Source: Nonomuraea muscovyensis (lineage in GTDB: Bacteria; Actinomycetota; Actinomycetes; Streptosporangiales; Streptosporangiaceae). Taken from it: DNA of 64,000 nucleotides. The position numbers and the translations under genes are program-made. The stretch is taken from positions 868,001 through 932,000 of the forward strand of contig NZ_JACHJB010000003.1 in NCBI RefSeq assembly GCF_014207745.1, in the 5' to 3' direction. Under the pieces are notes generated by a model that did no database searches, was not told the DNA's origin, and was given only the letters and a program-made list of their open reading frames with translations. Of this stretch, positions 1 to 64,000 are shown piece by piece (the first letter of the stretch is position 1; every line of letters begins with the position of its first letter).

Positions 1-659
1 CTGAAGTCGACCTCCACGAAGTGGTCGACGCGGATGCCCGTGAGCTGCTCGATCGTGGACATCGTGCAGGCGATGCCGCCCGAGTTGTAGGCCGAGTTGA
101 TCATGTCACGGCGGGGCGGCATGACCTGTTTGGTCGTCTCGTTCTTGCACTGGGGGATCTGCACCATCGAGTCGCGCGGGAAGCTGACGAGCTGCGCCTT
201 GTCCCGGTTGGGGGAGATGTGCATGAGGATCATCGTGTCGGTGCGCTTGCCGCCGGCGTCGGCCATCCTGGCCTGGGCCTGGCCGTATCTCGCGTTCCCC
301 TTGCCGGCCCGGGTGTCGGAGCCGACCAGCAGCACGTTGAGCGCGCCGGTGGACGGAGGGCGCGGGTTGATGATGTCCTTGTTGACGTCCTTCTTGTTGA
401 TGTTGCTGAAGGCGTCGCGGTAGACGGTGTAGCCCGTCAGCGCGCCCGCGACCATCACCGTGGTCGTGGCGATGCTGACCCAGGCCAGGATGCGCATCCT
501 GTTGCCGCCGCCACCGCCGCGGCCGCGATGGCCGCGTGGGGGAAGGTCCTCGGGCGGGGGCGGCGGGGCCGCGGCCGCGGCTCTGCGGGCCATCCGGGAT
601 CCGGGCTGGGTCGGGGCGGACCTGCGGTCCTGGGCGGACACGCTTCTCACGTCGGTCAT
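1..659 (-). CDS. LytR-CpsA-Psr (LCP) family protein, C-terminus cut by window edge
   Basis: LCP enzymes are membrane-anchored phosphotransferases that attach undecaprenyl-linked glycopolymers to peptidoglycan outside the cell. The visible 219 codons show a basic, Pro/Gly-rich cytoplasmic N-terminus, one membrane segment at about residues 57-77, then the start of the LCP domain: LLVGSDTR, the Arg/Asp segment KRTDTMILMHI, and VSFPRDSMV followed by INSAYNSGG, the typical family order. The ATG at 659 opens just after the Arg/Pro-rich leader. The protein would continue beyond base 1. It lies upstream of several glycosyltransferase genes, which fits a role in placing their product on the wall. Which glycan it transfers cannot be told from sequence. 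Confidence 0.9.
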   Translation of the reverse strand, partial: MTDVRSVSAQDRRSAPTQPGSRMARRAAAAAPPPPPEDLPPRGHRGRGGGGGNRMRILAWVSIATTTVMVAGALTGYTVYRDAFSNINKKDVNKDIINPRPPSTGALNVLLVGSDTRAGKGNARYGQAQARMADAGGKRTDTMILMHISPNRDKAQLVSFPRDSMVQIPQCKNETTKQVMPPRRDMINSAYNSGGIACTMSTIEQLTGIRVDHFVEVDF

Positions 660-803
660 GCGCCCCCTCGCCTGGTCCGGTGCACCTCGCGCGTCGGCTC
701 GGTCGTTCTGCGCCACGAGACTAGGTCACGTACGGCGTGCCCGGGGCCATGACTGAGGGAATCGGTCATGACCCTGCGCTGGTGAATCAGGCCCAAAGCA
801 TAC

Positions 804-2321
804 TCAGACCTGGACATTACGTGGAATATCATTGCCAAATTGATCACGTTCACCCAGGTCAGCGCGGCCGGCGAGAACGGCGGCCAGGCAGGCCAGGGGC
901 ACGGCCGGAAGCACGTACCGGTAGTCGAACTCCGCCACGGCGGCCGGCACGACGAGCAGGGTGACGGCCACCGACCAGGGCGGCAGCCAGGCGGGCCCGG
1001 CACCGCCGATCGGGCGGTCCGGTGTCCCGGTGCGGCGCGACCGGGCCCACACCCCGGGGCGGGTTCCGGGGCGGCGCAGCCGGACCACGGCCAGCGCGGG
1101 CGGCACCAGCAGGACCACCAGCAGCACGGTGCCCGGCAGCCGGACGACGTCCTGGTAGGCCCGCAGCCACCCGGCGAACGGCTCGGCCACCTCGGTGCCG
1201 ATCTCGCCCCCCTCGTACCGCCTGCCCATGTCCACGCCGAGCTGCGCCTCCCACCGGCCCGGCGGGGGCGGCGACGCCGCGGGGAACTCGTAGTAGCCGT
1301 AGATCTCCGCGTCCGGGTAGACCGGGCGGCCCCACGCGAACGTGCGGCCCAGCTCCGCCAGCACCGAGGCCGCGTAGTCGAGCGGCTGCTCCTGGATCGC
1401 CAGCGTCGCGAAACGGCCGGCCAGGCCGTCGTTCTCGGCGGTGAAGGTGATGCCGGGCAGCATCACCAGAGGAGAGTCCTTGGCCCAGAGGTACTCCTGC
1501 GACGGCGGCCGCCGCTCCGGCGGGCGCGGGTCGCACAGCACTCTCAGATCGGCCGGCGGGTTCATCTCGGCGCAGTCGGCGAACGACATCGTGCGGGCGT
1601 AGAGGAACGCGCCGTTCGCTCCGACGATGCCGAGCCGCTGGTAGGTGGCGGAGAACCAGGCCCCGTACGCGACGACCGGCACGAGCGCGGCGAGCGCCAG
1701 CACGCCGGCCGGCCGGACCCGCCCGCGCAGCACGAACCACACGCCGAGCACCGCCACCAGCGGCAGGCCGACGGTCCTGGTCAGCGTGGCCGCGCCCAGC
1801 AGCAGCCCGGCGGCCACGACCCGCCGGTCGCCCCGCAGGACCAGCACCACCGCGCTCACCACCAGGAACATGAACAGCGTGTCGGAGACCAGCAGGTGCT
1901 CCAGCTCGATCTGGTAGGCGTCGAGCAGCACCGGCACCGTGGCGAGCGTGGCCGCCCGCCGCGGCACCCCCCAGGGGGCCCGGCGCGCCGCGAGGTACAC
2001 GAGCACGCCCGTGGCCAGGCCGAGCAGGTGCTGGAGCCCCGTCACCACGGCGAAGGAGTGGAACGGCTCCAGCAGCTTGAGGAACGCCGAGTAGCCCGCC
2101 GGGCGCACCAGGTCGGGGCGCGGCCTGAAGACGGTGACGATGTAGGTGTAGGAGTCGGGGAACCACAGCGCGGGCCGGTAGCCGAGCATGGCCAGCACGC
2201 GCAGCACGGCGCCGGCGGCCAGCACCCCGAGGAACCAGCGGTGCCGCCGCGCCGCCGCGACCGTCAGCCGGGCGCGGACCGCGTCGGCCCGGACGGCGGG
2301 CGGAGCTGAGGCGTGGTGCAC
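804..2321 (-). CDS. Polytopic GT-C-like membrane glycosyltransferase (PMT/GT39 type)
   Basis: A 505-residue protein with about ten hydrophobic segments after a 30-residue basic N-terminus. The first extracytoplasmic loop carries FPDSYTYI (about residue 55), the acidic-loop signature expected in GT-C enzymes that take polyprenyl-phosphate sugars. A large soluble loop sits between residues about 230 and 370, and the final membrane segments are rich in Leu/Val. Family knowledge suggests transfer of a sugar from a polyprenyl-phosphate donor outside the membrane. The neighbouring GT2 at 4567 could supply such a donor. It diverges from the gene at 2402. Substrate is unknown, and the assignment rests on topology and the Asp loop rather than a close named homologue. 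Confidence 0.7.
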   Translation of the reverse strand: MHHASAPPAVRADAVRARLTVAAARRHRWFLGVLAAGAVLRVLAMLGYRPALWFPDSYTYIVTVFRPRPDLVRPAGYSAFLKLLEPFHSFAVVTGLQHLLGLATGVLVYLAARRAPWGVPRRAATLATVPVLLDAYQIELEHLLVSDTLFMFLVVSAVVLVLRGDRRVVAAGLLLGAATLTRTVGLPLVAVLGVWFVLRGRVRPAGVLALAALVPVVAYGAWFSATYQRLGIVGANGAFLYARTMSFADCAEMNPPADLRVLCDPRPPERRPPSQEYLWAKDSPLVMLPGITFTAENDGLAGRFATLAIQEQPLDYAASVLAELGRTFAWGRPVYPDAEIYGYYEFPAASPPPPGRWEAQLGVDMGRRYEGGEIGTEVAEPFAGWLRAYQDVVRLPGTVLLVVLLVPPALAVVRLRRPGTRPGVWARSRRTGTPDRPIGGAGPAWLPPWSVAVTLLVVPAAVAEFDYRYVLPAVPLACLAAVLAGRADLGERDQFGNDIPRNVQV

Positions 2322-2401
2322 GTCGCGTACGCTACCCGCGTCGGGGGCCGGGTCGTGTCATCGCGGGTGCGGCGGCACGTTGGATACCCTCGCGATCACC
2401 G

Positions 2402-4507
2402 ATGGGATCCGGCGTGCTCCACCAGCGACGAAGGCCGTCGGCGGGCAGGGTGCTCGCCGTGGCCTCGCTGCTGCCCGCCCTCGCCGTGGCCGGGTGGCTG
2501 CTGGCCGGGCTGCCGCTGCTGCTGGCCGGCCGGTACACGCCGCTGCCGGCGACGGTGCTCGGCCTGGCGGTGACCGCGCTGCTCGCCCGGTTCGCGTTGC
2601 ACCGCCCGGGGCCGCTGATCGAGACCACGGCGCTCCGGACGGGGGCGGTGCTCGCCGTCGCCGCCGCCTCGGGCGTGTTCAACGCGCTGCTGCACTCCGA
2701 GCAGCTCGCCGTGCGCCGTGATCCGGCCACCTACGCCCAGTACGCCGCCTGGCTGGCCGGGCACGGCTCGCTGCCGATCGCGGCGCGGGCGGAGGCGTTC
2801 GGTGGCGCGGACCGGGCGCTCGACTTCGGCAGCATGGGCTTCTACCAGGTGGACGGGGCCGTCGTGCCGCAGTTCATGCCGGGGGCGCCGCTGCTGTTCG
2901 CCGCCGGTGACTGGCTGGGAGCGATGCTGCTGACGCCGGCCGTGCTGGGGGCGTTCGCCGTGCTCACGCTGGCCGGGGTGGTGGCGCGGCTGGCCGGGGC
3001 GCGGTGGGCGCCGCTCGCGGCGCTGGCGTTCGCGGTGTGCCTGCCGGTCCTGTACACCTCGCGCACCACGTTCAGCGAGATCCCGTCGATGATCCTGCTG
3101 TTCGGCGGCCTGGCGCTGCTCCACGACGCCCTCTCCAGGACCGTTGCGGCCGGCCGGGCCGGGGCGTCGCGGTGGGGCGAGGGCGTGGTGACCGGGCTGG
3201 TGTTCGGGCTGGCCGTGCTGGTCAGGGTGGACGGGCTGCGCGACGTGCTGCCGGTGCTGGCGTTCGCGGGGCTGCTGATCGCGCTGCGCCGCTTCGCCAG
3301 GCCCGAGGGGGCGGTCGGGCCGCCGCTGCTCGTGGGACTCGCGGCCGGCGCCGGGCTGGGACTGTTCGCCGCGTACACGCTGTCCCGGCCGTATCTCGCG
3401 TACCTGTCGCGCTCGGTCCAGCCGCTGCTGCTCATCTGCGCCGCCGTCCTGGTCCTGACCGCGGCCGGCACGGCGGCGGCCCCCTGGCTGGCGCGCGTGC
3501 GGCGGCCGGGGTGGCTGCCGGGTGCGGGGGCCGCGCTCGTCGTGCTCGTGATGGCCGGGCTCGCCGTACGGCCGTGGTTCCAGACCGTGCGGCGGACCCC
3601 CGAGACGACAGAGGATCGGCGGACCGCGCGGTTCATCGAGGAGATCCAGCGGGCCAACGGCCTGTTCGCCGACGGCGAGCGGCTCTACTTCGAGGAGTCG
3701 CTGCACTGGGTCGCCTGGTACGTCGGCGTGCCGGTGGTCCTGCTGGCCACGCTCGCCGCCGCCCTGCTGGTGCGCGGGCTGTTGCAGGGCCGCTCGTCCG
3801 CCTGGCTGGCGCCGCTCGCCGTGATCGGCTGGACCACGCTCACCACGCTGCTGCGGCCGGAGATCACGCCCGACCACCCGTGGGCGGCGCGCCGCCTGGT
3901 GCCCGTCGTGATCCCCGGGCTCGTCCTGCTCGCCGTCTGGGGGCTGGGATGGGTGCGCGACAAGGCGGGCGACCGGGCGGGCGACAAGATGGGCGGCAAG
4001 GCGGGCGACCGGGCGGACGACGGGGGGCGCGGGAAGGGGCGCCGCCGGCGGTGGGTGGCGGGCGCCGGAGCCCTGCTCGTGCTCGTGCCGCCCGCCGTGA
4101 CCTCGATCGGCACGGCGTTCACCCCGGTCGAGCGCGGCGAGGCGGCGGCCGTGGCCGCGCTGTGCGCGCGGATCCCGCCGAACGCCGCGGTCCTCGTCGT
4201 CGAGCGGGTCACCGGCGAGCGCTTCACGCAGGTCGTCCGCGGCATGTGCGGCCTCCCGGCGGCCCGGGTGCGCTGGGATCCCGACCGTGACACGGCCCCC
4301 GAGCATGAGGTGCGCCGGTTGATGGACCGGGTGCGCGCAGCCGGGAGGGTGCCCGTCGTGCTGGCCGCCGAGGCCGCCCAGGTCGCCCCGTACGGTCCGC
4401 CCCGGCAGGTGATGGCGCTGGTCACCCGGCAGGACGAGCGGTCGCTGACCGGCCCGCCCGACGGCACGTGGTCGCTGCGGATCAACGTGTGGATGGCCGC
4501 CGGCTGA
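2402..4507 (+). CDS. Large polytopic membrane protein, probable GT-C-type glycosyltransferase
   Basis: A 701-residue integral membrane protein with 11-13 predicted hydrophobic segments. It has an early extracytoplasmic stretch containing DPATYAQYAAWLAGHGS, a short motif seen in dolichyl-phosphate-mannose transferase-like proteins. A cytoplasmic-looking Lys/Arg/Asp/Gly-rich linker at about residues 518-550 is built from a duplicated DNA segment, and the C-terminal 150 residues are soluble. The ATG at 2402 has no evident Shine-Dalgarno; TACCCT lies 11 bases upstream. It ends 60 bases before the GT2 gene at 4567. I infer a role in the same envelope-glycan pathway. No catalytic residue can be assigned with certainty, so a non-enzymatic membrane role is possible. 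Confidence 0.6.
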   Translation: MGSGVLHQRRRPSAGRVLAVASLLPALAVAGWLLAGLPLLLAGRYTPLPATVLGLAVTALLARFALHRPGPLIETTALRTGAVLAVAAASGVFNALLHSEQLAVRRDPATYAQYAAWLAGHGSLPIAARAEAFGGADRALDFGSMGFYQVDGAVVPQFMPGAPLLFAAGDWLGAMLLTPAVLGAFAVLTLAGVVARLAGARWAPLAALAFAVCLPVLYTSRTTFSEIPSMILLFGGLALLHDALSRTVAAGRAGASRWGEGVVTGLVFGLAVLVRVDGLRDVLPVLAFAGLLIALRRFARPEGAVGPPLLVGLAAGAGLGLFAAYTLSRPYLAYLSRSVQPLLLICAAVLVLTAAGTAAAPWLARVRRPGWLPGAGAALVVLVMAGLAVRPWFQTVRRTPETTEDRRTARFIEEIQRANGLFADGERLYFEESLHWVAWYVGVPVVLLATLAAALLVRGLLQGRSSAWLAPLAVIGWTTLTTLLRPEITPDHPWAARRLVPVVIPGLVLLAVWGLGWVRDKAGDRAGDKMGGKAGDRADDGGRGKGRRRRWVAGAGALLVLVPPAVTSIGTAFTPVERGEAAAVAALCARIPPNAAVLVVERVTGERFTQVVRGMCGLPAARVRWDPDRDTAPEHEVRRLMDRVRAAGRVPVVLAAEAAQVAPYGPPRQVMALVTRQDERSLTGPPDGTWSLRINVWMAAG
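3961..4016 (+). repeat. Duplicated 20-bp segment inside membrane-protein linker
   Basis: CAAGGCGGGCGACCGGGCGG occurs exactly at 3961-3980 and 3997-4016. It encodes the Lys/Ala/Gly/Asp/Arg-rich linker of the protein at 2402-4507. It looks like a recent slippage duplication. Confidence 0.85.
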
Positions 4508-4566
4508 CGCGGCGCCACACCTGATGTGGACCCGCTTCCCGGCCGGGCAGAGTACCCTCGACGCAC

Positions 4567-5496
4567 GTGAGCACGCCAGAGACCCCCCAGAGTGGAAGCA
4601 CCGTGGAAGAAGCGCCATACGTCACGATCGTCCTGCCCTGCTACAACGAGCAGGACCACGTCATCGACGAGGTCGAGCGCATCACCCGGGCGATGGACTC
4701 CAGCGGCTACACCTACGAGCTGGTCGCCGTGGACGACTGCTCGACCGACGAGACGCTGCTGCGGCTGCAGGAGTCGGCGCCGAGGTTCCCGCACCTGCGC
4801 ATCCGCGCCTTCCACCGCAACGGCGGCTCCGGCACCGTGCGCCGGATCGGCACCCAGGAGGCCAGGGGCGAGATCGTCGTCTGGACCGACGCCGACATGA
4901 CCTACCCCAACGAGCGCATCCCCGAGCTGGTGCGCATCCTGGACAAGGACCCGGCGGTCGACCAGGTCGTCGGCGCGCGCACCAGCGAGGAGGGCTCGCA
5001 CAAGCTGCTGCGCGTCCCCGCCAAGTGGGTGATCCGCAAGGTGGCCGAGATGCTCGCCGGCCAGAAGATCCCCGACCTCAACTCGGGGTTGCGGGCCTTC
5101 CGCAAGTCGGTGGCCAGGCCCTACCTGCGGCTGCTGCCGCCCGGCTTCTCGTGCGTCACGACGATCACGCTGTCGTTCCTGTCCAACCAGCACGACGTCT
5201 ACTACCTGCCGATCGAGTACGCCAAGCGGGCCGGCACGTCGAAGTTCAGCTTCGTCTCCGACGCCTATCGCTACATCCTGCAGGTGCTGCGGATGATCAT
5301 GTACTTCAACCCGCTCAAGGTGCTCATGCCGCCGGCGCTCTGGCTGGTGGCGATCGGGCTGGTCAAGGGCGTCTGGGACATGGTCCAGCACCCGTTCTAC
5401 TTCCCGGCCAACACCGTCATGATCTTCCTGTCGGGGTTGCTCATCGGCTCGGTGGCGCTGCTGGCCGACCTGATCGTGCGCTCGCGGGGCGACTGA
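4567..5496 (+). CDS. GT2 family glycosyltransferase, polyprenyl-phosphate glycosyl synthase type
   Basis: A 309-residue protein with an N-terminal GT-A fold: VTIVLPCYNEQDHV, VDDCSTDETL and the metal-binding TDADMTYPN around residue 110. It ends in two hydrophobic C-terminal helices (about residues 245-300). This layout matches DPM1/GtrB-like synthases that move a sugar from an NDP donor to a polyprenyl phosphate at the inner membrane face. The GTG at 4567 is preceded by TACCCT and an 8-base gap with no Shine-Dalgarno, so translation may be leaderless. The next gene begins two bases after its stop, so the two are probably cotranscribed. The sugar is not predictable, though mannose or glucose would fit a feed to the GT-C proteins nearby. 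Confidence 0.88.
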   Translation: MSTPETPQSGSTVEEAPYVTIVLPCYNEQDHVIDEVERITRAMDSSGYTYELVAVDDCSTDETLLRLQESAPRFPHLRIRAFHRNGGSGTVRRIGTQEARGEIVVWTDADMTYPNERIPELVRILDKDPAVDQVVGARTSEEGSHKLLRVPAKWVIRKVAEMLAGQKIPDLNSGLRAFRKSVARPYLRLLPPGFSCVTTITLSFLSNQHDVYYLPIEYAKRAGTSKFSFVSDAYRYILQVLRMIMYFNPLKVLMPPALWLVAIGLVKGVWDMVQHPFYFPANTVMIFLSGLLIGSVALLADLIVRSRGD

Positions 5497-5498
5497 AC

Positions 5499-6560
5499 GT
5501 GCGCATCGCCGTCATCGGCCCCACCTACCCGTACAAGGGGGGCGGGGCGCAGCACACCACCGAGCTGGCGCACCGCCTGGCCGCGCTGGGCCACGACGTG
5601 GTGATCGAGTCGTGGCGGGCCCAGTACCCGTCGTTCCTCTACCCCGGGCAGCAGACGATCTCCGCGCCCGAGGGCACCCCCTACCCGCGCACCGAGCGCC
5701 GGCTCGACTGGCGGCGCCCCGACGGCTGGCTCGCCGCCGGGCGGCGGCTGCGCTCGGCCGACCTGGTGGTGCTCGCCGTGCTCAGCCCCGTGCAGGTGCC
5801 CGCCTACCTCGGCATCCTGTACGGCCTGCGCCGCCGCGCCAAGGCGGTCGCCCTGTGCCACAACGTGCTGCCCCACGAGCGCAAGCCGTACGACGAGCCA
5901 CTGATGAAGGCGCTGCTCAAGCGGGCCGACGCCGTGCTGACCCACTCCGAGGAGCAGGCGGCGCTGGCCCGGTCGCTGACGTCCGGGCCGGTGGCCGTGG
6001 CCGGGCTGCCGCCGCACCTGCCGTCCACCCATGCCGAACGGTCGGCCACCGTGCACCGGCGGCTGCTGTTCTTCGGCATCGTGCGGCCGTACAAGGGGCT
6101 CGACCTGCTGCTGCGCGCCCTGCCCGACGGGGTGTCGCTGACCGTGGCGGGCGAGTTCTGGGGCGGGCTCGACGCCACCAGGGCGCTCGTCGAGGAGCTG
6201 GGCCTCGCCGACCGGGTCGAGCTGCGGCCGGGCTACGTGCCGGCCGAGCAGGTGGCGCCGCTGTTCGCGCGGGCCGACGCGCTCGTGCTGCCCTACCGGC
6301 ACGCCACCGCCAGCCAGAACGTCTGGCTCGGCCACGAGCACGGTGTCCCGGTGATCGCCACCCGGGTCGGCGCGCTGGCCGACCACGTCACCGACGGGGT
6401 CGACGGGCTGCTCGTCGAGCCGGGTGACGTGGGCGCGCTCCGCGCGGCGATCGAGCGCTTCTACGCCTCGGGCGAGCCAGAGAGGTTGCGGTCGGGGGTC
6501 AAGGCCGTGGACCCGGAGCCCTTCTGGTCGGCGTACACCGGCACGCTGCTCGGCCTCTGA
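5499..6560 (+). CDS. GT4/GT-B family glycosyltransferase
   Basis: A 353-residue retaining GT-B enzyme. The N-terminal Rossmann half opens with the Gly-rich TYPYKGGGAQHTTELAHRLAALG loop region. The C-terminal half has FFGIVRPYKGLDLLL and the donor-site segment ending in GVPVIATRVGALADHV with a conserved acidic residue before the terminal helix. The GTG at 5499 follows the upstream stop by two bases, indicating translational coupling with the GT2. Its 3' end overlaps the convergent flippase-like gene by 100 bases (6461-6560). Cytosolic sugar transfer to a lipid-linked acceptor is inferred from context; donor and acceptor are unknown. Confidence 0.88.
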   Translation: MRIAVIGPTYPYKGGGAQHTTELAHRLAALGHDVVIESWRAQYPSFLYPGQQTISAPEGTPYPRTERRLDWRRPDGWLAAGRRLRSADLVVLAVLSPVQVPAYLGILYGLRRRAKAVALCHNVLPHERKPYDEPLMKALLKRADAVLTHSEEQAALARSLTSGPVAVAGLPPHLPSTHAERSATVHRRLLFFGIVRPYKGLDLLLRALPDGVSLTVAGEFWGGLDATRALVEELGLADRVELRPGYVPAEQVAPLFARADALVLPYRHATASQNVWLGHEHGVPVIATRVGALADHVTDGVDGLLVEPGDVGALRAAIERFYASGEPERLRSGVKAVDPEPFWSAYTGTLLGL

Positions 6561-7420
6561 CGGCCCAGCAGGAACGCCACGCCCGCGGCGGCGACGTCGG
6601 CCAGCGTGAACGCCAGCCGCGACACGACCGCCACGGCCAGCGCCGCCCCCTGGCCCACCAGCGGCGCGAGCACCAGCACCAGCGCGCCCTCCCGCACCCC
6701 CACCCCGGCGGGCACGACCACGGCGAGCAGGCCGGTCGCCCAGGCGAAGGCGTAGGCGCCGGTGGCGACCACGTACAGGTCCCACCGGCCCGCGAGCAGC
6801 CAGATGTGCAGGCCGTAGACGAACCAGCCGAGCGCCGTCCACGCGGTGGCGACCAGAACCGTGCGGCCGGGCAGCACGGTCTCCAGTGGCTCCTTGCGCG
6901 CCAGCCGCAGCGCCAGGTTGAGGCCCCAGGTGAGCACCCGCGGGTGCAGGCACACGGCGATCACCGGCACGAGCAGCACCAGGTACCAGGCCTCGCGCAG
7001 CGCGTCGCGGCCGGCCAGCGTGGCGGCGGCGATCGCGAGCGCCACCCCGAGGTTGATCACCAGCGACAGCGAGATGCACGCGAACGTGCGGCGCGGCGGG
7101 CTGCCGTGGTCGCGCCCCAGCTCCATCATCGCCGCGTACGCCCACACCGAGCCGGGGATGTACTTGCCGAGCTGGCCCACGAACATGATCCGTCCGGCCA
7201 CCCGCACCGGCAGCGGCGAGCCCAGCCCGGCCAGCACCTGCCGCCAGGCGACCAGATGGCACAACTGGCCCGCCAGCACCGCGGCGAACGCCCCGAGCAG
7301 CACCCACGGCGACAGCCCGGCGAGTTTGGCGGTGGTCTCGTCCCAGTTGCGGGCCAGGCCGTACCCGAGGAAACCGAGCGCGACCAGCGCCAGGACGACG
7401 CGCAGCAGGCGGCGGAGCAT
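6461..7420 (-). CDS. YbhN/AglD-type flippase-like membrane protein
   Basis: A 319-residue protein with about eight membrane segments. It carries the hallmarks of the UPF0104/lysylphosphatidylglycerol-synthase transmembrane family: W-R-Q-V-L-A-G-L-G before the first loop, FVGQLGKYIPGSVW near residue 80, and VVVPAGVGVREGALV near residue 250. The ATG at 7420 precedes the first hydrophobic helix directly. The last 30 residues are polar and encoded in the overlap with the GT4 gene, which is unusual but consistent with the only in-frame stop. Members are proposed to move or hold lipid-linked sugars. The close paralogue at 8432 brackets a methyltransferase with it. Confidence 0.85.
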   Translation of the reverse strand: MLRRLLRVVLALVALGFLGYGLARNWDETTAKLAGLSPWVLLGAFAAVLAGQLCHLVAWRQVLAGLGSPLPVRVAGRIMFVGQLGKYIPGSVWAYAAMMELGRDHGSPPRRTFACISLSLVINLGVALAIAAATLAGRDALREAWYLVLLVPVIAVCLHPRVLTWGLNLALRLARKEPLETVLPGRTVLVATAWTALGWFVYGLHIWLLAGRWDLYVVATGAYAFAWATGLLAVVVPAGVGVREGALVLVLAPLVGQGAALAVAVVSRLAFTLADVAAAGVAFLLGRQRPSSVPVYADQKGSGSTALTPDRNLSGSPEA

Positions 7421-7519
7421 CCGCCAAGGGTACGCGCGAACGTGACCGGCCGGTAGGTGCCTCGCGGACGTTCGCTCCGCCCCTTCGTGCCGCCCCTTCG
7501 TGCCGCCTGTTCCCGCCGC

Positions 7520-7545
7520 CCGTCCCGCCGTTCGCGGCGGGACGG
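7520..7545. repeat. UUCG-capped hairpin in divergent intergenic region
   Basis: CCGTCCCGCCG (7520-7530) and CGGCGGGACGG (7535-7545) form a perfect 11-bp stem closed by TTCG. It lies 16 bases upstream of the -10-like TACTGT for the methyltransferase. There is no T-run, so it could be a regulator site or a transcript-end structure. Two copies of CCCCTTCGTGCCG sit just upstream (about 7481-7507). Confidence 0.5.
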
Positions 7546-7574
7546 CGGCACGGGCGACGGTACTGTAGGGCGGC

Positions 7575-8393
7575 GTGAGTAAGGAACGGGTCGCGCAGCT
7601 CGAGTACTCCGAGTTCCAGTCGGCCATGCTCGACGAGGCCAAGCGCCGTCGCAAGGCCGCGAAGATCATCGCGGTTCTCGAACACTTCCAGGGGCCGCTC
7701 ACCGGGCTGACCGTGGGCGATGTGGGCTGCTCGGCCGGGTTCATCGCCGACGAGCTGGCCGCCGCCGGCGCCGGCCACACGCTGGGCGTCGACATCGACG
7801 TGCCGGGGCTGCGCAAGGCCGCCGACAGGTTCGGCGGGCGGGTGGCGTTCGTCTGCGGCGACGGCACGGCGCTGCCGTTCCCCGACGGCTCGCTCGACGT
7901 GCTCGTGTTCAACCACATCTACGAGCACGTGGTCGACCCCGACGCCGTGGTGGCCGAGATGCACCGGGTGCTGTCCGACCGAGGCGTCCTCTACCTCGGG
8001 CTGGGCAACCGGCTGGGCATCATGGAGCCGCACTACAAGCTGCCGTTCCTGTCCTACCTGCCGCCCGCGGCGGCCGACCGCTACGTGCGCGCCTTCGGCC
8101 GGGCCGACCACTACTACGAGCGCTTCCGCACCCGGCGCGGGCTGCGCAGGATGCTGCGGGCCTTCCACGTGTGGGACTACACGATCCCGGTGCTCGCCTC
8201 GCCGGAGCGGTTCGCGGGTTCGGAGCTGTTCCCGGGGGCGCTCGGGCGGGTGGCCCGCACGGTGCTGGCGCGCACCCCGCGGGCGGCGCTGCAGGTGTTG
8301 CTGCCGCTCGTGCCCACCTACCTGTGGGTGGCCACCAAGACGCCGCGCCGCCCGGCGGGCGCCGCGCTCCCGCAACCGCCGCAGCCGCTGTGA
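7575..8393 (+). CDS. Class I SAM-dependent methyltransferase
   Basis: A 272-residue protein. SAM-binding motif I reads VGDVGCSAGFIADELA (about residue 48), the acidic post-II residue is in LGVDIDVPGL, and CGDGTALPFPDGSLDVLVFNHIYEHV supplies motifs II/III. The region after residue 160 is Arg/Tyr/Phe-rich and ends in a hydrophobic helix (LLPLVPTYLWVA), suggesting membrane association. This is the UbiE/Methyltransf_11 pattern often met in polysaccharide clusters, where such enzymes cap or decorate a lipid-linked glycan. The GTG at 7575 follows TACTGT by 8 bases with no Shine-Dalgarno. The substrate is unknown. Confidence 0.82.
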   Translation: MSKERVAQLEYSEFQSAMLDEAKRRRKAAKIIAVLEHFQGPLTGLTVGDVGCSAGFIADELAAAGAGHTLGVDIDVPGLRKAADRFGGRVAFVCGDGTALPFPDGSLDVLVFNHIYEHVVDPDAVVAEMHRVLSDRGVLYLGLGNRLGIMEPHYKLPFLSYLPPAAADRYVRAFGRADHYYERFRTRRGLRRMLRAFHVWDYTIPVLASPERFAGSELFPGALGRVARTVLARTPRAALQVLLPLVPTYLWVATKTPRRPAGAALPQPPQPL

Positions 8394-8431
8394 CGCCGGG
8401 TGAAGCGGGCACGGCGGGACGGCGCGAGCCC

Positions 8432-9439
8432 ATGAGCGACGAAGGCGCCCCCGACGACGGCACCCCCGACGACGGCACCCGCGACGACGGCACCCGCGAC
8501 GACGGCACCGCCGACGACGGCGTCCCCACGGACGGCGCGCGGGAAGCGGAGGCGGTCGCGCTCGGGGCCGGGCGGTCGCGGGTCCGGCGGCTGCTGCGGG
8601 TGGGGTTCCTGCTGGTCGCCCTCGGGTTCGGCGCGTGGGCCGTGGCCTCGCAGTGGGACGGCGTGGTGGCCGGGTTCGCCCGGCTGAACCCCGCGCTGCT
8701 CGCCGGGTCGCTGGTGGCCGTGGTCGCCGCGCTGCTCGGCGCCATGCTCACCTGGCGCACCCTGCTGGCCGACCTCGGCTCGCCGCTGGAGTTCCGGCCG
8801 GCCACCAAGGTCTTCTTCGTCGGCCAGCTCGGCAAGTACATCCCCGGCACCGTCTGGCCCGTGCTCGCCCAGATGGAGATGGGGCGCGACCTCGGCGTGC
8901 CCAAGGCGCGCAGCGCGGCGGCGTTCTTCCTCATGATGCCGATCCAGCTCGCCACGGGCCTGTTGGTCACGCTCGTCACGCTCGGCTGGGACCGCTACGG
9001 CGGGCTGCTGCTGCTCGTGCCCGTGCTGCTGGTGCTGCTGGAACCCAAGGTGATCAACGGGGTGATCGGGTTCGGCCTGCGCAAGCTCGGCCGGGAGCCG
9101 CTGGAGCACCCGCTGACCCGGCGCGGCATGCTCACGGCGCTGTGCTGGGCGCTGGCCGGCTGGGCCTGCTACGGCCTGCACCTGTACTTCGTCCTCCCGG
9201 AGGCCGGCCTGGTCTTCGCCGTCGGGGCGTTCGCGCTGTCGTGGTGCCTGGGCATCATGACGTTCGTCGTGCCGGCTGGCGCGGGCGTGCGGGAGGCCGT
9301 CATGGTGGCGGTGCTGGCCCCTGTCCTGGACAGCGGCGCGGCCATCGCGGTGGCCCTCTGCTCCCGCGCCGTCATCATCGTGGGCGATCTGATCTGCGCG
9401 GGTTTGGCCGGGATCGCGGCGCGACGCGGCCGTGCGTGA
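8432..9439 (+). CDS. YbhN/AglD-type flippase-like membrane protein with acidic repeat N-terminus
   Basis: A 335-residue paralogue of the protein at 6461-7420. The same signatures appear: FVGQLGKYIPGTVWPVLAQMEMGRDLG near residue 130 and FVVPAGAGVREAVMVAVLAP near residue 283, with about eight membrane segments. It differs by an N-terminal cytoplasmic tail of about 50 residues dominated by a pentapeptide Asp-Asp-Gly repeat. The ATG at 8432 was chosen as the first in-frame start after the methyltransferase stop, 39 bases downstream of it; a start within the repeat tail cannot be excluded. The gene order flippase, methyltransferase, flippase suggests a shared lipid-linked substrate. Family function (lipid-linked sugar or phospholipid translocation) is inferred. 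Confidence 0.82.
   Translation: MSDEGAPDDGTPDDGTRDDGTRDDGTADDGVPTDGAREAEAVALGAGRSRVRRLLRVGFLLVALGFGAWAVASQWDGVVAGFARLNPALLAGSLVAVVAALLGAMLTWRTLLADLGSPLEFRPATKVFFVGQLGKYIPGTVWPVLAQMEMGRDLGVPKARSAAAFFLMMPIQLATGLLVTLVTLGWDRYGGLLLLVPVLLVLLEPKVINGVIGFGLRKLGREPLEHPLTRRGMLTALCWALAGWACYGLHLYFVLPEAGLVFAVGAFALSWCLGIMTFVVPAGAGVREAVMVAVLAPVLDSGAAIAVALCSRAVIIVGDLICAGLAGIAARRGRA
8450..8524 (+). repeat. Five 15-bp tandem repeats encoding xDDGT
   Basis: Units at 8450, 8465, 8480, 8495 and 8510 each encode Pro/Arg/Ala-Asp-Asp-Gly-Thr/Val. They are in frame in the N-terminal tail of the flippase-like protein, so copy number can change without frameshift. Confidence 0.9.
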
Positions 9440-9531
9440 TTTGAGCCGCCAATTGGGGGAGGCTGGTCATAAGCTGAACGCAGAGGGGGACACCCGTCCC
9501 GCGATGATCTTGAGGGGAGAAGATCTTCGTA

Positions 9532-10650
9532 ATGCCTCGAGTGCTCGTCGACGCGGCGGCGGTCCCCGCGGACCGCGGCGGCCTGATCAGATACGTGGAC
9601 GGGCTGGTGGCCGGGCTCGACAGGGTGGGAGCCGACCTCGTCGTGGTCTGCCAGCGCGCCGATGCCGAGCGATACCGCCGGCTGGCGCCCTCGGCCGACG
9701 TCATCCCCGGCCCCGTGTCCATCACCAACAGGGCGGCCAGGCTCGCCTGGGAGCAGACCGGCCTGCCGCTGGTCGCCCGCCACGCGGCCGCGCAGGTGAT
9801 CCACGCGCCCTACTACTCGATGCCGATCAACCCCGGCATGCCGGTCGTCGTCACGGTGCACGACGTCACCTGGTTCACCGAGCCCGAGCAGCACAGCCCC
9901 GACAAGGCCGCCTTCTTCCGCTCGGCCACCCGCACCGCCGTGCACCGCGCCAACCGTGTCATCGTCCCGTCCAAGGCGACCCGTGACGAGCTGGTGCGCG
10001 TGCTCGCCGCCGACCCGACCCGCATCGACGTCGCCTACCACGGCGTCGACCACAGCCAGTTCCACCCGCCCTCCGAGGAGGAGCGGCGCCGCGCCGCCGA
10101 GCGCTGCGGGCTGCACGGCCGGCCGTACGTGGCCTTCCTCGGCGCCCTGGAGCCCCGCAAGAACGTCCCCAACCTGATCCGCGGCTTCGCCGCCGTCGTC
10201 AAGAACCTCGACGACGCCCCCGCACTCGTCCTCGGCGGCGGCGTGCACGAGGACGACGTCGACGCGGCCTGCCGCGAGGTGGAGGCCACGGTCAAGGTGG
10301 TGCGCCCCGGCTTCTTCCGCGCCCCCGACCTGCCCGGCTTCCTCGGCGGGGCCCTGGTGGTGGCGTTCCCGTCGCGCGGCGAGGGGTTCGGGCTGCCGGT
10401 GCTGGAGGCCATGGCCTGCGGCGCGCCGGTGCTGACCACCCACCGCACGTCGCTGCCCGAGGTGGGGGGCGATGCCGTCGCCTACACCGAGCCCGACGCC
10501 GACAGCATCGCGGTCGCGCTCGGCCGGCTGCTGTCCTCCCCGGAGGAGCGCCGGCGACTCCGGGAGGCGGGGCTGGCCCGGGCTCGTGAGTTCACCTGGG
10601 AGGCATCGGTCGAGGCGCATCTCAACTCCTATCAACGTGCCGCCGAATAG
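9532..10650 (+). CDS. GT4 family glycosyltransferase (mannosyltransferase-like)
   Basis: A 372-residue GT-B protein. The N-terminal half contains the Gly-rich DRGGLIRYVDGLVAGL loop and VHDVTWFTEPEQHSP. The C-terminal half has FLGALEPRKNVPNLI, and the retaining-GT4 nucleotide-sugar signature PSRGEGFGLPVLEAMACGAPVLTT (the E-x7-E element) at about residue 280. This pattern is common in mannosyl- and rhamnosyltransferases of actinobacteria. ATG at 9532 lies 18 bases before the nucleotidyltransferase partner's operon begins to be read through; that partner starts 17 bases after this stop. The linkage to a sugar-1-phosphate nucleotidyltransferase suggests the donor is made next door, but the sugar is not proven. 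Confidence 0.88.
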   Translation: MPRVLVDAAAVPADRGGLIRYVDGLVAGLDRVGADLVVVCQRADAERYRRLAPSADVIPGPVSITNRAARLAWEQTGLPLVARHAAAQVIHAPYYSMPINPGMPVVVTVHDVTWFTEPEQHSPDKAAFFRSATRTAVHRANRVIVPSKATRDELVRVLAADPTRIDVAYHGVDHSQFHPPSEEERRRAAERCGLHGRPYVAFLGALEPRKNVPNLIRGFAAVVKNLDDAPALVLGGGVHEDDVDAACREVEATVKVVRPGFFRAPDLPGFLGGALVVAFPSRGEGFGLPVLEAMACGAPVLTTHRTSLPEVGGDAVAYTEPDADSIAVALGRLLSSPEERRRLREAGLARAREFTWEASVEAHLNSYQRAAE

Positions 10651-10667
10651 TCGGATAACCTCGCTGA

Positions 10668-11762
10668 GTGACGGAGACCTCTGTGCCAGGCCTCGAAGCG
10701 ATCCTCCTGGTGGGCGGGCAGGGCACCCGCCTGCGCCCGCTGACGCTCGGAACGCCCAAACCGCTGCTGCCGACAGCCGGCGTGCCGTTCCTGGCGCACC
10801 AGCTGGCCCGCGCCCGATCGTTCGGGGTGCGCAGGATCGTCTTCGCCACCTCCTACAAGGCGGCGATGTTCGAGCCGGTCTTCGGTGACGGGGCCGAGTT
10901 CGGGCTCTCGCTGGAGTACATGACGGAGGAGACGCCGCTCGGCACGGGCGGGGCCATCCGCAACGCCGCCGAGGGTCTCACCGCGGCGCCCACCGATCCC
11001 GTGCTCGTGCTCAACGGCGACATCCTGTCGGGCCACGACATCGGCGACCAGGTGCGCACCCACCTCGCCAGGAACGCCGCTGTAACGCTCCATCTGACGG
11101 AGGTGGACGACCCGACCCGGTTCGGCTGCGTGCCGACCGACGACGACGGGCGCGTCACCGCCTTCCTGGAGAAGACCTCCAACCCGGTGACCAACCGGAT
11201 CAACGCCGGCTGCTACGTCTTCACCCGCTCGGTCATCGACCGGATCCCGCGCGACGAGGTGGTGTCGGTGGAGCGCGAGACCTTCCCGGGGCTCATCGAG
11301 TCGGGCGAGCTGGTCCTCGGCTACCACGACCGCACCTACTGGCTCGACGTCGGCACCCCGGCCGCCTTCGTGCAGGGCTCGCGCGACCTGGTGCTCGGCC
11401 GCCTGGCCTCGCCGGCGCTGCCCGGCCCCACCGGCGACCACCTCGCCCTCGACGGCGCCGACGTCTCCCCGGAGGCCAAGGTCAACAACGGCTCCGCGGT
11501 GGGGTCCCGTGCCGTCGTGGAGGCGGGCGCGGTCGTGTCGGGCAGCGTGCTGAGCGACGAGTGCGTGGTGGAGGCGGGCGCGACGGTGACCGACTCGGTG
11601 CTCGGGCGCGGCGCGCGGGTGTGCTCCGGCGCGGTGGTGCGCGACGCGGTCATCGGCGACGGCGCCGTGGTGGGTCCGGGCAACGAGCTGCAGGCGGGCA
11701 TACGCGTCTGGCCGGGCGTCCGGCTGCCCGCATGCGCCGTCCGCTGGTCCAGCGACATCTGA
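10668..11762 (+). CDS. Sugar-1-phosphate nucleotidyltransferase (GDP-mannose pyrophosphorylase-like)
   Basis: A 364-residue enzyme that couples a nucleoside triphosphate to a sugar 1-phosphate. The activation signature GGQGTRLRPLTLGTPKPLLP is at about residues 16-35, the metal-binding LNGDIL near residue 120, and YWLDVGTP near residue 224. From residue 260 on, a left-handed beta-helix shows hexapeptide-like repeats (VSPEAKV, SRAVVEAGAVVSGSVLS and so on). The two-domain layout matches ManC/Mpg1-type mannose-1-phosphate guanylyltransferases (Rv3264c). Synteny with fbiAB and manB supports GDP-mannose, though glucose-1-phosphate cannot be ruled out. GTG at 10668 follows TAACCT by 6 bases. Confidence 0.85.
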   Translation: MTETSVPGLEAILLVGGQGTRLRPLTLGTPKPLLPTAGVPFLAHQLARARSFGVRRIVFATSYKAAMFEPVFGDGAEFGLSLEYMTEETPLGTGGAIRNAAEGLTAAPTDPVLVLNGDILSGHDIGDQVRTHLARNAAVTLHLTEVDDPTRFGCVPTDDDGRVTAFLEKTSNPVTNRINAGCYVFTRSVIDRIPRDEVVSVERETFPGLIESGELVLGYHDRTYWLDVGTPAAFVQGSRDLVLGRLASPALPGPTGDHLALDGADVSPEAKVNNGSAVGSRAVVEAGAVVSGSVLSDECVVEAGATVTDSVLGRGARVCSGAVVRDAVIGDGAVVGPGNELQAGIRVWPGVRLPACAVRWSSDI

Positions 11763-11813
11763 CCCTGAGAGCCGGGATCTCGGGCAGGCTCCCGGAGGCG
11801 GCACACTGGACGG

Positions 11814-12710
11814 GTGCAGGAACGCAGGTGGGTGCCCGCTGGGCCGCTGGACGTCGGGCTCGCGCTGAGCCCGCACCGGCGCGGTTCCGGCGACCCCACC
11901 TGGCACCGGACCCCCGACGGATCCGTGTGGCGCACGTCCAGGACCCCCGACGGTCCCGGCACGCTACGGGTGAGCGTCAAGGACGGCGCGGTGCTCGGGC
12001 AGGCGTGGGGCGCCGGTGCCGGCTGGCTGCTGGAGATGCTGCCCGCGTGGCTCGGGGCCGACGACGACCTGGCGGGGTTCGAGGCCGGCCACGAGGTGCT
12101 GGCCGAGGCGGCGCGCAGGCACGCGGGGCTGCGGATCGGGCGGACGGCCCGGGTCATGGAGGCGCTGGTGCCCGCCGTGCTGGAGCAGAAGGTCGTCGGC
12201 CGCGAGGCGTGGCGAGCCTGGCGCTGGCTGCTGCACCGCTACGGCGAGCCCGCCCCGGGCCCGGCGCCCGAGGGCATGCGGGTGGTGCCGGAGGCTGAGG
12301 TGTGGCGGCAGATCCCCGCCTGGCACTGGCACCGGGCGGGCGCCGAGGCCGTACGCGCCAGGACCATCGCAACGGCGGCCTGGCACGCCGCCAAGCTGGA
12401 GGCGGCGGCCACGACTGCCGAGCTGGACCGGCTGCTGCGTGCGCTTCCCGGTGTGGGGGTGTGGACGTCGGCGGAGGTGCGGCAGCGCGCGTTCGGCGAC
12501 CCTGACGCGGTCAGCGTGGGCGACTTCCACCTCGCCAAGATCGTCGGCTACGCGCTCACCGGGCAGAAGACCGACGATCCGGGGATGCTGCGGCTGCTGG
12601 AGCCCTACCGGGGACACCGGCACCGGGCCGCGCTCCTCATCACCCTCACCGGGGTGCGCCCGCCGGCGCGCGGGCCCCGTATGGCCGCACGCGACTACCG
12701 ATCGTTCTGA
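11814..12710 (+). CDS. AlkA-like DNA-3-methyladenine glycosylase (HhH-GPD)
   Basis: A 298-residue protein with an AlkA-type order: a 90-residue N-terminal beta domain, then a helical domain with LVPAVLEQKVVGREAWRAW (around residue 120, the QK element before the HhH core) and the hairpin LPGVGVWTSAEVRQRAFGD. The latter is followed by VSVGDFHL, in which Asp237 aligns with the catalytic Asp of HhH-GPD glycosylases. Such enzymes excise alkylated purines in base-excision repair. GTG at 11814 is the first start after the upstream stop. GGAGG lies 14 bases away, too far for good pairing, so initiation may be leaderless. It is unrelated in function to its neighbours. Confidence 0.85.
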   Translation: MQERRWVPAGPLDVGLALSPHRRGSGDPTWHRTPDGSVWRTSRTPDGPGTLRVSVKDGAVLGQAWGAGAGWLLEMLPAWLGADDDLAGFEAGHEVLAEAARRHAGLRIGRTARVMEALVPAVLEQKVVGREAWRAWRWLLHRYGEPAPGPAPEGMRVVPEAEVWRQIPAWHWHRAGAEAVRARTIATAAWHAAKLEAAATTAELDRLLRALPGVGVWTSAEVRQRAFGDPDAVSVGDFHLAKIVGYALTGQKTDDPGMLRLLEPYRGHRHRAALLITLTGVRPPARGPRMAARDYRSF

Positions 12711-12841
12711 CCCTGCAGCCTGATCCGCCCCGCCGCTGACTGCCCCGCCGCCTGATCCGCCCCGCTTTCCGGCCCGGCGGGCGGCCGGGAAGCGGGCCCT
12801 GGGTGCGAGGCAGGAACCCAGGCGGACGTAGTGTGCCCTGT

Positions 12842-15415
12842 ATGAGTCTCGTCAGTGATTCCGCGCTCCGCCGTGCGCTCGCCCGCGCCCGTGACGGAAA
12901 GGCCCTCGACGTCACCGAGGCGACCGTGCTGCTGCACGCTCGCGGCGCGCACCTGGACACTCTTCTCGACCACGCCTCCCGGGTGCGCGACGCCGGGCTG
13001 CGGGCGGTGGACCGGGAGGGCGTCATCACCTACAGCCGCAAGGTGTTCATCCCGTTGACGAGGCTGTGCCGGGACAAGTGCGGCTACTGCACGTTCGCCA
13101 CCGCCCCGCACAAGGTGCCCGCGGCGTTCCTCAGCCCGGACGAGGTGCTGGAGATCGCCCGGCAGGGCGCCGCGATGGGCTGCAAGGAGGCGCTGTTCAC
13201 GCTGGGAGACCGGCCCGAGGACCGCTGGCGGCAGGCCCGGGAGTGGCTCGACGCGCACGGCTACGACGACACGCTGTCGTACGTGCGGGCGATGGCCGTC
13301 AGGGTGCTGGAGGAGACCGGGCTGCTGCCGCACCTCAACCCCGGCGTGCTGAGCTGGCGTGACCTGCAGCGGCTCAAGCCGGTCGCGCCGTCGATGGGCA
13401 TGATGCTGGAGACGACCTCGCGGCGGCTGTTCGAGGAGAAGGGACAGCCGCACTACGGCTCGCCCGACAAGGATCCCGCCGTCCGGCTGCGCGTGCTGGA
13501 GGACGCGGGCCGGTCCAACGTGCCGTTCACGACGGGCATCCTCATCGGGATCGGCGAGACCGTCGAGGAACGGGCCGAGTCGATCTTCGCGATGCGCCGG
13601 GTGGCCCGCGAGTACGGCGGCATCCAGGAGGTCATCGTCCAGAACTTCCGTGCCAAGCCCGACACCGCCATGCGCGGCCTGCCCGACGCCGACCTGCAGG
13701 AGCTGGCCGCCACGATCGCGGTGGCCCGGCTGGTCATGGGGCCGCGGGTGCGCCTTCAGGCCCCGCCCAACCTGGTCGACTCCGAGTACGAGCTGATGAT
13801 CCGGGCGGGCATCGACGACTGGGGCGGCGTGTCGCCGCTGACCCCCGACCACGTCAACCCCGAACGCCCGTGGCCGCAGATCGACGACCTCGCGGCCCGC
13901 ACCGCCGAGGCGGGCTTCCGGCTGCGCGAGCGGCTGACCATCTACCCCGAGTACGTGCTGGCCGGTGAGCCGTGGCTGGACCCCAGGCTGTTCGCGCACG
14001 TCGAGGCCCTGGCCGACCCCGAGACCGGGCTGGCCCGCGAGGACGCGGTGCTCCAGGGCAGGCCGTGGCAGGAGCCGGATGGCGGGTTCGCCCCGTCCGG
14101 CCGGGTGGACCTGCACGTCGAGGTGGACACGACAGGCCGCACGACCGACCGCCGCGACGACTTCGACGACGTCTACGGCGACTGGGACGCCCTGCGCGAC
14201 CGCCTCGCGCCCGCCGCGGGCGCGGCCCCGGCTTCGGGGGGCGGCACGCCCGGCGAGCTGCGCCAGGCGCTCAGGAAGGCGGCGGCCGACCCGGCCGGGC
14301 TCACCGACGACGAGGCGGTGGCCCTGCTGTCGGCCGACGGCGACGCCCTGGAGGAGCTGGCCGTCCTGGCCGACGACCTGCGCGCGCAGGCGGCCGGCGA
14401 CGACGTCACCTACGTGGTCAACCGGAACATCAACTTCACCAACGTCTGCTACACCGGGTGCAGGTTCTGCGCCTTCGCCCAGCGCAGGACCGACGCCGAC
14501 GCCTACACGCTGAGCCTCGAACAGGTCGCCGACCGGGCCGAGGAGGGCTGGCTGGCCGGCGCCACCGAGGTGTGCATGCAGGGCGGCATCCACCCCGACC
14601 TGCCCGGCACCGCCTACTTCGACCTGGCCAGGGCGGTCAAGGCCCGGACGCCCGGCATGCACGTGCACGCCTTCTCCCCGATGGAGGTGGTCAACGGCGC
14701 CAGCCGGACGAACCTGTCGATCGAGGAGTGGCTGCACGCCGCGAAGGAGGCGGGCGTCGACTCGCTGCCGGGCACGGCGGCGGAGATCCTCGACGACGAC
14801 GTGCGCTGGGTGCTGACGAAGGGCAAGCTGCCCGCCAAGGAGTGGATCGAGGTCGTCACCACCGCCCACCGCGTGGGCATCCCGACCACGGCCACCATGA
14901 TGTACGGCCACGTGGACAACCACCTGCACTGGGTCCGGCACATCAAGCTGATCAGGCGGCTGCAGGAGGAGACGGGGGGATTCTCGGAGTTCGTGCTGCT
15001 GCCGTTCGTGCACACCAGCGCGCCGATCTATCTCGCCGGCATCGCCCGGCCCGGCCCCACCGCCCGCGAGAACCGCGCCGTGCACGCCCTGGCCAGGATT
15101 CTGCTGCACGGCGCGATACGCAACATCCAGTGCTCCTGGGTCAAGCTGCAGGACGACCTGTGCCGCCAGGTGCTGAAAGGCGGCGTGAACGACCTCGGCG
15201 GCACCCTCATGGAGGAGACGATCAGCCGGATGGCCGGGTCGGAGAACGGCTCGTACAAGACGATCAGTGAGCTGCGCGCGATGGCGAGCGTGACGGGCCG
15301 GCCGGTCCGCCAGCGCACCACCGAGTACGGCGTCCCGAGCGACGAGCGACTGGCCGCGTCCGCGGCGAGCGACGGCGTCTGCCAGAGCGTGCGCCGGGTC
15401 CTGCCGACGGTGTAG
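12842..15415 (+). CDS. fbiC: Bifunctional FO synthase (CofG-CofH fusion)
   Basis: An 857-residue double radical-SAM enzyme that makes 7,8-didemethyl-8-hydroxy-5-deazariboflavin (FO), the flavin-like part of coenzyme F420, from a pyrimidine precursor and tyrosine. The N-terminal CofG half has the [4Fe-4S] cluster motif CRDKCGYC (Cys75, 79, 82). The C-terminal CofH half repeats it as CYTGCRFC (Cys536, 540, 543). Length matches the actinobacterial fusion. ATG at 12842 was chosen because it gives the usual N-terminus and is preceded by TAGTGT with a 7-base gap. A longer in-frame ATG at 12803 seems less likely. fbiA and fbiB lie 4 kb away; no fbiD is visible in this window. Confidence 0.97.
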
Positions 15416-15496
15416 GTATAACATGTTCTAGCGAGCACTTGATTCGGGTGGGGGAGGCGCTGGGAGAATCATCACTCCCGTGGAGAGAGGTTCACC

Positions 15497-17248
15497 GTGC
15501 GGTTGGGTCGACACCGCGCCGCGTTAAGCGCTGAACTGCGGCGGAGGAAGGCACTCCAGCGAGGTCTGCTGGCCGGGCTGGCCACCGTGGTGCTCGTCGC
15601 GGCCACACTCGTGGTGCTCCTCGGCGGCGGTGGCGCACTGTGCGCCACACGAGAGCCTGTTCTGGTCAACGTGGCCGCGGCGGTGGATGTGGCGCCCGTC
15701 GCCATGGACGCCGCGGCCCGCTTCAACGAGACGAAGACGACGTCGGGCGGCCGGTGCGTGCTCGTCCAGGTCACCGAACAGCCCCCGGCGACCGTGCTGC
15801 GGACGCTGATCGGCGACCGGGCGGGCGTGCTGCACGAACGGCCGGACGGCTGGATCGCCGACTCCTCGGCGTGGATCCGGCTCGCGCGCAAGCAGGGCGC
15901 GAGCGCGCTGCCCGCGGGCGAGAGCGTGGTGGCCACCTCGCCGCTCGTCTTCGCCACCCGCCAGTCGCTGGCGCGGCGCTTCTCCGTGGGCGGCACCCAG
16001 ATGAACTGGCGGATGGTCTTCCCCGCGACCGTGCGCGGGCGGTTGCTGCCCACCGAGAACGAGCCCGACGTGGTCCGCGTGCCCGACCCGTCGCTGGCCG
16101 GCGCCGGCATCGCCACGGTCGCCGCCGCCAGGGACGTCGTCGGCACCGGGCCGGACGCCGACAAGGCGCTGACCGCGTTCGTGCGCTGGGCGCAGGCCGG
16201 CTCGGCCCCCGACTACCGCACGATGCTGGCGGCCGTGGACGACCGCGCGTTCTGGCAGCGTCCCGTCGTCATCGTGCCCGAGCAGTCGGTGTGGGACCAC
16301 GGCCGCCGGCCCTCGCCCGACCCGGTCGTCGCGCTGCATCCGCGCGAGGGCACGATCAACCTCGACTACCCCTATGTCGTGACCGCCACCGACCCGGCCG
16401 TGGCCGACGCCTCGACGCTCTTCGCCGAGTGGCTGAGCGGCCCCGAGGCCCAGGAACTGGTACGGCGGGCGGGGTTCCGCTCCGGCGACGGCCTGCTGCC
16501 GCCGATCTCGCCGGGGCCTGAAATCCCGGCGGAGGCGCCCCGGGCGCGGCCGTCGGTGACGCCCGAGGACATCGACGAGGCGCTGCAGGCGTGGAGCCGG
16601 CTGGCGCCGCCCACGAACATCCTGGTGCTGGCCGATACCTCGAAGCACATGGCCGAGCCGATCAAGGGCGGCGTCACCCGGGTCGGTGTCGCGCTGGAGG
16701 CGGCCAAGATCGGGCTGCGGTTGTTCCCCGAGTCGACGCACATGGGCATGTGGGAGTTCGCCGACAGGCTGGGCACGGCGACGGGCTACCGGGAACGGGT
16801 GAGCCTCGGGCCGATCAGCCGGCCGGACAGCGGGCAGGTCGTCCGGCGGGGCGTGCTCGACGAGCTGACCACCTCGATCACCGCCCACCCCGACCTGGAC
16901 AGCTCGCTGCACGACGCCATCCTGAGCGGGTTCCGGGAGGTGACGAAGGAGTACCGCGAGGAGATGAACAACGTGCTCCTCGTGATCACCGCCGGCAAGG
17001 ACGACGGTCGCGGCACGCGGCTCCAGCAGCTCCTCGACCGGCTCAAGGCCGAATGGGACCCGGACAAGCCCGTCCAGGTCGTCCTCATCGCGTTCGGTGA
17101 CGACGTGGACGGCGACGGCCTGGCCCGGATCGCGGCCGCCACGAACGGCTCCCTGCACGTCGCCGAGCAGCCGGGCGAGATCATCGACGTCTACCTCGCC
17201 GCCCTGGCCCGCCGCCTGTGTCACCCCACCTGCAAACCAGCCGCCTGA
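15497..17248 (+). CDS. Membrane-anchored substrate-binding-like/VWA-like hybrid protein
   Basis: A 583-residue protein with a basic N-terminus and one membrane helix (about residues 23-43), so the rest should lie outside the membrane. Residues 55-335 look like a periplasmic-binding-protein fold (VNVAAAVDVAPVAMDAAARFNE, then later YPYVVTATDP). From residue 370 a von Willebrand A domain begins at TNILVLADTSKHM, where a normal MIDAS would read DxSxS. Here the second Ser is replaced by His, so metal binding may be impaired. The end has ILSGFREVTKEYREEMNNVLLVITAGKDDG as the second VWA strand-helix. GTG at 15497 has GAGAGAGG upstream. Function is unknown; the neighbours are F420 genes and an LPMO. 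Confidence 0.75.
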   Translation: MRLGRHRAALSAELRRRKALQRGLLAGLATVVLVAATLVVLLGGGGALCATREPVLVNVAAAVDVAPVAMDAAARFNETKTTSGGRCVLVQVTEQPPATVLRTLIGDRAGVLHERPDGWIADSSAWIRLARKQGASALPAGESVVATSPLVFATRQSLARRFSVGGTQMNWRMVFPATVRGRLLPTENEPDVVRVPDPSLAGAGIATVAAARDVVGTGPDADKALTAFVRWAQAGSAPDYRTMLAAVDDRAFWQRPVVIVPEQSVWDHGRRPSPDPVVALHPREGTINLDYPYVVTATDPAVADASTLFAEWLSGPEAQELVRRAGFRSGDGLLPPISPGPEIPAEAPRARPSVTPEDIDEALQAWSRLAPPTNILVLADTSKHMAEPIKGGVTRVGVALEAAKIGLRLFPESTHMGMWEFADRLGTATGYRERVSLGPISRPDSGQVVRRGVLDELTTSITAHPDLDSSLHDAILSGFREVTKEYREEMNNVLLVITAGKDDGRGTRLQQLLDRLKAEWDPDKPVQVVLIAFGDDVDGDGLARIAAATNGSLHVAEQPGEIIDVYLAALARRLCHPTCKPAA

Positions 17249-17341
17249 CCTCCGCCCTCACGCCCTCGCCCCCGCGCTTCGACGGCCGCCGGCGGGCGTG
17301 TGCCGCCGGCGGCCGGCTGGACGGGGGCTGTCAGGGGCCGG
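17249..17341. terminator. Perfect GC hairpin between convergent genes
   Basis: GGCCGCCGGCGG (17284-17295) pairs perfectly with CCGCCGGCGGCC (17303-17314) around a 7-base loop. It sits between the convergent VWA-hybrid and LPMO genes. It has no T-run but is placed to serve both strands. Confidence 0.65.
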
Positions 17342-18073
17342 TCAGACGCTCTGCCACAGGGCCGGGACGTTGGGCGGCTCCCAGCCGGTGATGGCGGTGT
17401 GCGCCTGGAGGCACCGGTAGGTCGCGCCGCCGTAGGTCACCGTGGATCCGATGCCGTAGGCGGTGCCCGCCTTCCAGGTGCCGCCGGGGCTCGACGTGGG
17501 CGTCGGGCTCGGGGTCGTCGGGCTCGCGGTCGGCGTGGGGGAGGGCTCCGGGTTGCCGGTGCCTCCGCCGATCCGCAGGTCGATGCAGGCGTAGAAGGCG
17601 TTGGCCGTGTCGGCGATGTTCCAGACGGCCAGGACCTTCTGCCTGCCGGAGAACCCGGACAGGTTCACGGTGTGGGAGACCGTGGGCGGCGGCTGCTGGC
17701 CTCCGCCGCTGAACGAGGCCACCCTCGTGTTGCCGATGTAGTACTCGTAGGTGCTGGTCGCGTGGCGGGCGGTGAACGTCCAGTTGAACGTCACCGTCGT
17801 CCCGACCGACGTGACCGGCCACGGCTTGCTCTCGTCGCTGAGCTGCGCGAAGCGGGCGTTGTTGGCGTGGCAGTTGCGCAGGCCCTTGGGCCCCTCCACG
17901 CTCTGCGGCTCGTAGATGATGTCACCGCAGTTGGGCACCTGGCCGCGGGCGCAGAACGCCTGGCGGCTCGGCGGCGAGTTGACGTAGCCGTGGGCCTGCG
18001 CCGGCTGGGCGACGAACACCGTGGCAGCGAGGGCGATCGCTGCCGCGGCGAGTAACGTGAGCGTCCTTCGCAT
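17342..18073 (-). CDS. Secreted AA10 lytic polysaccharide monooxygenase with CBM5/12
   Basis: A 243-residue copper enzyme of the AA10 family, which oxidatively cleaves chitin (or cellulose) chains. The signal peptide ends AQPAQA, leaving His28 as the mature N-terminal residue (HGYV). With His104 (in FTARHATS) it would make the copper histidine brace. Residues about 28-170 form the catalytic domain, closing with ANAFYACIDLRI. A Pro/Thr/Ser linker follows, then a C-terminal chitin-binding type CBM5/12 with TWKAGTAYGIGSTVTYGG and CLQAHTAITGWEPP. ATG at 18073 has GGAG upstream. A consensus-like promoter and a strict palindrome lie directly upstream. Chitin is favoured over cellulose because of the CBM type. 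Confidence 0.93.
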   Translation of the reverse strand: MRRTLTLLAAAAIALAATVFVAQPAQAHGYVNSPPSRQAFCARGQVPNCGDIIYEPQSVEGPKGLRNCHANNARFAQLSDESKPWPVTSVGTTVTFNWTFTARHATSTYEYYIGNTRVASFSGGGQQPPPTVSHTVNLSGFSGRQKVLAVWNIADTANAFYACIDLRIGGGTGNPEPSPTPTASPTTPSPTPTSSPGGTWKAGTAYGIGSTVTYGGATYRCLQAHTAITGWEPPNVPALWQSV

Positions 18074-18110
18074 GAAAGGGCTCCTTCACATGGGGGGATA
18101 CCACGAATGT

Positions 18111-18127
18111 AAAGGAAACTTTCCTAA
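18111..18127 (-). promoter_or_regulatory. Palindromic operator at the LPMO transcription start
   Basis: AGGAAA (18113-18118) and TTTCCT (18120-18125) are perfect arms around one base. On the coding strand it reads TTAGGAAAGTTTCCTTT. It starts three bases past the -10 element and so would overlap +1, the classic position for a repressor. The regulator is not identified and is not the DasR-type dre sequence seen at 60455. Confidence 0.6.
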
Positions 18128-18128
18128 G

Positions 18129-18157
18129 CGTATAGAGCGTCTGACGGCCCTTGTCAA
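18129..18157 (-). promoter_or_regulatory. Consensus-like promoter of the LPMO gene
   Basis: On the minus strand TTGACA (18157-18152) and TATACG (18134-18129) are separated by exactly 17 bases. The -35 is a perfect consensus, which is rare in such GC-rich DNA. It drives toward the start codon at 18073. Confidence 0.72.
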
Positions 18158-18159
18158 GA

Positions 18160-19557
18160 TCAGCGTACGACGATGAAGTCGTCCGGCTCCCTGGGCGGGC
18201 GCTGACGGGGCGGGGCGGCGGCGTGGCCCACCGCGACGCAGCCCATCGGGTCCCACGAGCCGGGCAGCTCCAGCACCTCACGCACCACCGGGCGGCAGAA
18301 CATCGTGGACGACACCCACGCCGAGCCGAGCCCCTCGACGGCGAGCTGGATCAGGAGGTTCTCGACGCCCGCGCCCGTCGCGACCACGAACATCTCCCGC
18401 TCGGAGGCGTTGCGCCGGTCGTCGCGGTAGGTGTGGGAGCCCTCCATCACCAGGCACGGAACCACGAGGTAGGGGGCTTTGCGCAGCACGTCGCCGCGTT
18501 TGATCCGCTTGGCGATCGACTGCTCGGTGAACCCGTCGCCGCGCAGGTCGGCGATCCACGCCTCGCGCATCGCGTCGAGCAGCCTCAGCCGCGTCTGCGC
18601 CGACTCGACCAGCACGAACCGCCACGGAGTCGTGTGGTGCGGGGCCGGGGCGGCGATGCCCGCCGCGACCGCCCGCCGCACCGCCGCCGGGTCCACGGGC
18701 TCGTCGGAGAACTCGCGGATCGTACGGCGGGCGAACACCACGTCGCGCGACCCGAAGCGGAACATGTCCTCGCCGGGCGGCCGCACCAGCGGCCGGACCC
18801 CCGGCCCGTCGTCGTCGGTCACCAGGTGTGCCAGCCCCCGCACGACGGCGACCGGGACGCCCGTGAGCTTGCCCTTGACCAGCTCGGCGGCCGAGGCGAT
18901 CTCGTCGGCCAGGGCGGTCACGGTGGCGTTGAGCGGGTTGCCGTGTGTGTCGCTGAGCCCGCGGAAGTCCTCCAGCGGGAGCACACCGGCCGCGCCGATG
19001 GCGACGTCGATCAGCCCGTGCCGCCAGGGCCGGCCGAAGGTGTCGGAGACGATCACGCCGACCCGGGCCGGGAGCGCGGCCCGGACCCGCCGGGCGGAGG
19101 CGTCGGCGTCCTCGGGCAGCAGCAGGACGGTGCCGGGGTCGGTGTTGGAGGCGTCGACACCGGCCGCCGCCATCACGAACCCGTGGCGGGTCTCGGAGAT
19201 GACCGTGTCGCCGCGCCGGGCGACGACCCGCACGGTCTCGTCCTCGATCGCCGCCAGGCGGTCGGGCGCGTTCCGCACGCGGCCCTCAGCCTTGCTCACG
19301 ATCTTGGAGGTGATGACGACGATGTCGCCGTCGCGCAGATCGGCGTCCTTGAGCAGGGCCGCGAGGTCGTCGCCGGGTCGCACCTCGCCGAGGCCCGTGA
19401 CCGGAATCACCTCCACCCGCTCGGGCGGCACGGCACCGCTCCCTCCATCGGGCCGGGCGACGAGCCCGGCCCCGGTTCCGGCACCGGTCCCTGCTGAGGA
19501 ACCGGACGTGGAGCCGGATGCGGGGGCGGGCGCGGCGTCGGGGGTGTGGTCGGTCAT
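18160..19557 (-). CDS. fbiB: F420-0:gamma-glutamyl ligase/nitroreductase-domain fusion
   Basis: A 465-residue two-domain enzyme that adds gamma-linked glutamates to F420-0; the C-terminal FMN-type domain (as in mycobacterial FbiB) is implicated in dehydro-F420-0 reduction. The N-terminal CofE half includes [17 protein letters not shown] and [23 protein letters not shown]. From about residue 260 a nitroreductase fold starts with [17 protein letters not shown] and ends [12 protein letters not shown]. The first 45 residues are Ser/Gly/Thr/Ala-rich and low complexity. ATG at 19557 overlaps the fbiA stop by four bases (ATGA), so the pair is translationally coupled. Downstream lies the divergent LPMO promoter, and the -35 of the LPMO is just past this stop. 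Confidence 0.96.
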
Positions 19558-20492
19558 CGGGCCAGCTCCAGTGCGAGGTCGAGGGCGGCGCGGGCGATGT
19601 CGGCCGCGGCGTCGGCATCGTGCATGAGGATCGGCCGGGCCACCACCCGGACGCCGTCCAGCCGGACCCCGTCGTCCTCGGGCGCCACCAGCCAGCCGTC
19701 GACCAGCTCGGCGCCGTAGAGGCCGAGCACCGCCTGAGCCGTGGTCTCGACGCCGATGGCCGTCAGGCAGGCGTCGGCCATGCCGCGCACGGGGGCGCCG
19801 CCGATGATGGGGGAGACGCCCACGACCGTCTTGGGCAGCAGCGCCTCGCGGATGCCGGGCACCTGGAGGATCGTGCCGATGCTCACCACCGGGTTGGACG
19901 GCGGCAGGATCACCACGTCGGCCTCCTCGATCGCCTCCAGGACACCGGGGGCCGGCTTGGCGGTGTCGGCGCCGACCAGGGCGAACGACTCGGCCGGCAC
20001 CGAGGCGCGCAGCCGGACCCACCACTCCTGGAAGTGGACCGCGCGCCGCCCCTGCTCGTCGGAGATCACCACGTGCGTCTCGCAGCGGTCGTCGCTCATC
20101 GGCAGCAGGCGGACCCCGGGCTGCCAGCGGGCGCACAGCGCCTCGGTGATCTGGGAGAGCGGGTAGCCGGCCTCCAGCATCTGCGAGCGGACGATGTGGG
20201 TGGCGAAGTCGCGGTCGCCCAGCCCGAACCACTGCGGCTCCACGCCGTAGGCCGCCAGCTCCTCCTTGACGACGTGCGACTCCTTGGCGCGGCCCCAGCC
20301 CTGGTCCTCGTCGATGCCGCCGCCCAGGGTGTACATGACCGTGTCGAGGTCGGGGCAGACCCGCAGGCCGAACAGGGTGATGTCGTCGCCCGTGTTGCCG
20401 ATCACGGTGATCCGGGCGTCGGGGGCCGTCGCGCGCAGGCCGCGCAGGAAGCGGGCGCCGCCGATGCCGCCGGCGAGGGACACGATGTGCAT
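19554..20492 (-). CDS. fbiA: 2-phospho-L-lactate/enolpyruvyl transferase (CofD family)
   Basis: A 312-residue enzyme transferring the phosphoenolpyruvyl/lactyl-guanylate moiety onto FO to give (dehydro) F420-0. It begins [19 protein letters not shown], the Gly-rich GDP-binding start of Cof[26 protein letters not shown] and [19 protein letters not shown] are further family signatures. ATG at 20492 was preferred over a longer in-frame start at 20630 because family members begin at this residue. It is first in the fbiA-fbiB operon and overlaps fbiB by four bases. Together with fbiC it covers most of F420 synthesis, but not the guanylyltransferase FbiD. Confidence 0.96.
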
Positions 20493-20674
20493 GCGGCCCA
20501 GTCTTCCACCGGCCTGCGACAACTTCTTTCCGGGACCCTCTTGCCCTGAAATTTCGGGCTTTGAGGGTTGAAACTCGTGCCTTTGGGGAACGAGAGGTTT
20601 TTGTGACTTGTGCCGCCTAAGGGCGGTCATGTGGCAAACTCCCTTCGGGCTAAAGGGTTCCCTGGGGAGTGGTT

Positions 20675-23002
20675 GTGAGCAAACTTGACGTCGACCGGCT
20701 CAAGGAGCCGGCCGCCTGGCTGATGGTGGCCGCGGGCGGGCTGAGCGTGCTGCTGGCGACGGGCAGGGTCTTGATCGGCTCTTCGTCGGGCATCGGCCGC
20801 AGCCTGTCCATCGCGGACCGCGCCGCGACCAACTTCTTCAGCCTCACCAGCCCGGTGACGGTGGCGCTGCTGCTGGGTGCCGTGCTCCTGGTGACCAAGG
20901 TGGGGCAGCCGTCCCCGAAGGCCAAGATCGTCACGTTCGGCGCGGTGGGCGGGCTCGGCCTCGCCACGGTGTTCGGCGCCCTGTCGCTGCTGCTCGGGCT
21001 GTTCGCGGGCCGCGGCGTGTGGTCCACGTTCGAGTTCCTGCTGAGTGGCGTGCCCCTGCTCGGCCTGACCGCCGTGGCCCTGGTCTACCTGTTGCCGCAG
21101 GTTCTGAGCGCGCGCCCCGCGTCCGGTCCGGGTTACGGCCCGGGCGCCCCGTACGGCCAGCAGGCGCAGTACGGGCAGGCTCCGGGCGCCCCGTACGGCC
21201 AGCAGGCCGACTACGCCCCGCAGGCCGGCTACGGCCAGCACCCTCCCGGCCAGGCCCCCTACGGCCAGCACCCCGGCTACGGACAGCCCGTCGAGGGCCA
21301 GCACCCGGGCTTCGCCCAGCAGTCCGGCGAGGGCCGGCAGCCCGGTTACGGCCAGCCGGACGAGGCCCAGCCCGGGTTCGGCCAGACCGGCGGCGAGGGT
21401 CCCGGGTTCGGCCAGCCGGGTGCGCCCCAGCCCGGGTTCGGCCAGGCCGGTGACGGTCAGCAGCCCGGCTACGGCCAGGCCGGTGACGGTCAGCAGCCCG
21501 GCTACGGCCAGCCTGGCGAGGGCCGGCAGCCCCAGCCACGGACGCCCCAGCCCCGTGCCGCCCTCCCCGCCGCTCCCGGTGACAGCAAGACCGACCCCGG
21601 CTACGGCGAACCCGCCATCCCCGGCTTCGCCCAGCCGGATCCGTCCTTCCCCCAGGCGGATCCGTCCTTCGCCCAGCCGGACCAGGGCTTCGGCCAGACG
21701 AACCCCACCCAGGCCGTCCCCGCCCAGCACGACCAGCAGGGCTTCGGCCAGCCCGCCCCGATCGACCAGCAGGGCTTCGGCCAGCCCGCTCAGCCCGACT
21801 ACGGGCAGCAGCCCCCCGGCCAGGCCGACCCCGGCTACGGCCAGGCCACCCCGGCCGACCAGGGTTTCGGCCAGAGCGTGTCCGCTGACCAGGGCTTCGG
21901 TCAGACGAACCCCACCCAGTCCTTCCGCGCCCAGAACGACCAGCAGGCGTTCGGCCGGCCGACCCCGGCCCACGGGTCGTACACGCCCGCGGAGACCCAG
22001 CCCGACGCCGGGCACCAGCCGGCCGCCGAGTACCAGCCCGCTCCCTACGTCCCCGCCGACAGCCAGCCGAGCGTGTACGGCCAGCCCTCCTACTCCACGG
22101 CCGACTCCCAGCCCAACCTCTACGCCCCGGCCGACACCCACCCGGCCGGCGGCTACCCGCCCTCGGCCGACTCCCAGGCCGACCCCTACGCGCCACCCGC
22201 CCCCCAGCCCGGCGCCTACACCCCGCTCGACGCCCAGTACCAGCCGTCGCAGCCCCCGTACACCTCCCAGGACAGCGGCCCGTACGTGCCGCCGATCGTC
22301 CAGCCGAACGCCTTCAACGCCCCGGCGTCGGGCGGCTACCCGAGCGGCGAGACCGCGCCCAGCGTGCCGTTCCCCCCGTCCCCCCAGCAGGCTGACCAGC
22401 AGCAGGGCGGACAGCCGTTCACCGGCTACTCGGGCCACGAGTTCGCCACCCCGGCCTACCAAGAGCCCGACCCGCCCGTGGACCCGCGCTCCCAGCAGCT
22501 CCACGACGCCTACCAGCAGGCCGAGACCTACCAGCACTCCACCGGCCAGCACTCCTCGGGCCAGCACTCGGCGCAGCCGGAGCTGCGGGTGCCCGACTAC
22601 CCGAGTCAGCCGCAGGCCGCGCCGCACGAGAACCCGTTCGGCCACGCCCAGCAGCAGGCGCAGCCCCAGTACGGTGGCCAGCCCCAGTACGGGCAGCCGC
22701 CGAGCGGCGCGCACCACGCCGGCGGCACGCAGGCCGAGCAGTTCGGCCAGCAGCAGTACGGCCGGCCGGCCTCCGCGCCGGGCCAGTACGGCCAGTCGTA
22801 CGAGCCCCAGCCGGCCCCCTACGAGCCGCAGCCCTACCAGCAGCAGCCCCCGTCGTCCGGCTGGGAGCCGCAGGCGGAGTCGACGGTCCGGCTCGACCCG
22901 GAGTCCTACCGCAGCGGCGACGCGCTCGGTGAGCAGCGGCGCGACGGGGACGACCCGATCGACCCCACAGCCATATACACCCCCAACGAGCCGCGCCGGT
23001 AA
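20675..23002 (+). CDS. Four-TM membrane protein with long Gln/Pro/Gly/Tyr-rich disordered tail
   Basis: A 775-residue protein I do not recognise by name. Residues 1-145 contain four hydrophobic segments with short loops ([21 protein letters not shown], then [13 protein letters not shown] and so on). The remaining 630 residues are low-complexity: first [14 protein letters not shown]-type repeats, then an Asp/Ala/Tyr/Pro/Gln-rich stretch. The composition resembles prion-like, Tyr-Gly-Gln-rich domains known to phase-separate in eukaryotes, though that is only an analogy. GTG at 20675 is favoured over 20669 because GGGGAG sits at the right distance. It lies between fbiA (divergent) and whiB. No catalytic residues are visible. 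Confidence 0.75.
21441..21506 (+). repeat. Perfect 33-bp tandem duplication in the low-complexity tail
   Basis: The 33-bp unit at 21441-21473 recurs without change at 21474-21506. It encodes an [11 protein letters not shown]-type repeat within the protein at 20675-23002. Identity at synonymous positions suggests recent expansion. Confidence 0.9.
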
Positions 23003-23322
23003 CGAACCGGCAAAGCAGGGCTAGAGAGAAGGTGGGCCACGGGCGGGCGTCTATACCGCCCTGGTACGGTTCCGACCGCTGACAGCGTTGAACACGCCAG
23101 GCCAACGCCATGGATCCCGTGGCGCCGGGTCAGGTGCGAACATCACATGCCGAGCACACCGGGGCGAGAGCTGGTCTTTCCCCGGATAGCGGCATGCCGC
23201 TTGACGCCGCGTACAACACGCGCGTGTAATTACAACCATGTTGTTACGCCTTCTCTTGGGTGGGTAATAAGGAAGGCGTCCATGGGGGGCTCCATTGCGG
23301 GCGGGCGGCAGGGAGGTGTGCA
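23003..23322. other. 320-bp intergenic region upstream of whiB
   Basis: No gene seen. It contains a short GGGCGG...CCGCCC hairpin at about 23041-23061, a candidate promoter at 23201-23230, and ACAAC-CAT-GTTGT dyad bases just downstream. A long untranslated leader for whiB is likely. Confidence 0.5.
23201..23230 (+). promoter_or_regulatory. Candidate whiB promoter with embedded palindrome
   Basis: TTGACG (23201-23206), an 18-base spacer and TGTAAT (23225-23230). The 12-bp perfect palindrome ACACGCGCGTGT (23216-23227) overlaps the spacer and -10, so a bound regulator would block it. Confidence 0.45.
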
Positions 23323-23583
23323 GTGACCGATCTGGTCATCGCACAGGATCAGCTTGACGCTGAAGAACTCGGATGGCAGGAGCGCGCCCTGTGCGCGCAG
23401 ACTGATCCGGAGGCGTTCTTCCCGGAGAAGGGCGGCTCCACCCGAGAGGCCAAGAAGGTCTGCCGATCGTGCGAAGTCCGTGCCGAGTGCCTGGAATACG
23501 CGCTTGAGCACGATGAGCGGTTCGGCATCTGGGGTGGGTTGTCAGAACGGGAGCGCAGACGGATCAAGCGCGAGGCCGTCTAA
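23323..23583 (+). CDS. whiB: WhiB-family iron-sulfur transcription factor (WhiB/WhmD type)
   Basis: An 86-residue protein with the four cluster-binding cysteines Cys24, Cys47, Cys50 and Cys56 (C...CxxC.....C), the turn FGIWGGLSE, and the basic tail RERRRIKREAV that contacts DNA. The core WQERALCAQTDPEAFFPEKG is that of WhiB of Streptomyces and WhiB2/WhmD of mycobacteria, required for septation and sporulation. Related Wbl proteins act with region 4 of the primary sigma factor. GTG at 23323 was taken because AGGGAGG lies upstream. Position between fbiA and an Rv3259-like gene matches Rv3260c synteny. Confidence 0.95.
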   Translation: MTDLVIAQDQLDAEELGWQERALCAQTDPEAFFPEKGGSTREAKKVCRSCEVRAECLEYALEHDERFGIWGGLSERERRRIKREAV

Positions 23584-23644
23584 CGATAGGAAACACCGGT
23601 GAAGGGGTCGTGCGGGTCGCCGCGCGGCCCCTTCGTGCTGCGGG

Positions 23645-24085
23645 TCAGCGGCGGTCGTCGTAGCCCGGGTCGACCGTCTCGGGCGACAGGCCGAGGAGAG
23701 TGGCCACCTGCTCGACCACCGTGTCGTGGACGAGCGCGCCGAGGGTGTCGCGGTCGCGGGCGCGGGCTTCGAGCGGGCGCCGGTAGACCACGATGGATGC
23801 CGGGTCGGGCCCCTTGGCGGCCTGGGCGCGGCCGAGCGGGATGGGGTCCGGGCCGAGGCCCGGCCCGTCGTCCAGCTCGCCGAGCGGCGGCACGTCCTCC
23901 ACCGCGAACTCCACCGCCGACAGCTGCCTGCCCCAATGCGGGCGCAGCCGCTCGACCGCGTCGAGCACCAGGTCGTCGAACCGCTCGCTGCGCGAGCGGG
24001 CGATGGGAACGTGGGACGGCGCCAGCGGGCCGCGCAACCCGCGACCGTGACGGTCACGCCGTCGTGGGCCCCGCTTCTGATTCAC
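23645..24085 (-). CDS. Rv3259-like metallopeptidase-family protein lacking HExxH
   Basis: A 146-residue protein. After an Arg-rich start (about residues 1-20), residues 35-145 match the minimal zincin-like family in outline: RFDDLVLDAVERLRP, FAVEDVPPL, IVVYRRPLEARARD, and a terminal helix VHDTVVEQVATLLGLSPE. The expected zinc-binding HExxH of that helix is replaced by HDTVVEQ, so catalytic activity is doubtful. The gene is antisense to its neighbours whiB and DUF3499, as Rv3259 is in mycobacteria. Starts are uncertain; ATG at 24085 is the longest. Role unknown, and the family name is inferred from synteny and helix pattern. Confidence 0.7.
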   Translation of the reverse strand: MNQKRGPRRRDRHGRGLRGPLAPSHVPIARSRSERFDDLVLDAVERLRPHWGRQLSAVEFAVEDVPPLGELDDGPGLGPDPIPLGRAQAAKGPDPASIVVYRRPLEARARDRDTLGALVHDTVVEQVATLLGLSPETVDPGYDDRR

Positions 24086-24219
24086 AGGGCAAGTCTACGG
24101 GGAGACGGCATCGGGGCATGTGGGCTCAAAGCTGCGACAGGTGTCCGAATTGTGGCGACACGCTCGGTAAGAGCGCTCAGATAGTGGCGCCTCGCACTCT
24201 TACCAGATACGGTCCCTCC

Positions 24220-24588
24220 GTGAGCCCCGTCCGCCGCTGTTCCCGCACCGCCTGCAGCCAGCCTGCCGTCTTCACGCTCACGTACGTATACGCCGACTCC
24301 ACCGCTGTTCTCGGCCCCCTGGCGACGTACGCGGAGCCACACTGCTACGACCTGTGCGCCGAACACGCCGAACGACTGACCGCCCCGCGCGGCTGGGAGG
24401 TCGTGCGCCTGCCCACCGACGGCGGCTCACCCAGCTCCGACGACCTGGAGGCGCTGGCCAACGCCGTCCGGGAGGCCGCCAGGCCCACCCCCTCCGGCGG
24501 CGGCGAGCCGGTCGGGCAGGGAGTCGAGGTCGGCCGCCGCGGACACCTGCGCGTTCTCCGGTCCGCCCAGCAACATCGCGACCGGTAG
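24220..24588 (+). CDS. DUF3499 family protein (Rv3258c-like)
   Basis: A 122-residue protein with two close cysteines at the start (RRCSRTACSQPAVFTLTYVYADS) and a CYDLCAEHAERLTAPRGWEVVRL block. These four Cys plus His could bind zinc. The C-terminal 50 residues are disordered. Its function is unknown in the family. GTG at 24220 follows TACGGT by six bases, with no Shine-Dalgarno. It is the first of a same-strand run with manB, the Trm112-like gene and the isomerase, matching the conserved order Rv3258c-Rv3257c-Rv3256c. Confidence 0.88.
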   Translation: MSPVRRCSRTACSQPAVFTLTYVYADSTAVLGPLATYAEPHCYDLCAEHAERLTAPRGWEVVRLPTDGGSPSSDDLEALANAVREAARPTPSGGGEPVGQGVEVGRRGHLRVLRSAQQHRDR

Positions 24589-24629
24589 GCTCGTTCCAGA
24601 CGTAGACGACCTAGGGGCGGAGCTGGAGA

Positions 24630-25979
24630 GTGGGCGACCTCGCCAAGATCTTCAAGGCCTACGACGTGCGGGGTGTGGTGCCCGACGAGCTCGACGAGCA
24701 GACCGCCGAGGCGGTGGGGGCCGCCTTCGTCGAGATCACCGGAGCGCGGGCCGCCGTGGTCGCGCACGACATGCGCGAGTCGTCCGGGCCGCTGGCCGCC
24801 GCGTTCGTGCGCGGCGCTCGGTCGCGCGGCGCCGACGTCGTCCACGCGGGCCTGGGCTCCACCGACCTGCTCTACTACGCCAGCGGCAGCCTCGACCTGC
24901 CCGGCGTGATGTTCACCGCCAGCCACAACCCCGCCCGCTACAACGGCATGAAGATGTGCCGCGCCGGCGCGGTCCCGATCAGCGGCGACACCGGCCTTGT
25001 CGAGATCCGCGACCGGGCCGCCGAGCTGGTCGGCGCCTCGGGCGCCCCGGCCGGTTCGCTGGTCGAGAAGGACCTGCTCGCCGGCTACGCCGGTCATCTG
25101 CGCACGCTCGTCGACCTGTCGGGCATCCGGCCGCTCAAGGTGGTCGTCGACGCCGGCAACGGCATGGGCGGGTTCACCGTGCCTGCCGTGTTCGACGGGC
25201 TGCCGATCGAGCTGACCCCGCTCTACTTCGAGCTCGACGGCACCTTCCCCAACCACGAGGCCAACCCGCTGGAGCCGGCCAACCTGCGCGACCTGCAGCG
25301 GGCCGTCCTCGACACCGGGGCCGACCTGGGCCTGGCCTTCGACGGCGACGCCGACCGCTGCTGGGTCGTCGACGAGCGCGGCGAGTCGGTCTCCCCGTCG
25401 GCGATCACCGCCCTGGTCGCCGCCCGCGAGCTGGCCAAACACCCGGGCGCGACGATCATCCACAACCTGATCACGTCGCGGGGCGTCCCGGAGATCGTCC
25501 GCGAGCACGGAGGCGAGCCGGTGCGCACGCGGGTCGGCCACTCGTTCATCAAGGCCGAGATGGCCCGCACGGGGGCCGTCTTCGGTGGCGAGCACTCCGC
25601 CCACTACTACTTCCGCGACTTCTGGTTCGCCGACTCGGGCATGCTGGCCGCGCTGCACGTGCTGGCCGCGCTCGGCGAGCAGGAGCTGCCCCTGTCGCGG
25701 GTCGTGGGGGCCTACTCCCGCTACCACGCCTCGGGCGAGATCAACAGCACGGTGGACGACCAGGACAAGGCGCTGCTGCGGGTGCGCGAGGCGTTCGGCG
25801 ACCGGGGCACGCTCGACGAGCTTGACGGGCTGACCGTCAGCGCTCCCGACTGGTGGTTCAACCTGCGCGCGTCCAACACCGAGCCGCTGCTCAGGCTCAA
25901 CGCCGAGGCGGCCGACCAGACCACGATGAGGGCGGTCACCGACGAGGTGCTCGCCATCGTAAGAAGGGTGTCAGTGTGA
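24630..25979 (+). CDS. manB: Phosphomannomutase/phosphoglucomutase
   Basis: A 449-residue alpha-D-phosphohexomutase interconverting hexose 6- and 1-phosphates. It has [14 protein letters not shown] at the start, the phosphoserine loop TASHNP with Ser98, the metal loop DGDADR from Asp238, the sugar-binding [11 protein letters not shown] near residue 320, and the terminal phosphate-binding [12 protein letters not shown]. Mannose is inferred from synteny with the mannose pathway (Rv3257c) and the nucleotidyltransferase at 10668. GTG at 24630 has GGAG 10 bases upstream. The stop overlaps the next start (GTGA). Confidence 0.95.
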
Positions 25980-26143
25980 AGATCGACGACTGGCTGCTGG
26001 AGATCCTGGCCTGCCCGGCGTGCAAGTCGCCGCTGCGAGCGGAGGCCGAGGCCGAGGAGCTGGCCTGCACGGGCTGCGGCCTGATCTACCCGGTCCGCGA
26101 CGACATCCCGGTGCTGCTCGTCGACGAGGCCAGGAAGCCGTGA
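25976..26143 (+). CDS. Trm112-family zinc-ribbon protein
   Basis: A 55-residue protein with two Cys pairs (CPACKS at about residue 13 and CTGC at about residue 32) and the closing [11 protein letters not shown], which define the Trm112/YcaR domain. In other organisms Trm112 activates methyltransferases, but the bacterial stand-alone form is uncharacterised. It overlaps manB by four bases and the isomerase start by four more (GTGA on both sides), so the three are cotranslated. A regulatory or chaperone role within this operon is only inferred. Confidence 0.88.
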
Positions 26144-27246
26144 TCTGGGAGCCCGCGTGGCTCGACGACCAGCACCACCTGTCCGAAGGCGATCCTGGCG
26201 GCATGCTGCTCGCGGTCGCCGCGTCCGCCGCGCAGGTCCGCACCGGCTACCGCACCGCCGCCGAGGCGGGTGTCGAGCGCCTGCGCGAGTCGGGCCGCCC
26301 CCGCGCCATCGTGGTCGTCGGGATGGGCGGCTCGGCCATCGCCGGCGACATCCTGGCAGCCGTCTGCGGCAACGGGGCGCCGGTGCCGATCGTGACCGTG
26401 CGCTCCTACCAGTTGCCCGGCTGGGTCGGCGCGGCCGACCTGGTCATCGCGGTGTCCTGCTCGGGCCGTACCGAGGAGACGCTGTCGGCGGTCACGGAGG
26501 CCGTGCGGCGCGGCTGCGCGCTGCTCGCCGTCGGCAGCCCCGGCTCGCCGCTGGAGTCGATGGCCAGGCAGGCGTCCGCGACGTACGTGCCGGTGCCCGC
26601 GAGCGGGCAGCCGCGGGCCAACGTGTGGCTGCTGGCGGTGCCGCTGGTCATGGCCGGCGCCTCGCTCGGCCTGGTCCAGGCCGACGAGGCCCTGTTCGAG
26701 AACGTGGCCCGGATGCTGGAGGACATGGCCCACCGGTGCCGGCCGTCCAGCGAGTCGTTCGTCAACCCGGGCAAGGCGCTGGCGATGGACCTCGCCGGCA
26801 GCGTCCCGATGATCTGGGGCTCGTCGCAGCTCGCCGCCGTCGCCGGCTACCGGCTGGCCTGCCAGCTCAACGAGAACGCCAAGTATCCGGCGGTCTTCGG
26901 CGAGCTGCCCGAGGCCAACCACAACCAGGTGGTGGCCTTCGACGGCCCGCTCGCGCGGCGCGACATCTTCGCCGAGACGCAGCCGCACACGCTGAGACTC
27001 GTCATGCTGCGCGACGTCGAGGAGCATCCGCAGGTGAAGCGGCGGCGCGAGGCGTCCGAACGGCTGGCGCAGGACCGCGACGTGCCCGTCACCGAGGTGG
27101 CGGCCGAGGGTGAGCACCCGCTGGAGCGGCTCGCCTCGCTGATCGGGCTCGGCGACTACGCGAGTACCTACCTCGCGCTCGGGTACGGCGTGGACCCCAC
27201 CCCGGTGTCGGCCATCACGGAGCTGAAGGCCAGGATTTCGCACTAG
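26140..27246 (+). CDS. SIS-domain phosphoglucose/phosphomannose isomerase family protein
   Basis: A 368-residue protein with two SIS folds. The sugar-phosphate binding elements are [15 protein letters not shown] near residue 57 and [18 protein letters not shown] near residue 105. Residues around 245-275 carry the active-site segment [27 protein letters not shown], in which Glu and His are the expected general base and acid. It is like Rv3256c and archaeal bifunctional isomerases that interconvert fructose 6-phosphate with glucose or mannose 6-phosphate. Placed after manB it would supply mannose 6-phosphate. GTG at 26140 overlaps the Trm112-like stop. Confidence 0.88.
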
Positions 27247-27300
27247 GATCCCTTTTTCGGGGCTTTGTAGGCGATCTATAGCTATGAGTGGAGAAGACCC

Positions 27301-28230
27301 GTGAGCGCGAGCGGCGGTACCAAAGCGATCATCGCGGCCTTGGTGGCCAACCTGTCCATTGCGGTGGCCAAGTTCGTGGCCGCGTTCTTCACCGGCTCCT
27401 CGTCGATGCTGGCCGAGGGCATCCACTCGGTGGCCGACTCGGGCAACCAGCTGCTGCTGCTGATCGGCGGCAAGCGGGCGCAGCGGGGCCGTACAAAGGA
27501 GCACCCGTTCGGCTACGGGCGCGAGCGCTACTTCTACGCCTTCGTGGTGGCCGTCGTGCTGTTCACGATCGGCGCGGTCTTCTCCATCTACGAGGGCTTC
27601 CACAAGCTCTCGTCGGACGAGGGCCTGGAGTCGCCCGTCTGGGCGTTCGCGGTGCTGATCTTCGCGATCATCGCCGAGGCGTTCTCGTTCCGCACGGCGA
27701 TCAAGGAGTCCAACGCGGTGCGCGGCTCGCAGTCGTGGGTCGCGTTCGTCCGCCGGGCCAAGTCGCCGGAGCTGCCGGTGATCCTGCTGGAGGACCTCGG
27801 CGCGCTGCTGGGCCTGATCTTCGCGCTGTTCGGCGTCACGATGGCGGTCGTCACCGGCAACCCGGTGTGGGACGCCATCGGCACGCTCATGATCGGTGTG
27901 CTGCTCGCGGTGATCGCGATCATCCTGGCGATCGAGACCAAGTCGCTGCTGCTCGGCGAGGGCGCCGCCCCCGAGATGGAGCGGCAGATCCTCGCCGCGC
28001 TGGAGGGCTCCGAGGAGGTCGAGCGCGTGATCCACATGCGCACGCTGCACCTCGGCCCGGAGGAGCTGCTGGTGGCCGCCAAGATCGCGGTGGCGCACAA
28101 CGACAGCGCCGCCGAGGTGGCCAGGGGGATCGACGAGGCCGAGCAGCGCGTCCGCGAGGCCGTGCCGATCGCCCGGGTCATCTATCTGGAGCCCGACCTC
28201 GACCGCACGCCGACCACCACGTCCGGCTGA
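27301..28230 (+). CDS. Cation diffusion facilitator (CDF) family transporter
   Basis: A 309-residue efflux protein for divalent metals (commonly zinc, cobalt, iron or manganese) driven by proton exchange. Six hydrophobic segments fill residues about 8-210. TM2 holds His42 and Asp46 in IHSVADSGNQ, and TM5 has the LLEDLGALLGLIFALFGV segment with Glu/Asp in the other pair of metal positions. A C-terminal cytoplasmic metal-sensing domain runs from about residue 215 (LEGSEEVERVIHMRTLHLGPEELLVAAKI). The GTG at 27301 follows the isomerase stop by 54 bases. Metal specificity is not predictable. Confidence 0.92.
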   Translation: MSASGGTKAIIAALVANLSIAVAKFVAAFFTGSSSMLAEGIHSVADSGNQLLLLIGGKRAQRGRTKEHPFGYGRERYFYAFVVAVVLFTIGAVFSIYEGFHKLSSDEGLESPVWAFAVLIFAIIAEAFSFRTAIKESNAVRGSQSWVAFVRRAKSPELPVILLEDLGALLGLIFALFGVTMAVVTGNPVWDAIGTLMIGVLLAVIAIILAIETKSLLLGEGAAPEMERQILAALEGSEEVERVIHMRTLHLGPEELLVAAKIAVAHNDSAAEVARGIDEAEQRVREAVPIARVIYLEPDLDRTPTTTSG

Positions 28231-28290
28231 GCCCCCTGGCCCGCCGCGTGAGATCCCCGCGCGGGACGCGCCCGTCGTCCCGCGCCGGGG
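28231..28290. terminator. Hairpin between convergent CDF and GerMN genes
   Basis: GCGCGGGAC (28259-28267) pairs perfectly with GTCCCGCGC (28277-28285); the arms extend partly on each side. It is placed to end transcripts from both directions. No T-run. Confidence 0.45.
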
Positions 28291-28782
28291 TCACTCGCGG
28301 CCGGTCAGGCAGGACGTGCCCCTGTCGGTCTGGTCGAACAGGCACCGGCCGTTCTTCTCCAGCGCGACGACCTTCTTCACCGTCGCGAACTGCTTGAGCG
28401 TGGTGCCGATCATGTTGAGCACGCGGGCGTCGGAGCCGATGCCGTTGCCCATCACGGTGCGGCAGAAGCGCAGCGTCGCGGTGCCCTTGGCGATCTTGAC
28501 GGTGAAGTCGGCGCCGCAGGTGGACCTGCCGCGCAGCGCGCCGGCCAGCTCGGAGTGCAGGCCCCTGGCGCGCTCCTTCGCCGTCGGGCCCGCGATGAGC
28601 TGCTCGACGGCGAACCTGGCGACGCCCCGGTGGGGCGCCGTCCGGGTCACCGGGACCAGCTTGCCGGGGATGCCGAACCCCTTGGCGAAGTAGACCTTCA
28701 CCGTGGTCCCGGCCTGGGTGGGGGAGCCCGCCGCGTGCGCCGGGGACAGCGTCAGCACGGTGGCCATCAGCAGCTCTTTCAT
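28291..28782 (-). CDS. GerMN-domain secreted protein
   Basis: A 163-residue protein with a hydrophobic signal-like start (LLMATVLTLSPAHAA). Residues 25-120 form one GerMN domain: TTVKVYFAKGFGIPGKLVPVTR, then VARFAVEQLIAGPTAKERARGL and the core LRFCRTVMGNG. Three cysteines are likely disulfide-bonded outside the cell. In sporulating bacteria GerMN domains occur in spore-germination and murein-associated proteins; the role here is unknown. It starts at ATG 28782, overlapping the MerR stop by four bases, so both genes are coupled in one operon. Confidence 0.8.
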   Translation of the reverse strand: MKELLMATVLTLSPAHAAGSPTQAGTTVKVYFAKGFGIPGKLVPVTRTAPHRGVARFAVEQLIAGPTAKERARGLHSELAGALRGRSTCGADFTVKIAKGTATLRFCRTVMGNGIGSDARVLNMIGTTLKQFATVKKVVALEKNGRCLFDQTDRGTSCLTGRE

Positions 28783-29138
28783 GTCTTCTTTGACGTCTGG
28801 CCGGGGGCCGGGGTTCGAAGCAGGCGCAGGGCCTTTTCCTTCTCGAAGTCGAGCGCCCGGCGCGGCACCGGGATGCGCCCGATCCGCACGCCGAGGTCGC
28901 GGACGGCGGCGGCCACGGCCGGCTCGCCGAGCACGCGCAACGCGAACGCCAGCGCCGCCGGGGAGACGTCGAATTGCTTCTCCAGCTCCACCCCCTGGGC
29001 CACCGCGGCCAGCTCGTCGGGGCCGAAGCGGCGGTGCGCGCCCTGCGCCCGGACGGGAGGCAGTAAACCCAGAGCCTCCCGGTATCTCAGCATTCGGGGG
29101 GACATGCCCAACCGCTGGGCGGCTTCCGTGATGCGCAT
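28779..29138 (-). CDS. MerR-family transcriptional regulator
   Basis: A 119-residue regulator. The helix-turn-helix with MRITEAAQRLGMSPRMLRYREALGLL, the second helix RRFGPDELAAVAQGVEL and a long dimerisation helix make the typical MerR form; there is no cysteine in the effector part, so metal sensing is not indicated. The duplicated octamer ATTCTTAC (29137-29144 and 29145-29152, plus strand) covers its own start. It diverges from sahH, which it might regulate. Confidence 0.85.
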   Translation of the reverse strand: MRITEAAQRLGMSPRMLRYREALGLLPPVRAQGAHRRFGPDELAAVAQGVELEKQFDVSPAALAFALRVLGEPAVAAAVRDLGVRIGRIPVPRRALDFEKEKALRLLRTPAPGQTSKKT

Positions 29139-29171
29139 TCTTACATTCTTACGTCAGGAAGAGGCCGCTGA

Positions 29172-30674
<1,503 letters not shown>

Positions 30675-30803
30675 TCCGGCCGCGTGCCGAGCGCACGCGG
30701 TCCGCGATCCGGCACGGTGAGCCCCGCCCGCAGCGGACGCCGGGGCCCTGTCCCCGGCGCTCCCGGGGCGAGGCGGGTCTCTCGCCGTGCCGAGCGTTCC
30801 TGC

Positions 30804-30841
30804 GGGCCGCCCGCCTCGCGCGGTCGCGAGGCGGGCGGCCC
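30804..30841. terminator. 17-bp perfect hairpin between the two SAH-hydrolase genes
   Basis: GGGCCGCCCGCCTCGCG (30804-30820) and its exact complement (30825-30841) surround CGGT. It lies after sahH and 29 bases before the second gene's start. It may end sahH transcription or sheath the next leader; no T-run follows. Confidence is for the structure, not the role. Confidence 0.6.
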
Positions 30842-30869
30842 GGCGGGCTTGGTGAGGGGAGAACGATCG

Positions 30870-32105
30870 ATGGACCTCGGCGAGAGCGGCGAGCGGCAGA
30901 TCAGCTGGGCCGCCCGGTCGATGCCGGTGCTGACCGCGATCGGTGAGCGGTTCGCCGGGGAGCGGCCGCTCGACGGGCTGAGGATCGCCGCGTGCCTGCA
31001 CGTGACCGCCGAGACGGCCGTGCTCATGGGCGCGCTCAGGGCGGGCGGCGCGGAGATCGCGCTGGCCGCGTCCAACCCGCTGTCCACGCAGGACGACGTG
31101 GCCGAGGCGCTGCGGGCGTACGGGGTGGCCGTGCACGCCCGGGCCGGCGTCGACCGGGCCACCTACTACCGGCACATCCACCAGGCGCTCGACATCGGGC
31201 CCGACCTCGTGCTCGACGACGGGTGCGACCTGGTCAACACCCTGCACACCGAGCGGACCGACCTGCTGGCGGGCGTCTCGGGCGGCTGCGAGGAGACGAC
31301 GACCGGCATCATCCGGCTGCGCCAGATGGCCTCGGAGAAGGCGTTGCGGTTCCCGGTGGTGGCGGTGAACGACACGCGGACCAAGCGGATGTTCGACAAC
31401 CGCTACGGCACCGGGCAGTCGACGCTCGACGGCATCATGCGGGCCACCAACACCATGCTGGCCGGGCGGACCGTGGTGGTGGCCGGGTTCGGCTTCTGCG
31501 GGCGCGGGGTCGCCGAGCGCGCCAAGGGGCTCGGCGCGCGGGTGGTCGTGACCGAGATCGACGCGGTCAAGGCGCTCGACGCCACCCTGCAGGGCTACGA
31601 GGTGCGGCCGATGGCCGAGGCCGCCGCGACGGGCGACCTGTTCATCACGGTGACCGGCAACCGCGACGTGGTCCGGGCCGAGCACTTGGCCGCCATGAAG
31701 GACGGCGCCATCCTGGCCAACGCCGGCCACTTCGACGTGGAGATCGACGTGCGGGCGCTGGACGAGCTGGCCGTGGAGGTGCACCGCGGGGTGCGGCCCA
31801 GCACCGACGAGTACGTCCTGGCCGACGGCCGCCGCCTGCTGCTGCTGGCCGAGGGCCGGCTGGTCAACCTGACGGCCGCCGAGGGCCATCCGGCCGCCGT
31901 GATGGACATGTCGTTCTCCGCCCAGGCGCTCGCGGTCGCCTGGCTCGCGCGGGAGCGCCTGCGGCTCGCTCCGGGCGTGTACGACGTGCCCGAGGAGATC
32001 GACCAGGAGGTGGCCAGGCTGAAGCTGGCGGCCACGGGCATCGGCATCGACACGCTGACGGGCGATCAGGAGGCCTACCTCCACTCCTGGCGCGTCGGCT
32101 CCTGA
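30870..32105 (+). CDS. Archaeal-type adenosylhomocysteinase paralogue
   Basis: A 411-residue NAD-binding hydrolase of the SAH-hydrolase fold, 64 residues shorter than sahH. Catalytic elements persist: LHVTAETAV (His44, Glu48), LSTQDD (Asp75), EETTTGI, NDTRTKRMFDN, NAGHFDVEID and GHPAAVMD. Canonical STQDH is STQDD here, and the C-terminal Lys-Tyr-Arg-Tyr tail is missing. Both features occur in archaeal enzymes, of which Methanocaldococcus MJ1388 acts on S-inosylhomocysteine. The substrate here is therefore uncertain. NAD motif is GFGFCGRGVAE. ATG at 30870 has GAGGGGA upstream. It follows sahH on the same strand, 195 bases downstream. Confidence 0.85.
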   Translation: MDLGESGERQISWAARSMPVLTAIGERFAGERPLDGLRIAACLHVTAETAVLMGALRAGGAEIALAASNPLSTQDDVAEALRAYGVAVHARAGVDRATYYRHIHQALDIGPDLVLDDGCDLVNTLHTERTDLLAGVSGGCEETTTGIIRLRQMASEKALRFPVVAVNDTRTKRMFDNRYGTGQSTLDGIMRATNTMLAGRTVVVAGFGFCGRGVAERAKGLGARVVVTEIDAVKALDATLQGYEVRPMAEAAATGDLFITVTGNRDVVRAEHLAAMKDGAILANAGHFDVEIDVRALDELAVEVHRGVRPSTDEYVLADGRRLLLLAEGRLVNLTAAEGHPAAVMDMSFSAQALAVAWLARERLRLAPGVYDVPEEIDQEVARLKLAATGIGIDTLTGDQEAYLHSWRVGS

Positions 32106-32142
32106 CAGCGCTCCAGGGCGCTCCAGGGCGCTCCTGAGGCGC
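32106..32142. repeat. Short GCGCTCCAGG repeats in convergent junction
   Basis: GCGCTCCAGG occurs twice in a row with a third partial copy (GCGCTCCTGAGG) between the stop of the SAH-hydrolase paralogue and the stop of the DUF305 gene. May fold weakly; no other feature seen. Confidence 0.4.
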
Positions 32143-32775
32143 TCAGAGCAGGGTGGACATGCGGCGGATCTCAGCGGCCTGGCTGACCGAGACGTCCTCG
32201 GCGATCTCCTGGACGCGCTGGTGCGAGCCCTTGGTCAGGACGTCGCCCGACATGGTGATGGCGCCCTGGTGATGCGCGGTCATGAGCTGGATGAACAGGC
32301 GGTCGAACGCCTCGCCCCGGGCCGCCTTCAGCGCCTCCAACTGCTCGGGCGTCGCCATGCCGGGCATGCCGGCATGGCCGGCGTGGTGGTCGGGCACCCG
32401 CTGCCCCTCGGCCTTGAGCCAGTCCGTCATCATGGCGATCTCCGGCCCCTGGACGTCGTTGATCCGCGACGCCAGGCGCTTGACGCCGTCGCTCGCCGCC
32501 CGGGAGGCGGCCAGCACGCTCATGTCGAGGGCCTGCCGGTGGTGGACGATCATGTCCTGCAGGTAGCGGACGTCGGCCGCGTTCGCCTTCTGGGGCGGGA
32601 CGGCGGTGGCGGCCTCGTCCGGGCCGAGCGTCCTGGCCTCCTCCCCCGGCCTGCCGGGGGCGATGACCGGGGCCGTCTCGGTGGCCGTGGGCGCCGCGGC
32701 CGGCGTGGCGCCACCCGTGCACGCGCTGGTCACGAGCATGAAGGCGCAGGCGCCGACGGTGAGTGCGCTCCGCAC
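32143..32775 (-). CDS. DUF305 lipoprotein
   Basis: A 210-residue putative lipoprotein. The lipobox LVTSAC gives Cys19 as the lipid anchor, followed by a Pro/Ala/Thr linker and the DUF305 helical domain. That domain has two conserved His-His pairs (MIVHHRQALDMS and LMTAHHQGAITMS) plus an intervening His cluster around DHHAGHAGMPGM, so it is likely to bind a metal such as copper. GTG at 32775 was chosen over longer starts since AAGGAGG precedes it and it begins the signal peptide. It diverges from the LVIVD genes. Confidence 0.85.
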   Translation of the reverse strand: MRSALTVGACAFMLVTSACTGGATPAAAPTATETAPVIAPGRPGEEARTLGPDEAATAVPPQKANAADVRYLQDMIVHHRQALDMSVLAASRAASDGVKRLASRINDVQGPEIAMMTDWLKAEGQRVPDHHAGHAGMPGMATPEQLEALKAARGEAFDRLFIQLMTAHHQGAITMSGDVLTKGSHQRVQEIAEDVSVSQAAEIRRMSTLL

Positions 32776-32810
32776 CCGACCTCCTTGACTGCTGGCAGTT
32801 GCGAGGTTGC

Positions 32811-32840
32811 ACTCTAGATGCTCGGGTATGGCCGAGTAAA
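32811..32840 (-). promoter_or_regulatory. Candidate DUF305 promoter with dyad in the spacer
   Basis: On the minus strand TTTACT (32840-32835) and TAGAGT (32816-32811) are 18 bases apart. The inverted repeat CTCGG/CCGAG (32821-32825/32832-32836) lies in the spacer, reminiscent of MerR-type operators. Confidence 0.4.
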
Positions 32841-32861
32841 CACGGCAAGTCAGCAAAAATC

Positions 32862-32892
32862 TTGACAGAGTGATCGCTTGGCGGCGCACAGT
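32862..32892 (+). promoter_or_regulatory. Possible -35 of the first LVIVD gene
   Basis: TTGACA at 32862-32867 is a perfect -35; the best downstream -10 (CACAGT, 32887-32892) is 19 bases off, so pairing is weak. GGGCAT/ATGCCC arms (32910-32915, 32929-32934) occupy the leader. Confidence 0.35.
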
Positions 32893-32948
32893 GCTTGTGT
32901 GCATGATTTGGGCATTTATGTAGCCTTTATGCCCGAGAGGAGCCGCGA

Positions 32949-34334
32949 GTGTTGACCTTGCGCAGATGCCTGGTCGGCGCCGGAGCGGCGGTCGCGTTAG
33001 CGCTGACGGCCCTGCCCGCGTCGGCTGCCGACATCCCGCCCGCGGACACCGTGGTGACCAGCCCCAACGTCTCCCACGTGCTGAACATCCCGAAGCCCGA
33101 GCCGATCGCCGGCACCATCAACACCGACATCGCCTTCCAGGGCGGCTACGCCTACGTGGGCAACTACGGCGGCTTCTCGATCTACGACGTCCGCAACCCG
33201 AAGCAGGCCAAGCCGGTCAGCTCGGTCGTCTGCCCGGGCGGCCAGATGGACGTCAGCGTCTACGGCGACCTGCTGTTCGCCGCGGTCGACAGCTCGCGCA
33301 GCGACGACTCCTGCAACAGCACGGGGCTGTCGGCCAGCAACAAGGAGGCCTGGGAAGGCGTCCGCATCTTCGACATCAGCGACAAGGCGGCGCCCAGGTA
33401 CGTCAAGGCGGTGGAGACCAACTGCGGCTCGCACACCCTGACGCTCGTGCCGGGCAAGGGCCGGGACCGGCACAAGAACATCTACGTGTACGTCTCGTCG
33501 TACTCGCCCAACGACAACTTCCCCGACTGCCAGCCGCCGCACGACAAGATCTCCATCATCAAGGTGCCGCTGCGTGACCCCGCAGCCGCGACCGTCGCGG
33601 CCACCCCGGTCGTCTTCCCCGACGGCGGCAACGAGACCCAGCCGGGCCTGCTGGTGCCGACCAGCGGCTGCCACGACATCACCGCCTACGCCGAGAAGGA
33701 CATCGCGGCCGGCGCGTGCATGGGCGACGGTGTGCTGTTCGACATCTCCGACCGGCTGAACCCGAAGGTCACCGCCCAGATCACCGACCCGAACTTCGCC
33801 TTCTGGCACTCGGCCACGTTCAGCAACGACGCCAGGAAGGTCGTCTTCACCGACGAACTCGGCGGCGGCGGCGCGGCCACCTGCAACGAGGCCACGGGAC
33901 CGAACCGGGGCGCCGACGCGATCTACGACATCGTGCGCGGCCAGCTCGTGTTCAAGAGCTACTTCAAGATCTCCCGGCACCAGGCCGACAGCGAGAACTG
34001 CGTCGCGCACAACGGCTCGCTGATCCCGGTCAAGGGCAAGGACATCATGGTCCAGGCGTGGTACATGGGCGGCGTCTCGGTCTGGGACTTCACCGACTCC
34101 GCCAACCCGCGCGAGATCGGCTACTTCGAGCGCGGCCCGCGCGCCAACGGCCAGGGCGGCGGCGTCTGGTCCGCGTACTACTACAACGGCCACATTTACG
34201 CGGCCGACTTCCACGAGGGCCTCGACGTCATCAAGGTCGACGACCCGCTCGTCAACGGCGCCGCGCGCGTCCGCACCGACCGGCTGAACGTCCAGACCCA
34301 GGAGTCCTACCGCGGGTGGGGCTGGGGCCACTGA
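32949..34334 (+). CDS. Secreted LVIVD-repeat beta-propeller protein 1
   Basis: A 461-residue exported protein: signal peptide through ALPASAAD, then repeated blades of the LVIVD type (AYVGNYGGFSIYDVRNPKQ, VRIFDISDKAAPRYVKAV, VLFDISDRLNPKVTAQI, VSVWDFTDSANPREIGYF), building a propeller. Conserved short His-containing turns (GSHTL, GCHDIT, FWHSATF, VAHNGSL) recur once per blade. Pairs of cysteines suggest disulfides. GTG at 32949 has GAGAGGAG upstream. It is followed by a paralogue. A role in cell-surface binding or metal-dependent chemistry is possible; none is shown. Confidence 0.85.
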   Translation: MLTLRRCLVGAGAAVALALTALPASAADIPPADTVVTSPNVSHVLNIPKPEPIAGTINTDIAFQGGYAYVGNYGGFSIYDVRNPKQAKPVSSVVCPGGQMDVSVYGDLLFAAVDSSRSDDSCNSTGLSASNKEAWEGVRIFDISDKAAPRYVKAVETNCGSHTLTLVPGKGRDRHKNIYVYVSSYSPNDNFPDCQPPHDKISIIKVPLRDPAAATVAATPVVFPDGGNETQPGLLVPTSGCHDITAYAEKDIAAGACMGDGVLFDISDRLNPKVTAQITDPNFAFWHSATFSNDARKVVFTDELGGGGAATCNEATGPNRGADAIYDIVRGQLVFKSYFKISRHQADSENCVAHNGSLIPVKGKDIMVQAWYMGGVSVWDFTDSANPREIGYFERGPRANGQGGGVWSAYYYNGHIYAADFHEGLDVIKVDDPLVNGAARVRTDRLNVQTQESYRGWGWGH

Positions 34335-34347
34335 CCCCCTGACACCG

Positions 34348-34379
34348 GTACGGCGGAGCCCAGCCGGGCTCCGCCGTAC
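34348..34379. terminator. 14-bp stem hairpin after LVIVD gene 1
   Basis: GTACGGCGGAGCCC (34348-34361) pairs perfectly with the complement at 34366-34379 around AGCC. It begins 14 bases past the stop codon and lacks a T-run. Confidence 0.65.
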
Positions 34380-34545
34380 GGCTGTCTCCGGGGCCGCGTG
34401 GACGAGCCGCGGGCGGTCTCGTGGTTCGCGCTTCGGCGCGTAACCCGGCAAGGGTCGGTGCTCTGATGAAATATGGAGGGAAAGGGGGGATTTTCCTGCC
34501 ATAGTGGGGGCCGCTGTGTCCCTATCCCCAAGCAGGAGGTCCTCT

Positions 34546-35889
34546 GTGGCGCCCCGAATCGGCCGTACCCTGACGTTGATGGGAGCGGTGTTAGCCCTCA
34601 TGGCGTCACCCGTCCAGGCGGCTGACGACGGCAAGGCCAGCCCCAACGTGGAGCACGTGGCCAACGTCCCCAAGAAGGCGCCCTTCGACGAGGCCGACGC
34701 CTACGGCACGGACCTGGCGTTCCAGGGTCACTACGCCTACCAGGGCAACTACTACGGCTTCACCGTCTACGACATCAAGAACCCGGCCAAGCCCAAGGTG
34801 GTGAGCCGCGTCAGCTGCCCCGGCGCGCAGAACGACGTGTCGGTCCAGGGCAACCTGCTCTTCCTGTCGGTGGACGACCCCATGCGCGGCGACTCCTGCA
34901 AGGGCGAGTTCGGCAACGTGACCTCGCCGTCGTCGTGGGAGGGCATCCGCATCTTCGACATCACCGACAAGGCCCGGCCGAAGTACGTCAAGGCCGTCAA
35001 GACCGCCTGCGGCTCGCACACGCACACGCTCGTGCCGGACAAGACGGGCAAGTCGGTCTACCTGTACGTGTCGTCGTACGGGCCGGAGAAGGCCTTCCCC
35101 GGCTGCAAGCCCCCGCACGACCGGATCTCCATCGTCAAGGTGCCCCTGGACAGGCCGACGGCCGCCAAGGTGGTCGCCACGCCGGTGCTCTTCCCCGAGG
35201 GCGGCAACGAGACGCAGGAGGGGCTGCTCGCGCCCACCAGCGGCTGCCACGACATCACGGTCTACCCGCAGAAGAACATCGCCGCGGGCGCCTGCATGGG
35301 CGACGGCGTGCTCATGGACATCTCCGACCGCGAGCACCCCAAGGTCACCGCCACCGTCACCGACGAGAACTTCGCGTTCTGGCACTCGGCCACGTTCAAC
35401 AACACCGGCGACAAGGTGGTCTTCACCGACGAGCTGGGCGGCGGCCTGGGCGCGACCTGCACCAAGGCGGTCGGCCCCGAACGCGGCGCGGACGCGATCT
35501 TCGACATCGAGGACGGCCGGCTCGTCAAGAAGGCGTACTACAAGATCCCGCGCGTGCAGAGCACGTCCGAGAACTGCGTGGCCCACAACGGCTCCCTCAT
35601 CCCGGTCAAGGGCCGGGACATCATGGTCCAGGCGTGGTACCAGGGCGGGGTCTCCGTCTGGGACTTCACCGACTCCGCCAACCCGCGCGAGATCGGCTAT
35701 TTCGACCGCGGCCCGCTCCGGCCGCGCAACCTCGCCGGGTCGTGGTCGGCGTACTACTACAACGGCCACATCTACAGCAGCGACATCCAGAAGGGCCTGG
35801 ACGTGCTGCGCATCTCCGACAAGCGCACCGACCCGGCGGCCAAGGTGCGCATGAAGGCGCTGAACGCCCAGACGCAGACCGGGTTCTGA
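34546..35889 (+). CDS. Secreted LVIVD-repeat beta-propeller protein 2
   Basis: A 447-residue paralogue of the protein at 32949 with the same blade order and the same His turns (GSHTHTL, GCHDIT, FWHSATF, VAHNGSL). It has its own signal peptide (LALMASPVQAAD). It retains the paired cysteines but ends earlier, without the Trp-Gly-rich tail of copy 1. GTG at 34546 has AGGAGG at the correct distance, which is preferred over GTG 34504 and 34516. The two genes are separated by a terminator-like hairpin, so each may be expressed alone. Confidence 0.85.
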   Translation: MAPRIGRTLTLMGAVLALMASPVQAADDGKASPNVEHVANVPKKAPFDEADAYGTDLAFQGHYAYQGNYYGFTVYDIKNPAKPKVVSRVSCPGAQNDVSVQGNLLFLSVDDPMRGDSCKGEFGNVTSPSSWEGIRIFDITDKARPKYVKAVKTACGSHTHTLVPDKTGKSVYLYVSSYGPEKAFPGCKPPHDRISIVKVPLDRPTAAKVVATPVLFPEGGNETQEGLLAPTSGCHDITVYPQKNIAAGACMGDGVLMDISDREHPKVTATVTDENFAFWHSATFNNTGDKVVFTDELGGGLGATCTKAVGPERGADAIFDIEDGRLVKKAYYKIPRVQSTSENCVAHNGSLIPVKGRDIMVQAWYQGGVSVWDFTDSANPREIGYFDRGPLRPRNLAGSWSAYYYNGHIYSSDIQKGLDVLRISDKRTDPAAKVRMKALNAQTQTGF

Positions 35890-35920
35890 CCGCACCGGGC
35901 GGCGAACGCCGCCCGCCGGC

Positions 35921-35947
35921 CTGAGCGGCCGCCACGCGGCCGCTCAG
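35921..35947. terminator. Bidirectional hairpin between LVIVD gene 2 and RDD gene
   Basis: CTGAGCGGCCGC (35921-35932) pairs perfectly with GCGGCCGCTCAG (35936-35947) around CAC. It overlaps the stop codon of the RDD gene on the minus strand. A smaller GGGCGGCG...CCGCCC hairpin lies just before. Confidence 0.65.
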
Positions 35948-36858
35948 TCCGGCGGCGCGAACCCGCCCGAGGACGGCCGCGGCGGCTCCTGAACGGGAGC
36001 GGGCGGTCCGGGTCGCGCGTGGGGGGGCGCCGGAGGCGGCGGCGCCTGGGGGAAGGACGGCCGTGGCGTGCCGTAGGGAGCGGGCGGCTGGGCGTGGGGA
36101 GCGTGGCGGGCCATGCGCCGGGCGAGCCTTTCGTGCTCCCGCCTGCGCCTCTCGGAAAGGACGGCGCTCAGGTAGGCGTGCGGCGGGACCCCCGGCGGCG
36201 CCGGCGGCGAGACGAACGCCGCCACCTGGGTGGCGATCCGGACGCCCATCTCGTGCTGGACGTGCGGCGCCAGGTCGTGCCAGCGCACGAGGTACTGGCG
36301 GGCGGCTCCGGCCACCTCCTCCGGCAGCCGCGACAGCTCCAGCCGCGCCGCCCAGGAGGCGAGCTGCGGCGGCATCACGATGGCCTGCCCCGTGTCGCGC
36401 GGCCCCCGCTCGGAGATCACGATCGTGCCGGCGAAGACGTCGCCGAGCCGCTTGCCCCGCTGGGAGATGAGCGACGAGATCAGCGCGGGAGCCCCGGAGA
36501 ACATCCAGAACTCCGCCACCCCCGCCAGCCCCCGGAACAGCGCCTGCCGGAACCGTTCGGGACCGCCGTCGTCGCTGACCACCCGCAGCCCCATGGCGAG
36601 CTTGCCCAGGCTCCGGCCCCGGGTGGCGGTCTCGAAGATCACCGGGTAGCCGACCAGCACCAGCACGGTGAGCACGATCGACACCGCCGCGAACATCGCG
36701 GAGTCGGAGATCACCGAGAACGCCTGGAGCGCCAGGTAGGCCACCACCAGGACCGTCAGTTGCACCGCCATGTCGATGAACAGGGCCAGGGCACGCGACG
36801 GCATCTGCGCCACCCGCACCTCGACGACGACGGCGTCTCCGGTCACAACCTCTGACAT
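35944..36858 (-). CDS. RDD family membrane protein
   Basis: A 304-residue protein with an RDD domain at residues about 15-155: the Arg-Asp start SRALALFIDMAVQLTVLVVAY, a second segment ending ATRGRSLGKLAMGLRVVSDDGG (the conserved GKxxxGLRVV), and FRGLAGVAEFWMFSG before the last membrane piece. From residue 225 on it is Pro/Arg-rich and disordered. RDD proteins are proposed transporters or envelope proteins. It is divergent from the SpoIIM-like gene, which sits 51 bases away on the other strand. Confidence 0.88.
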   Translation of the reverse strand: MSEVVTGDAVVVEVRVAQMPSRALALFIDMAVQLTVLVVAYLALQAFSVISDSAMFAAVSIVLTVLVLVGYPVIFETATRGRSLGKLAMGLRVVSDDGGPERFRQALFRGLAGVAEFWMFSGAPALISSLISQRGKRLGDVFAGTIVISERGPRDTGQAIVMPPQLASWAARLELSRLPEEVAGAARQYLVRWHDLAPHVQHEMGVRIATQVAAFVSPPAPPGVPPHAYLSAVLSERRRREHERLARRMARHAPHAQPPAPYGTPRPSFPQAPPPPAPPHARPGPPAPVQEPPRPSSGGFAPPD

Positions 36859-36909
36859 ACGTGGAGCCTAACGGCAATGGCCGCCTGCGCGACCGGCCAG
36901 AATGGTCCC

Positions 36910-37902
36910 GTGGACATCGATGCGTTCGTGGCGGCACACCGCCCCGTGTGGGACCGGCTGGAGCACCTGGTCAGGCGCCGCTCGTCCCTGACGGGAGCCG
37001 AGGTGGACGAGCTGGTGGACCTCTACCAGCGGGTGTCGACGCACCTGTCGATCGTCCGCTCCGCCTCGACCGACGCGATGCTCGTCGGCCGCCTGTCCGC
37101 ACTGGTGGCGCGGGCCAGGTCCGCGGTCACCGGCGGCCGGGCCCCGGCCTGGCGGGAGTTCGGCAGGTTCTTCGCGGTGTCGTTCCCCGTGGTGGCCTAC
37201 CGGGCCCGGTGGTGGTGGCTGGCCACGAGCCTGTCGTTCGTCGCGGTGTCGTGGCTGTTCGGGGCGTGGGTGGCCGGCGACCCGGCGGTGCAGGCGTCGA
37301 TCGCCTCACCCGAGGAGATCACCCAGCTCGTGGAGCACGACTTCGCCGACTACTACTCGGAGCACCCCGCGGCCTCCTTCGCCAGCCGCGTCTGGATCAA
37401 CAACGCCTGGGTGTCGGCGCAGGTCATCATCTACGCGATCTTCCTGGGGCTGCCGATCCCGTTCGTGCTGTGGACCAACGCCGCCAACGTGGCGGTCTCC
37501 GGCGGTCTGATGGCCTCCCGCGACAAGCTCGACATCTTCTTCGGGCTGATCATGCCGCACGGCCTGCTGGAGCTCACCGCGGTCTTCCTCGCCGCCGCCG
37601 CGGGCATGCGGCTGGGCTGGACGGTCGTCGACCCCGGGCCGCGCAGGCGCGTCGAGGCGCTGGCCGAGCAGGGCCGGGCCGTGGTGAGCGTGGCGCTCGG
37701 GCTGGTCGTGGTGCTGTTCGTGTCAGGGCTGATCGAGGCGTTCGTCACGCCGTCGGGGTTGCCCACGTGGGCGCGGATCGGCATCGGGGTGCTCGCCGAG
37801 GTGGCGTTCCTGGCGTACATCGTGGTGTTCGGGCGGCGGGCCCTCCGCCGGGGTGAGACCGGCGACATCGAGCGCGCCCCCGACGTGGCACCGAGCGCCT
37901 GA
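36910..37902 (+). CDS. SpoIIM-like membrane protein
   Basis: A 330-residue protein of the stage II sporulation protein M family. After a helical N-terminal domain (residues 1-90, VDELVDLYQRVSTHLSIVR) there are about five membrane segments, including the long WWWLATSLSFVAVSWLFGAWVAG and the family signature FLGLPIPFVLWTNAANVAVSGG and LIMPHGLLELTAVFLAAAAGMRLG. In actinobacteria this family is usually next to RDD, DUF58 and MoxR genes, as here. GTG at 36910 follows CAGAAT by six bases with no ribosome site. Function in non-Bacillus species is unknown. Confidence 0.88.
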   Translation: MDIDAFVAAHRPVWDRLEHLVRRRSSLTGAEVDELVDLYQRVSTHLSIVRSASTDAMLVGRLSALVARARSAVTGGRAPAWREFGRFFAVSFPVVAYRARWWWLATSLSFVAVSWLFGAWVAGDPAVQASIASPEEITQLVEHDFADYYSEHPAASFASRVWINNAWVSAQVIIYAIFLGLPIPFVLWTNAANVAVSGGLMASRDKLDIFFGLIMPHGLLELTAVFLAAAAGMRLGWTVVDPGPRRRVEALAEQGRAVVSVALGLVVVLFVSGLIEAFVTPSGLPTWARIGIGVLAEVAFLAYIVVFGRRALRRGETGDIERAPDVAPSA

Positions 37903-37909
37903 CGGCCCC

Positions 37910-38017
37910 GGACCGCGTCAGCCGGACCGCGCCGGACGGGCTGAGTCGGACGGACCGCGTCGGACGGACCGCGTCAGCCGGACCGCGTCGGACGGACCGC
38001 GTCGGACCGGCCGCGTC
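37910..38017. repeat. 14-bp tandem repeat array
   Basis: Core GGACCGCGTC recurs at 37910, 37952, 37966, 37980 and 37994, with degenerate copies in register between and after; period is 14 bases. It lies between the stops of the SpoIIM-like gene and the DUF58 gene and reaches the latter's stop codon. It looks like slippage expansion. Confidence 0.85.
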
Positions 38018-39389
38018 AGAGGCGGCCGGCGGCCTTCAGCGCCAGGTAGGCGTCGGCCAGGGCCGGCGCGATGTCGTCAGGAGGCGCGTCGACGACCTCG
38101 ACCCCGTGGCGGCGCAGCCGCGCCGTCATCCGCCTGCGGGCCAGCCGCGCCTGCTCGGCCGCCGCCGCGTCGTACACCTCCTCTGCCGTGCCCCGCCCGG
38201 CGGCCATGGCCGCCACCAGCGGGTCGGAGACGGCCGCCACCAGCACCAGGTGGCGCGAGGAGAGCTGCGGCAGCACCGGCATGAGCCCCTCGTCCATGGC
38301 CGCCGGGTTGAGGTCGGTGAGCAGCACGACCAGGCAGCGCCGTTTGGCCCGCGACAGGATCGCGGCCACCATGCCCTGCGCGTCGGCCTCGACCAGCTCG
38401 GCCTCGATCGGCGCCATCACGTTCACCAGCGACGTCAGCAGCTCGGTGCGCGAGGCGCCGGCCACCCAGGCCCGCACGGCCCGGTCGTAGGCGAGGAAGT
38501 CGACCCGGTCGCCGGCCCTGGCGGCGAGCGCGGCCAGCAGCAGCGCCGCGTCCATCGACCAGTCGAGCCGCGGCCAGCCCGGCACCGGCCTGGTGTCGGG
38601 CGTGTCGAGCAGGCCGCCGCCGGTCGGCGCGGCCCCGGCCAGCGGGATCGGGGCCTCGCCCACCCGGCCGGCCGAGGTGCGGCCGGTGTCGAGCACGATG
38701 AGCACCCGCCGGTCGCGCTCGGGCCGCCAGGTGCGGACCACCACGTCGTGCCGGCGCGCCGTGGCCCGCCAGTCGATGGAGCGCACGTCGTCGCCCACCA
38801 CGTACTCGCGCAGCGAGTCGAACTCGGTGCCCTGGCCGCGTACCAGCGCGGGATGCCGGCCGTCGAGCTCACGCAGCCGGGCCAGCCGCGAGGGCAGGTG
38901 CTTGCGCGACAGGAACGGCGGCAGCACCCGCACCGACCAGGGCGAGCGGTGGCCGCCCTGGCGGGCGGCCAGGCCCAGCGGCCCCAGCGAGCGCACGGCG
39001 ACCGCCACGGACTCCCGGTCGCCGCGCCGGGTCGGCGTGAGCGTCAGGGTGAGCCGGCGCCGCTCGCCGGCCGGCACGTCCAGCGCCAGCGTGCGGGGCG
39101 AGGCGCCGGCCGACGGCGGCCAGGCGTCCCTGAGCACGCCGCGCACCCGCCTGCGGCCGGGGTTCTCCACGACCAGCTCGACCGTGACCGACTGGCCCAG
39201 CCGGACCAGCCTGTCGCCCGAACGGTGGAAGCGCAGCGGCCGCACCGCCCCCGCGAACAGCAAGTCCACCACGACCGCGGCGGCCAGCAGCAGGCAGAGC
39301 CCGGCCAGCGCGGCACCGGGCCGCGGCGCCAGCGCCACCACCACGATGCCGAGCGCCGCGACCAGCCCGGCGCGTCCCGTCAGCGCCAT
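38016..39389 (-). CDS. DUF58 domain protein
   Basis: A 457-residue protein. Two hydrophobic helices open it (about residues 5-50), then an immunoglobulin-like segment, and at residue about 195 the DUF58 signature [23 protein letters not shown]-like C-terminal half follows with [13 protein letters not shown] and [14 protein letters not shown]58 proteins are commonly substrates or partners of MoxR AAA+ ATPases. ATG at 39389 overlaps the MoxR stop by one base (TGATG). It is last of a five-gene operon with near-zero spacing. Function is unproven. Confidence 0.9.
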
Positions 39390-40366
39390 CAGCGCGGAAC
39401 CGGGACCGAGGCCAGGATGCCGTCGAGCACGCCGTCGGCGCTCGCCCCCTCCAACTCGGCCTCGGGCCGGAGCTGCACGCGGTGCCGCAGCGCGGGCCGG
39501 GCCAGCGCCTTCACGTCGTCGGGAGTGACGTACGGGCGTCCGGACAGCCACGCCCACGCCCGCGAGGCGGCCAGCAGCGCGGTCGCGCCACGCGGGGACA
39601 CGCCGAGCTGGAGCGCCGGCGAGCTGCGGGTGGCCCGCGCCAGGTCCACGATGTAGCCGAGCACCTCGGGGGCCACGTGCACCCCGGCCACCGCCTCGCG
39701 CCCGGCCGCCAGGTCGTCGGCGGTGGCGACCGTCTTGATCTCCGACAGGTCGCGCGGGTCGAAGCCGAGCGCGTGCCGTTCGAGGACCGAGATCTCCTGC
39801 TCGCGCGGCGGCAGCGGCACGGTCAGCTTGAGCAGGAACCTGTCGAGCTGCGCCTCCGGAAGCTGGTAGGTGCCCTCGTACTCGACCGGGTTCTGCGTCG
39901 CGCACACCACGAACGGGTCCGGCAGCGCCCGCGCCTCGCCCTCGACGCTGACCTGCCGCTCCTCCATCGCCTCCAGCAGCGCCGCCTGCGTCTTCGGCGG
40001 CGTGCGGTTGATCTCGTCGGCGAGCAGCAGGTTGGTGAACACCGGCCCCTCGCGGAACTCGAACCGCGCCGTCTTCGCGTCGAAGATCAACGATCCCGTC
40101 ACGTCACCCGGCATCAGGTCGGGCGTGAACTGCACCCGCTTGAAGCCGAGCGACAGCGCCGCCGACAGCGTGCGCACCATGAGCGTCTTGGCCACGCCCG
40201 GCACGCCTTCGAGCAGCACGTGCCCCCGGCACAGCAGTGCGATGACCATCCCCGTCACCACGGCGTCCTGGCCCACCACGGCCTTGGACACCTCGGCGCG
40301 CAGCGCGCCCAGCGCCTCCCTGGCCGCGTCGCCGCGGGCGGCCGCGTGGGTCCCCTCAAAGTTCAC
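39389..40366 (-). CDS. MoxR-family AAA+ ATPase
   Basis: A 325-residue ATPase with Walker A GVPGVAKT (near residue 54), Walker B NLLLADEIN, sensor/arginine-finger region ATQNPVEYEGTYQLPEAQLDRFLL and the C-terminal lid YVTPDDVKALARPAL. MoxR proteins act as chaperone-like remodelers of VWA or DUF58 partner proteins; here the partner is probably the adjacent DUF58 protein. It overlaps DUF58 by one base and the upstream DUF4350 gene by 11 bases, which supports cotranslation of a complex. Confidence 0.93.
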   Translation of the reverse strand: MNFEGTHAAARGDAAREALGALRAEVSKAVVGQDAVVTGMVIALLCRGHVLLEGVPGVAKTLMVRTLSAALSLGFKRVQFTPDLMPGDVTGSLIFDAKTARFEFREGPVFTNLLLADEINRTPPKTQAALLEAMEERQVSVEGEARALPDPFVVCATQNPVEYEGTYQLPEAQLDRFLLKLTVPLPPREQEISVLERHALGFDPRDLSEIKTVATADDLAAGREAVAGVHVAPEVLGYIVDLARATRSSPALQLGVSPRGATALLAASRAWAWLSGRPYVTPDDVKALARPALRHRVQLRPEAELEGASADGVLDGILASVPVPR

Positions 40367-41534
40367 CGATCGTCCTTTCGACGGAGTCCAAGTATCGGGC
40401 CAGAGCGACGAGCCCGGCGTCGTCGGCGGGCGCGGGGCCGTACAGCGCCGCGTCGACCTGCTGCGCGTCCAGCCCGGTCCGTACGGCGAGGGCGGCCACC
40501 ACCTCGTGCCGCGCCGCGCCCGAGCCCAGCCCGAGCCGGGGCACGAGCCGGTCGACCGCGGCGGCCCGCAACGACTCGGCAGCCCTGGCGCGGGCCCGCC
40601 TGGCCCGGTAGAGCCGGCCGCGACCCTCGACCGTCTCGGCGGCCCGTACCACGACGGGCAGCCGTTCGGTCACCACGGGGCCGAGCCGCCGGCCCCGCCA
40701 CAGGGCCACGACGAGCACGGTGACGGCCGCCATGCCCACGGCCCACGGGACGCTCTCCGGCATCAGGTCGTACACGCTCGCGCCCTCCGGACCGGCCAGG
40801 TCGCCGGTCGGCGGCGTCTCGGGCTCGACCAGCCAGGTGACGGCCTCGGCGGAGCCGATCAGGTTGAGCGCGAGCGCGGCGTTGCCGTCCTCGTCCAGGC
40901 GCTGGTTGGTCAGGAAGGAGCCGCTGCCGACGACCGTCGTGGTGCCGCCCGCGTTGGGGTAGCTGACCAGCGTCCAGCCCTCGCCCGCCGGGTAGCAGCC
41001 GGTCGCGCCGGTCGGGGCGGTGAACGCCGCCGAGCCCATGAAGGCGCTCCCGGCGGCCGTCGCCGCGCGCAGCGAGCATCCGGGCTCGCGCGAGCGCTCG
41101 CGAGGGGTGCCGGACAGGGGGCGCACGCCGGGCGCCAGGTCGTCGAGGCCGTACACGTCGCCGACGATGAGGCGGTCGCCCGGGATCGCCGCCAGGCGCA
41201 CCTCGTCGAAGGCGGTCACGTCGGTGATCAGCAGCAGCCGGCCGCCCTGACCGGCTGCGGCCCGTGCGTCCTCCACGGAGTCGACCCGGTCGACGGTGAC
41301 GCCGCGGGCGCGCAGGAGCTGGGCCAGCGCCTTGGCCCCGGCGAGCGTGGTGTCGTCGGGGTCGAGCGGGCGCGAGGCGCGCTCTCCGGAACCGAGCAGC
41401 ACGCCGGCGACCGCGGTCGCCACGATGAGCACGCCCAGCAGGACGGCGACGCGGACGGAGCGCCAGATCGAGCGGGCGGTGGGGGAGGCGGGGACGGACT
41501 CGCGGCTGTCGGCCGGTCGCATGTCGAGGCTCAC
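40356..41534 (-). CDS. DUF4350 domain membrane protein
   Basis: A 392-residue protein: one N-terminal membrane helix (about residues 25-47), a long extracytoplasmic domain in which residues 60-190 fit DUF4350 (DDTTLAGAKALAQLLRARGVTVDRV, LLLITDVTAFDEV), and a second helix near residue 270 followed by a basic cytoplasmic tail. DUF4350 is often associated with MoxR/DUF58 operons. It overlaps the MoxR gene by 11 bases and begins with an ATGA overlap on DUF4129. Function unknown. Confidence 0.85.
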   Translation of the reverse strand: MSLDMRPADSRESVPASPTARSIWRSVRVAVLLGVLIVATAVAGVLLGSGERASRPLDPDDTTLAGAKALAQLLRARGVTVDRVDSVEDARAAAGQGGRLLLITDVTAFDEVRLAAIPGDRLIVGDVYGLDDLAPGVRPLSGTPRERSREPGCSLRAATAAGSAFMGSAAFTAPTGATGCYPAGEGWTLVSYPNAGGTTTVVGSGSFLTNQRLDEDGNAALALNLIGSAEAVTWLVEPETPPTGDLAGPEGASVYDLMPESVPWAVGMAAVTVLVVALWRGRRLGPVVTERLPVVVRAAETVEGRGRLYRARRARARAAESLRAAAVDRLVPRLGLGSGAARHEVVAALAVRTGLDAQQVDAALYGPAPADDAGLVALARYLDSVERTIGEL

Positions 41535-42235
41535 GGAGGCCCTCCCGAGCCGTTGGGCCGGGTGCCCGCCGGGCCCGAGGGCGCGGCGGCGGATGCCGAG
41601 GCGCCGGCGGTCTGGGTGTCGGCCGGGCCCGTGAGCGCCACCGGCCTGGCAAGGCGGAGGCGTTCGTCCAGCTCCGTCATGGCGTCGTAGGCGGCCCGGG
41701 TGCCGGGCACGTCGCCGTAGGTCACGTCGTCGAAGGAGCGCGCGGCGGCGGCCAGCTCCGCGGCGAACGCGGGCAGGGCCCGGGCCGCCTCGGCGCTCAG
41801 CTCGTCGGCCGTGCGGCCGGGCAGTCCGTCGACCAGCGCGCGTTCCTCCAGGTCGCGGGCGATGGCGCGGAGCCGTTCCTGGATCGCCTCGGTGTAGCGG
41901 CCCTCGGCGGCCAGACCCTCGGCGGCCCGGCGGTGCTCGGCCGCGCTTCTCGCGTGCTCGCCGAACAGCACGGCGGACCCTGTGGCGTTGCGGCGCGAGG
42001 TGCGGCGGAGCTGCCAGCCGACGAGCACGACGACGGCGAGGATGACCAGCGTGATGAGCACGGCGGCGATGACGCCGCCGGTCGTGCCGCCGCCGGCGGC
42101 CGCGTCCATGAGGTCGCCGAGGAACTGCTGGACCTGCCGCCAGAGCCGGTCGATCAGCGGCTCCTGCTCGTAGGCGGGCTTGAGGAGCTCGTCCGCCGCA
42201 CGACGGGCGGCCTCGTCCCTGCCGATCGGGGTCAC
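41531..42235 (-). CDS. DUF4129 domain membrane protein
   Basis: A 234-residue protein with a short N-terminal soluble region, one long hydrophobic helix (VIAAVLITLVILAVVVLVGWQL, about residues 45-70) and the C-terminal DUF4129 helical segment. The latter includes YTEAIQERLRAIARDLEERALVDGLPGRTADELSAEAARALP. GTG at 42235 overlaps the upstream stop in a GTGA junction, and its stop overlaps the next ATG (ATGA). DUF4129 occurs with MoxR and transglutaminase-like envelope genes. Role unknown; the window suggests it is part of one membrane complex. Confidence 0.85.
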   Translation of the reverse strand: MTPIGRDEAARRAADELLKPAYEQEPLIDRLWRQVQQFLGDLMDAAAGGGTTGGVIAAVLITLVILAVVVLVGWQLRRTSRRNATGSAVLFGEHARSAAEHRRAAEGLAAEGRYTEAIQERLRAIARDLEERALVDGLPGRTADELSAEAARALPAFAAELAAAARSFDDVTYGDVPGTRAAYDAMTELDERLRLARPVALTGPADTQTAGASASAAAPSGPAGTRPNGSGGPP

Positions 42236-43428
42236 GATCCGGCGGAGTTGGACGGGTGCCAGAGCTCGTCGGCCGAGGAGTGGACCCAGCCCTGGCGCTG
42301 CTGCTCGATCGCGGCCGTCTGGAGCACCAGGTCGAACGCCTCGCTGCGCATCCGCCGGTCGGCGTACAGGAGCCCGGCGACGCCCGCCTCGAAGGGATAG
42401 GTGATCATCGCGCCGAGCGTGCCGCCGATGGCGGTCAGGACGCCCGCGAGGATGAGCGTGCCGATGCCGCCCCCGCCCAGCACGCCGAAGAGCGTGCCCG
42501 CGATGGTGAACGGCATCTGCAGGATCGAGCCGATGAAGCCGACCAGCAGCGAGGTGAGCAGCAGGATGCCCAGCACCCGCCAGAAGCCGCCGCTCACCAG
42601 TGTCCAGGAGCGGCGCATCGCGTCGAGCGGCCCCCGGCTCTCCAGCACCACGGCCGGCGCCGCGAACGCGAACCGCGTCCGGAAGAACAGCACATAGGGG
42701 ATGTACAGGATCACCGTCAGGAAGAGGAAGGCGAGGGCGGTGCCCGGCGACAGGGTGGCGCCGGAGGCGACCAGCGCCCACGCGAGCAGGGCGACGACCA
42801 CCAGGGGGGCCATCAGGATGGCGAACTGCAACCCCACCACGGCGAACAGCGCGGGGACGCGCCCCCGGGTGAGCCGCCACGCCTCGCCCGCGGTCATGTC
42901 GCCGCCGAAGACGGCCCGGCCGAGGATGCGCGTCAGCACCCCGGTCAGCATGGTCACCACCACGAACCCGACGACCAGCGACACCAGCGGCCCGCCGAAC
43001 TGCGCGAGGAAGCCGCCGGGGAGGTCGTCGGAGTTGCTGGTCGGGTCGGTCATCACTGCGGCCGTCGCGTCGAGCAGGAACACGTTGCCGATCGCGACCG
43101 GCACGGAGGCCAGCAGCGCCGCGACCGCGGACAGGCCCAGCACGGCCTTGGGGTTGGACCGGACGAGCTTGATGGTGCCGTCGAGGATGTCGCCCAGGCC
43201 CAGCGGGCGCAGGGGGATGATGCCGGGACGCAGCGCGGGCGGCGGCAGGTAGCCGTAGCCGGGCTGTTGCCACTGCTGGGGCGCGCCCTGGGGACCGTGA
43301 CCGGGGGCGGCGTGGGGGTGGGGCCCGGGGGCGGTCCACGGCGAGGCCTGCGGGGCGCCGTAGGGCGGGGGCTGCTCGACCGCCCATCCCGGCGGCATCT
43401 CGGGAGAGGGACCGTGACCGTCTGACAT
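42232..43428 (-). CDS. Multi-TM membrane protein with Pro/Gln-rich N-terminus
   Basis: A 398-residue protein. The first 85 residues are Pro/Gly/Gln-rich. They are followed by IIPLRPLGLGDILDGTIKLVRSNP, a segment seen in glycerophosphodiester-type membrane-domain proteins of actinobacteria, then about six hydrophobic segments. ATG at 43428 starts the low-complexity region. It is the first gene of the DUF4129-DUF4350-MoxR-DUF58 operon (GTGA overlap), and diverges from mtrA across about 250 bases. No enzymatic motif visible. Confidence 0.72.
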   Translation of the reverse strand: MSDGHGPSPEMPPGWAVEQPPPYGAPQASPWTAPGPHPHAAPGHGPQGAPQQWQQPGYGYLPPPALRPGIIPLRPLGLGDILDGTIKLVRSNPKAVLGLSAVAALLASVPVAIGNVFLLDATAAVMTDPTSNSDDLPGGFLAQFGGPLVSLVVGFVVVTMLTGVLTRILGRAVFGGDMTAGEAWRLTRGRVPALFAVVGLQFAILMAPLVVVALLAWALVASGATLSPGTALAFLFLTVILYIPYVLFFRTRFAFAAPAVVLESRGPLDAMRRSWTLVSGGFWRVLGILLLTSLLVGFIGSILQMPFTIAGTLFGVLGGGGIGTLILAGVLTAIGGTLGAMITYPFEAGVAGLLYADRRMRSEAFDLVLQTAAIEQQRQGWVHSSADELWHPSNSAGS

Positions 43429-43682
43429 GTGTCCATCCTGGCACGGGGGAGCGAAGCGTGGTGTCCGGCAGGTGATCCCTTGCATACTGGGGCGAACCGG
43501 GTCAATGATCTCGTCGGGGATGGCCGAATGCCGGTCGGTTATCGCAGACTGAGAGTGCGATCCTGTCGCCAGTCTAAAATTCGCCTTTTGAAGGTCTCGT
43601 GTCTCACACATGGACACACCAAGGGTAACCTTCAGCGGTCGTGCGGGTATGTCCCACAATGCGAAGAACGGGATGAGGGGCC

Positions 43683-44360
43683 ATGAAAGGTCGTGTGCTA
43701 GTCGTCGACGACGATGCCGCCCTTGCCGAGATGCTCGGCATCGTGTTGCGCGGAGAGGGCTTCGAACCGTCTTTCGTCTCCGACGGCGACAAGGCCCTGG
43801 ACGCCTTCCGGGACACACGCCCGGACCTGGTGCTGCTCGACCTGATGCTGCCGGGCGCCGACGGCATCGACGTCGCCCGCCGGATCAGGGCGGAGTCGGG
43901 GGTCCCGATCGTCATGCTCACCGCCAAGAGCGACACGATCGACGTCGTGCTCGGTCTGGAGTCGGGGGCCGACGACTACATCGTCAAGCCGTTCAAGCCG
44001 AAGGAACTCGTCGCCCGGGTGCGGGCGAGGCTGCGCCGCACGGACGAGCCGACCCCCGAGATCCTGCAGATCGGCGACATCACCATCGACGTGGCCGGCC
44101 ACTCGGTCAAGCGCGGTGAGGAGACCATCAACCTCACACCGCTCGAGTTCGACCTGCTGGTGGCGCTGGCCCGCAAGCCGCGCCAGGTGTTCACCCGCGA
44201 GGTGCTGCTGGAGCAGGTCTGGGGCTACCGCCACGCCGCCGACACCCGCCTGGTCAACGTCCACGTGCAGCGGCTGCGCGCCAAGATCGAGAAGGACCCC
44301 GAGCACCCCGAGATCGTGGTGACCGTCCGCGGCGTGGGTTACAAAGCCGGGCCCGCCTAA
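43683..44360 (+). CDS. mtrA: OmpR-type response regulator MtrA
   Basis: A 225-residue essential-type regulator of cell-wall and division genes. The receiver domain holds the acidic pair in VLVVDDDAAL, phosphorylatable Asp53 (LLDLMLPG) and the Lys of DDYIVKPFKPKEL. The C-terminal winged helix includes LTPLEFDLLVALARKPRQVFTREVLLEQVWGY and VHVQRLRAKIEKDPEHPEIV. ATG at 43683 has GATGAGGGG upstream. mtrB and lpqB follow, the conserved order in actinobacteria. The divergent intergenic DNA (43429-43682) has GGGTAACC at about 43622, a possible self-site, by analogy only. Confidence 0.97.
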   Translation: MKGRVLVVDDDAALAEMLGIVLRGEGFEPSFVSDGDKALDAFRDTRPDLVLLDLMLPGADGIDVARRIRAESGVPIVMLTAKSDTIDVVLGLESGADDYIVKPFKPKELVARVRARLRRTDEPTPEILQIGDITIDVAGHSVKRGEETINLTPLEFDLLVALARKPRQVFTREVLLEQVWGYRHAADTRLVNVHVQRLRAKIEKDPEHPEIVVTVRGVGYKAGPA

Positions 44361-44378
44361 CCCGCCGCCCCACCGGTC

Positions 44379-46124
44379 ATGCCTGCGACACGGACCAAGC
44401 GGCCACGCAGACGGACACTGCGCCAGATCCTCGGCGGTGTCCGCCGTCGGGCGCGCCGTGCCGCGGGCACGCTGCGGCGTGTCTGGCGCCGCTCGCTGCA
44501 GTTGCAGGTCGTCACCAGCACGCTGGTCATCTCCGTGACCGTGGTGGTCGTGCTCGGCGTGTTCCTGTCCGACCAGATCAACAAATCGGTCATCGCCGGC
44601 CGCCAGGCCTCGGCGGCCAGCGAGGCGTTCGCCGACCGCGTCCAGATCGAGGACGCGCTCAACCGCACGCCCGACGAGCAGCCGCCCCCGGCCAACTCGG
44701 GCAAGAAGACCCCCGTCAACCCGCTCGACAGCGTGATGGACAGCATCACCGGCTCCATCGAGGACGGCTCCAAGAAGCGCTACGAGGTGCTCGTGCTCAA
44801 CGCGGCCGCGCCCGCCGCCTCGCGCGCCTCGGGCAACCTCACGCCCGGCAACGTCCCCGAGGGGCTGCGCCAGGGCATGGAGCGCCAGGTCGGCAAGCTC
44901 CCCAACGACAAGCCGCAACGGCACCAGGCGCTCATCCGCTTCGACGGCGAGATCCAGCCCCGGCTCACCCTGGTGATCGGCGGCCTGGTCACCCCCGAGA
45001 GCGGCGGCGTGTACGAGGTGTACCACTTCTTCCCGCTCAACGAGGAAGAGCAGATGCTCTCCAACGTCCGGCTCGCCATCGTCGTGGTGGGCTTCGGGCT
45101 CGTGCTGCTGCTCGCCGCCATCGCCTACCTGGTGACTCGGCAGGTCGTCACCCCGGTACGGCTCGCCCGCCAGGCCGCCGAGCGCCTGGCCGCCGGCAAG
45201 CTCGACGAGCGGCTCAAGGTGCGCGGCGAGGACGACCTGGCCCGCCTGGCGACCTCGTTCAACGAGATGGCGGGCAACCTCGCGCTCAAGATCCACCAGT
45301 TGGAGGAGCTCTCGCAGGTCCAGCGCCAGTTCGTCTCCGACGTCTCCCACGAGCTGCGGACCCCGCTGACCACCGTCCGGATGGCCGCCGACCTGCTGTA
45401 CGACTCCCGCGAGGACTTCGAGCCGATGGCCTCCCGTTCGGCGGAGCTCATGCAGGCCCAGCTCGAACGCTTCGAGGCGATGCTCGCCGACCTGCTGGAG
45501 ATCAGCCGCTACGACGCCGGCGCCGCCGACCTCGACCTCGACTCCGTGGACGTCCGCGACGTGGTGCTGCGCGCCATCGCCGACTCCGAGGCGCTGGCCG
45601 AGCGCCACGCCACCCGCTTCGAGCTGCGGCTGCCCAACGAGCCCTGCATGGCCGAGATCGACAACCGCAGGGTCGAGCGCATCCTGCGCAACCTGCTCTT
45701 CAACGCCATCGAGCACGGCGAGGGCAGGGACATCGTGGTGACCGTGGGCGCCGACCGCGACGCCGTCGCGGTCGCCGTGCGCGACCACGGCATCGGCCTG
45801 AAGGCCGGCGAGGAGACGATGGTGTTCGACCGGTTCTGGCGCGCCGACCCGTCACGGGCCAGGACCATCGGCGGCACCGGCCTGGGCCTGGCCATCTCCC
45901 GCGAGGACGCCGCGCTGCACGGCGGCTGGCTGCAGGCGTGGGGGCAGCAGGGGGAGGGCTCCCAGTTCAGGCTGACGCTGCCCAGGACCGCCGGCGCCGA
46001 CCTCAAGGGCTCACCGCTGTCCCTGGTGCCGCCCGAGATCGAGATGCGCCGCACGTGGCGCGGCCAGATGACCCCGGTGCTGCTGCCGGCCTCGGGAGAC
46101 GGAGCCGTCCATGACGAGGTCTAG
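44379..46124 (+). CDS. mtrB: Sensor histidine kinase MtrB
   Basis: A 581-residue membrane kinase: two membrane helices (about residues 47-67 and 229-250) around an extracytoplasmic loop, a HAMP domain, and the H-box SDVSHELRTPLT with phosphorylated His324. The ATP-binding lobe includes NLLFNAIEH, DHGIGL and GGTGLGLAI. It would phosphorylate MtrA, whose gene is 18 bases upstream. The 3' end overlaps lpqB by 14 bases. The basic N-terminal 30 residues are cytoplasmic. Confidence 0.97.
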   Translation: MPATRTKRPRRRTLRQILGGVRRRARRAAGTLRRVWRRSLQLQVVTSTLVISVTVVVVLGVFLSDQINKSVIAGRQASAASEAFADRVQIEDALNRTPDEQPPPANSGKKTPVNPLDSVMDSITGSIEDGSKKRYEVLVLNAAAPAASRASGNLTPGNVPEGLRQGMERQVGKLPNDKPQRHQALIRFDGEIQPRLTLVIGGLVTPESGGVYEVYHFFPLNEEEQMLSNVRLAIVVVGFGLVLLLAAIAYLVTRQVVTPVRLARQAAERLAAGKLDERLKVRGEDDLARLATSFNEMAGNLALKIHQLEELSQVQRQFVSDVSHELRTPLTTVRMAADLLYDSREDFEPMASRSAELMQAQLERFEAMLADLLEISRYDAGAADLDLDSVDVRDVVLRAIADSEALAERHATRFELRLPNEPCMAEIDNRRVERILRNLLFNAIEHGEGRDIVVTVGADRDAVAVAVRDHGIGLKAGEETMVFDRFWRADPSRARTIGGTGLGLAISREDAALHGGWLQAWGQQGEGSQFRLTLPRTAGADLKGSPLSLVPPEIEMRRTWRGQMTPVLLPASGDGAVHDEV

Positions 46125-47889
46125 GCGCCTCGTCGCCGCCCTCGCGGCCCTGACGCTGGTCTCCACCGGCACGGGCTGCGCCGTGATCCCCGTGGGCGGG
46201 CCGTTCCCCATGGAGGAGGCCGGCGGCGGCGACGAGCTGACGCGGCCGTTCCAGCGCATGATCGCCGTGAAGCCGCGGACTGACTGGGACCCCCGGCAGG
46301 TGGTGGAGGGCCTGCAGGCCGCGATGGCCGCCTACGCCGACGACCCGACGGTGCTGCCCCACTACCTGACGCCCGACGCCGCCAAGACGTGGAAGCCCGA
46401 CGGGCCGGTCACCGTGATCGGCAACTCGCCGAAGTACGAGTACGAGAGCAAGGCCGGCGGCAACGAGGTGGTCATCAAGCTGGTCGGCACGCCCGTCGCC
46501 CGCATCGAGGCCGACGACACGTACGTGCCCGCGCTCGGCACCGCCGCCGACCTGCAGGTCTTCTTCACGCTGGTGAAGAACCAGCAGGGCGCCTACCGCG
46601 TCAAGTCGGTCGCGGGCGCCACCGGCCTGCTGCTGACCGTGGACGACCTGACCCGCGCCTACCGCCCCACCAACCTCTACTTCCTGGCCGGGCCCCCCGG
46701 CACCGACCGGCTGCTGCCCGACAGGCGCCTGGTCGTCGACCGGGTGTGGCTGCGGGTCAAACCCACCGAGAACTTCGCGCAGACCATCGTCAGGCGCCTG
46801 CTCGAAGGGCCGAGCAAGGCGTTGCACGGCGCGGTGGGCAGCGTCTTCCCGCAGGGTGTGAGCGTGCGGTCCGTCAGATCGGCCGAGGAACGCGTGGTCG
46901 TCGACCTCAGCGGGCCCATCGACCCCGAGGGCGCCTTCGCCGAGGGGCTCCAGGCGCAGCTCAAGTTCAGCCTCAACGACAACCAGATGGCCAACGGCCG
47001 GCCCATCGAGGTGCAGCTCGACGGCGAGCCGTTCTACTCCACCGAGTCCCTCGTCGTGCCCGCCAACCTGCGCGAGGGCGAGAACTGGTTCGACAACAAC
47101 AACGCCCGCCCCGCGTACTTCACCAGCAAGGGCGCCATCCACACGCTCAGCGACGGCGCGGGCAACGCCGTGCAGGGGCCCGCCGGGCAGCCGAGCGAGT
47201 TCCGCGACATGGCGATGTCCGGCGCCGCCGACCTCGTGGCGGCCCGCGGCAAGGAGGGCGCGGGCGGCATCTGGGTCACCCGGGTCGCCACCGACGGCCA
47301 GTGGGAGCAGTGGGTCCAGGGGGCCGACCTGACCGCTCCGTCCTGGCGGCGCGACGGCACCCTGTGGACCTACGACCGCGCGAACGACACGGTGCTGCGC
47401 TGCCACCCGTCCGCCGGGCGCGGCCCCGAGCGCGTCGCCGCCCCCGGCCTCGACGGGCTCGACGTCACCGCCCTCAGGGTCGCCAGAGACGGCGTGCGCG
47501 TCGCCGTGACGCTCGGCGAGAGCGAGGTCCGGGTCGGCGCCATCACCGGCGGCGCCGGCTCGCCGATGCTGGGCAACTTCCACACGCTCACCACCGTCGC
47601 GGACGAGCGGATCCGCGACATCGCCTGGCAGGACGGCGAGCGCCTGCTCGTGCTCGTGGAGAGCAAGAAGGAGAAGGTGCAGAGCGTCCGCGAGATCAAC
47701 GTCGGCGACGGCGAGACCAAGCAACTGCCCACGGGCAGCAAGCGGCTGCGCGGCATCACGGCCCTGGGCGAGCGCATCCTGGCGGCCACGGACCAGGGCA
47801 ACGAGATCCTGGAGTTCAGCAAGGACAAGCAGGCCTGGGTGTCCCAGGTCGCCGCCGACGACACCCGCCCGTTCTTCCAGCTCGGCTGA
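46111..47889 (+). CDS. lpqB: Lipoprotein LpqB
   Basis: A 592-residue lipoprotein that modulates the MtrB sensor in mycobacteria. The lipobox STGTGC gives Cys23 as the acylated residue. Residues about 190-310 form a GerMN-type domain (VVDRVWLRVKPTENFAQTIVRRLLEGPSK), and the C-terminal half builds a propeller-like repeat region ending DTRPFFQLG. ATG at 46111 overlaps mtrB by 14 bases, keeping stoichiometry close. Its presence in the expected position confirms the mtr operon. Confidence 0.95.
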   Translation: MTRSRRLVAALAALTLVSTGTGCAVIPVGGPFPMEEAGGGDELTRPFQRMIAVKPRTDWDPRQVVEGLQAAMAAYADDPTVLPHYLTPDAAKTWKPDGPVTVIGNSPKYEYESKAGGNEVVIKLVGTPVARIEADDTYVPALGTAADLQVFFTLVKNQQGAYRVKSVAGATGLLLTVDDLTRAYRPTNLYFLAGPPGTDRLLPDRRLVVDRVWLRVKPTENFAQTIVRRLLEGPSKALHGAVGSVFPQGVSVRSVRSAEERVVVDLSGPIDPEGAFAEGLQAQLKFSLNDNQMANGRPIEVQLDGEPFYSTESLVVPANLREGENWFDNNNARPAYFTSKGAIHTLSDGAGNAVQGPAGQPSEFRDMAMSGAADLVAARGKEGAGGIWVTRVATDGQWEQWVQGADLTAPSWRRDGTLWTYDRANDTVLRCHPSAGRGPERVAAPGLDGLDVTALRVARDGVRVAVTLGESEVRVGAITGGAGSPMLGNFHTLTTVADERIRDIAWQDGERLLVLVESKKEKVQSVREINVGDGETKQLPTGSKRLRGITALGERILAATDQGNEILEFSKDKQAWVSQVAADDTRPFFQLG

Positions 47890-47952
47890 CCCACCCGAGC
47901 CCCGCAGGACCACACAGGGGCCCACGGACGACCCACGCAGGGGCGGCGGAAA

Positions 47953-48651
47953 GTGTCGGTGGTGGGCGGCATGCTGGCGGGCGTGTCCCTTCCCCTGCTC
48001 GACCTGCTCCTCCCGCAGCGCTGTGTGGGCTGTGGCGCGACCGGGGAGCCGTTCTGCGGGCCGTGCCTGGCCCGGCTCGCCGAGCCGGCCCGGCGCCCGC
48101 CTGCGCCCCGCCCAGCGGGCCTGCCCGACTGCTGGTCCGCCGCCGACTACGCGGGGCCCGTACGCCGGGCGGTGATCGCCTACAAGGAGCGCGCCCAGGT
48201 CACCCTGGCGGCGCCCCTCGCGGAGGCGCTGGCCTGCACCGTGGCCACCGCCCTCGCCCGCGCGCACCCGGCGACGAGCGGGTTCGTCCTCGTGCCGGTG
48301 CCGAGCGCGCGCCGCACCCGCCGGGTCCGCGGACACGACCCCGTCGGGCGGCTGGCCACGCGGGCGGCGCGCCTGCTGACGGCCTACGGGCACCGGGCGG
48401 CGGCCCGCGCGGTGTTGGTGCCGGTCCGGCGGGTGGCCGACCAGGCCGGGCTCGACGCGCGGCGGCGCGCCGCCAACCTCGCCGGCTCGCTCGACGTCGC
48501 CGGCCACCTCGCGCCGGCGCTGCCCGTGGTGCTCGTCGACGATCTCGTCACCACCGGGGCCACCCTGTCGGAGGCCGCCCGGGCGCTGCGCTCGCGGGGT
48601 GCCGAGGTGCTGTTCGCCGCCACCGTCGCCGCGACACGCCGGAGATCTTAA
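47953..48651 (+). CDS. ComF-family phosphoribosyltransferase-like protein
   Basis: A 232-residue protein with an N-terminal zinc-binding Cys cluster (CVGCGATGEPFCGPC, about residues 24-39) and a C-terminal type I PRTase fold holding the PRPP loop VVLVDDLVTTGATL near residue 196. In naturally competent species ComF is needed for DNA uptake, while in actinobacteria its role is unclear. GTG at 47953 was chosen as the most upstream good start. It follows lpqB by 63 bases and precedes a long untranslated stretch before hpf. Confidence 0.9.
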   Translation: MSVVGGMLAGVSLPLLDLLLPQRCVGCGATGEPFCGPCLARLAEPARRPPAPRPAGLPDCWSAADYAGPVRRAVIAYKERAQVTLAAPLAEALACTVATALARAHPATSGFVLVPVPSARRTRRVRGHDPVGRLATRAARLLTAYGHRAAARAVLVPVRRVADQAGLDARRRAANLAGSLDVAGHLAPALPVVLVDDLVTTGATLSEAARALRSRGAEVLFAATVAATRRRS

Positions 48652-49276
48652 AAAGGATTACGGTCACGTTGGGTAAAGAGGGTGGCGGCCGCAACCCTCA
48701 CCATGGGGTCACATCTCACTACCCAGTGTGCAGGATGATCGCAGATCAAGAGGGGCTCATCACCTGGGCATAGCCCTTGGCCGACCCTTAACTGGGACAT
48801 CCTTCACCCCTGTCACACCCTTGGGAAATCACGGAAAGTGATCCTTTGGGCAATCCGCAAGCTGACATTCGGGTCCGATCCGGATAGCGTTCTGACATGG
48901 CACCCGTTCGGGTCCGTGGTTGCGCAGGGCCGGGAGTCCCGGCTCTGCAAGCCGATGCCAGCCGCAGGCGAAACGGCCCACGTAAGGCGACTCTTCGTCG
49001 ATCGATCACGGTGCGGCTTAGGGGTAAGTCCTGCCTTCCCGAGGGTCCAGATGTCCCTCGTCAGAAGAGAAGGCCAGTAGTGGCGACAGAGCTGCGAAAG
49101 CCTCAGCAGGCGGATGTGGGGTCGAAGACCAGGTCGGCCGAACGGGTGCCACCCGAGATCCCGGTGATGAAACGTCGGAGAGGGGAACGGTGACAGAGAG
49201 GAAGACAGAAGACCCCGCCCGGCGGGCGCGTCGTCGGGCGCTCTTTCTCAGTCGTTAGACGAAGGGGGGCTGTTGC
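48652..49276. other. 625-bp region upstream of hpf
   Basis: No convincing protein gene. A 37-codon in-frame GTG ORF (49080-49193) with a weak GAAGG upstream is possible. A candidate promoter lies at 48862-48890 and the dyad ATCAC-N5-GTGAT at 48829-48842. An untranslated leader of about 390 bases would follow if that promoter is used. No known riboswitch recognised. Confidence 0.5.
48862..48890 (+). promoter_or_regulatory. Candidate hpf promoter
   Basis: CTGACA (48862-48867), a 17-base spacer and TAGCGT (48885-48890). An ATCAC/GTGAT dyad lies 20 bases upstream of the -35. Confidence 0.4.
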
Positions 49277-49936
49277 ATGGACATCATCGTCAAGGGCCGG
49301 CACACCGGAGTGAGTGAGCGGTTCCGCGACCACGTGACGACCAAGCTGGCCAGGATCGAGCGTCTGGATAGCAAGCTCATTCGAGTCGATGTGGAGGTGT
49401 CGAAGGAGCGCAACCCGCGCCTCGCCGGGCAGCGAGAGCGTGTCGAGCTGACCATTCACTCCCGAGGTCCGGCCATCAGGGCCGAAGCGTCCGCGGACGA
49501 CCGGTTCGCCGCCCTCGACATCGCCCTCGACAAACTCGAGGGACGCCTGCGCAGGCTCGCCGACCGGCGCAAGGTTCACCACGGCAACCACTGCCCGCCC
49601 TCCGTGGCGGAGCTCACCGCGACGCTACCCGACGTCGACCTCCCGCCCCGGAAGGCCACGCTGGTCCCCGAGCCGGCCGAGTCCGAAGAGGACCAGTTCC
49701 CCGACGACAAGCAGTACGACGACATCGTCCCGATCGAGATGGACGGCGACGGGCCGCTCATCGTGCGAGAGAAGTTCCACAAGGCGGAACCCATGACCAT
49801 CGACCAGGCCCTCCTCGAGATGGAGCTGGTCGGACACGACTTCTACCTGTTCCGTGACAAGGAGAGCGGCCAGCCGTCGGTGGTCTACAACCGGCGCGGC
49901 TACAACTACGGCGTGTTGCGGCTCGTCGAGCCCTGA
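49277..49936 (+). CDS. hpf: Ribosome hibernation-promoting factor, long form
   Basis: A 219-residue protein that joins 70S ribosomes into inactive dimers in slow growth. The N-terminal domain (residues 1-105) is the HPF/RaiA S30AE fold: MDIIVKGRHTGVSERFRDHV, then AEASADDRFAALDIALDKLEGRLRR. The acidic linker is residues 125-160. The C-terminal dimerisation domain has IVREKFHKAEPMTIDQALLEMELVGHDFYLFRD and the final YNRRGYNYGVLRL. ATG at 49277 has GAAGGGGGG upstream. It lies next to a LuxR-type regulator and near secA, as in other actinobacteria. Confidence 0.96.
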   Translation: MDIIVKGRHTGVSERFRDHVTTKLARIERLDSKLIRVDVEVSKERNPRLAGQRERVELTIHSRGPAIRAEASADDRFAALDIALDKLEGRLRRLADRRKVHHGNHCPPSVAELTATLPDVDLPPRKATLVPEPAESEEDQFPDDKQYDDIVPIEMDGDGPLIVREKFHKAEPMTIDQALLEMELVGHDFYLFRDKESGQPSVVYNRRGYNYGVLRLVEP

Positions 49937-50032
49937 TAGCGTCTTAAAAGATCTTCTCGACCGACCGAGGATCGCGGCACCCATGCCATCATGGGCGGTC
50001 CGACGGCTCTGGCCCCCCGACGAGGAGGAGAC

Positions 50033-50104
50033 GTGAGCGAGCTCAGTCAGGTGCACGTGCGCGAACGGAGCGAGATCGCGAGGCGCGTCAAGGAGGCCTC
50101 GTGA
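50033..50104 (+). CDS. Possible 23-residue coupled leader ORF
   Basis: GTG at 50033 follows GAGGAG by five bases, a stronger ribosome site than most real genes here. The 23-codon ORF ends TGA at 50102-50104, which overlaps the GTG of the next gene (GTGA). The peptide is charged (VHVRERSEIARRVKEAS). Its frame is not that of the regulator, so it is not an N-terminal extension. It could be a leader peptide that couples translation, or a chance ORF. No homologue known to me. Confidence 0.4.
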   Translation: MSELSQVHVRERSEIARRVKEAS

Positions 50105-50799
50105 GTGAGCCCGGCGAGGACGGCACGCCGAGAGGCGAGCCGATCCGCGTGCTGATCGTGGACGACCACGAGTTGATCAGGCGGAGTCTGGCTCTGGCGC
50201 TGGCCGCCGAGCCGGACATCGACGTGGTCGGCGAGGCGAGCGACGGGCAGGAGGCGGTCGAGCTGGCCGACCGCCTCATGCCCGACGTGGCGCTGATGGA
50301 CGTGCGCATGCCCCGGCAGGACGGCATCGAGGCCGCGAAGGGCATCAAGGCCTCGGTGCCGAGCACCCGCATCATCATGCTGACGGTGAGCGACGAGGAG
50401 GAGGACCTCTTCGAGGCCATCAAGGCGGGTGCGACGGGCTACCTGCTCAAGGACGTGCAGATCAACGATGTGCCGGCGGCCGTGCGCGGAGTGTACGAGG
50501 GTCAGTCGCTCATCAACCCCGCCATGGCCGCGAAGCTCATCAGCGAGTTCGCGAACATGAGCCGCAAGGAGGCCGAGCGACCGCCCCAGTTGCCGGTGCC
50601 GCGGCTGACCGAGCGCGAGATGGAGGTGCTGCGCTTAGTCGCCAAGGGCATGAACAACCGTGAGATCGCCAAGCAGCTGTTCATCAGCGAGAACACGGTC
50701 AAGAACCACGTCCGCAACATCCTGGACAAGCTGCAGCTGCACTCGCGCATGGAAGCCGTGGTGTACGCCGTGCGCGAGCGCATGCTGGAGATCACCTGA
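50101..50799 (+). CDS. LuxR/NarL-family response regulator
   Basis: A 232-residue regulator with a receiver domain (VLIVDDHELIRRSLALALAAEPD, Asp67 in VALMDVRMPRQDG, Lys near residue 117 in GYLLKDVQ) and a C-terminal LuxR helix-turn-helix (LTEREMEVLRLVAKGMNNREIAKQLFISENTVKNHV). No sensor kinase gene is adjacent, so it may be an orphan. Conserved between hpf and secA in other actinobacteria. The ribosome site AAGGAGG lies within the small ORF. It converges on the AlkZ-like gene with an eight-base overlap. Confidence 0.93.
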   Translation: MSEPGEDGTPRGEPIRVLIVDDHELIRRSLALALAAEPDIDVVGEASDGQEAVELADRLMPDVALMDVRMPRQDGIEAAKGIKASVPSTRIIMLTVSDEEEDLFEAIKAGATGYLLKDVQINDVPAAVRGVYEGQSLINPAMAAKLISEFANMSRKEAERPPQLPVPRLTEREMEVLRLVAKGMNNREIAKQLFISENTVKNHVRNILDKLQLHSRMEAVVYAVRERMLEIT

Positions 50800-52300
50800 C
50801 GCCGGCCTCCAGGTGGGCGGCGAGGCCCGGGTCGGCCCGCTCGACTCGTACGGCGTCGCAGCCCACCCACCCGGCCGCCTCCCACAGGGCGTCGCGCAGC
50901 GCGTCGGCCCACCTGGCGGCCGTGAGGCCGGGCTCCAGGCTGAGCTGACGGGCCACCAGCGTGGTGCCGTCGCGGGCCGGGTCCACCCGGCCGATGAGCC
51001 GGCCACCGGCCAGCACGGGCATCGTGAAGTAGCCGTGGACGCGCTTGTGCCGGGGCACGTAGAGCTCCAGCTGGTAGGCGAAGCCGAAGACCCGCTCGGT
51101 GCGGCCCCGGTGCCAGATCAGCGAGTCGAACGGGGAGACCAGCGTGGTGCGGTGCCGCCCGCGCGGCTCCGCCTCCAGCGCCGCGGGATCGGCCCAGGCG
51201 TTGGCCGAGGCCGCCGCGGCCCGGAACGCCGCCGTCGCCGGCACCGCGAAGGCGCCCCCGAAGCCCCCCGCCACACCCGCCCCGGACGTGGCCACTCCTC
51301 CGGTGAGCGTCGCATCGGCCGTAGCCGTGGCGGCTCCTCCGGTGAGCGTCGCGCCCGCCGTAGCCGTGGCGGCTCCTCCGGTGAGCGTCGCGCCGGCCGA
51401 TGCCGTGGTGGCGCCTTGGGGCATGCCCGTGGCGGTGGCGGCCGTGATCGTGGCGCCGGATGACTTCGCGGTGGCTGACCTGGCCGGAGTGGCTCTGGAG
51501 GCGGAACCGTTGGCGCGGGGCCTGGCCGGCCAGCCGGAGACCGTCACCGGCACCAGCCCCGCGGCCCCGCTGAGCAGGGCCTCGTCCAGGATCGCGGCGA
51601 ACCGGCCCTTGAGCCGCAGGAAGTCGATCAGGTCGCCCCTGGTGGCGACGCCCAGCGCGCGGCCCGCGATGCGCGCGAGCCGTATGACGCACTCCTCGTC
51701 GGAGAGGTCCTCGGCCAGGAGGTCGGCGGGCACCACGCGCTCGGCGAGGTCGTAGACCCGGCGCCACCCGACCCGGCGGGTGCACACCAGCTCACCGATG
51801 TCGAGCAGCCACTCCAGCCCGATCTTGGAGTCGGACCAGTCCCACCACTCGCCGGCGCCCGGCTCGCCGTTGCGCGCGGCCCGCGCGCCGCCCACGTCGG
51901 CGGTCGTCACCGGGCCGGACGCGCGCACCTGCTCCAGCAGCTTGTCGACGTGGTCGGGCACCTCGTGCCAGCGGTAGCGCCGCTCGCGGTAGGCGCGCCT
52001 GCGGAACGCGTAGAGCGACCAGTGCTCGACCGGCAGGATGCAGGCGGCGTGGCACCAGTATTCGAAGCTCTGCGCCGGGTCGTGCCAGTAGGCGCGCTCC
52101 ACGGTGTCCCTGCCGACCGCGCCGAGCCGCGCGTACGCCACCAGCTCGTGGGAACGCGCGAGTACGGAGATCGTGTCGAGCTGCACGGCGCCGAGCCTGC
52201 GCAGCATGCCGTGCACGCCGCCACGGCGCGCGTCGGCGCCGAGCAGCCCCTGCGCCCGCAGGATGATCCGCCGCGCCTCGTCGGCCGTCAGATCGGTCAT
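50792..52300 (-). CDS. AlkZ/YcaQ-like winged-helix DNA glycosylase family protein with repeat insert
   Basis: A 502-residue protein. Family blocks are present at both ends: LTADEARRIILRAQGLL and AVQLDTISVLARSHELVAYARLG, YWHDPAQSFEYWCHAACILPVEHW at the start, and TTLVSPFDSLIWHRGRTERVFGF with ELYVPRHKRVHGYFTMPVL at the end. This is the AlkZ/YcaQ group, which in Streptomyces and E. coli unhooks alkylated or cross-linked bases. Between them lies an Ala/Thr/Gly-rich insert of about 75 residues containing three 13-residue repeats, which the family does not normally have. ATG at 52300 was chosen as first Met of the family block; longer in-frame starts look unconvincing. Confidence 0.82.
   Translation of the reverse strand: MTDLTADEARRIILRAQGLLGADARRGGVHGMLRRLGAVQLDTISVLARSHELVAYARLGAVGRDTVERAYWHDPAQSFEYWCHAACILPVEHWSLYAFRRRAYRERRYRWHEVPDHVDKLLEQVRASGPVTTADVGGARAARNGEPGAGEWWDWSDSKIGLEWLLDIGELVCTRRVGWRRVYDLAERVVPADLLAEDLSDEECVIRLARIAGRALGVATRGDLIDFLRLKGRFAAILDEALLSGAAGLVPVTVSGWPARPRANGSASRATPARSATAKSSGATITAATATGMPQGATTASAGATLTGGAATATAGATLTGGAATATADATLTGGVATSGAGVAGGFGGAFAVPATAAFRAAAASANAWADPAALEAEPRGRHRTTLVSPFDSLIWHRGRTERVFGFAYQLELYVPRHKRVHGYFTMPVLAGGRLIGRVDPARDGTTLVARQLSLEPGLTAARWADALRDALWEAAGWVGCDAVRVERADPGLAAHLEAGVR
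51296..51412 (-). repeat. Three 39-bp tandem repeats in the AlkZ-like gene
   Basis: Units at 51296-51334, 51335-51373 and 51374-51412 encode AT-rich 13-residue repeats (ATLTGGAATATAG-like). The first two are nearly identical and the third is degenerate. In frame, so copy number may vary. Confidence 0.9.
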
Positions 52301-52829
52301 GTCAGCGGTCCCTGGTCCGGCGGAGTTCCCTGGTAAGGCGAGTTTGCCTGGCACGGCGAGTTTCTCTGGTAGGGCGAAGCATGCCGGGCATGCTAGCGCC
52401 GCCCACCGACAGAAACGCCCGGCGGTCCGCCACGGCCGGATGCCGGGAACGTGCAGTATCGGGGTGTTGCTCCAGGACTCGCCGTGTTCGGACCGTTGAG
52501 TCCCGAGCGGCCGATCGTGCCTGGACGCCCCGCCGTGGGCGTGCACGCCGCCAGGATCTGTCACACGGTGGGCGGCGTCCCGGGCGGGTTCGGGTGGACC
52601 TGTCCCCCGGCGGCCGTCACCTGTGAAGCGGGGCGTGCGTGAGCTCCGAGAGACGGCCGGGGCGCCCCCCGAGGACGATCGTGCGACCCGCGCGACGAGG
52701 CGGTCACGCGGACGGTCTCCGGGGCGCGGCGGGGTGGCCGCAGTGGACGGTCGTCGGGGTGCTGTGGCCGGCGGCGGGCATGCCGAAAGCGGGCACCGAG
52801 GAAGAATCGGTGCCCGCCGCGCCGCTGGA
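52301..52829. other. 529-bp region between AlkZ-like gene and HGxxA gene
   Basis: No convincing gene. Three 18-bp degenerate tandem repeats lie at 52326-52379 (unit like TTCCCTGGTAAGGCGAGT). Other ORFs in this stretch are short or have poor codon usage. Confidence 0.6.
52326..52379. repeat. Three 18-bp tandem repeats
   Basis: 52326-52343, 52344-52361 and 52362-52379 share the core CTGG..NGGCGA. They lie just upstream of the chosen start of the AlkZ-like gene and would be in frame with a longer N-terminus. Confidence 0.8.
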
Positions 52830-53090
52830 TCAGCGGTGGTCTTCGACCGACATGCCCACGCGGGGCGCGTCGATCACGACGTCGGAGAAGATGTCGAAGA
52901 CGAGAGCGAGGATCCCGCCCACGACGAACACGCCCACGCCGACCCAGATGAGCGTCCAGCTCGCCATGGTCAGGCCGACTCCGCCCACGATGGTGCCGAT
53001 CAGCATGACGGTGACCGCGAGCCACGAAGACGCGCGTCCGCCGTGACTGCCGAGATTCTCGGTCTGCTCCGACTTCGCGCCCTCAACCAT
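52830..53090 (-). CDS. Small two-TM protein with HGxxA motif
   Basis: An 86-residue protein with a polar 20-residue N-terminus containing HGGRA (the HGxxA motif), then two hydrophobic helices (about residues 22-42 and 46-66) and a polar C-terminal tail with [14 protein letters not shown]. This small family is actinobacterial and of unknown role. The ATG at 53090 has GGAAGGGAA upstream. It diverges from secA, whose promoter must lie in 53091-53316. Confidence 0.78.
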
Positions 53091-53316
53091 GACAATTCCC
53101 TTCCTTTGCCGGATATCCCGCTATTCGGTGCGAACCGGCTGTCAACCGGCATACCCTCTGCCTGGATACCCATTCTCCCAGACGTGGTCGGCGCCCCGGA
53201 TGTCGCGGTGGCTGTGTCCGCTGGCGGAACCGCCTACCATGGCAGCGGGGAAGTTTGTCTCGGCCTCTCCTCCTGGCGGCGCCGCCGGGGTAGACCTGCG
53301 AGGAGCTTTACATAAA

Positions 53317-56106
<2,790 letters not shown>

Positions 56107-56110
56107 GCCC

Positions 56111-56133
56111 GGCCGGGCCGATACGGCCCGGCC
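56111..56133 (+). terminator. GC hairpin just after secA
   Basis: GGCCGGGCC (56111-56119), loop GATAC, GGCCCGGCC (56125-56133). First of three terminator-like hairpins within 170 bases. Confidence 0.6.
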
Positions 56134-56151
56134 CCCGGCCCAGACAGCCAG

Positions 56152-56185
56152 ACGCAGGCCCGCGCCCCACGGCGCGGGCCTGCGT
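56152..56185 (+). terminator. 15-bp perfect hairpin after secA
   Basis: ACGCAGGCCCGCGCC (56152-56166) pairs perfectly with GGCGCGGGCCTGCGT (56171-56185) around CCAC. Strong predicted stem, no T-run. Confidence 0.7.
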
Positions 56186-56240
56186 GCTGTCTGCCGGTGT
56201 CCGTGGCCGAGCCGTGCGCACCGGGGACCGAAGGGCCGCG

Positions 56241-56279
56241 AACCCTGTGGAGTCACTGCTGGGAGGGCTCCACAGGGTT
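56241..56279. terminator. Hairpin with T-run before the hydrolase stop
   Basis: AACCCTGTGGAG (56241-56252) pairs perfectly with CTCCACAGGGTT (56268-56279), with TTTT at the right end. It is the best intrinsic-terminator shape here and could serve secA; the complement is also placed to end the hydrolase transcript. Confidence 0.7.
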
Positions 56280-56283
56280 TTCG

Positions 56284-57123
56284 TCAGGCCCGGAGGAACC
56301 TGGCGATCGGCTCGGCCTGGCCGAAGATGGCGTGACCGGCCTCGGGGAGCAGGTTCACGGTCGAGCGCGAAACGCACTCCCGGACGCGCCGCGCGGTCTG
56401 GCGGGAGTCGAACATGACGTCACGGCCGCCGACGATGACGAGTACGGGCATGGTGAGGCCGCGCAACGCGTCGTCGGGGAACACCGGGAGCCTTTCCCTG
56501 CGCGGGTTGAAGTGCGTGAACGTCAGGACGACGGCGTCGAGCGCCTGCCGGTCCCGCTCCCCGTCCAGGCCGGCGACAGCCATCGCCGACTCGCGCAGTC
56601 CGCCGCGTCGGAACGGGCGGGTCAGCAGGGCCTTGAAGATCCAGCCGACCCTCTGCCGTCCCACGCCGCCGGGGCACATCAGGACCAGGCGAGTCACTCG
56701 TTCTGGACGGCGGATGGCGTAGTCCAGTGCCATCCAGCCGCCGAGGGACGTGGCGACGAACGCGGCGCTGGTGATCCCGAGCCCTTCGAGTACGTCGTCC
56801 AGCCAGAGTGACACGGCGTCGGAGTCCAGGGCGGGGCGCGAGGGCGCGCTCAGCCCAGGCTCGCCGACGAGGTCGACCGCATACGTGCGGAAGTGCTGGG
56901 ACCAGGTGGCGATATCTCCTCGCCACATCGACGCGTTCGCGCCCGAGCCGTGCAGCAGCACCAGAGGCGGCGCGTCCTGCGGGCCGGAGACGAGGACGAA
57001 GGTCTCGTTCTCGCGAGTCGGCACCCGTACGTGTTCGGCGGGAACCGGCCAGGTGTCCAGCACCTGCCGGTAGTGGTCGAGGAGCTCGCGTCCACCGGCC
57101 TCGGACTTGTAGATCATGGTCAT
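56284..57123 (-). CDS. Alpha/beta-hydrolase family protein
   Basis: A 279-residue enzyme with the oxyanion loop LVLLHGSGANASMW (about residue 55), the nucleophile elbow ATSLGGWMAL (Ser126; the usual first Gly is Ala), LVIVGGRDVMFDSRQ giving the acid, and a terminal GHAIFGQAEPI for the base. The lid region (residues 155-215) is Arg-rich. The substrate is unknown. ATG at 57123 was preferred because it overlaps the stop of a possible upstream coding fragment (ATGA); a longer in-frame ATG at 57240 has GGGAG nearby but adds an implausible Arg-rich leader. A 10-bp inverted repeat lies upstream. Confidence 0.8.
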   Translation of the reverse strand: MTMIYKSEAGGRELLDHYRQVLDTWPVPAEHVRVPTRENETFVLVSGPQDAPPLVLLHGSGANASMWRGDIATWSQHFRTYAVDLVGEPGLSAPSRPALDSDAVSLWLDDVLEGLGITSAAFVATSLGGWMALDYAIRRPERVTRLVLMCPGGVGRQRVGWIFKALLTRPFRRGGLRESAMAVAGLDGERDRQALDAVVLTFTHFNPRRERLPVFPDDALRGLTMPVLVIVGGRDVMFDSRQTARRVRECVSRSTVNLLPEAGHAIFGQAEPIARFLRA

Positions 57124-57520
57124 GACGCCTGCACCGCCAACCGCGCATCGAGCGCGTCGAGATTCGGAACGGACCACCCGCGGCCGGACCTGTTCGACTC
57201 GCGGGCGAGCGCGCGCAGAGCAAGGCGGGCCTCGGGTCATTCATCACTCCCTATTCTACTAAGCAAAGGGAGTGATAGGGACGTTTAGATTACGATTCGA
57301 ACCCCACATCCGCACGCGCACGTGGCACCGGAACGTAGGATCCCTCACCCGCTCCGCAGCCGCGCGTCAGGTCCCAGGGGCACGGCTTGGCGTACGTTCC
57401 AGGGACCGGTTCTCGGGGCTTGGAGCGGGTGGCCGGGACCTGAGGGTCGGGCGGGGCCGGAGCGCGGACGGCGTGGAGTGGGGAAGGGCCGAACGGGGCG
57501 GGCGCCTCGGCCCTTCGCGT
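57124..57520. other. 397-bp region upstream of the hydrolase
   Basis: Holds a 34-bp inverted repeat (57243-57276) and, on the minus strand at 57121-57237, a 38-residue open frame with good codon pattern but no start codon. Nothing else recognised; GATTCGAACCCC at about 57294 resembles a tRNA T-loop but has no stem. Confidence 0.5.
57243..57276. promoter_or_regulatory. 10-bp inverted repeat upstream of hydrolase
   Basis: ATCACTCCCT (57243-57252) and AGGGAGTGAT (57267-57276) are perfect arms around 14 bases. The AT-rich loop is unusual locally. Possible operator for a TetR-like regulator, not identified. Confidence 0.5.
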
Positions 57521-57982
57521 TCACGCGGTCTCGAAGTCCGTGACCAGCCACTGGACGCCGCGCCGTTCGAGGCGCAGGGCGAGGACGTGGCTGCGTTCGC
57601 CGCAGTGGATCAGCAGGCACATCTCGACCGCGCCCTCCCGGGGCTCCGTCACGCGGGGGACCCCGGCGAACGGGGGCCGGGTGGCCCGGATCATCCGGCC
57701 GGCGCGGACCAGCTCACGGTAGGCCAGGTCGGTGAGGCGCCCGGCGACGGTCTCCGGAGGGCGGCGGCCCGTGAGGACTTCGGCGAGCGCCTGGCCGAGC
57801 AGGCGCAGCCCGCGCTCGTCGGGGATCGCACCCGGCGGGCCCCACACCAGGGGATCCGGTTCGAGGGCGAGGGCCCCGCGCACCGGCGGGGAGGAGGGGA
57901 CGCACCGGTGGGGCGCCGTCCCCCGCGCGGGCGTGGGGGTGGAGGGGTGCGGTGTCGTTCGGGTGGTGTGCAGGGGGCGCAT
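57521..57982 (-). CDS. Rv3235-family protein
   Basis: A 153-residue protein with a disordered Pro/Thr/Arg-rich N-terminus of 40 residues and a compact C-terminal domain: GLRLLGQALAEVLTGRRPPETVAGRLTDLAYRELVRAG, then MCLLIHCGERSHVLALRLERRGVQWLVTDFETA. This is the Rv3235 family (DUF6459), found near secA1 in mycobacteria. The beta-rich end recalls ligand-binding cystatin-like folds, though no function is established. The ATG at 57982 begins the low-complexity tail; a later start is possible. Confidence 0.82.
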   Translation of the reverse strand: MRPLHTTRTTPHPSTPTPARGTAPHRCVPSSPPVRGALALEPDPLVWGPPGAIPDERGLRLLGQALAEVLTGRRPPETVAGRLTDLAYRELVRAGRMIRATRPPFAGVPRVTEPREGAVEMCLLIHCGERSHVLALRLERRGVQWLVTDFETA

Positions 57983-58186
57983 GAACGCTCCATGGTCATA
58001 GGGGGACGATCACTACAAGGAGTTTTCGGCCCCGCCTCCCGATACGCGGGACGCCAACTTTCTCGGAACGGCGGCCCGTTCGAGGGGTTATGTGAGGATC
58101 GTCGGGACGAGTTGGAGGGGTGACGCGGCGACCGGCCGGGCGTTCGGTAAGGGGACGGGCGGGTGAGTGGTGTCCGTAACCCCGCC

Positions 58187-59524
58187 TCACGCCTGCTGGG
58201 GGGAGGGCGGGCCCGTCTCGCCGGAGTCGACGTCCGGCTCGGGTTCGCGGCCCGGGGTCATGATGTCGAGCCTGCGGATCAGGAAGCTGAACACCACGTA
58301 GTAGACGACCCCGTACACCACGCCGAGCAGCAGGATGCCGGGCAGGTTGGCGGTGTTGGCCTTGCCGGCGTTGAGCAGCATGTCGAGCAGCCCGGCGGAG
58401 AAGCCGAAGCCGAGCTGTCCACCGATCAGCGTGGTGAGCGCCATCGCCAGCCCGGTCAGTACGGCGTGCACGACGAGCAGCAGCGGCGCCACGAAGATGA
58501 ACGCGAACTCGATCGGCTCGGTGATGCCCGTCACGAAGGACGCCAGGGCGGCCGACAGCATGATGCCGCCGACCGCGGGACGCCGGTGCCTGGGCGCGGC
58601 CCGCCACATGGCGAGCGCGGCGGCGGGCAGCGCGAACATCATGACGGGGAAGAAGCCCGCCATGAACTGTCCCGCGTGCTCGGCCCCGCCGAAGTAGCAG
58701 TTCCAGTCACCGCCGAGGACCCGCCCGCCCACCTCGCACTGCGGCACCACGTGCCACACGATCGAGTTGACGAAGTGGTGCAGTCCCAGCGGGATCAGCA
58801 ACCGGTTGATCAACCCGTAGAGCCCGGTGCCCAGCGGCCCCAGCGTGGTCAGCGCCTCACCGGCGGCGCCGATCCACTCGGCCAGCAGCGGCCACACCCA
58901 GCCGACCAGTACGCCGAGGACCAGCGCCGTGATGGCCGTGACGATCGGCACGAACCGGCGCCCGCCGAAGAACGCCAGCCACGACGGCAACTTGATCCGG
59001 TGGAAGCGCTGCCACAGCAGCGCGGTGACGAGCCCCATCAGGATGCCGCCGAGCACCTTGGTGGGGTTCTGCAGGCCGTAGTCGATGACCTCGGTGACGC
59101 CCGGCTCCTCGACCTTGCGCAGCAGCACGGTGTCGCGGATGGCCGAGCCGAAGAACATCACCTTCGTCACCCGGTCGAACACCAGGTAGCCCACCACCGC
59201 CGCCAGCGCGGTCGTGCCGTCGGCCTTGCGCGCGAACCCGATCGCGACCCCCACCGCGAACAGCAGCGGGATGTTCTCCAGCAGCGCCCCACCGGCGGCG
59301 GCCAGCACCTCGGCCACCTGGTTCAGCCAGCCGAAGCCCGCCACGTCCGCCAGCCCGCCGGGCTTCGCGCCGTTGGAGCCGAGCATGTCGGGCTGGCCGA
59401 ACCGGAGGAGCAGCGCGGCGGCGGGCAGCGCGGCGATCGGCAGCATGAGGGAGCGGCCGAGCCGCTGGAGCACGCTCATCACTCGTGCGAACGGCGACGG
59501 CCTGGCGGCGGTGGTCTCGTTCAC
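58187..59524 (-). CDS. PTS glucose-family EIIC component, probable GlcNAc permease
   Basis: A 445-residue integral protein of the glucose/N-acetylglucosamine PTS family, which takes up and helps phosphorylate its sugar. It has about ten hydrophobic segments and the family signatures MLPIAALPAAALLLRFGQPD, PLGLHHFVNSIVWHVVPQC and the substrate-binding GITEPIEFAFIFVAPLL near residue 345. No EIIB or EIIA domain is fused; both are separate genes on the other strand. ATG at 59524 begins with a polar tail. It lies downstream of dasR on the same strand, so it is probably cotranscribed. GlcNAc is inferred from DasR and the SIS deaminase. Confidence 0.88.
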   Translation of the reverse strand: MNETTAARPSPFARVMSVLQRLGRSLMLPIAALPAAALLLRFGQPDMLGSNGAKPGGLADVAGFGWLNQVAEVLAAAGGALLENIPLLFAVGVAIGFARKADGTTALAAVVGYLVFDRVTKVMFFGSAIRDTVLLRKVEEPGVTEVIDYGLQNPTKVLGGILMGLVTALLWQRFHRIKLPSWLAFFGGRRFVPIVTAITALVLGVLVGWVWPLLAEWIGAAGEALTTLGPLGTGLYGLINRLLIPLGLHHFVNSIVWHVVPQCEVGGRVLGGDWNCYFGGAEHAGQFMAGFFPVMMFALPAAALAMWRAAPRHRRPAVGGIMLSAALASFVTGITEPIEFAFIFVAPLLLVVHAVLTGLAMALTTLIGGQLGFGFSAGLLDMLLNAGKANTANLPGILLLGVVYGVVYYVVFSFLIRRLDIMTPGREPEPDVDSGETGPPSPQQA

Positions 59525-59667
59525 CGGGTCCTCCGGGTGATGGGAGCCGGGCCTCCGGAGTGGGAAGTCGGGCCTCCGGGAGTCGGGTGTCGGGAAGTCG
59601 GCGTGAGCTGCGGGCTCAGGGCTGCGGGACGTGGGGCGCGTGCCGTCGGCCGGTCACGCGCCGCAGC
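59525..59667. other. Gap between dasR-like and EIIC genes
   Basis: No gene. GTCGGGCCTCCGGGA-type direct repeats (about 59540-59595) and no dre-like palindrome; EIIC may rely on the dasR promoter. Confidence 0.5.
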
Positions 59668-60408
59668 TCAGCCCCGCCGTACCGGCATCTCGAGGACGGT
59701 GCGGAGCTGGTAGCGGTCGGCGCGGTAGGTGGAGACGCCCAGTTCGGCGCAGACCCCGCCGGAGAAGGACCGGCGCTGCAGCAGCAGCACGGCGCCGCCA
59801 CGGGGCAGCTTGAGCAGGTCGGCGTCGCTCGGGTCGGCGATGCCGCCGTCGATGGTGAGCTCGCCCGCGTCCATGACGAGCCCGTAGCGGCTCTCCAGCA
59901 GCTCGTACAGCGACCTGCCCGACAGGTCGTGCTCGGCCAGGTCGGGGGCGAGGCGGACCGGGATGTGCGCCCGTTCGATGGACAGCGGCTCGCCGTCGGC
60001 GGTGCGCAGGCGTTCGATGAAGTGGACCTCCTCGCCGGGGGCGATGCCCAGCTCCTTGGCCAGGTGGGCGCTGGCGCGCACGGTCCGGCGGTCGAGGTCG
60101 CGCGAGCCGGGCTCCATCCCGCGGGCCCGCATGTCGTCGGTGAACGAGGTGAGCTGGAGCGCCAGCTCGATCTTGGGCCGGGCGACGAACGTGCCCTTGC
60201 CGGGCACCCGGTGCAGGCGGCCTTCGGACACCAGATGGTCGACGGCCTGCCGTACGGTCATCCGGGACAGGCCGAAGCGCTGGCAGAGCTCGCGCTCGGA
60301 CGGGATCGCGGCGCCGATGCTCAGCTCGTCGCTGTCGATGAGGTCCAGCAGGATCTCGCGTAGCTGGAAGTACTTGGGCACCGGGCTGTCGGGATCGATG
60401 TGCGCCAC
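59668..60408 (-). CDS. dasR: GntR/HutC-family regulator, DasR-like
   Basis: A 246-residue repressor. The winged helix spans residues about 12-78 (LREILLDLIDSDELSIGAAIPSERELCQRFGLSRMTVRQAVDHL), followed by a UTRA effector domain from residue 95 (LQLTSFTDDMRARGMEPGSRDL) ending in LLLQRRSFSGGVCAELGVSTYRADRYQL. In Streptomyces DasR binds dre sites and is released by glucosamine-6-phosphate-type ligands to control GlcNAc and chitin use. A perfect palindrome of dre type stands 47 bases upstream. GTG at 60408 has AGGGGAGG. Linkage to the PTS genes supports the identity. Confidence 0.9.
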   Translation of the reverse strand: MAHIDPDSPVPKYFQLREILLDLIDSDELSIGAAIPSERELCQRFGLSRMTVRQAVDHLVSEGRLHRVPGKGTFVARPKIELALQLTSFTDDMRARGMEPGSRDLDRRTVRASAHLAKELGIAPGEEVHFIERLRTADGEPLSIERAHIPVRLAPDLAEHDLSGRSLYELLESRYGLVMDAGELTIDGGIADPSDADLLKLPRGGAVLLLQRRSFSGGVCAELGVSTYRADRYQLRTVLEMPVRRG

Positions 60409-60454
60409 GGATCCTCCCCTCGATCTGACCTGGGCAATGGGCTATGGTTCGTAC

Positions 60455-60476
60455 TGGTCTAGTCCGGACTAGACCA
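60455..60476. promoter_or_regulatory. 22-bp perfect dre-like palindrome between divergent operons
   Basis: TGGTCTAGTCC (60455-60465) is followed by its exact reverse complement GGACTAGACCA (60466-60476). Each half holds the TGGTCTAG core of the DasR-responsive element. It sits between dasR-EIIC and the SIS-EIIB-EIIA-HPr operon, so one bound regulator could govern both. Identification of DasR as binder is inference. Confidence 0.85.
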
Positions 60477-60531
60477 CATGTCGCAAAACAGGGTCAAGTC
60501 CGTACGGTAACGATTGAAGGATGAGCGCGCG

Positions 60532-61566
60532 ATGACGACCAAGATGCGCAGCGAGATCGCCGAGCAGCCGGCGGCGCTGCGAGCCACGCTCGACTCCCTC
60601 CTCCCCAGGGTCGATGAGGTGAAGGCGCTCGGCGAGCGGACCCGCCAGTTGCTCTTCATCGCGCGGGGCACCTCCGACAACGCCGCAGTCTACGGCCGCT
60701 ACCTCGTCGAGTCGCGCGCCGGGCGGCTCGCCGCGCTGGCCGCGCCGTCGGTGGCGACGACGTACCGGCGCAGGCTCGACCTCGACGGGGTGCTGGCCGT
60801 GGCGATCTCCCAGTCGGGCCGTACCGAGGAGATCGTGGAGACGCTCGCCTGGGCGCGCGACTGCGGGGCCGCGACCGTCGGCATCACCAACGGCGGCCCG
60901 GACAGCCCGCTCGCGCAGGCCGCCGACGTGGCGCTGTGCACGGTCGCCGGCGAGGAGAAGGCGGTCCCCGCCACCAAGACCTACACGACCCAGCTCGCCG
61001 CGCTGGCCGTGCTCGCGCTGGGCCTGGGCGCCGAGGTGGACGCCGCCGACCTGCAGCGGGTGCCGGACGCGGTGGAGGAGCTGATCGCCAACCCCGGCGA
61101 CCTGGACGCGGTCGTCGAGGGCCTGGCCGACAAGCACGGCGCCGTGGTGTCGGCCCGCGGCCTGGCCTTCTCGACCGCGCTGGAGACCGCGCTCAAGCTC
61201 AAGGAGGCCTGCTACCTGCACGCCATGGGCCTGTCGTACGCCGACCTGCTGCACGGGCCGATCGCGGTCGTGGACGCCGAGACGCCCGCGGTGCTGGTGG
61301 CCGCGGAGAACAGCCCCACGCTGGCCGGCACGGTGGCGCTGGCCGAGCGGGTGGTGGCGGCCGGCGCGGCGGCGTACACGATCGGCGGCGGCGCGACGCT
61401 CGCCAAGGCGGGCACGGCCGCGCTCAACGGTCCCGACCTGCCGGAGTGGGTCGCGCCGATGGGTCTCATCGTTCCCGGGCAGTTGCTCACCGAGGCGCTG
61501 GCCAGGAGGCTCGGCGTGGACCCCGACGCGCCGCGAGGGCTGAACAAGGTCACGCAGACGGACTGA
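60532..61566 (+). CDS. SIS-domain glucosamine-6-phosphate deaminase (NagB-II-like)
   Basis: A 344-residue protein with two SIS domains and no glutaminase domain, similar to the isomerase half of GlmS. Sugar-phosphate sites: LFIARGTSDNAAVYGRYLVE (about residue 42), ISQSGRTEEIVETL (about 90), and KLKEACYLHAMGLSYADLLHGPIAVVD near residue 225. Without glutaminase the likely reaction is glucosamine-6-phosphate to fructose-6-phosphate plus ammonia, as in NagB-II enzymes. ATG at 60532 has GAAGGA upstream. First gene of the plus-strand PTS operon, so it would take the phosphorylated product of import after deacetylation. NagA is not in this window. Confidence 0.85.
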   Translation: MTTKMRSEIAEQPAALRATLDSLLPRVDEVKALGERTRQLLFIARGTSDNAAVYGRYLVESRAGRLAALAAPSVATTYRRRLDLDGVLAVAISQSGRTEEIVETLAWARDCGAATVGITNGGPDSPLAQAADVALCTVAGEEKAVPATKTYTTQLAALAVLALGLGAEVDAADLQRVPDAVEELIANPGDLDAVVEGLADKHGAVVSARGLAFSTALETALKLKEACYLHAMGLSYADLLHGPIAVVDAETPAVLVAAENSPTLAGTVALAERVVAAGAAAYTIGGGATLAKAGTAALNGPDLPEWVAPMGLIVPGQLLTEALARRLGVDPDAPRGLNKVTQTD

Positions 61567-61614
61567 GCGCGGACCGGCCGAACGCGGCCGTCCGGACAAC
61601 GAGGAGGAGACGCC

Positions 61615-61851
61615 ATGACGGCGGAGGCGAACGCGATCATCGCCGGGCTGGGCGGTGCCGGCAACATCATCGACATCGAGCCCTGCATCACCCGGCTGCG
61701 CACGGAGGTGCGTGACGCCTCCAAGGTCGACAGGGAGGCCCTGCGGGCGGCCGGCGTCCACGGGGTGATGGTGGCGGGCAACGTGGTGCAGGTCGTGGTG
61801 GGGCCGGAGGCCGACACGATCGCCGGCGACATCGGGGATGTCATCGGTTAG
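61615..61851 (+). CDS. PTS glucose-family EIIB domain protein
   Basis: A 78-residue free EIIB with the phosphorylatable cysteine Cys24 in IDIEPCITRLRTEVRDAS, and the second signature VVQVVVGPEADTIAGDIG. It accepts phosphate from EIIA and gives it to the sugar in EIIC. ATG at 61615 has GGAGGAG upstream. Separate EIIB and EIIC polypeptides are usual in actinobacteria. Confidence 0.93.
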   Translation: MTAEANAIIAGLGGAGNIIDIEPCITRLRTEVRDASKVDREALRAAGVHGVMVAGNVVQVVVGPEADTIAGDIGDVIG

Positions 61852-61862
61852 AGAGCGAGACC

Positions 61863-62309
61863 ATGACGACTGTCCTCGCCCCGGTCGGGGGGATGGCTGT
61901 GGGGCTGGCGGCCGTTCCCGATCCGGTCTTCTCCGCGGGCATGGTGGGCCCCGGTACGGCGATCGACCCGTACCGGGGGCCGGGTGAGGCCGTCGCCCCC
62001 CTTGCTGGAAAAATCATGAAACTGCATCCGCACGCCTACGTCATCGTGGGAGACGACGGCAAGGGCGTGCTGGTGCACCTCGGCATCGACACGGTGCAGC
62101 TCAGGGGCGAGGGGTTCCAACTCCTCGCCGCGGAGGGCGACCGGGTGCGCGCGGGCCAGCCCGTCGTCGCCTGGGACCCCAGCCAGGTCGAGGCCGGTGG
62201 CCGGTCGCCGGTCTGCCCTGTCGTCGCGCTTGACGCGCCCGCCGCCTCGGTACGGTGCGTGGTGGCGGGAAGGGTACGGGCAGGGGATGAATTGTTCCGT
62301 TGGTTGTGA
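61863..62309 (+). CDS. PTS glucose-family EIIA (Crr-like)
   Basis: A 148-residue phosphocarrier with the active histidine His72 in GKGVLVHLGIDTV and the second histidine His57 in LHPHAYV. FSAGMVGPGTAIDP is the usual start of the fold. It takes phosphate from HPr. ATG at 61863 is 11 bases past the EIIB stop. In other bacteria the EIIA phosphorylation state also regulates carbon metabolism; nothing here shows that. Confidence 0.93.
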   Translation: MTTVLAPVGGMAVGLAAVPDPVFSAGMVGPGTAIDPYRGPGEAVAPLAGKIMKLHPHAYVIVGDDGKGVLVHLGIDTVQLRGEGFQLLAAEGDRVRAGQPVVAWDPSQVEAGGRSPVCPVVALDAPAASVRCVVAGRVRAGDELFRWL

Positions 62310-62349
62310 AAGGGTCCGGCTGGTCTGGACCGGTAGAAGGAGGACTTCC

Positions 62350-62613
62350 ATGCCTGAACGCAGGGTCACCGTGGTCGCGGAGGTCGGCCTGCACGCCCGC
62401 CCGGCCGCGACGTTCGTCCGGGCGGCGGCCAAGGCGCCGATGGCCGTCACCGTGGCCAGGGCCTCGGGTGACGGCGCGCCGATCAACGGCAAGAGCATTC
62501 TGCAGATCCTGGCGCTGGACGTGAAGCAGGACGAGACCATCGTGATCAGGGCTGAGGGCGAGGGCTCCGACGCGGTGCTCGACGAGCTGGCCGGCATCGC
62601 CGGGTCGCCGTGA
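62350..62613 (+). CDS. ptsH: PTS phosphocarrier HPr
   Basis: An 87-residue protein with active-site His15 in VGLHARPAATFVRAA and the conserved loop INGKSILQILALDV (Ser49 near the regulatory position). It passes phosphate from enzyme I to EIIA; enzyme I is not in this window. ATG at 62350 has GGAGGAC upstream. The operon of deaminase, EIIB, EIIA and HPr is on one strand with close spacing. Confidence 0.95.
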   Translation: MPERRVTVVAEVGLHARPAATFVRAAAKAPMAVTVARASGDGAPINGKSILQILALDVKQDETIVIRAEGEGSDAVLDELAGIAGSP

Positions 62614-62710
62614 CGAAGGCCCCCGCGTGGTGACCCCCGCCTGACCGGTGCGGGTCCGGAAGGCGTCAAGCCGGGTCCGGGCACCGTGGAGCCTGGATAC
62701 GGTGGGGTGC

Positions 62711-64000
62711 ATGGTTGGACGGATCGGCATGGCAGGCGTGCTCGTCGCGGCTCTGGCGGCGTGCGGCGGTGGTGGCGGCGAGGCGGCGGGCGCGGCCCGC
62801 CCGGCGGAGCGGTCATCGGACGGCGCGCGGACCGCGGCCACCGGGACCGCCGGCACGACCCCCGCACAGACCCCCGCGCAGACGGCCGGGCCCACCTCGG
62901 GCGGGGCGGCGCAGGGCCGGGCGCCCGCGCAGTCCGGCGACGTGCGGCGGGCGCTGGCCGGCATGAGCCTGGAGGAGAAGGTCGGCCAGCTCTTCATGCC
63001 CGTCCTGTACGGCACGACGGCCGGCACCGTCTCGGGCGAGAACCAGGCCAGGTACGGCGCCCAGACCCCGGCCAAGGTCGTCGCCCGCTACCACCTGGGC
63101 GGCGTCATCCTGTTCCCCGCCAACGTCAAGAGCGTCGGCCAGGTGGTCGCACTGACCAACGGACTGCAGAAGGCGTCCCCCGAGGTGCCGTTGCTCATCG
63201 GCACCGACCAGGAGAACGGCCTGGTCTCCCGGATGGGCGCGCTCATGACACCGTTCCCCGGAGCCGCGCAGGTCGGCGCCACCAGGAGCACGGCACTGTC
63301 GCGGGCGGTCGCCCGGGCCACCGGCGACGAACTGCGCGCTCTCGGCGTCAACCTCGACTTCGCGCCCGTCGCCGACGTGAACGTCAACCCGAAGAACCCC
63401 GTCATCGGCAAGCGCGCCTTCGGCGACGACCCCGCGCACGTGTCGCGGATGGTCTCGGCCGCCGTCAAGGGCTTCGCCGACGCGAACGTGGCGGCCACCG
63501 CCAAGCACTTCCCCGGCCACGGCGACACGGACGTCGACAGCCACACCGGGCTACCGGTGATCAAGCACACCCGGGCCCAGTGGGAACGGCTCGACGCCCC
63601 GCCGTTCAGGGCCGCGATCGCCTCGGGCGTCGACGCGGTGATGAGCGCCCACATCGTCTTCCCCAAGCTCGACCCCTCGGGCGACCCGGCGACGCTGTCC
63701 AAGCCGATCCTGACCGGCCTGCTCCGCGACAAGCTCGGCTTCAAGGGCGTCATCTCGACCGACGCGCTCAACATGGAGGGCGTGCGCAAGAAGTACGACG
63801 ACGGCGAGGTGGCCGTGCGGGCCGTCCTCGCCGGGGCCGACCTGCTGCTCATGCCGAACGACTTCCCGAAGGCGTACAACGCGGTGCTGACCGCGGCGAA
63901 GTCCGGCCGGATCTCCAAGCAGCGGCTCGACCAGTCGGTCACCCGGCTCCTGACGCTCAAGCAGGCCCGGGGGATCCTGCGCGGGGCGCCCGCCGCGTCG
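62711..64000 (+). CDS. GH3 beta-N-acetylhexosaminidase-like lipoprotein (NagZ type), 3' end cut
   Basis: At least 430 codons of a GH3 enzyme that removes terminal GlcNAc residues. The lipobox VAALAAC gives Cys18 as lipid anchor, followed by a Thr/Ala/Gly-rich linker to about residue 75. Catalytic-fold signatures: LFMPVLYGTTAG, LLIGTDQENGLVSRMG, LDFAPVADVN, KHFPGHGDTDVDSH (the His-Asp dyad used by NagZ in place of a distant acid) and GVISTDALNM with the nucleophile Asp. It continues past 64000. The adjacent PTS would import the freed GlcNAc. ATG at 62711 chosen; ATG 62729 is an alternative. Confidence 0.9.
   Translation, partial: MVGRIGMAGVLVAALAACGGGGGEAAGAARPAERSSDGARTAATGTAGTTPAQTPAQTAGPTSGGAAQGRAPAQSGDVRRALAGMSLEEKVGQLFMPVLYGTTAGTVSGENQARYGAQTPAKVVARYHLGGVILFPANVKSVGQVVALTNGLQKASPEVPLLIGTDQENGLVSRMGALMTPFPGAAQVGATRSTALSRAVARATGDELRALGVNLDFAPVADVNVNPKNPVIGKRAFGDDPAHVSRMVSAAVKGFADANVAATAKHFPGHGDTDVDSHTGLPVIKHTRAQWERLDAPPFRAAIASGVDAVMSAHIVFPKLDPSGDPATLSKPILTGLLRDKLGFKGVISTDALNMEGVRKKYDDGEVAVRAVLAGADLLLMPNDFPKAYNAVLTAAKSGRISKQRLDQSVTRLLTLKQARGILRGAPAAS

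Follow-up and report, generated by a model that had tools for sequence, protein, structure and literature searches.

The locus and its coding sequence

The window, a stretch of 64,000 nucleotides of Nonomuraea muscovyensis DNA, contains a gene, called X below, that encodes a four-helix membrane domain followed by a long tail (Table 1). The initial annotation had described a membrane protein with four membrane segments and a long, probably disordered tail, placed between fbiA and whiB, and its start and stop positions for the reading frame were right. The description is supported as well, since hydropathy marks hydrophobic segments in residues 1-145 and the AlphaFold2 model has four helices. 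The sequence GGGGAG at 20664-20669 ends 5 nt ahead of the GTG start codon, and an in-frame GTG at 20669 is a second possible start.

Table 1. Position of X, its parts and its neighbours in the window
Feature	Position	Strand	Basis or remark
fbiA/cofD, divergent neighbour	19557..20492	-	PF01933, E 2.4e-58
Promoter-like element TGTGGCAAACTC	20630..20641	+	conserved upstream of X
X coding sequence	20675..23002	+	775 aa; GTG start at 20675, stop ends at 23002
Four-helix membrane domain, residues 2-145	20678..21109	+	hydropathy; AlphaFold2 model; conserved R/L/P/A/W columns
Repeat-rich spacer, residues 146-440	21110..21994	+	PGYGQ-like units
Exact tandem duplication, 33-nt period	21439..21511	+	40-nt exact repeat, copies start at 21439 and 21472
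Tail island 1, residues 576-593	22400..22453	+	median z 5.8, 20 tails from other genera
Tail island 2, residues 601-624	22475..22546	+	z 6.0; predicted helix at residues 604-622
Tail island 3, residues 733-747	22871..22915	+	z 5.5
Tail island 4, C-terminal residues 756-775	22940..22999	+	z 7.6
whiB, downstream neighbour	23260..23583	+	PF02467, E 1.4e-27

X matches no Pfam family at E ≤ 1 and no NCBIfam model, and its own genome contains no paralogue at E ≤ 1e-3. Weak Pfam matches of single members of the family were dismissed as chance because they are scattered over 49 families (55 members); the best were to DUF4079 (E 0.0011, one of 55 members) and to a phage holin (E 0.002, two of 55).

The promoter-like element, with the core TGTG..AAACT or close to it, is found 40-65 nt before the start codon and is presumably the extended -10 of X. 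A first pattern detected it in 77 of 81 loci (the window and the best 80 of 123), and a pattern that was relaxed after the misses of the first had been inspected detected it in 80, compared with 7 of 16,200 shuffled sequences. Conservation extends beyond the -10-like core in many genera, as a block at 20595-20641 of the form GAGGTTnnTGGGTC...CCGAC...GTC that is occasionally palindromic; the block is possibly a regulator site.

A shared regulon was considered and rejected, as the promoter-like pattern was present solely upstream of X (four of ten genomes) and nowhere else; the pattern used in that search misfits the spacing of the window's own element and gave no match in its own genome. A hairpin beside the promoter was rejected too, with a perfect stem of at least 4 nt in 29 of 77 element-bearing loci, at varying places. 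Searches at Rfam gathering scores revealed no structured RNA in the leader of X. Elsewhere in the window, a raiA RNA (RF03072; 156.7 bits, E 3.1e-39) is located at 48903-49146 on the plus strand. An ORF that starts with MDIIVKGRHTGVSERF near 49278, about 130 bp further downstream, resembles a ribosome hibernation factor.

Membrane domain

The helices of the membrane domain span approximately residues 6-34, 46-74 (kinked), 83-109 and 115-144. Helix 1 begins with LKEPAAW in X and mostly with LREPAAW in its relatives. An alignment of 55 sequences, consisting of the window protein and 54 of 66 other extracted proteins picked by hand, gave an AlphaFold2 model with a mean pLDDT of 94.2 and a pTM of 0.86. 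Three of 40 fetched loci (L049, L057 and L064) had no tblastn hit and were excluded from the alignment.

Positively charged residues are unevenly distributed, with a mean K+R of 2.7 in the N-terminus and 1.8 in loop 2 compared with 0.13 in loop 1 and 0.05 in loop 3. By the positive-inside rule, this distribution would place both ends of X, and thus the tail, in the cytosol.

Foldseek returned no known fold for the membrane domain below E 0.5, and VIA-align returned generic helical bundles, with designed proteins on top and a best Z of 11.7. This absence of clear relatives does not make the fold new.

Distribution and gene neighbourhood

Of 150 genomes sampled from the order, 149 contain the membrane domain according to a profile search, and 38 of 39 genera are represented; with a single sequence as the query the number of genomes was 110. 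Among 296 genomes sampled across the class there were 35 matches, 31 within the order and four outside it, in a search that scored at most 13 candidates per genome and leaves absence outside the order unproven. Of the four outside matches, two have poor scores (E 2e-6 and 2e-4), and the poorest of all (L248) seems to be no relative. One outside genome (G235) has an X-like gene divergent from fbiA, with DPTQAI and TQPF peptides at the end of the tail. A search with RLR[EG]PAAWx[ML] as its seed gave 123 loci, and the 80 best of them make up the named loci; Nonomuraea is the commonest genus in that search, along with Herbidospora, Microbispora, Streptosporangium, Planomonospora, Sphaerisporangium, Actinomadura and others.

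Gene order is conserved in these 80 loci. The arrangement fbiA(-) X(+) whiB(+) is seen in 75, fbiA is the divergent neighbour in 79, and in four loci that lack whiB the contig ends there. In Embleya scabrispora (L174, 3950-4726) a protein resembling X has a short tail with little Gln, and neither fbiA nor whiB is present within 8.3 kb around the gene; the ORF upstream of it resembles a sigma factor.

The region up to 1.5 kb upstream of fbiA was surveyed with tblastn and a hydropathy count in the 30 best-scoring fbiA loci, 10 within the order and 20 outside. Within the order, tblastn missed X in three loci, where hydropathy showed an ORF with three to four segments. Outside the order, tblastn detected X within 1.5 kb upstream of fbiA in none of the 20 loci; in one of them (L229) that place is taken by another multi-helix ORF, open for 253 codons. 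The distance from fbiA to a whiB is at most 350 bp in four of these 20 loci and at most 1.5 kb in 11. Because whiB adjoins fbiA without X outside the order, X was probably either inserted into an old pair of genes in this lineage or lost from that pair in others. For the same reason the adjacency of whiB carries little weight, and the hint at sporulation or division that the initial annotation had seen in it is not borne out.

Composition and repeats of the tail

The tail of X comprises 630 amino acids with 18.1% P, 17.1% Q, 14.3% G, 11.6% A, 6.5% Y and 1.3% N, and its net charge is -40. The motif [YF]GQ occurs 23 times (2000 residue shuffles: mean 1.5, maximum 7) and PG[YF]GQ eight times (shuffles: maximum 2). 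No exact repeat in the DNA of the tail is longer than the 40-nt one at 33-nt spacing, which exceeds the maximum of 21 nt in 500 codon shuffles and contains the perfect 33-bp duplication reported in the initial annotation. That annotation was also correct about a tail of some 630 residues rich in Gln, Pro, Gly and Tyr, but the PGYGQ-like repeats it ascribed to the tail are mainly confined to residues 146-440, and the last approximately 200 residues contain conserved, non-repetitive motifs that it did not mention.

At least 40% Q+P+G+Y together with 8% Q over 150 aa was found in two of 342 genes in 464 kb of this genome, X included, the genes having been called by a crude GC3 rule that leaves some ORFs doubtful. 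When the PGYGQ region was compared with its own genome there was one other place of weak similarity (E 0.12, two overlapping rows), an ORF at G000:C1:2349198-2349746 (L252, L253) that is 491 codons open.

All 76 complete homologues in the 80 named loci have a tail, of 97-791 aa (median 548), so that the comparison of tail lengths proposed in the initial annotation did not reveal the tailless relatives that would have spoken against it. In one of the 76, L146 from Streptosporangium amethystogenes, the reading frame of the tail is lost, through sequencing error or real loss and apparently as in L008 and L047, and the out-of-frame ends are Arg-rich. L146 was left out of the composition medians and counted as lacking the tail motifs.

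The tail has been described as prion-like, which is a weak description. A prion-like composition is rich in Gln or Asn and poor in proline and in charge. The Gln content of X agrees with this, but the low Asn content, the high Pro content and the strong net charge do not, and Gln is not conserved across genera: it amounts to 7-9% in tails of Herbidospora, 15-22% in Nonomuraea and 28-36% in Actinomadura.

Aromatic residues are more constant. The group medians of Y+F lie between 9.0 and 10.9% (Nonomuraea, Herbidospora, Actinomadura and other Streptosporangiaceae) while the group median of Gln varies fourfold, and the sampled proteome has 4.4% Y+F. Among 611 segments of 150 aa, 16 were poor in aliphatic residues; four of these are from X, with 8.7-12% Y+F, and one of the remaining 12, a set that includes doubtful ORFs, reaches that level. 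In a refinement of the condensate idea of the initial annotation, the tyrosines and phenylalanines could act as stickers that drive two-dimensional phase separation at the membrane, making X a condensate scaffold that concentrates motif-bound clients. Phase separation has been reported for Rv1747, a membrane transporter that contains a disordered linker (PMC9312465). On the other hand, 18% Pro and a net charge of -40 disfavour prion-like assembly by the composition given above, the [YF]GQ repeats lack conservation, their median in Herbidospora being 0 per 100 aa, and the single Embleya tail, with 3.1% Y+F, is an exception to the group medians. Altogether we consider a condensate scaffold unlikely.

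Conserved islands in the tail

Comparison of the window tail with 20 tails of other genera identifies four islands, all after residue 575, whereas the repeat region stands out nowhere against shuffled tails. These z-scores draw on 39 of the 80 named loci, picked by hand. Among the 76 complete tails, the motif of island 1, [FY][TS]GYSG, is present in 27, that of island 2, AYQQA[EQ][STN]Y, in 68, a relaxed motif of island 3 in 49 and that of island 4, [DNA]P[TVI]AIY.P, in 69, compared with one in 15,200 shuffled tails; WY[GSR] is present in 51. The AYQQA and AIY motifs have chance-level matches only elsewhere in the same genome.

In an alignment of 37 sequences the invariant columns are D, R, QQ, AYQQA and Y, and P, AIY and P; as the tail of X was aligned with 36 others chosen from the 68 that have the AYQQA motif, only the AIY motif is independent of the selection. 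The AIY motif is followed by five residues in 20 of 20 Nonomuraea tails, by 30 in seven of seven from Herbidospora and by 31-41 in 42 other tails, except for three with five. AlphaFold2 gives the last 205 residues a mean pLDDT of 53.1 and a pTM of 0.23, and the sole confident helix there, at residues 604-622, coincides with AYQQA (pLDDT 88 and 82 in blocks of 10 residues).

The islands are not present in the whole family. Herbidospora (7/7) retains both the AYQQA and the AIY motif despite its low Gln content, with Val or Ile replacing the Thr of DPTAIY (7/7) and with island 3 in none of the seven. Both motifs are missing from Actinomadura (5/5), which ends in WYRDNRP instead and has no island above the threshold, and from the Embleya tail (1/1). 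Two relatives outside the order (L245 and L246) have tail ends with DPTQAIPR and TQ[RP]F peptides, which are perhaps equivalent, in a different order, to the DPTAIY and STVRLD islands.

Within the genus, four pairs show 65-88% identity in the membrane domain, 41-80% in the repeat region and 83-100% in islands 2 and 4. No part of X is conserved less than the Gln-rich repeats. The spacer is not simply neutral, because its dN/dS is 0.35-0.36 in two of the four pairs (0.93-0.94 in the other two). Within Nonomuraea, rough dN/dS values, from small sizes, are 0.35-1.26 for island 3, with no clear constraint, and 0.68 for island 4 in the closest pair.

Rapid change in length, repeats that resemble slippage products and the loss of frame in the L146 assembly, apparently also in L008 and L047, would agree with a tail that is tolerated, repeat-expanded junk behind a functional membrane domain. 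The conservation of motifs across genera and the presence of a tail in every complete named homologue make this most improbable.

Comparison with known systems

The same plan is known from the mycobacterial divisome protein Rv0954, which has four transmembrane helices, cytosolic ends (in X this is predicted from charge) and a Pro/Gln-rich C-terminal tail (PMC8093794). Rv0954 is located at mid-cell and interacts with LamA, PbpA and PknH, and its tail is phosphorylated, although phospho-variants keep their localisation and deletion of the gene gave no morphology phenotype (PMC8093794). Its authors proposed a role as scaffold or anchor and likened the tail to that of ZipA (PMC8093794). The two proteins differ in tail length, which is approximately 150 aa in Rv0954 (aa 155-303) and 630 in X, and in neighbours, since Rv0954 is in an operon with perM and X is found beside fbiA and whiB.

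We take Rv0954 to be a member of DUF5336 (PF17270). Membership of X in this family was rejected, as its Pfam search was empty up to the E-value limit given above. PF17270 has no match in the same genome, DUF5336 is absent from the 25 families listed of the 49 matched by the 55 members, and hhalign of the X membrane domain against DUF5336, with nine sequences on the DUF5336 side, gave a probability of 0.4% and E 0.15 over 24 columns.

A role of X in division can be proposed by analogy only. X would then be a functional equivalent of Rv0954 in division or polar growth, placed at the septum and recruiting wall-synthesis or kinase partners. The shared plan and the whiB gene immediately downstream are in line with this, but X has no detectable homology to DUF5336, rv0954 can be deleted without a change in morphology, and whiB adjacency is light evidence given the four outside loci in which whiB is close to fbiA without X. 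We find such an equivalence rather doubtful.

The conserved Thr residues in EST[MV]R[LF]D and DPTAIY might be sites for a Ser/Thr kinase, read by FHA proteins, so that the tail would be a phosphorylation platform. The PknA-dependent motif has acidic residues at -1 and -3 to -6, Pro at -1 and +2, Leu or Val at +3 and a basic residue at +4 (PMC7164672), and the preceding acidic residues, the Pro at -1 (DPTAIY) and the large hydrophobic residue at +3 in X resemble it loosely. The Rv0954 tail is phosphorylated, but its phospho-variants localise as before. Phospho-Thr at DPTAIY is weakened as a candidate by the Val or Ile of Herbidospora, which also lacks island 3, and island 3 is weak within the genus. 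We therefore judge a phosphorylation platform very unlikely.

Other membrane proteins share single aspects with X. The Pro/Gln-rich linker of ZipA in E. coli is proposed to extend into the cytoplasm and so find a partner there (PMC8093794). X is likewise a membrane protein with such a linker but differs in having four transmembrane helices, and the low-confidence model of its last 205 residues shows no folded domain at the C-terminus. ZipA does have a folded C-terminal domain. SepX of Streptomyces and GlpR of Corynebacterium are actinobacterial membrane proteins with cytosolic disorder, like X, but they are set apart by three transmembrane segments and two cytosolic disordered regions, where X has four helices and one tail. 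The Rv1747 ABC transporter of M. tuberculosis is also a membrane protein with a disordered cytosolic region; it is a transporter with FHA domains, whereas the Pfam search found no domain in X.

X as a putative membrane tether

With its observed anatomy, conservation and synteny, and with one confidently predicted helix in its otherwise unstructured last 205 residues, X has in our view an even chance of being a membrane tether, in which a variable spacer presents docking motifs to a putative cytosolic partner. The compact four-helix domain, with both ends inside, would anchor the protein, and a long, fast-evolving and flexible spacer would extend from it into the cytosol. Near the far end of the spacer, the short helix AYQQAExY and the peptide DPxAIYxP would dock to the partner, and X would thereby catch its target, a protein or complex of the cytosol, and concentrate it under the membrane. 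In this it would work like Rv0954 or ZipA, but without detectable homology to the family of Rv0954. We infer the docking, the tether function and the partner itself from these features; that the partner belongs to the machinery of septation or polar growth is speculative.

Docking through these motifs would not be family-wide, because Actinomadura and Embleya lack both. Herbidospora keeps them with little Gln, and therefore the conserved function seems to rest on the motifs, perhaps also on aromatic density, rather than on the Gln-rich repeats. A tether of this kind could also be combined with phase separation: X would be a membrane-anchored scaffold in which the aromatic-rich, disordered tail forms a two-dimensional condensate beneath the membrane of the hyphae, and clients would be addressed through AYQQAExY and DPxAIYxP. 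Such a lineage-specific scaffold would organise septation or tip growth throughout the order and would share no sequence relationship with the scaffolds known from mycobacteria and Streptomyces. This combination is improbable, more so than the condensate scaffold considered above.

No paper on the X family was found among the top-ranked open-licence full texts. What appears to be new is the family itself, together with its motifs and its conservation throughout the order; a membrane anchor with a Pro/Gln-rich disordered tail is already known from other proteins. Bacteria of the order Streptosporangiales are filamentous, often spore-forming and antibiotic-producing. The family is present in all but one of the 150 sampled genomes of this order, yet the member described here has no Pfam or NCBIfam match. 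Natural variation in X separates Gln content, which is variable, from aromatic density, which is kept in the larger groups, and from short motifs, which are kept in most members. This natural series could test which property of the tail carries its function.
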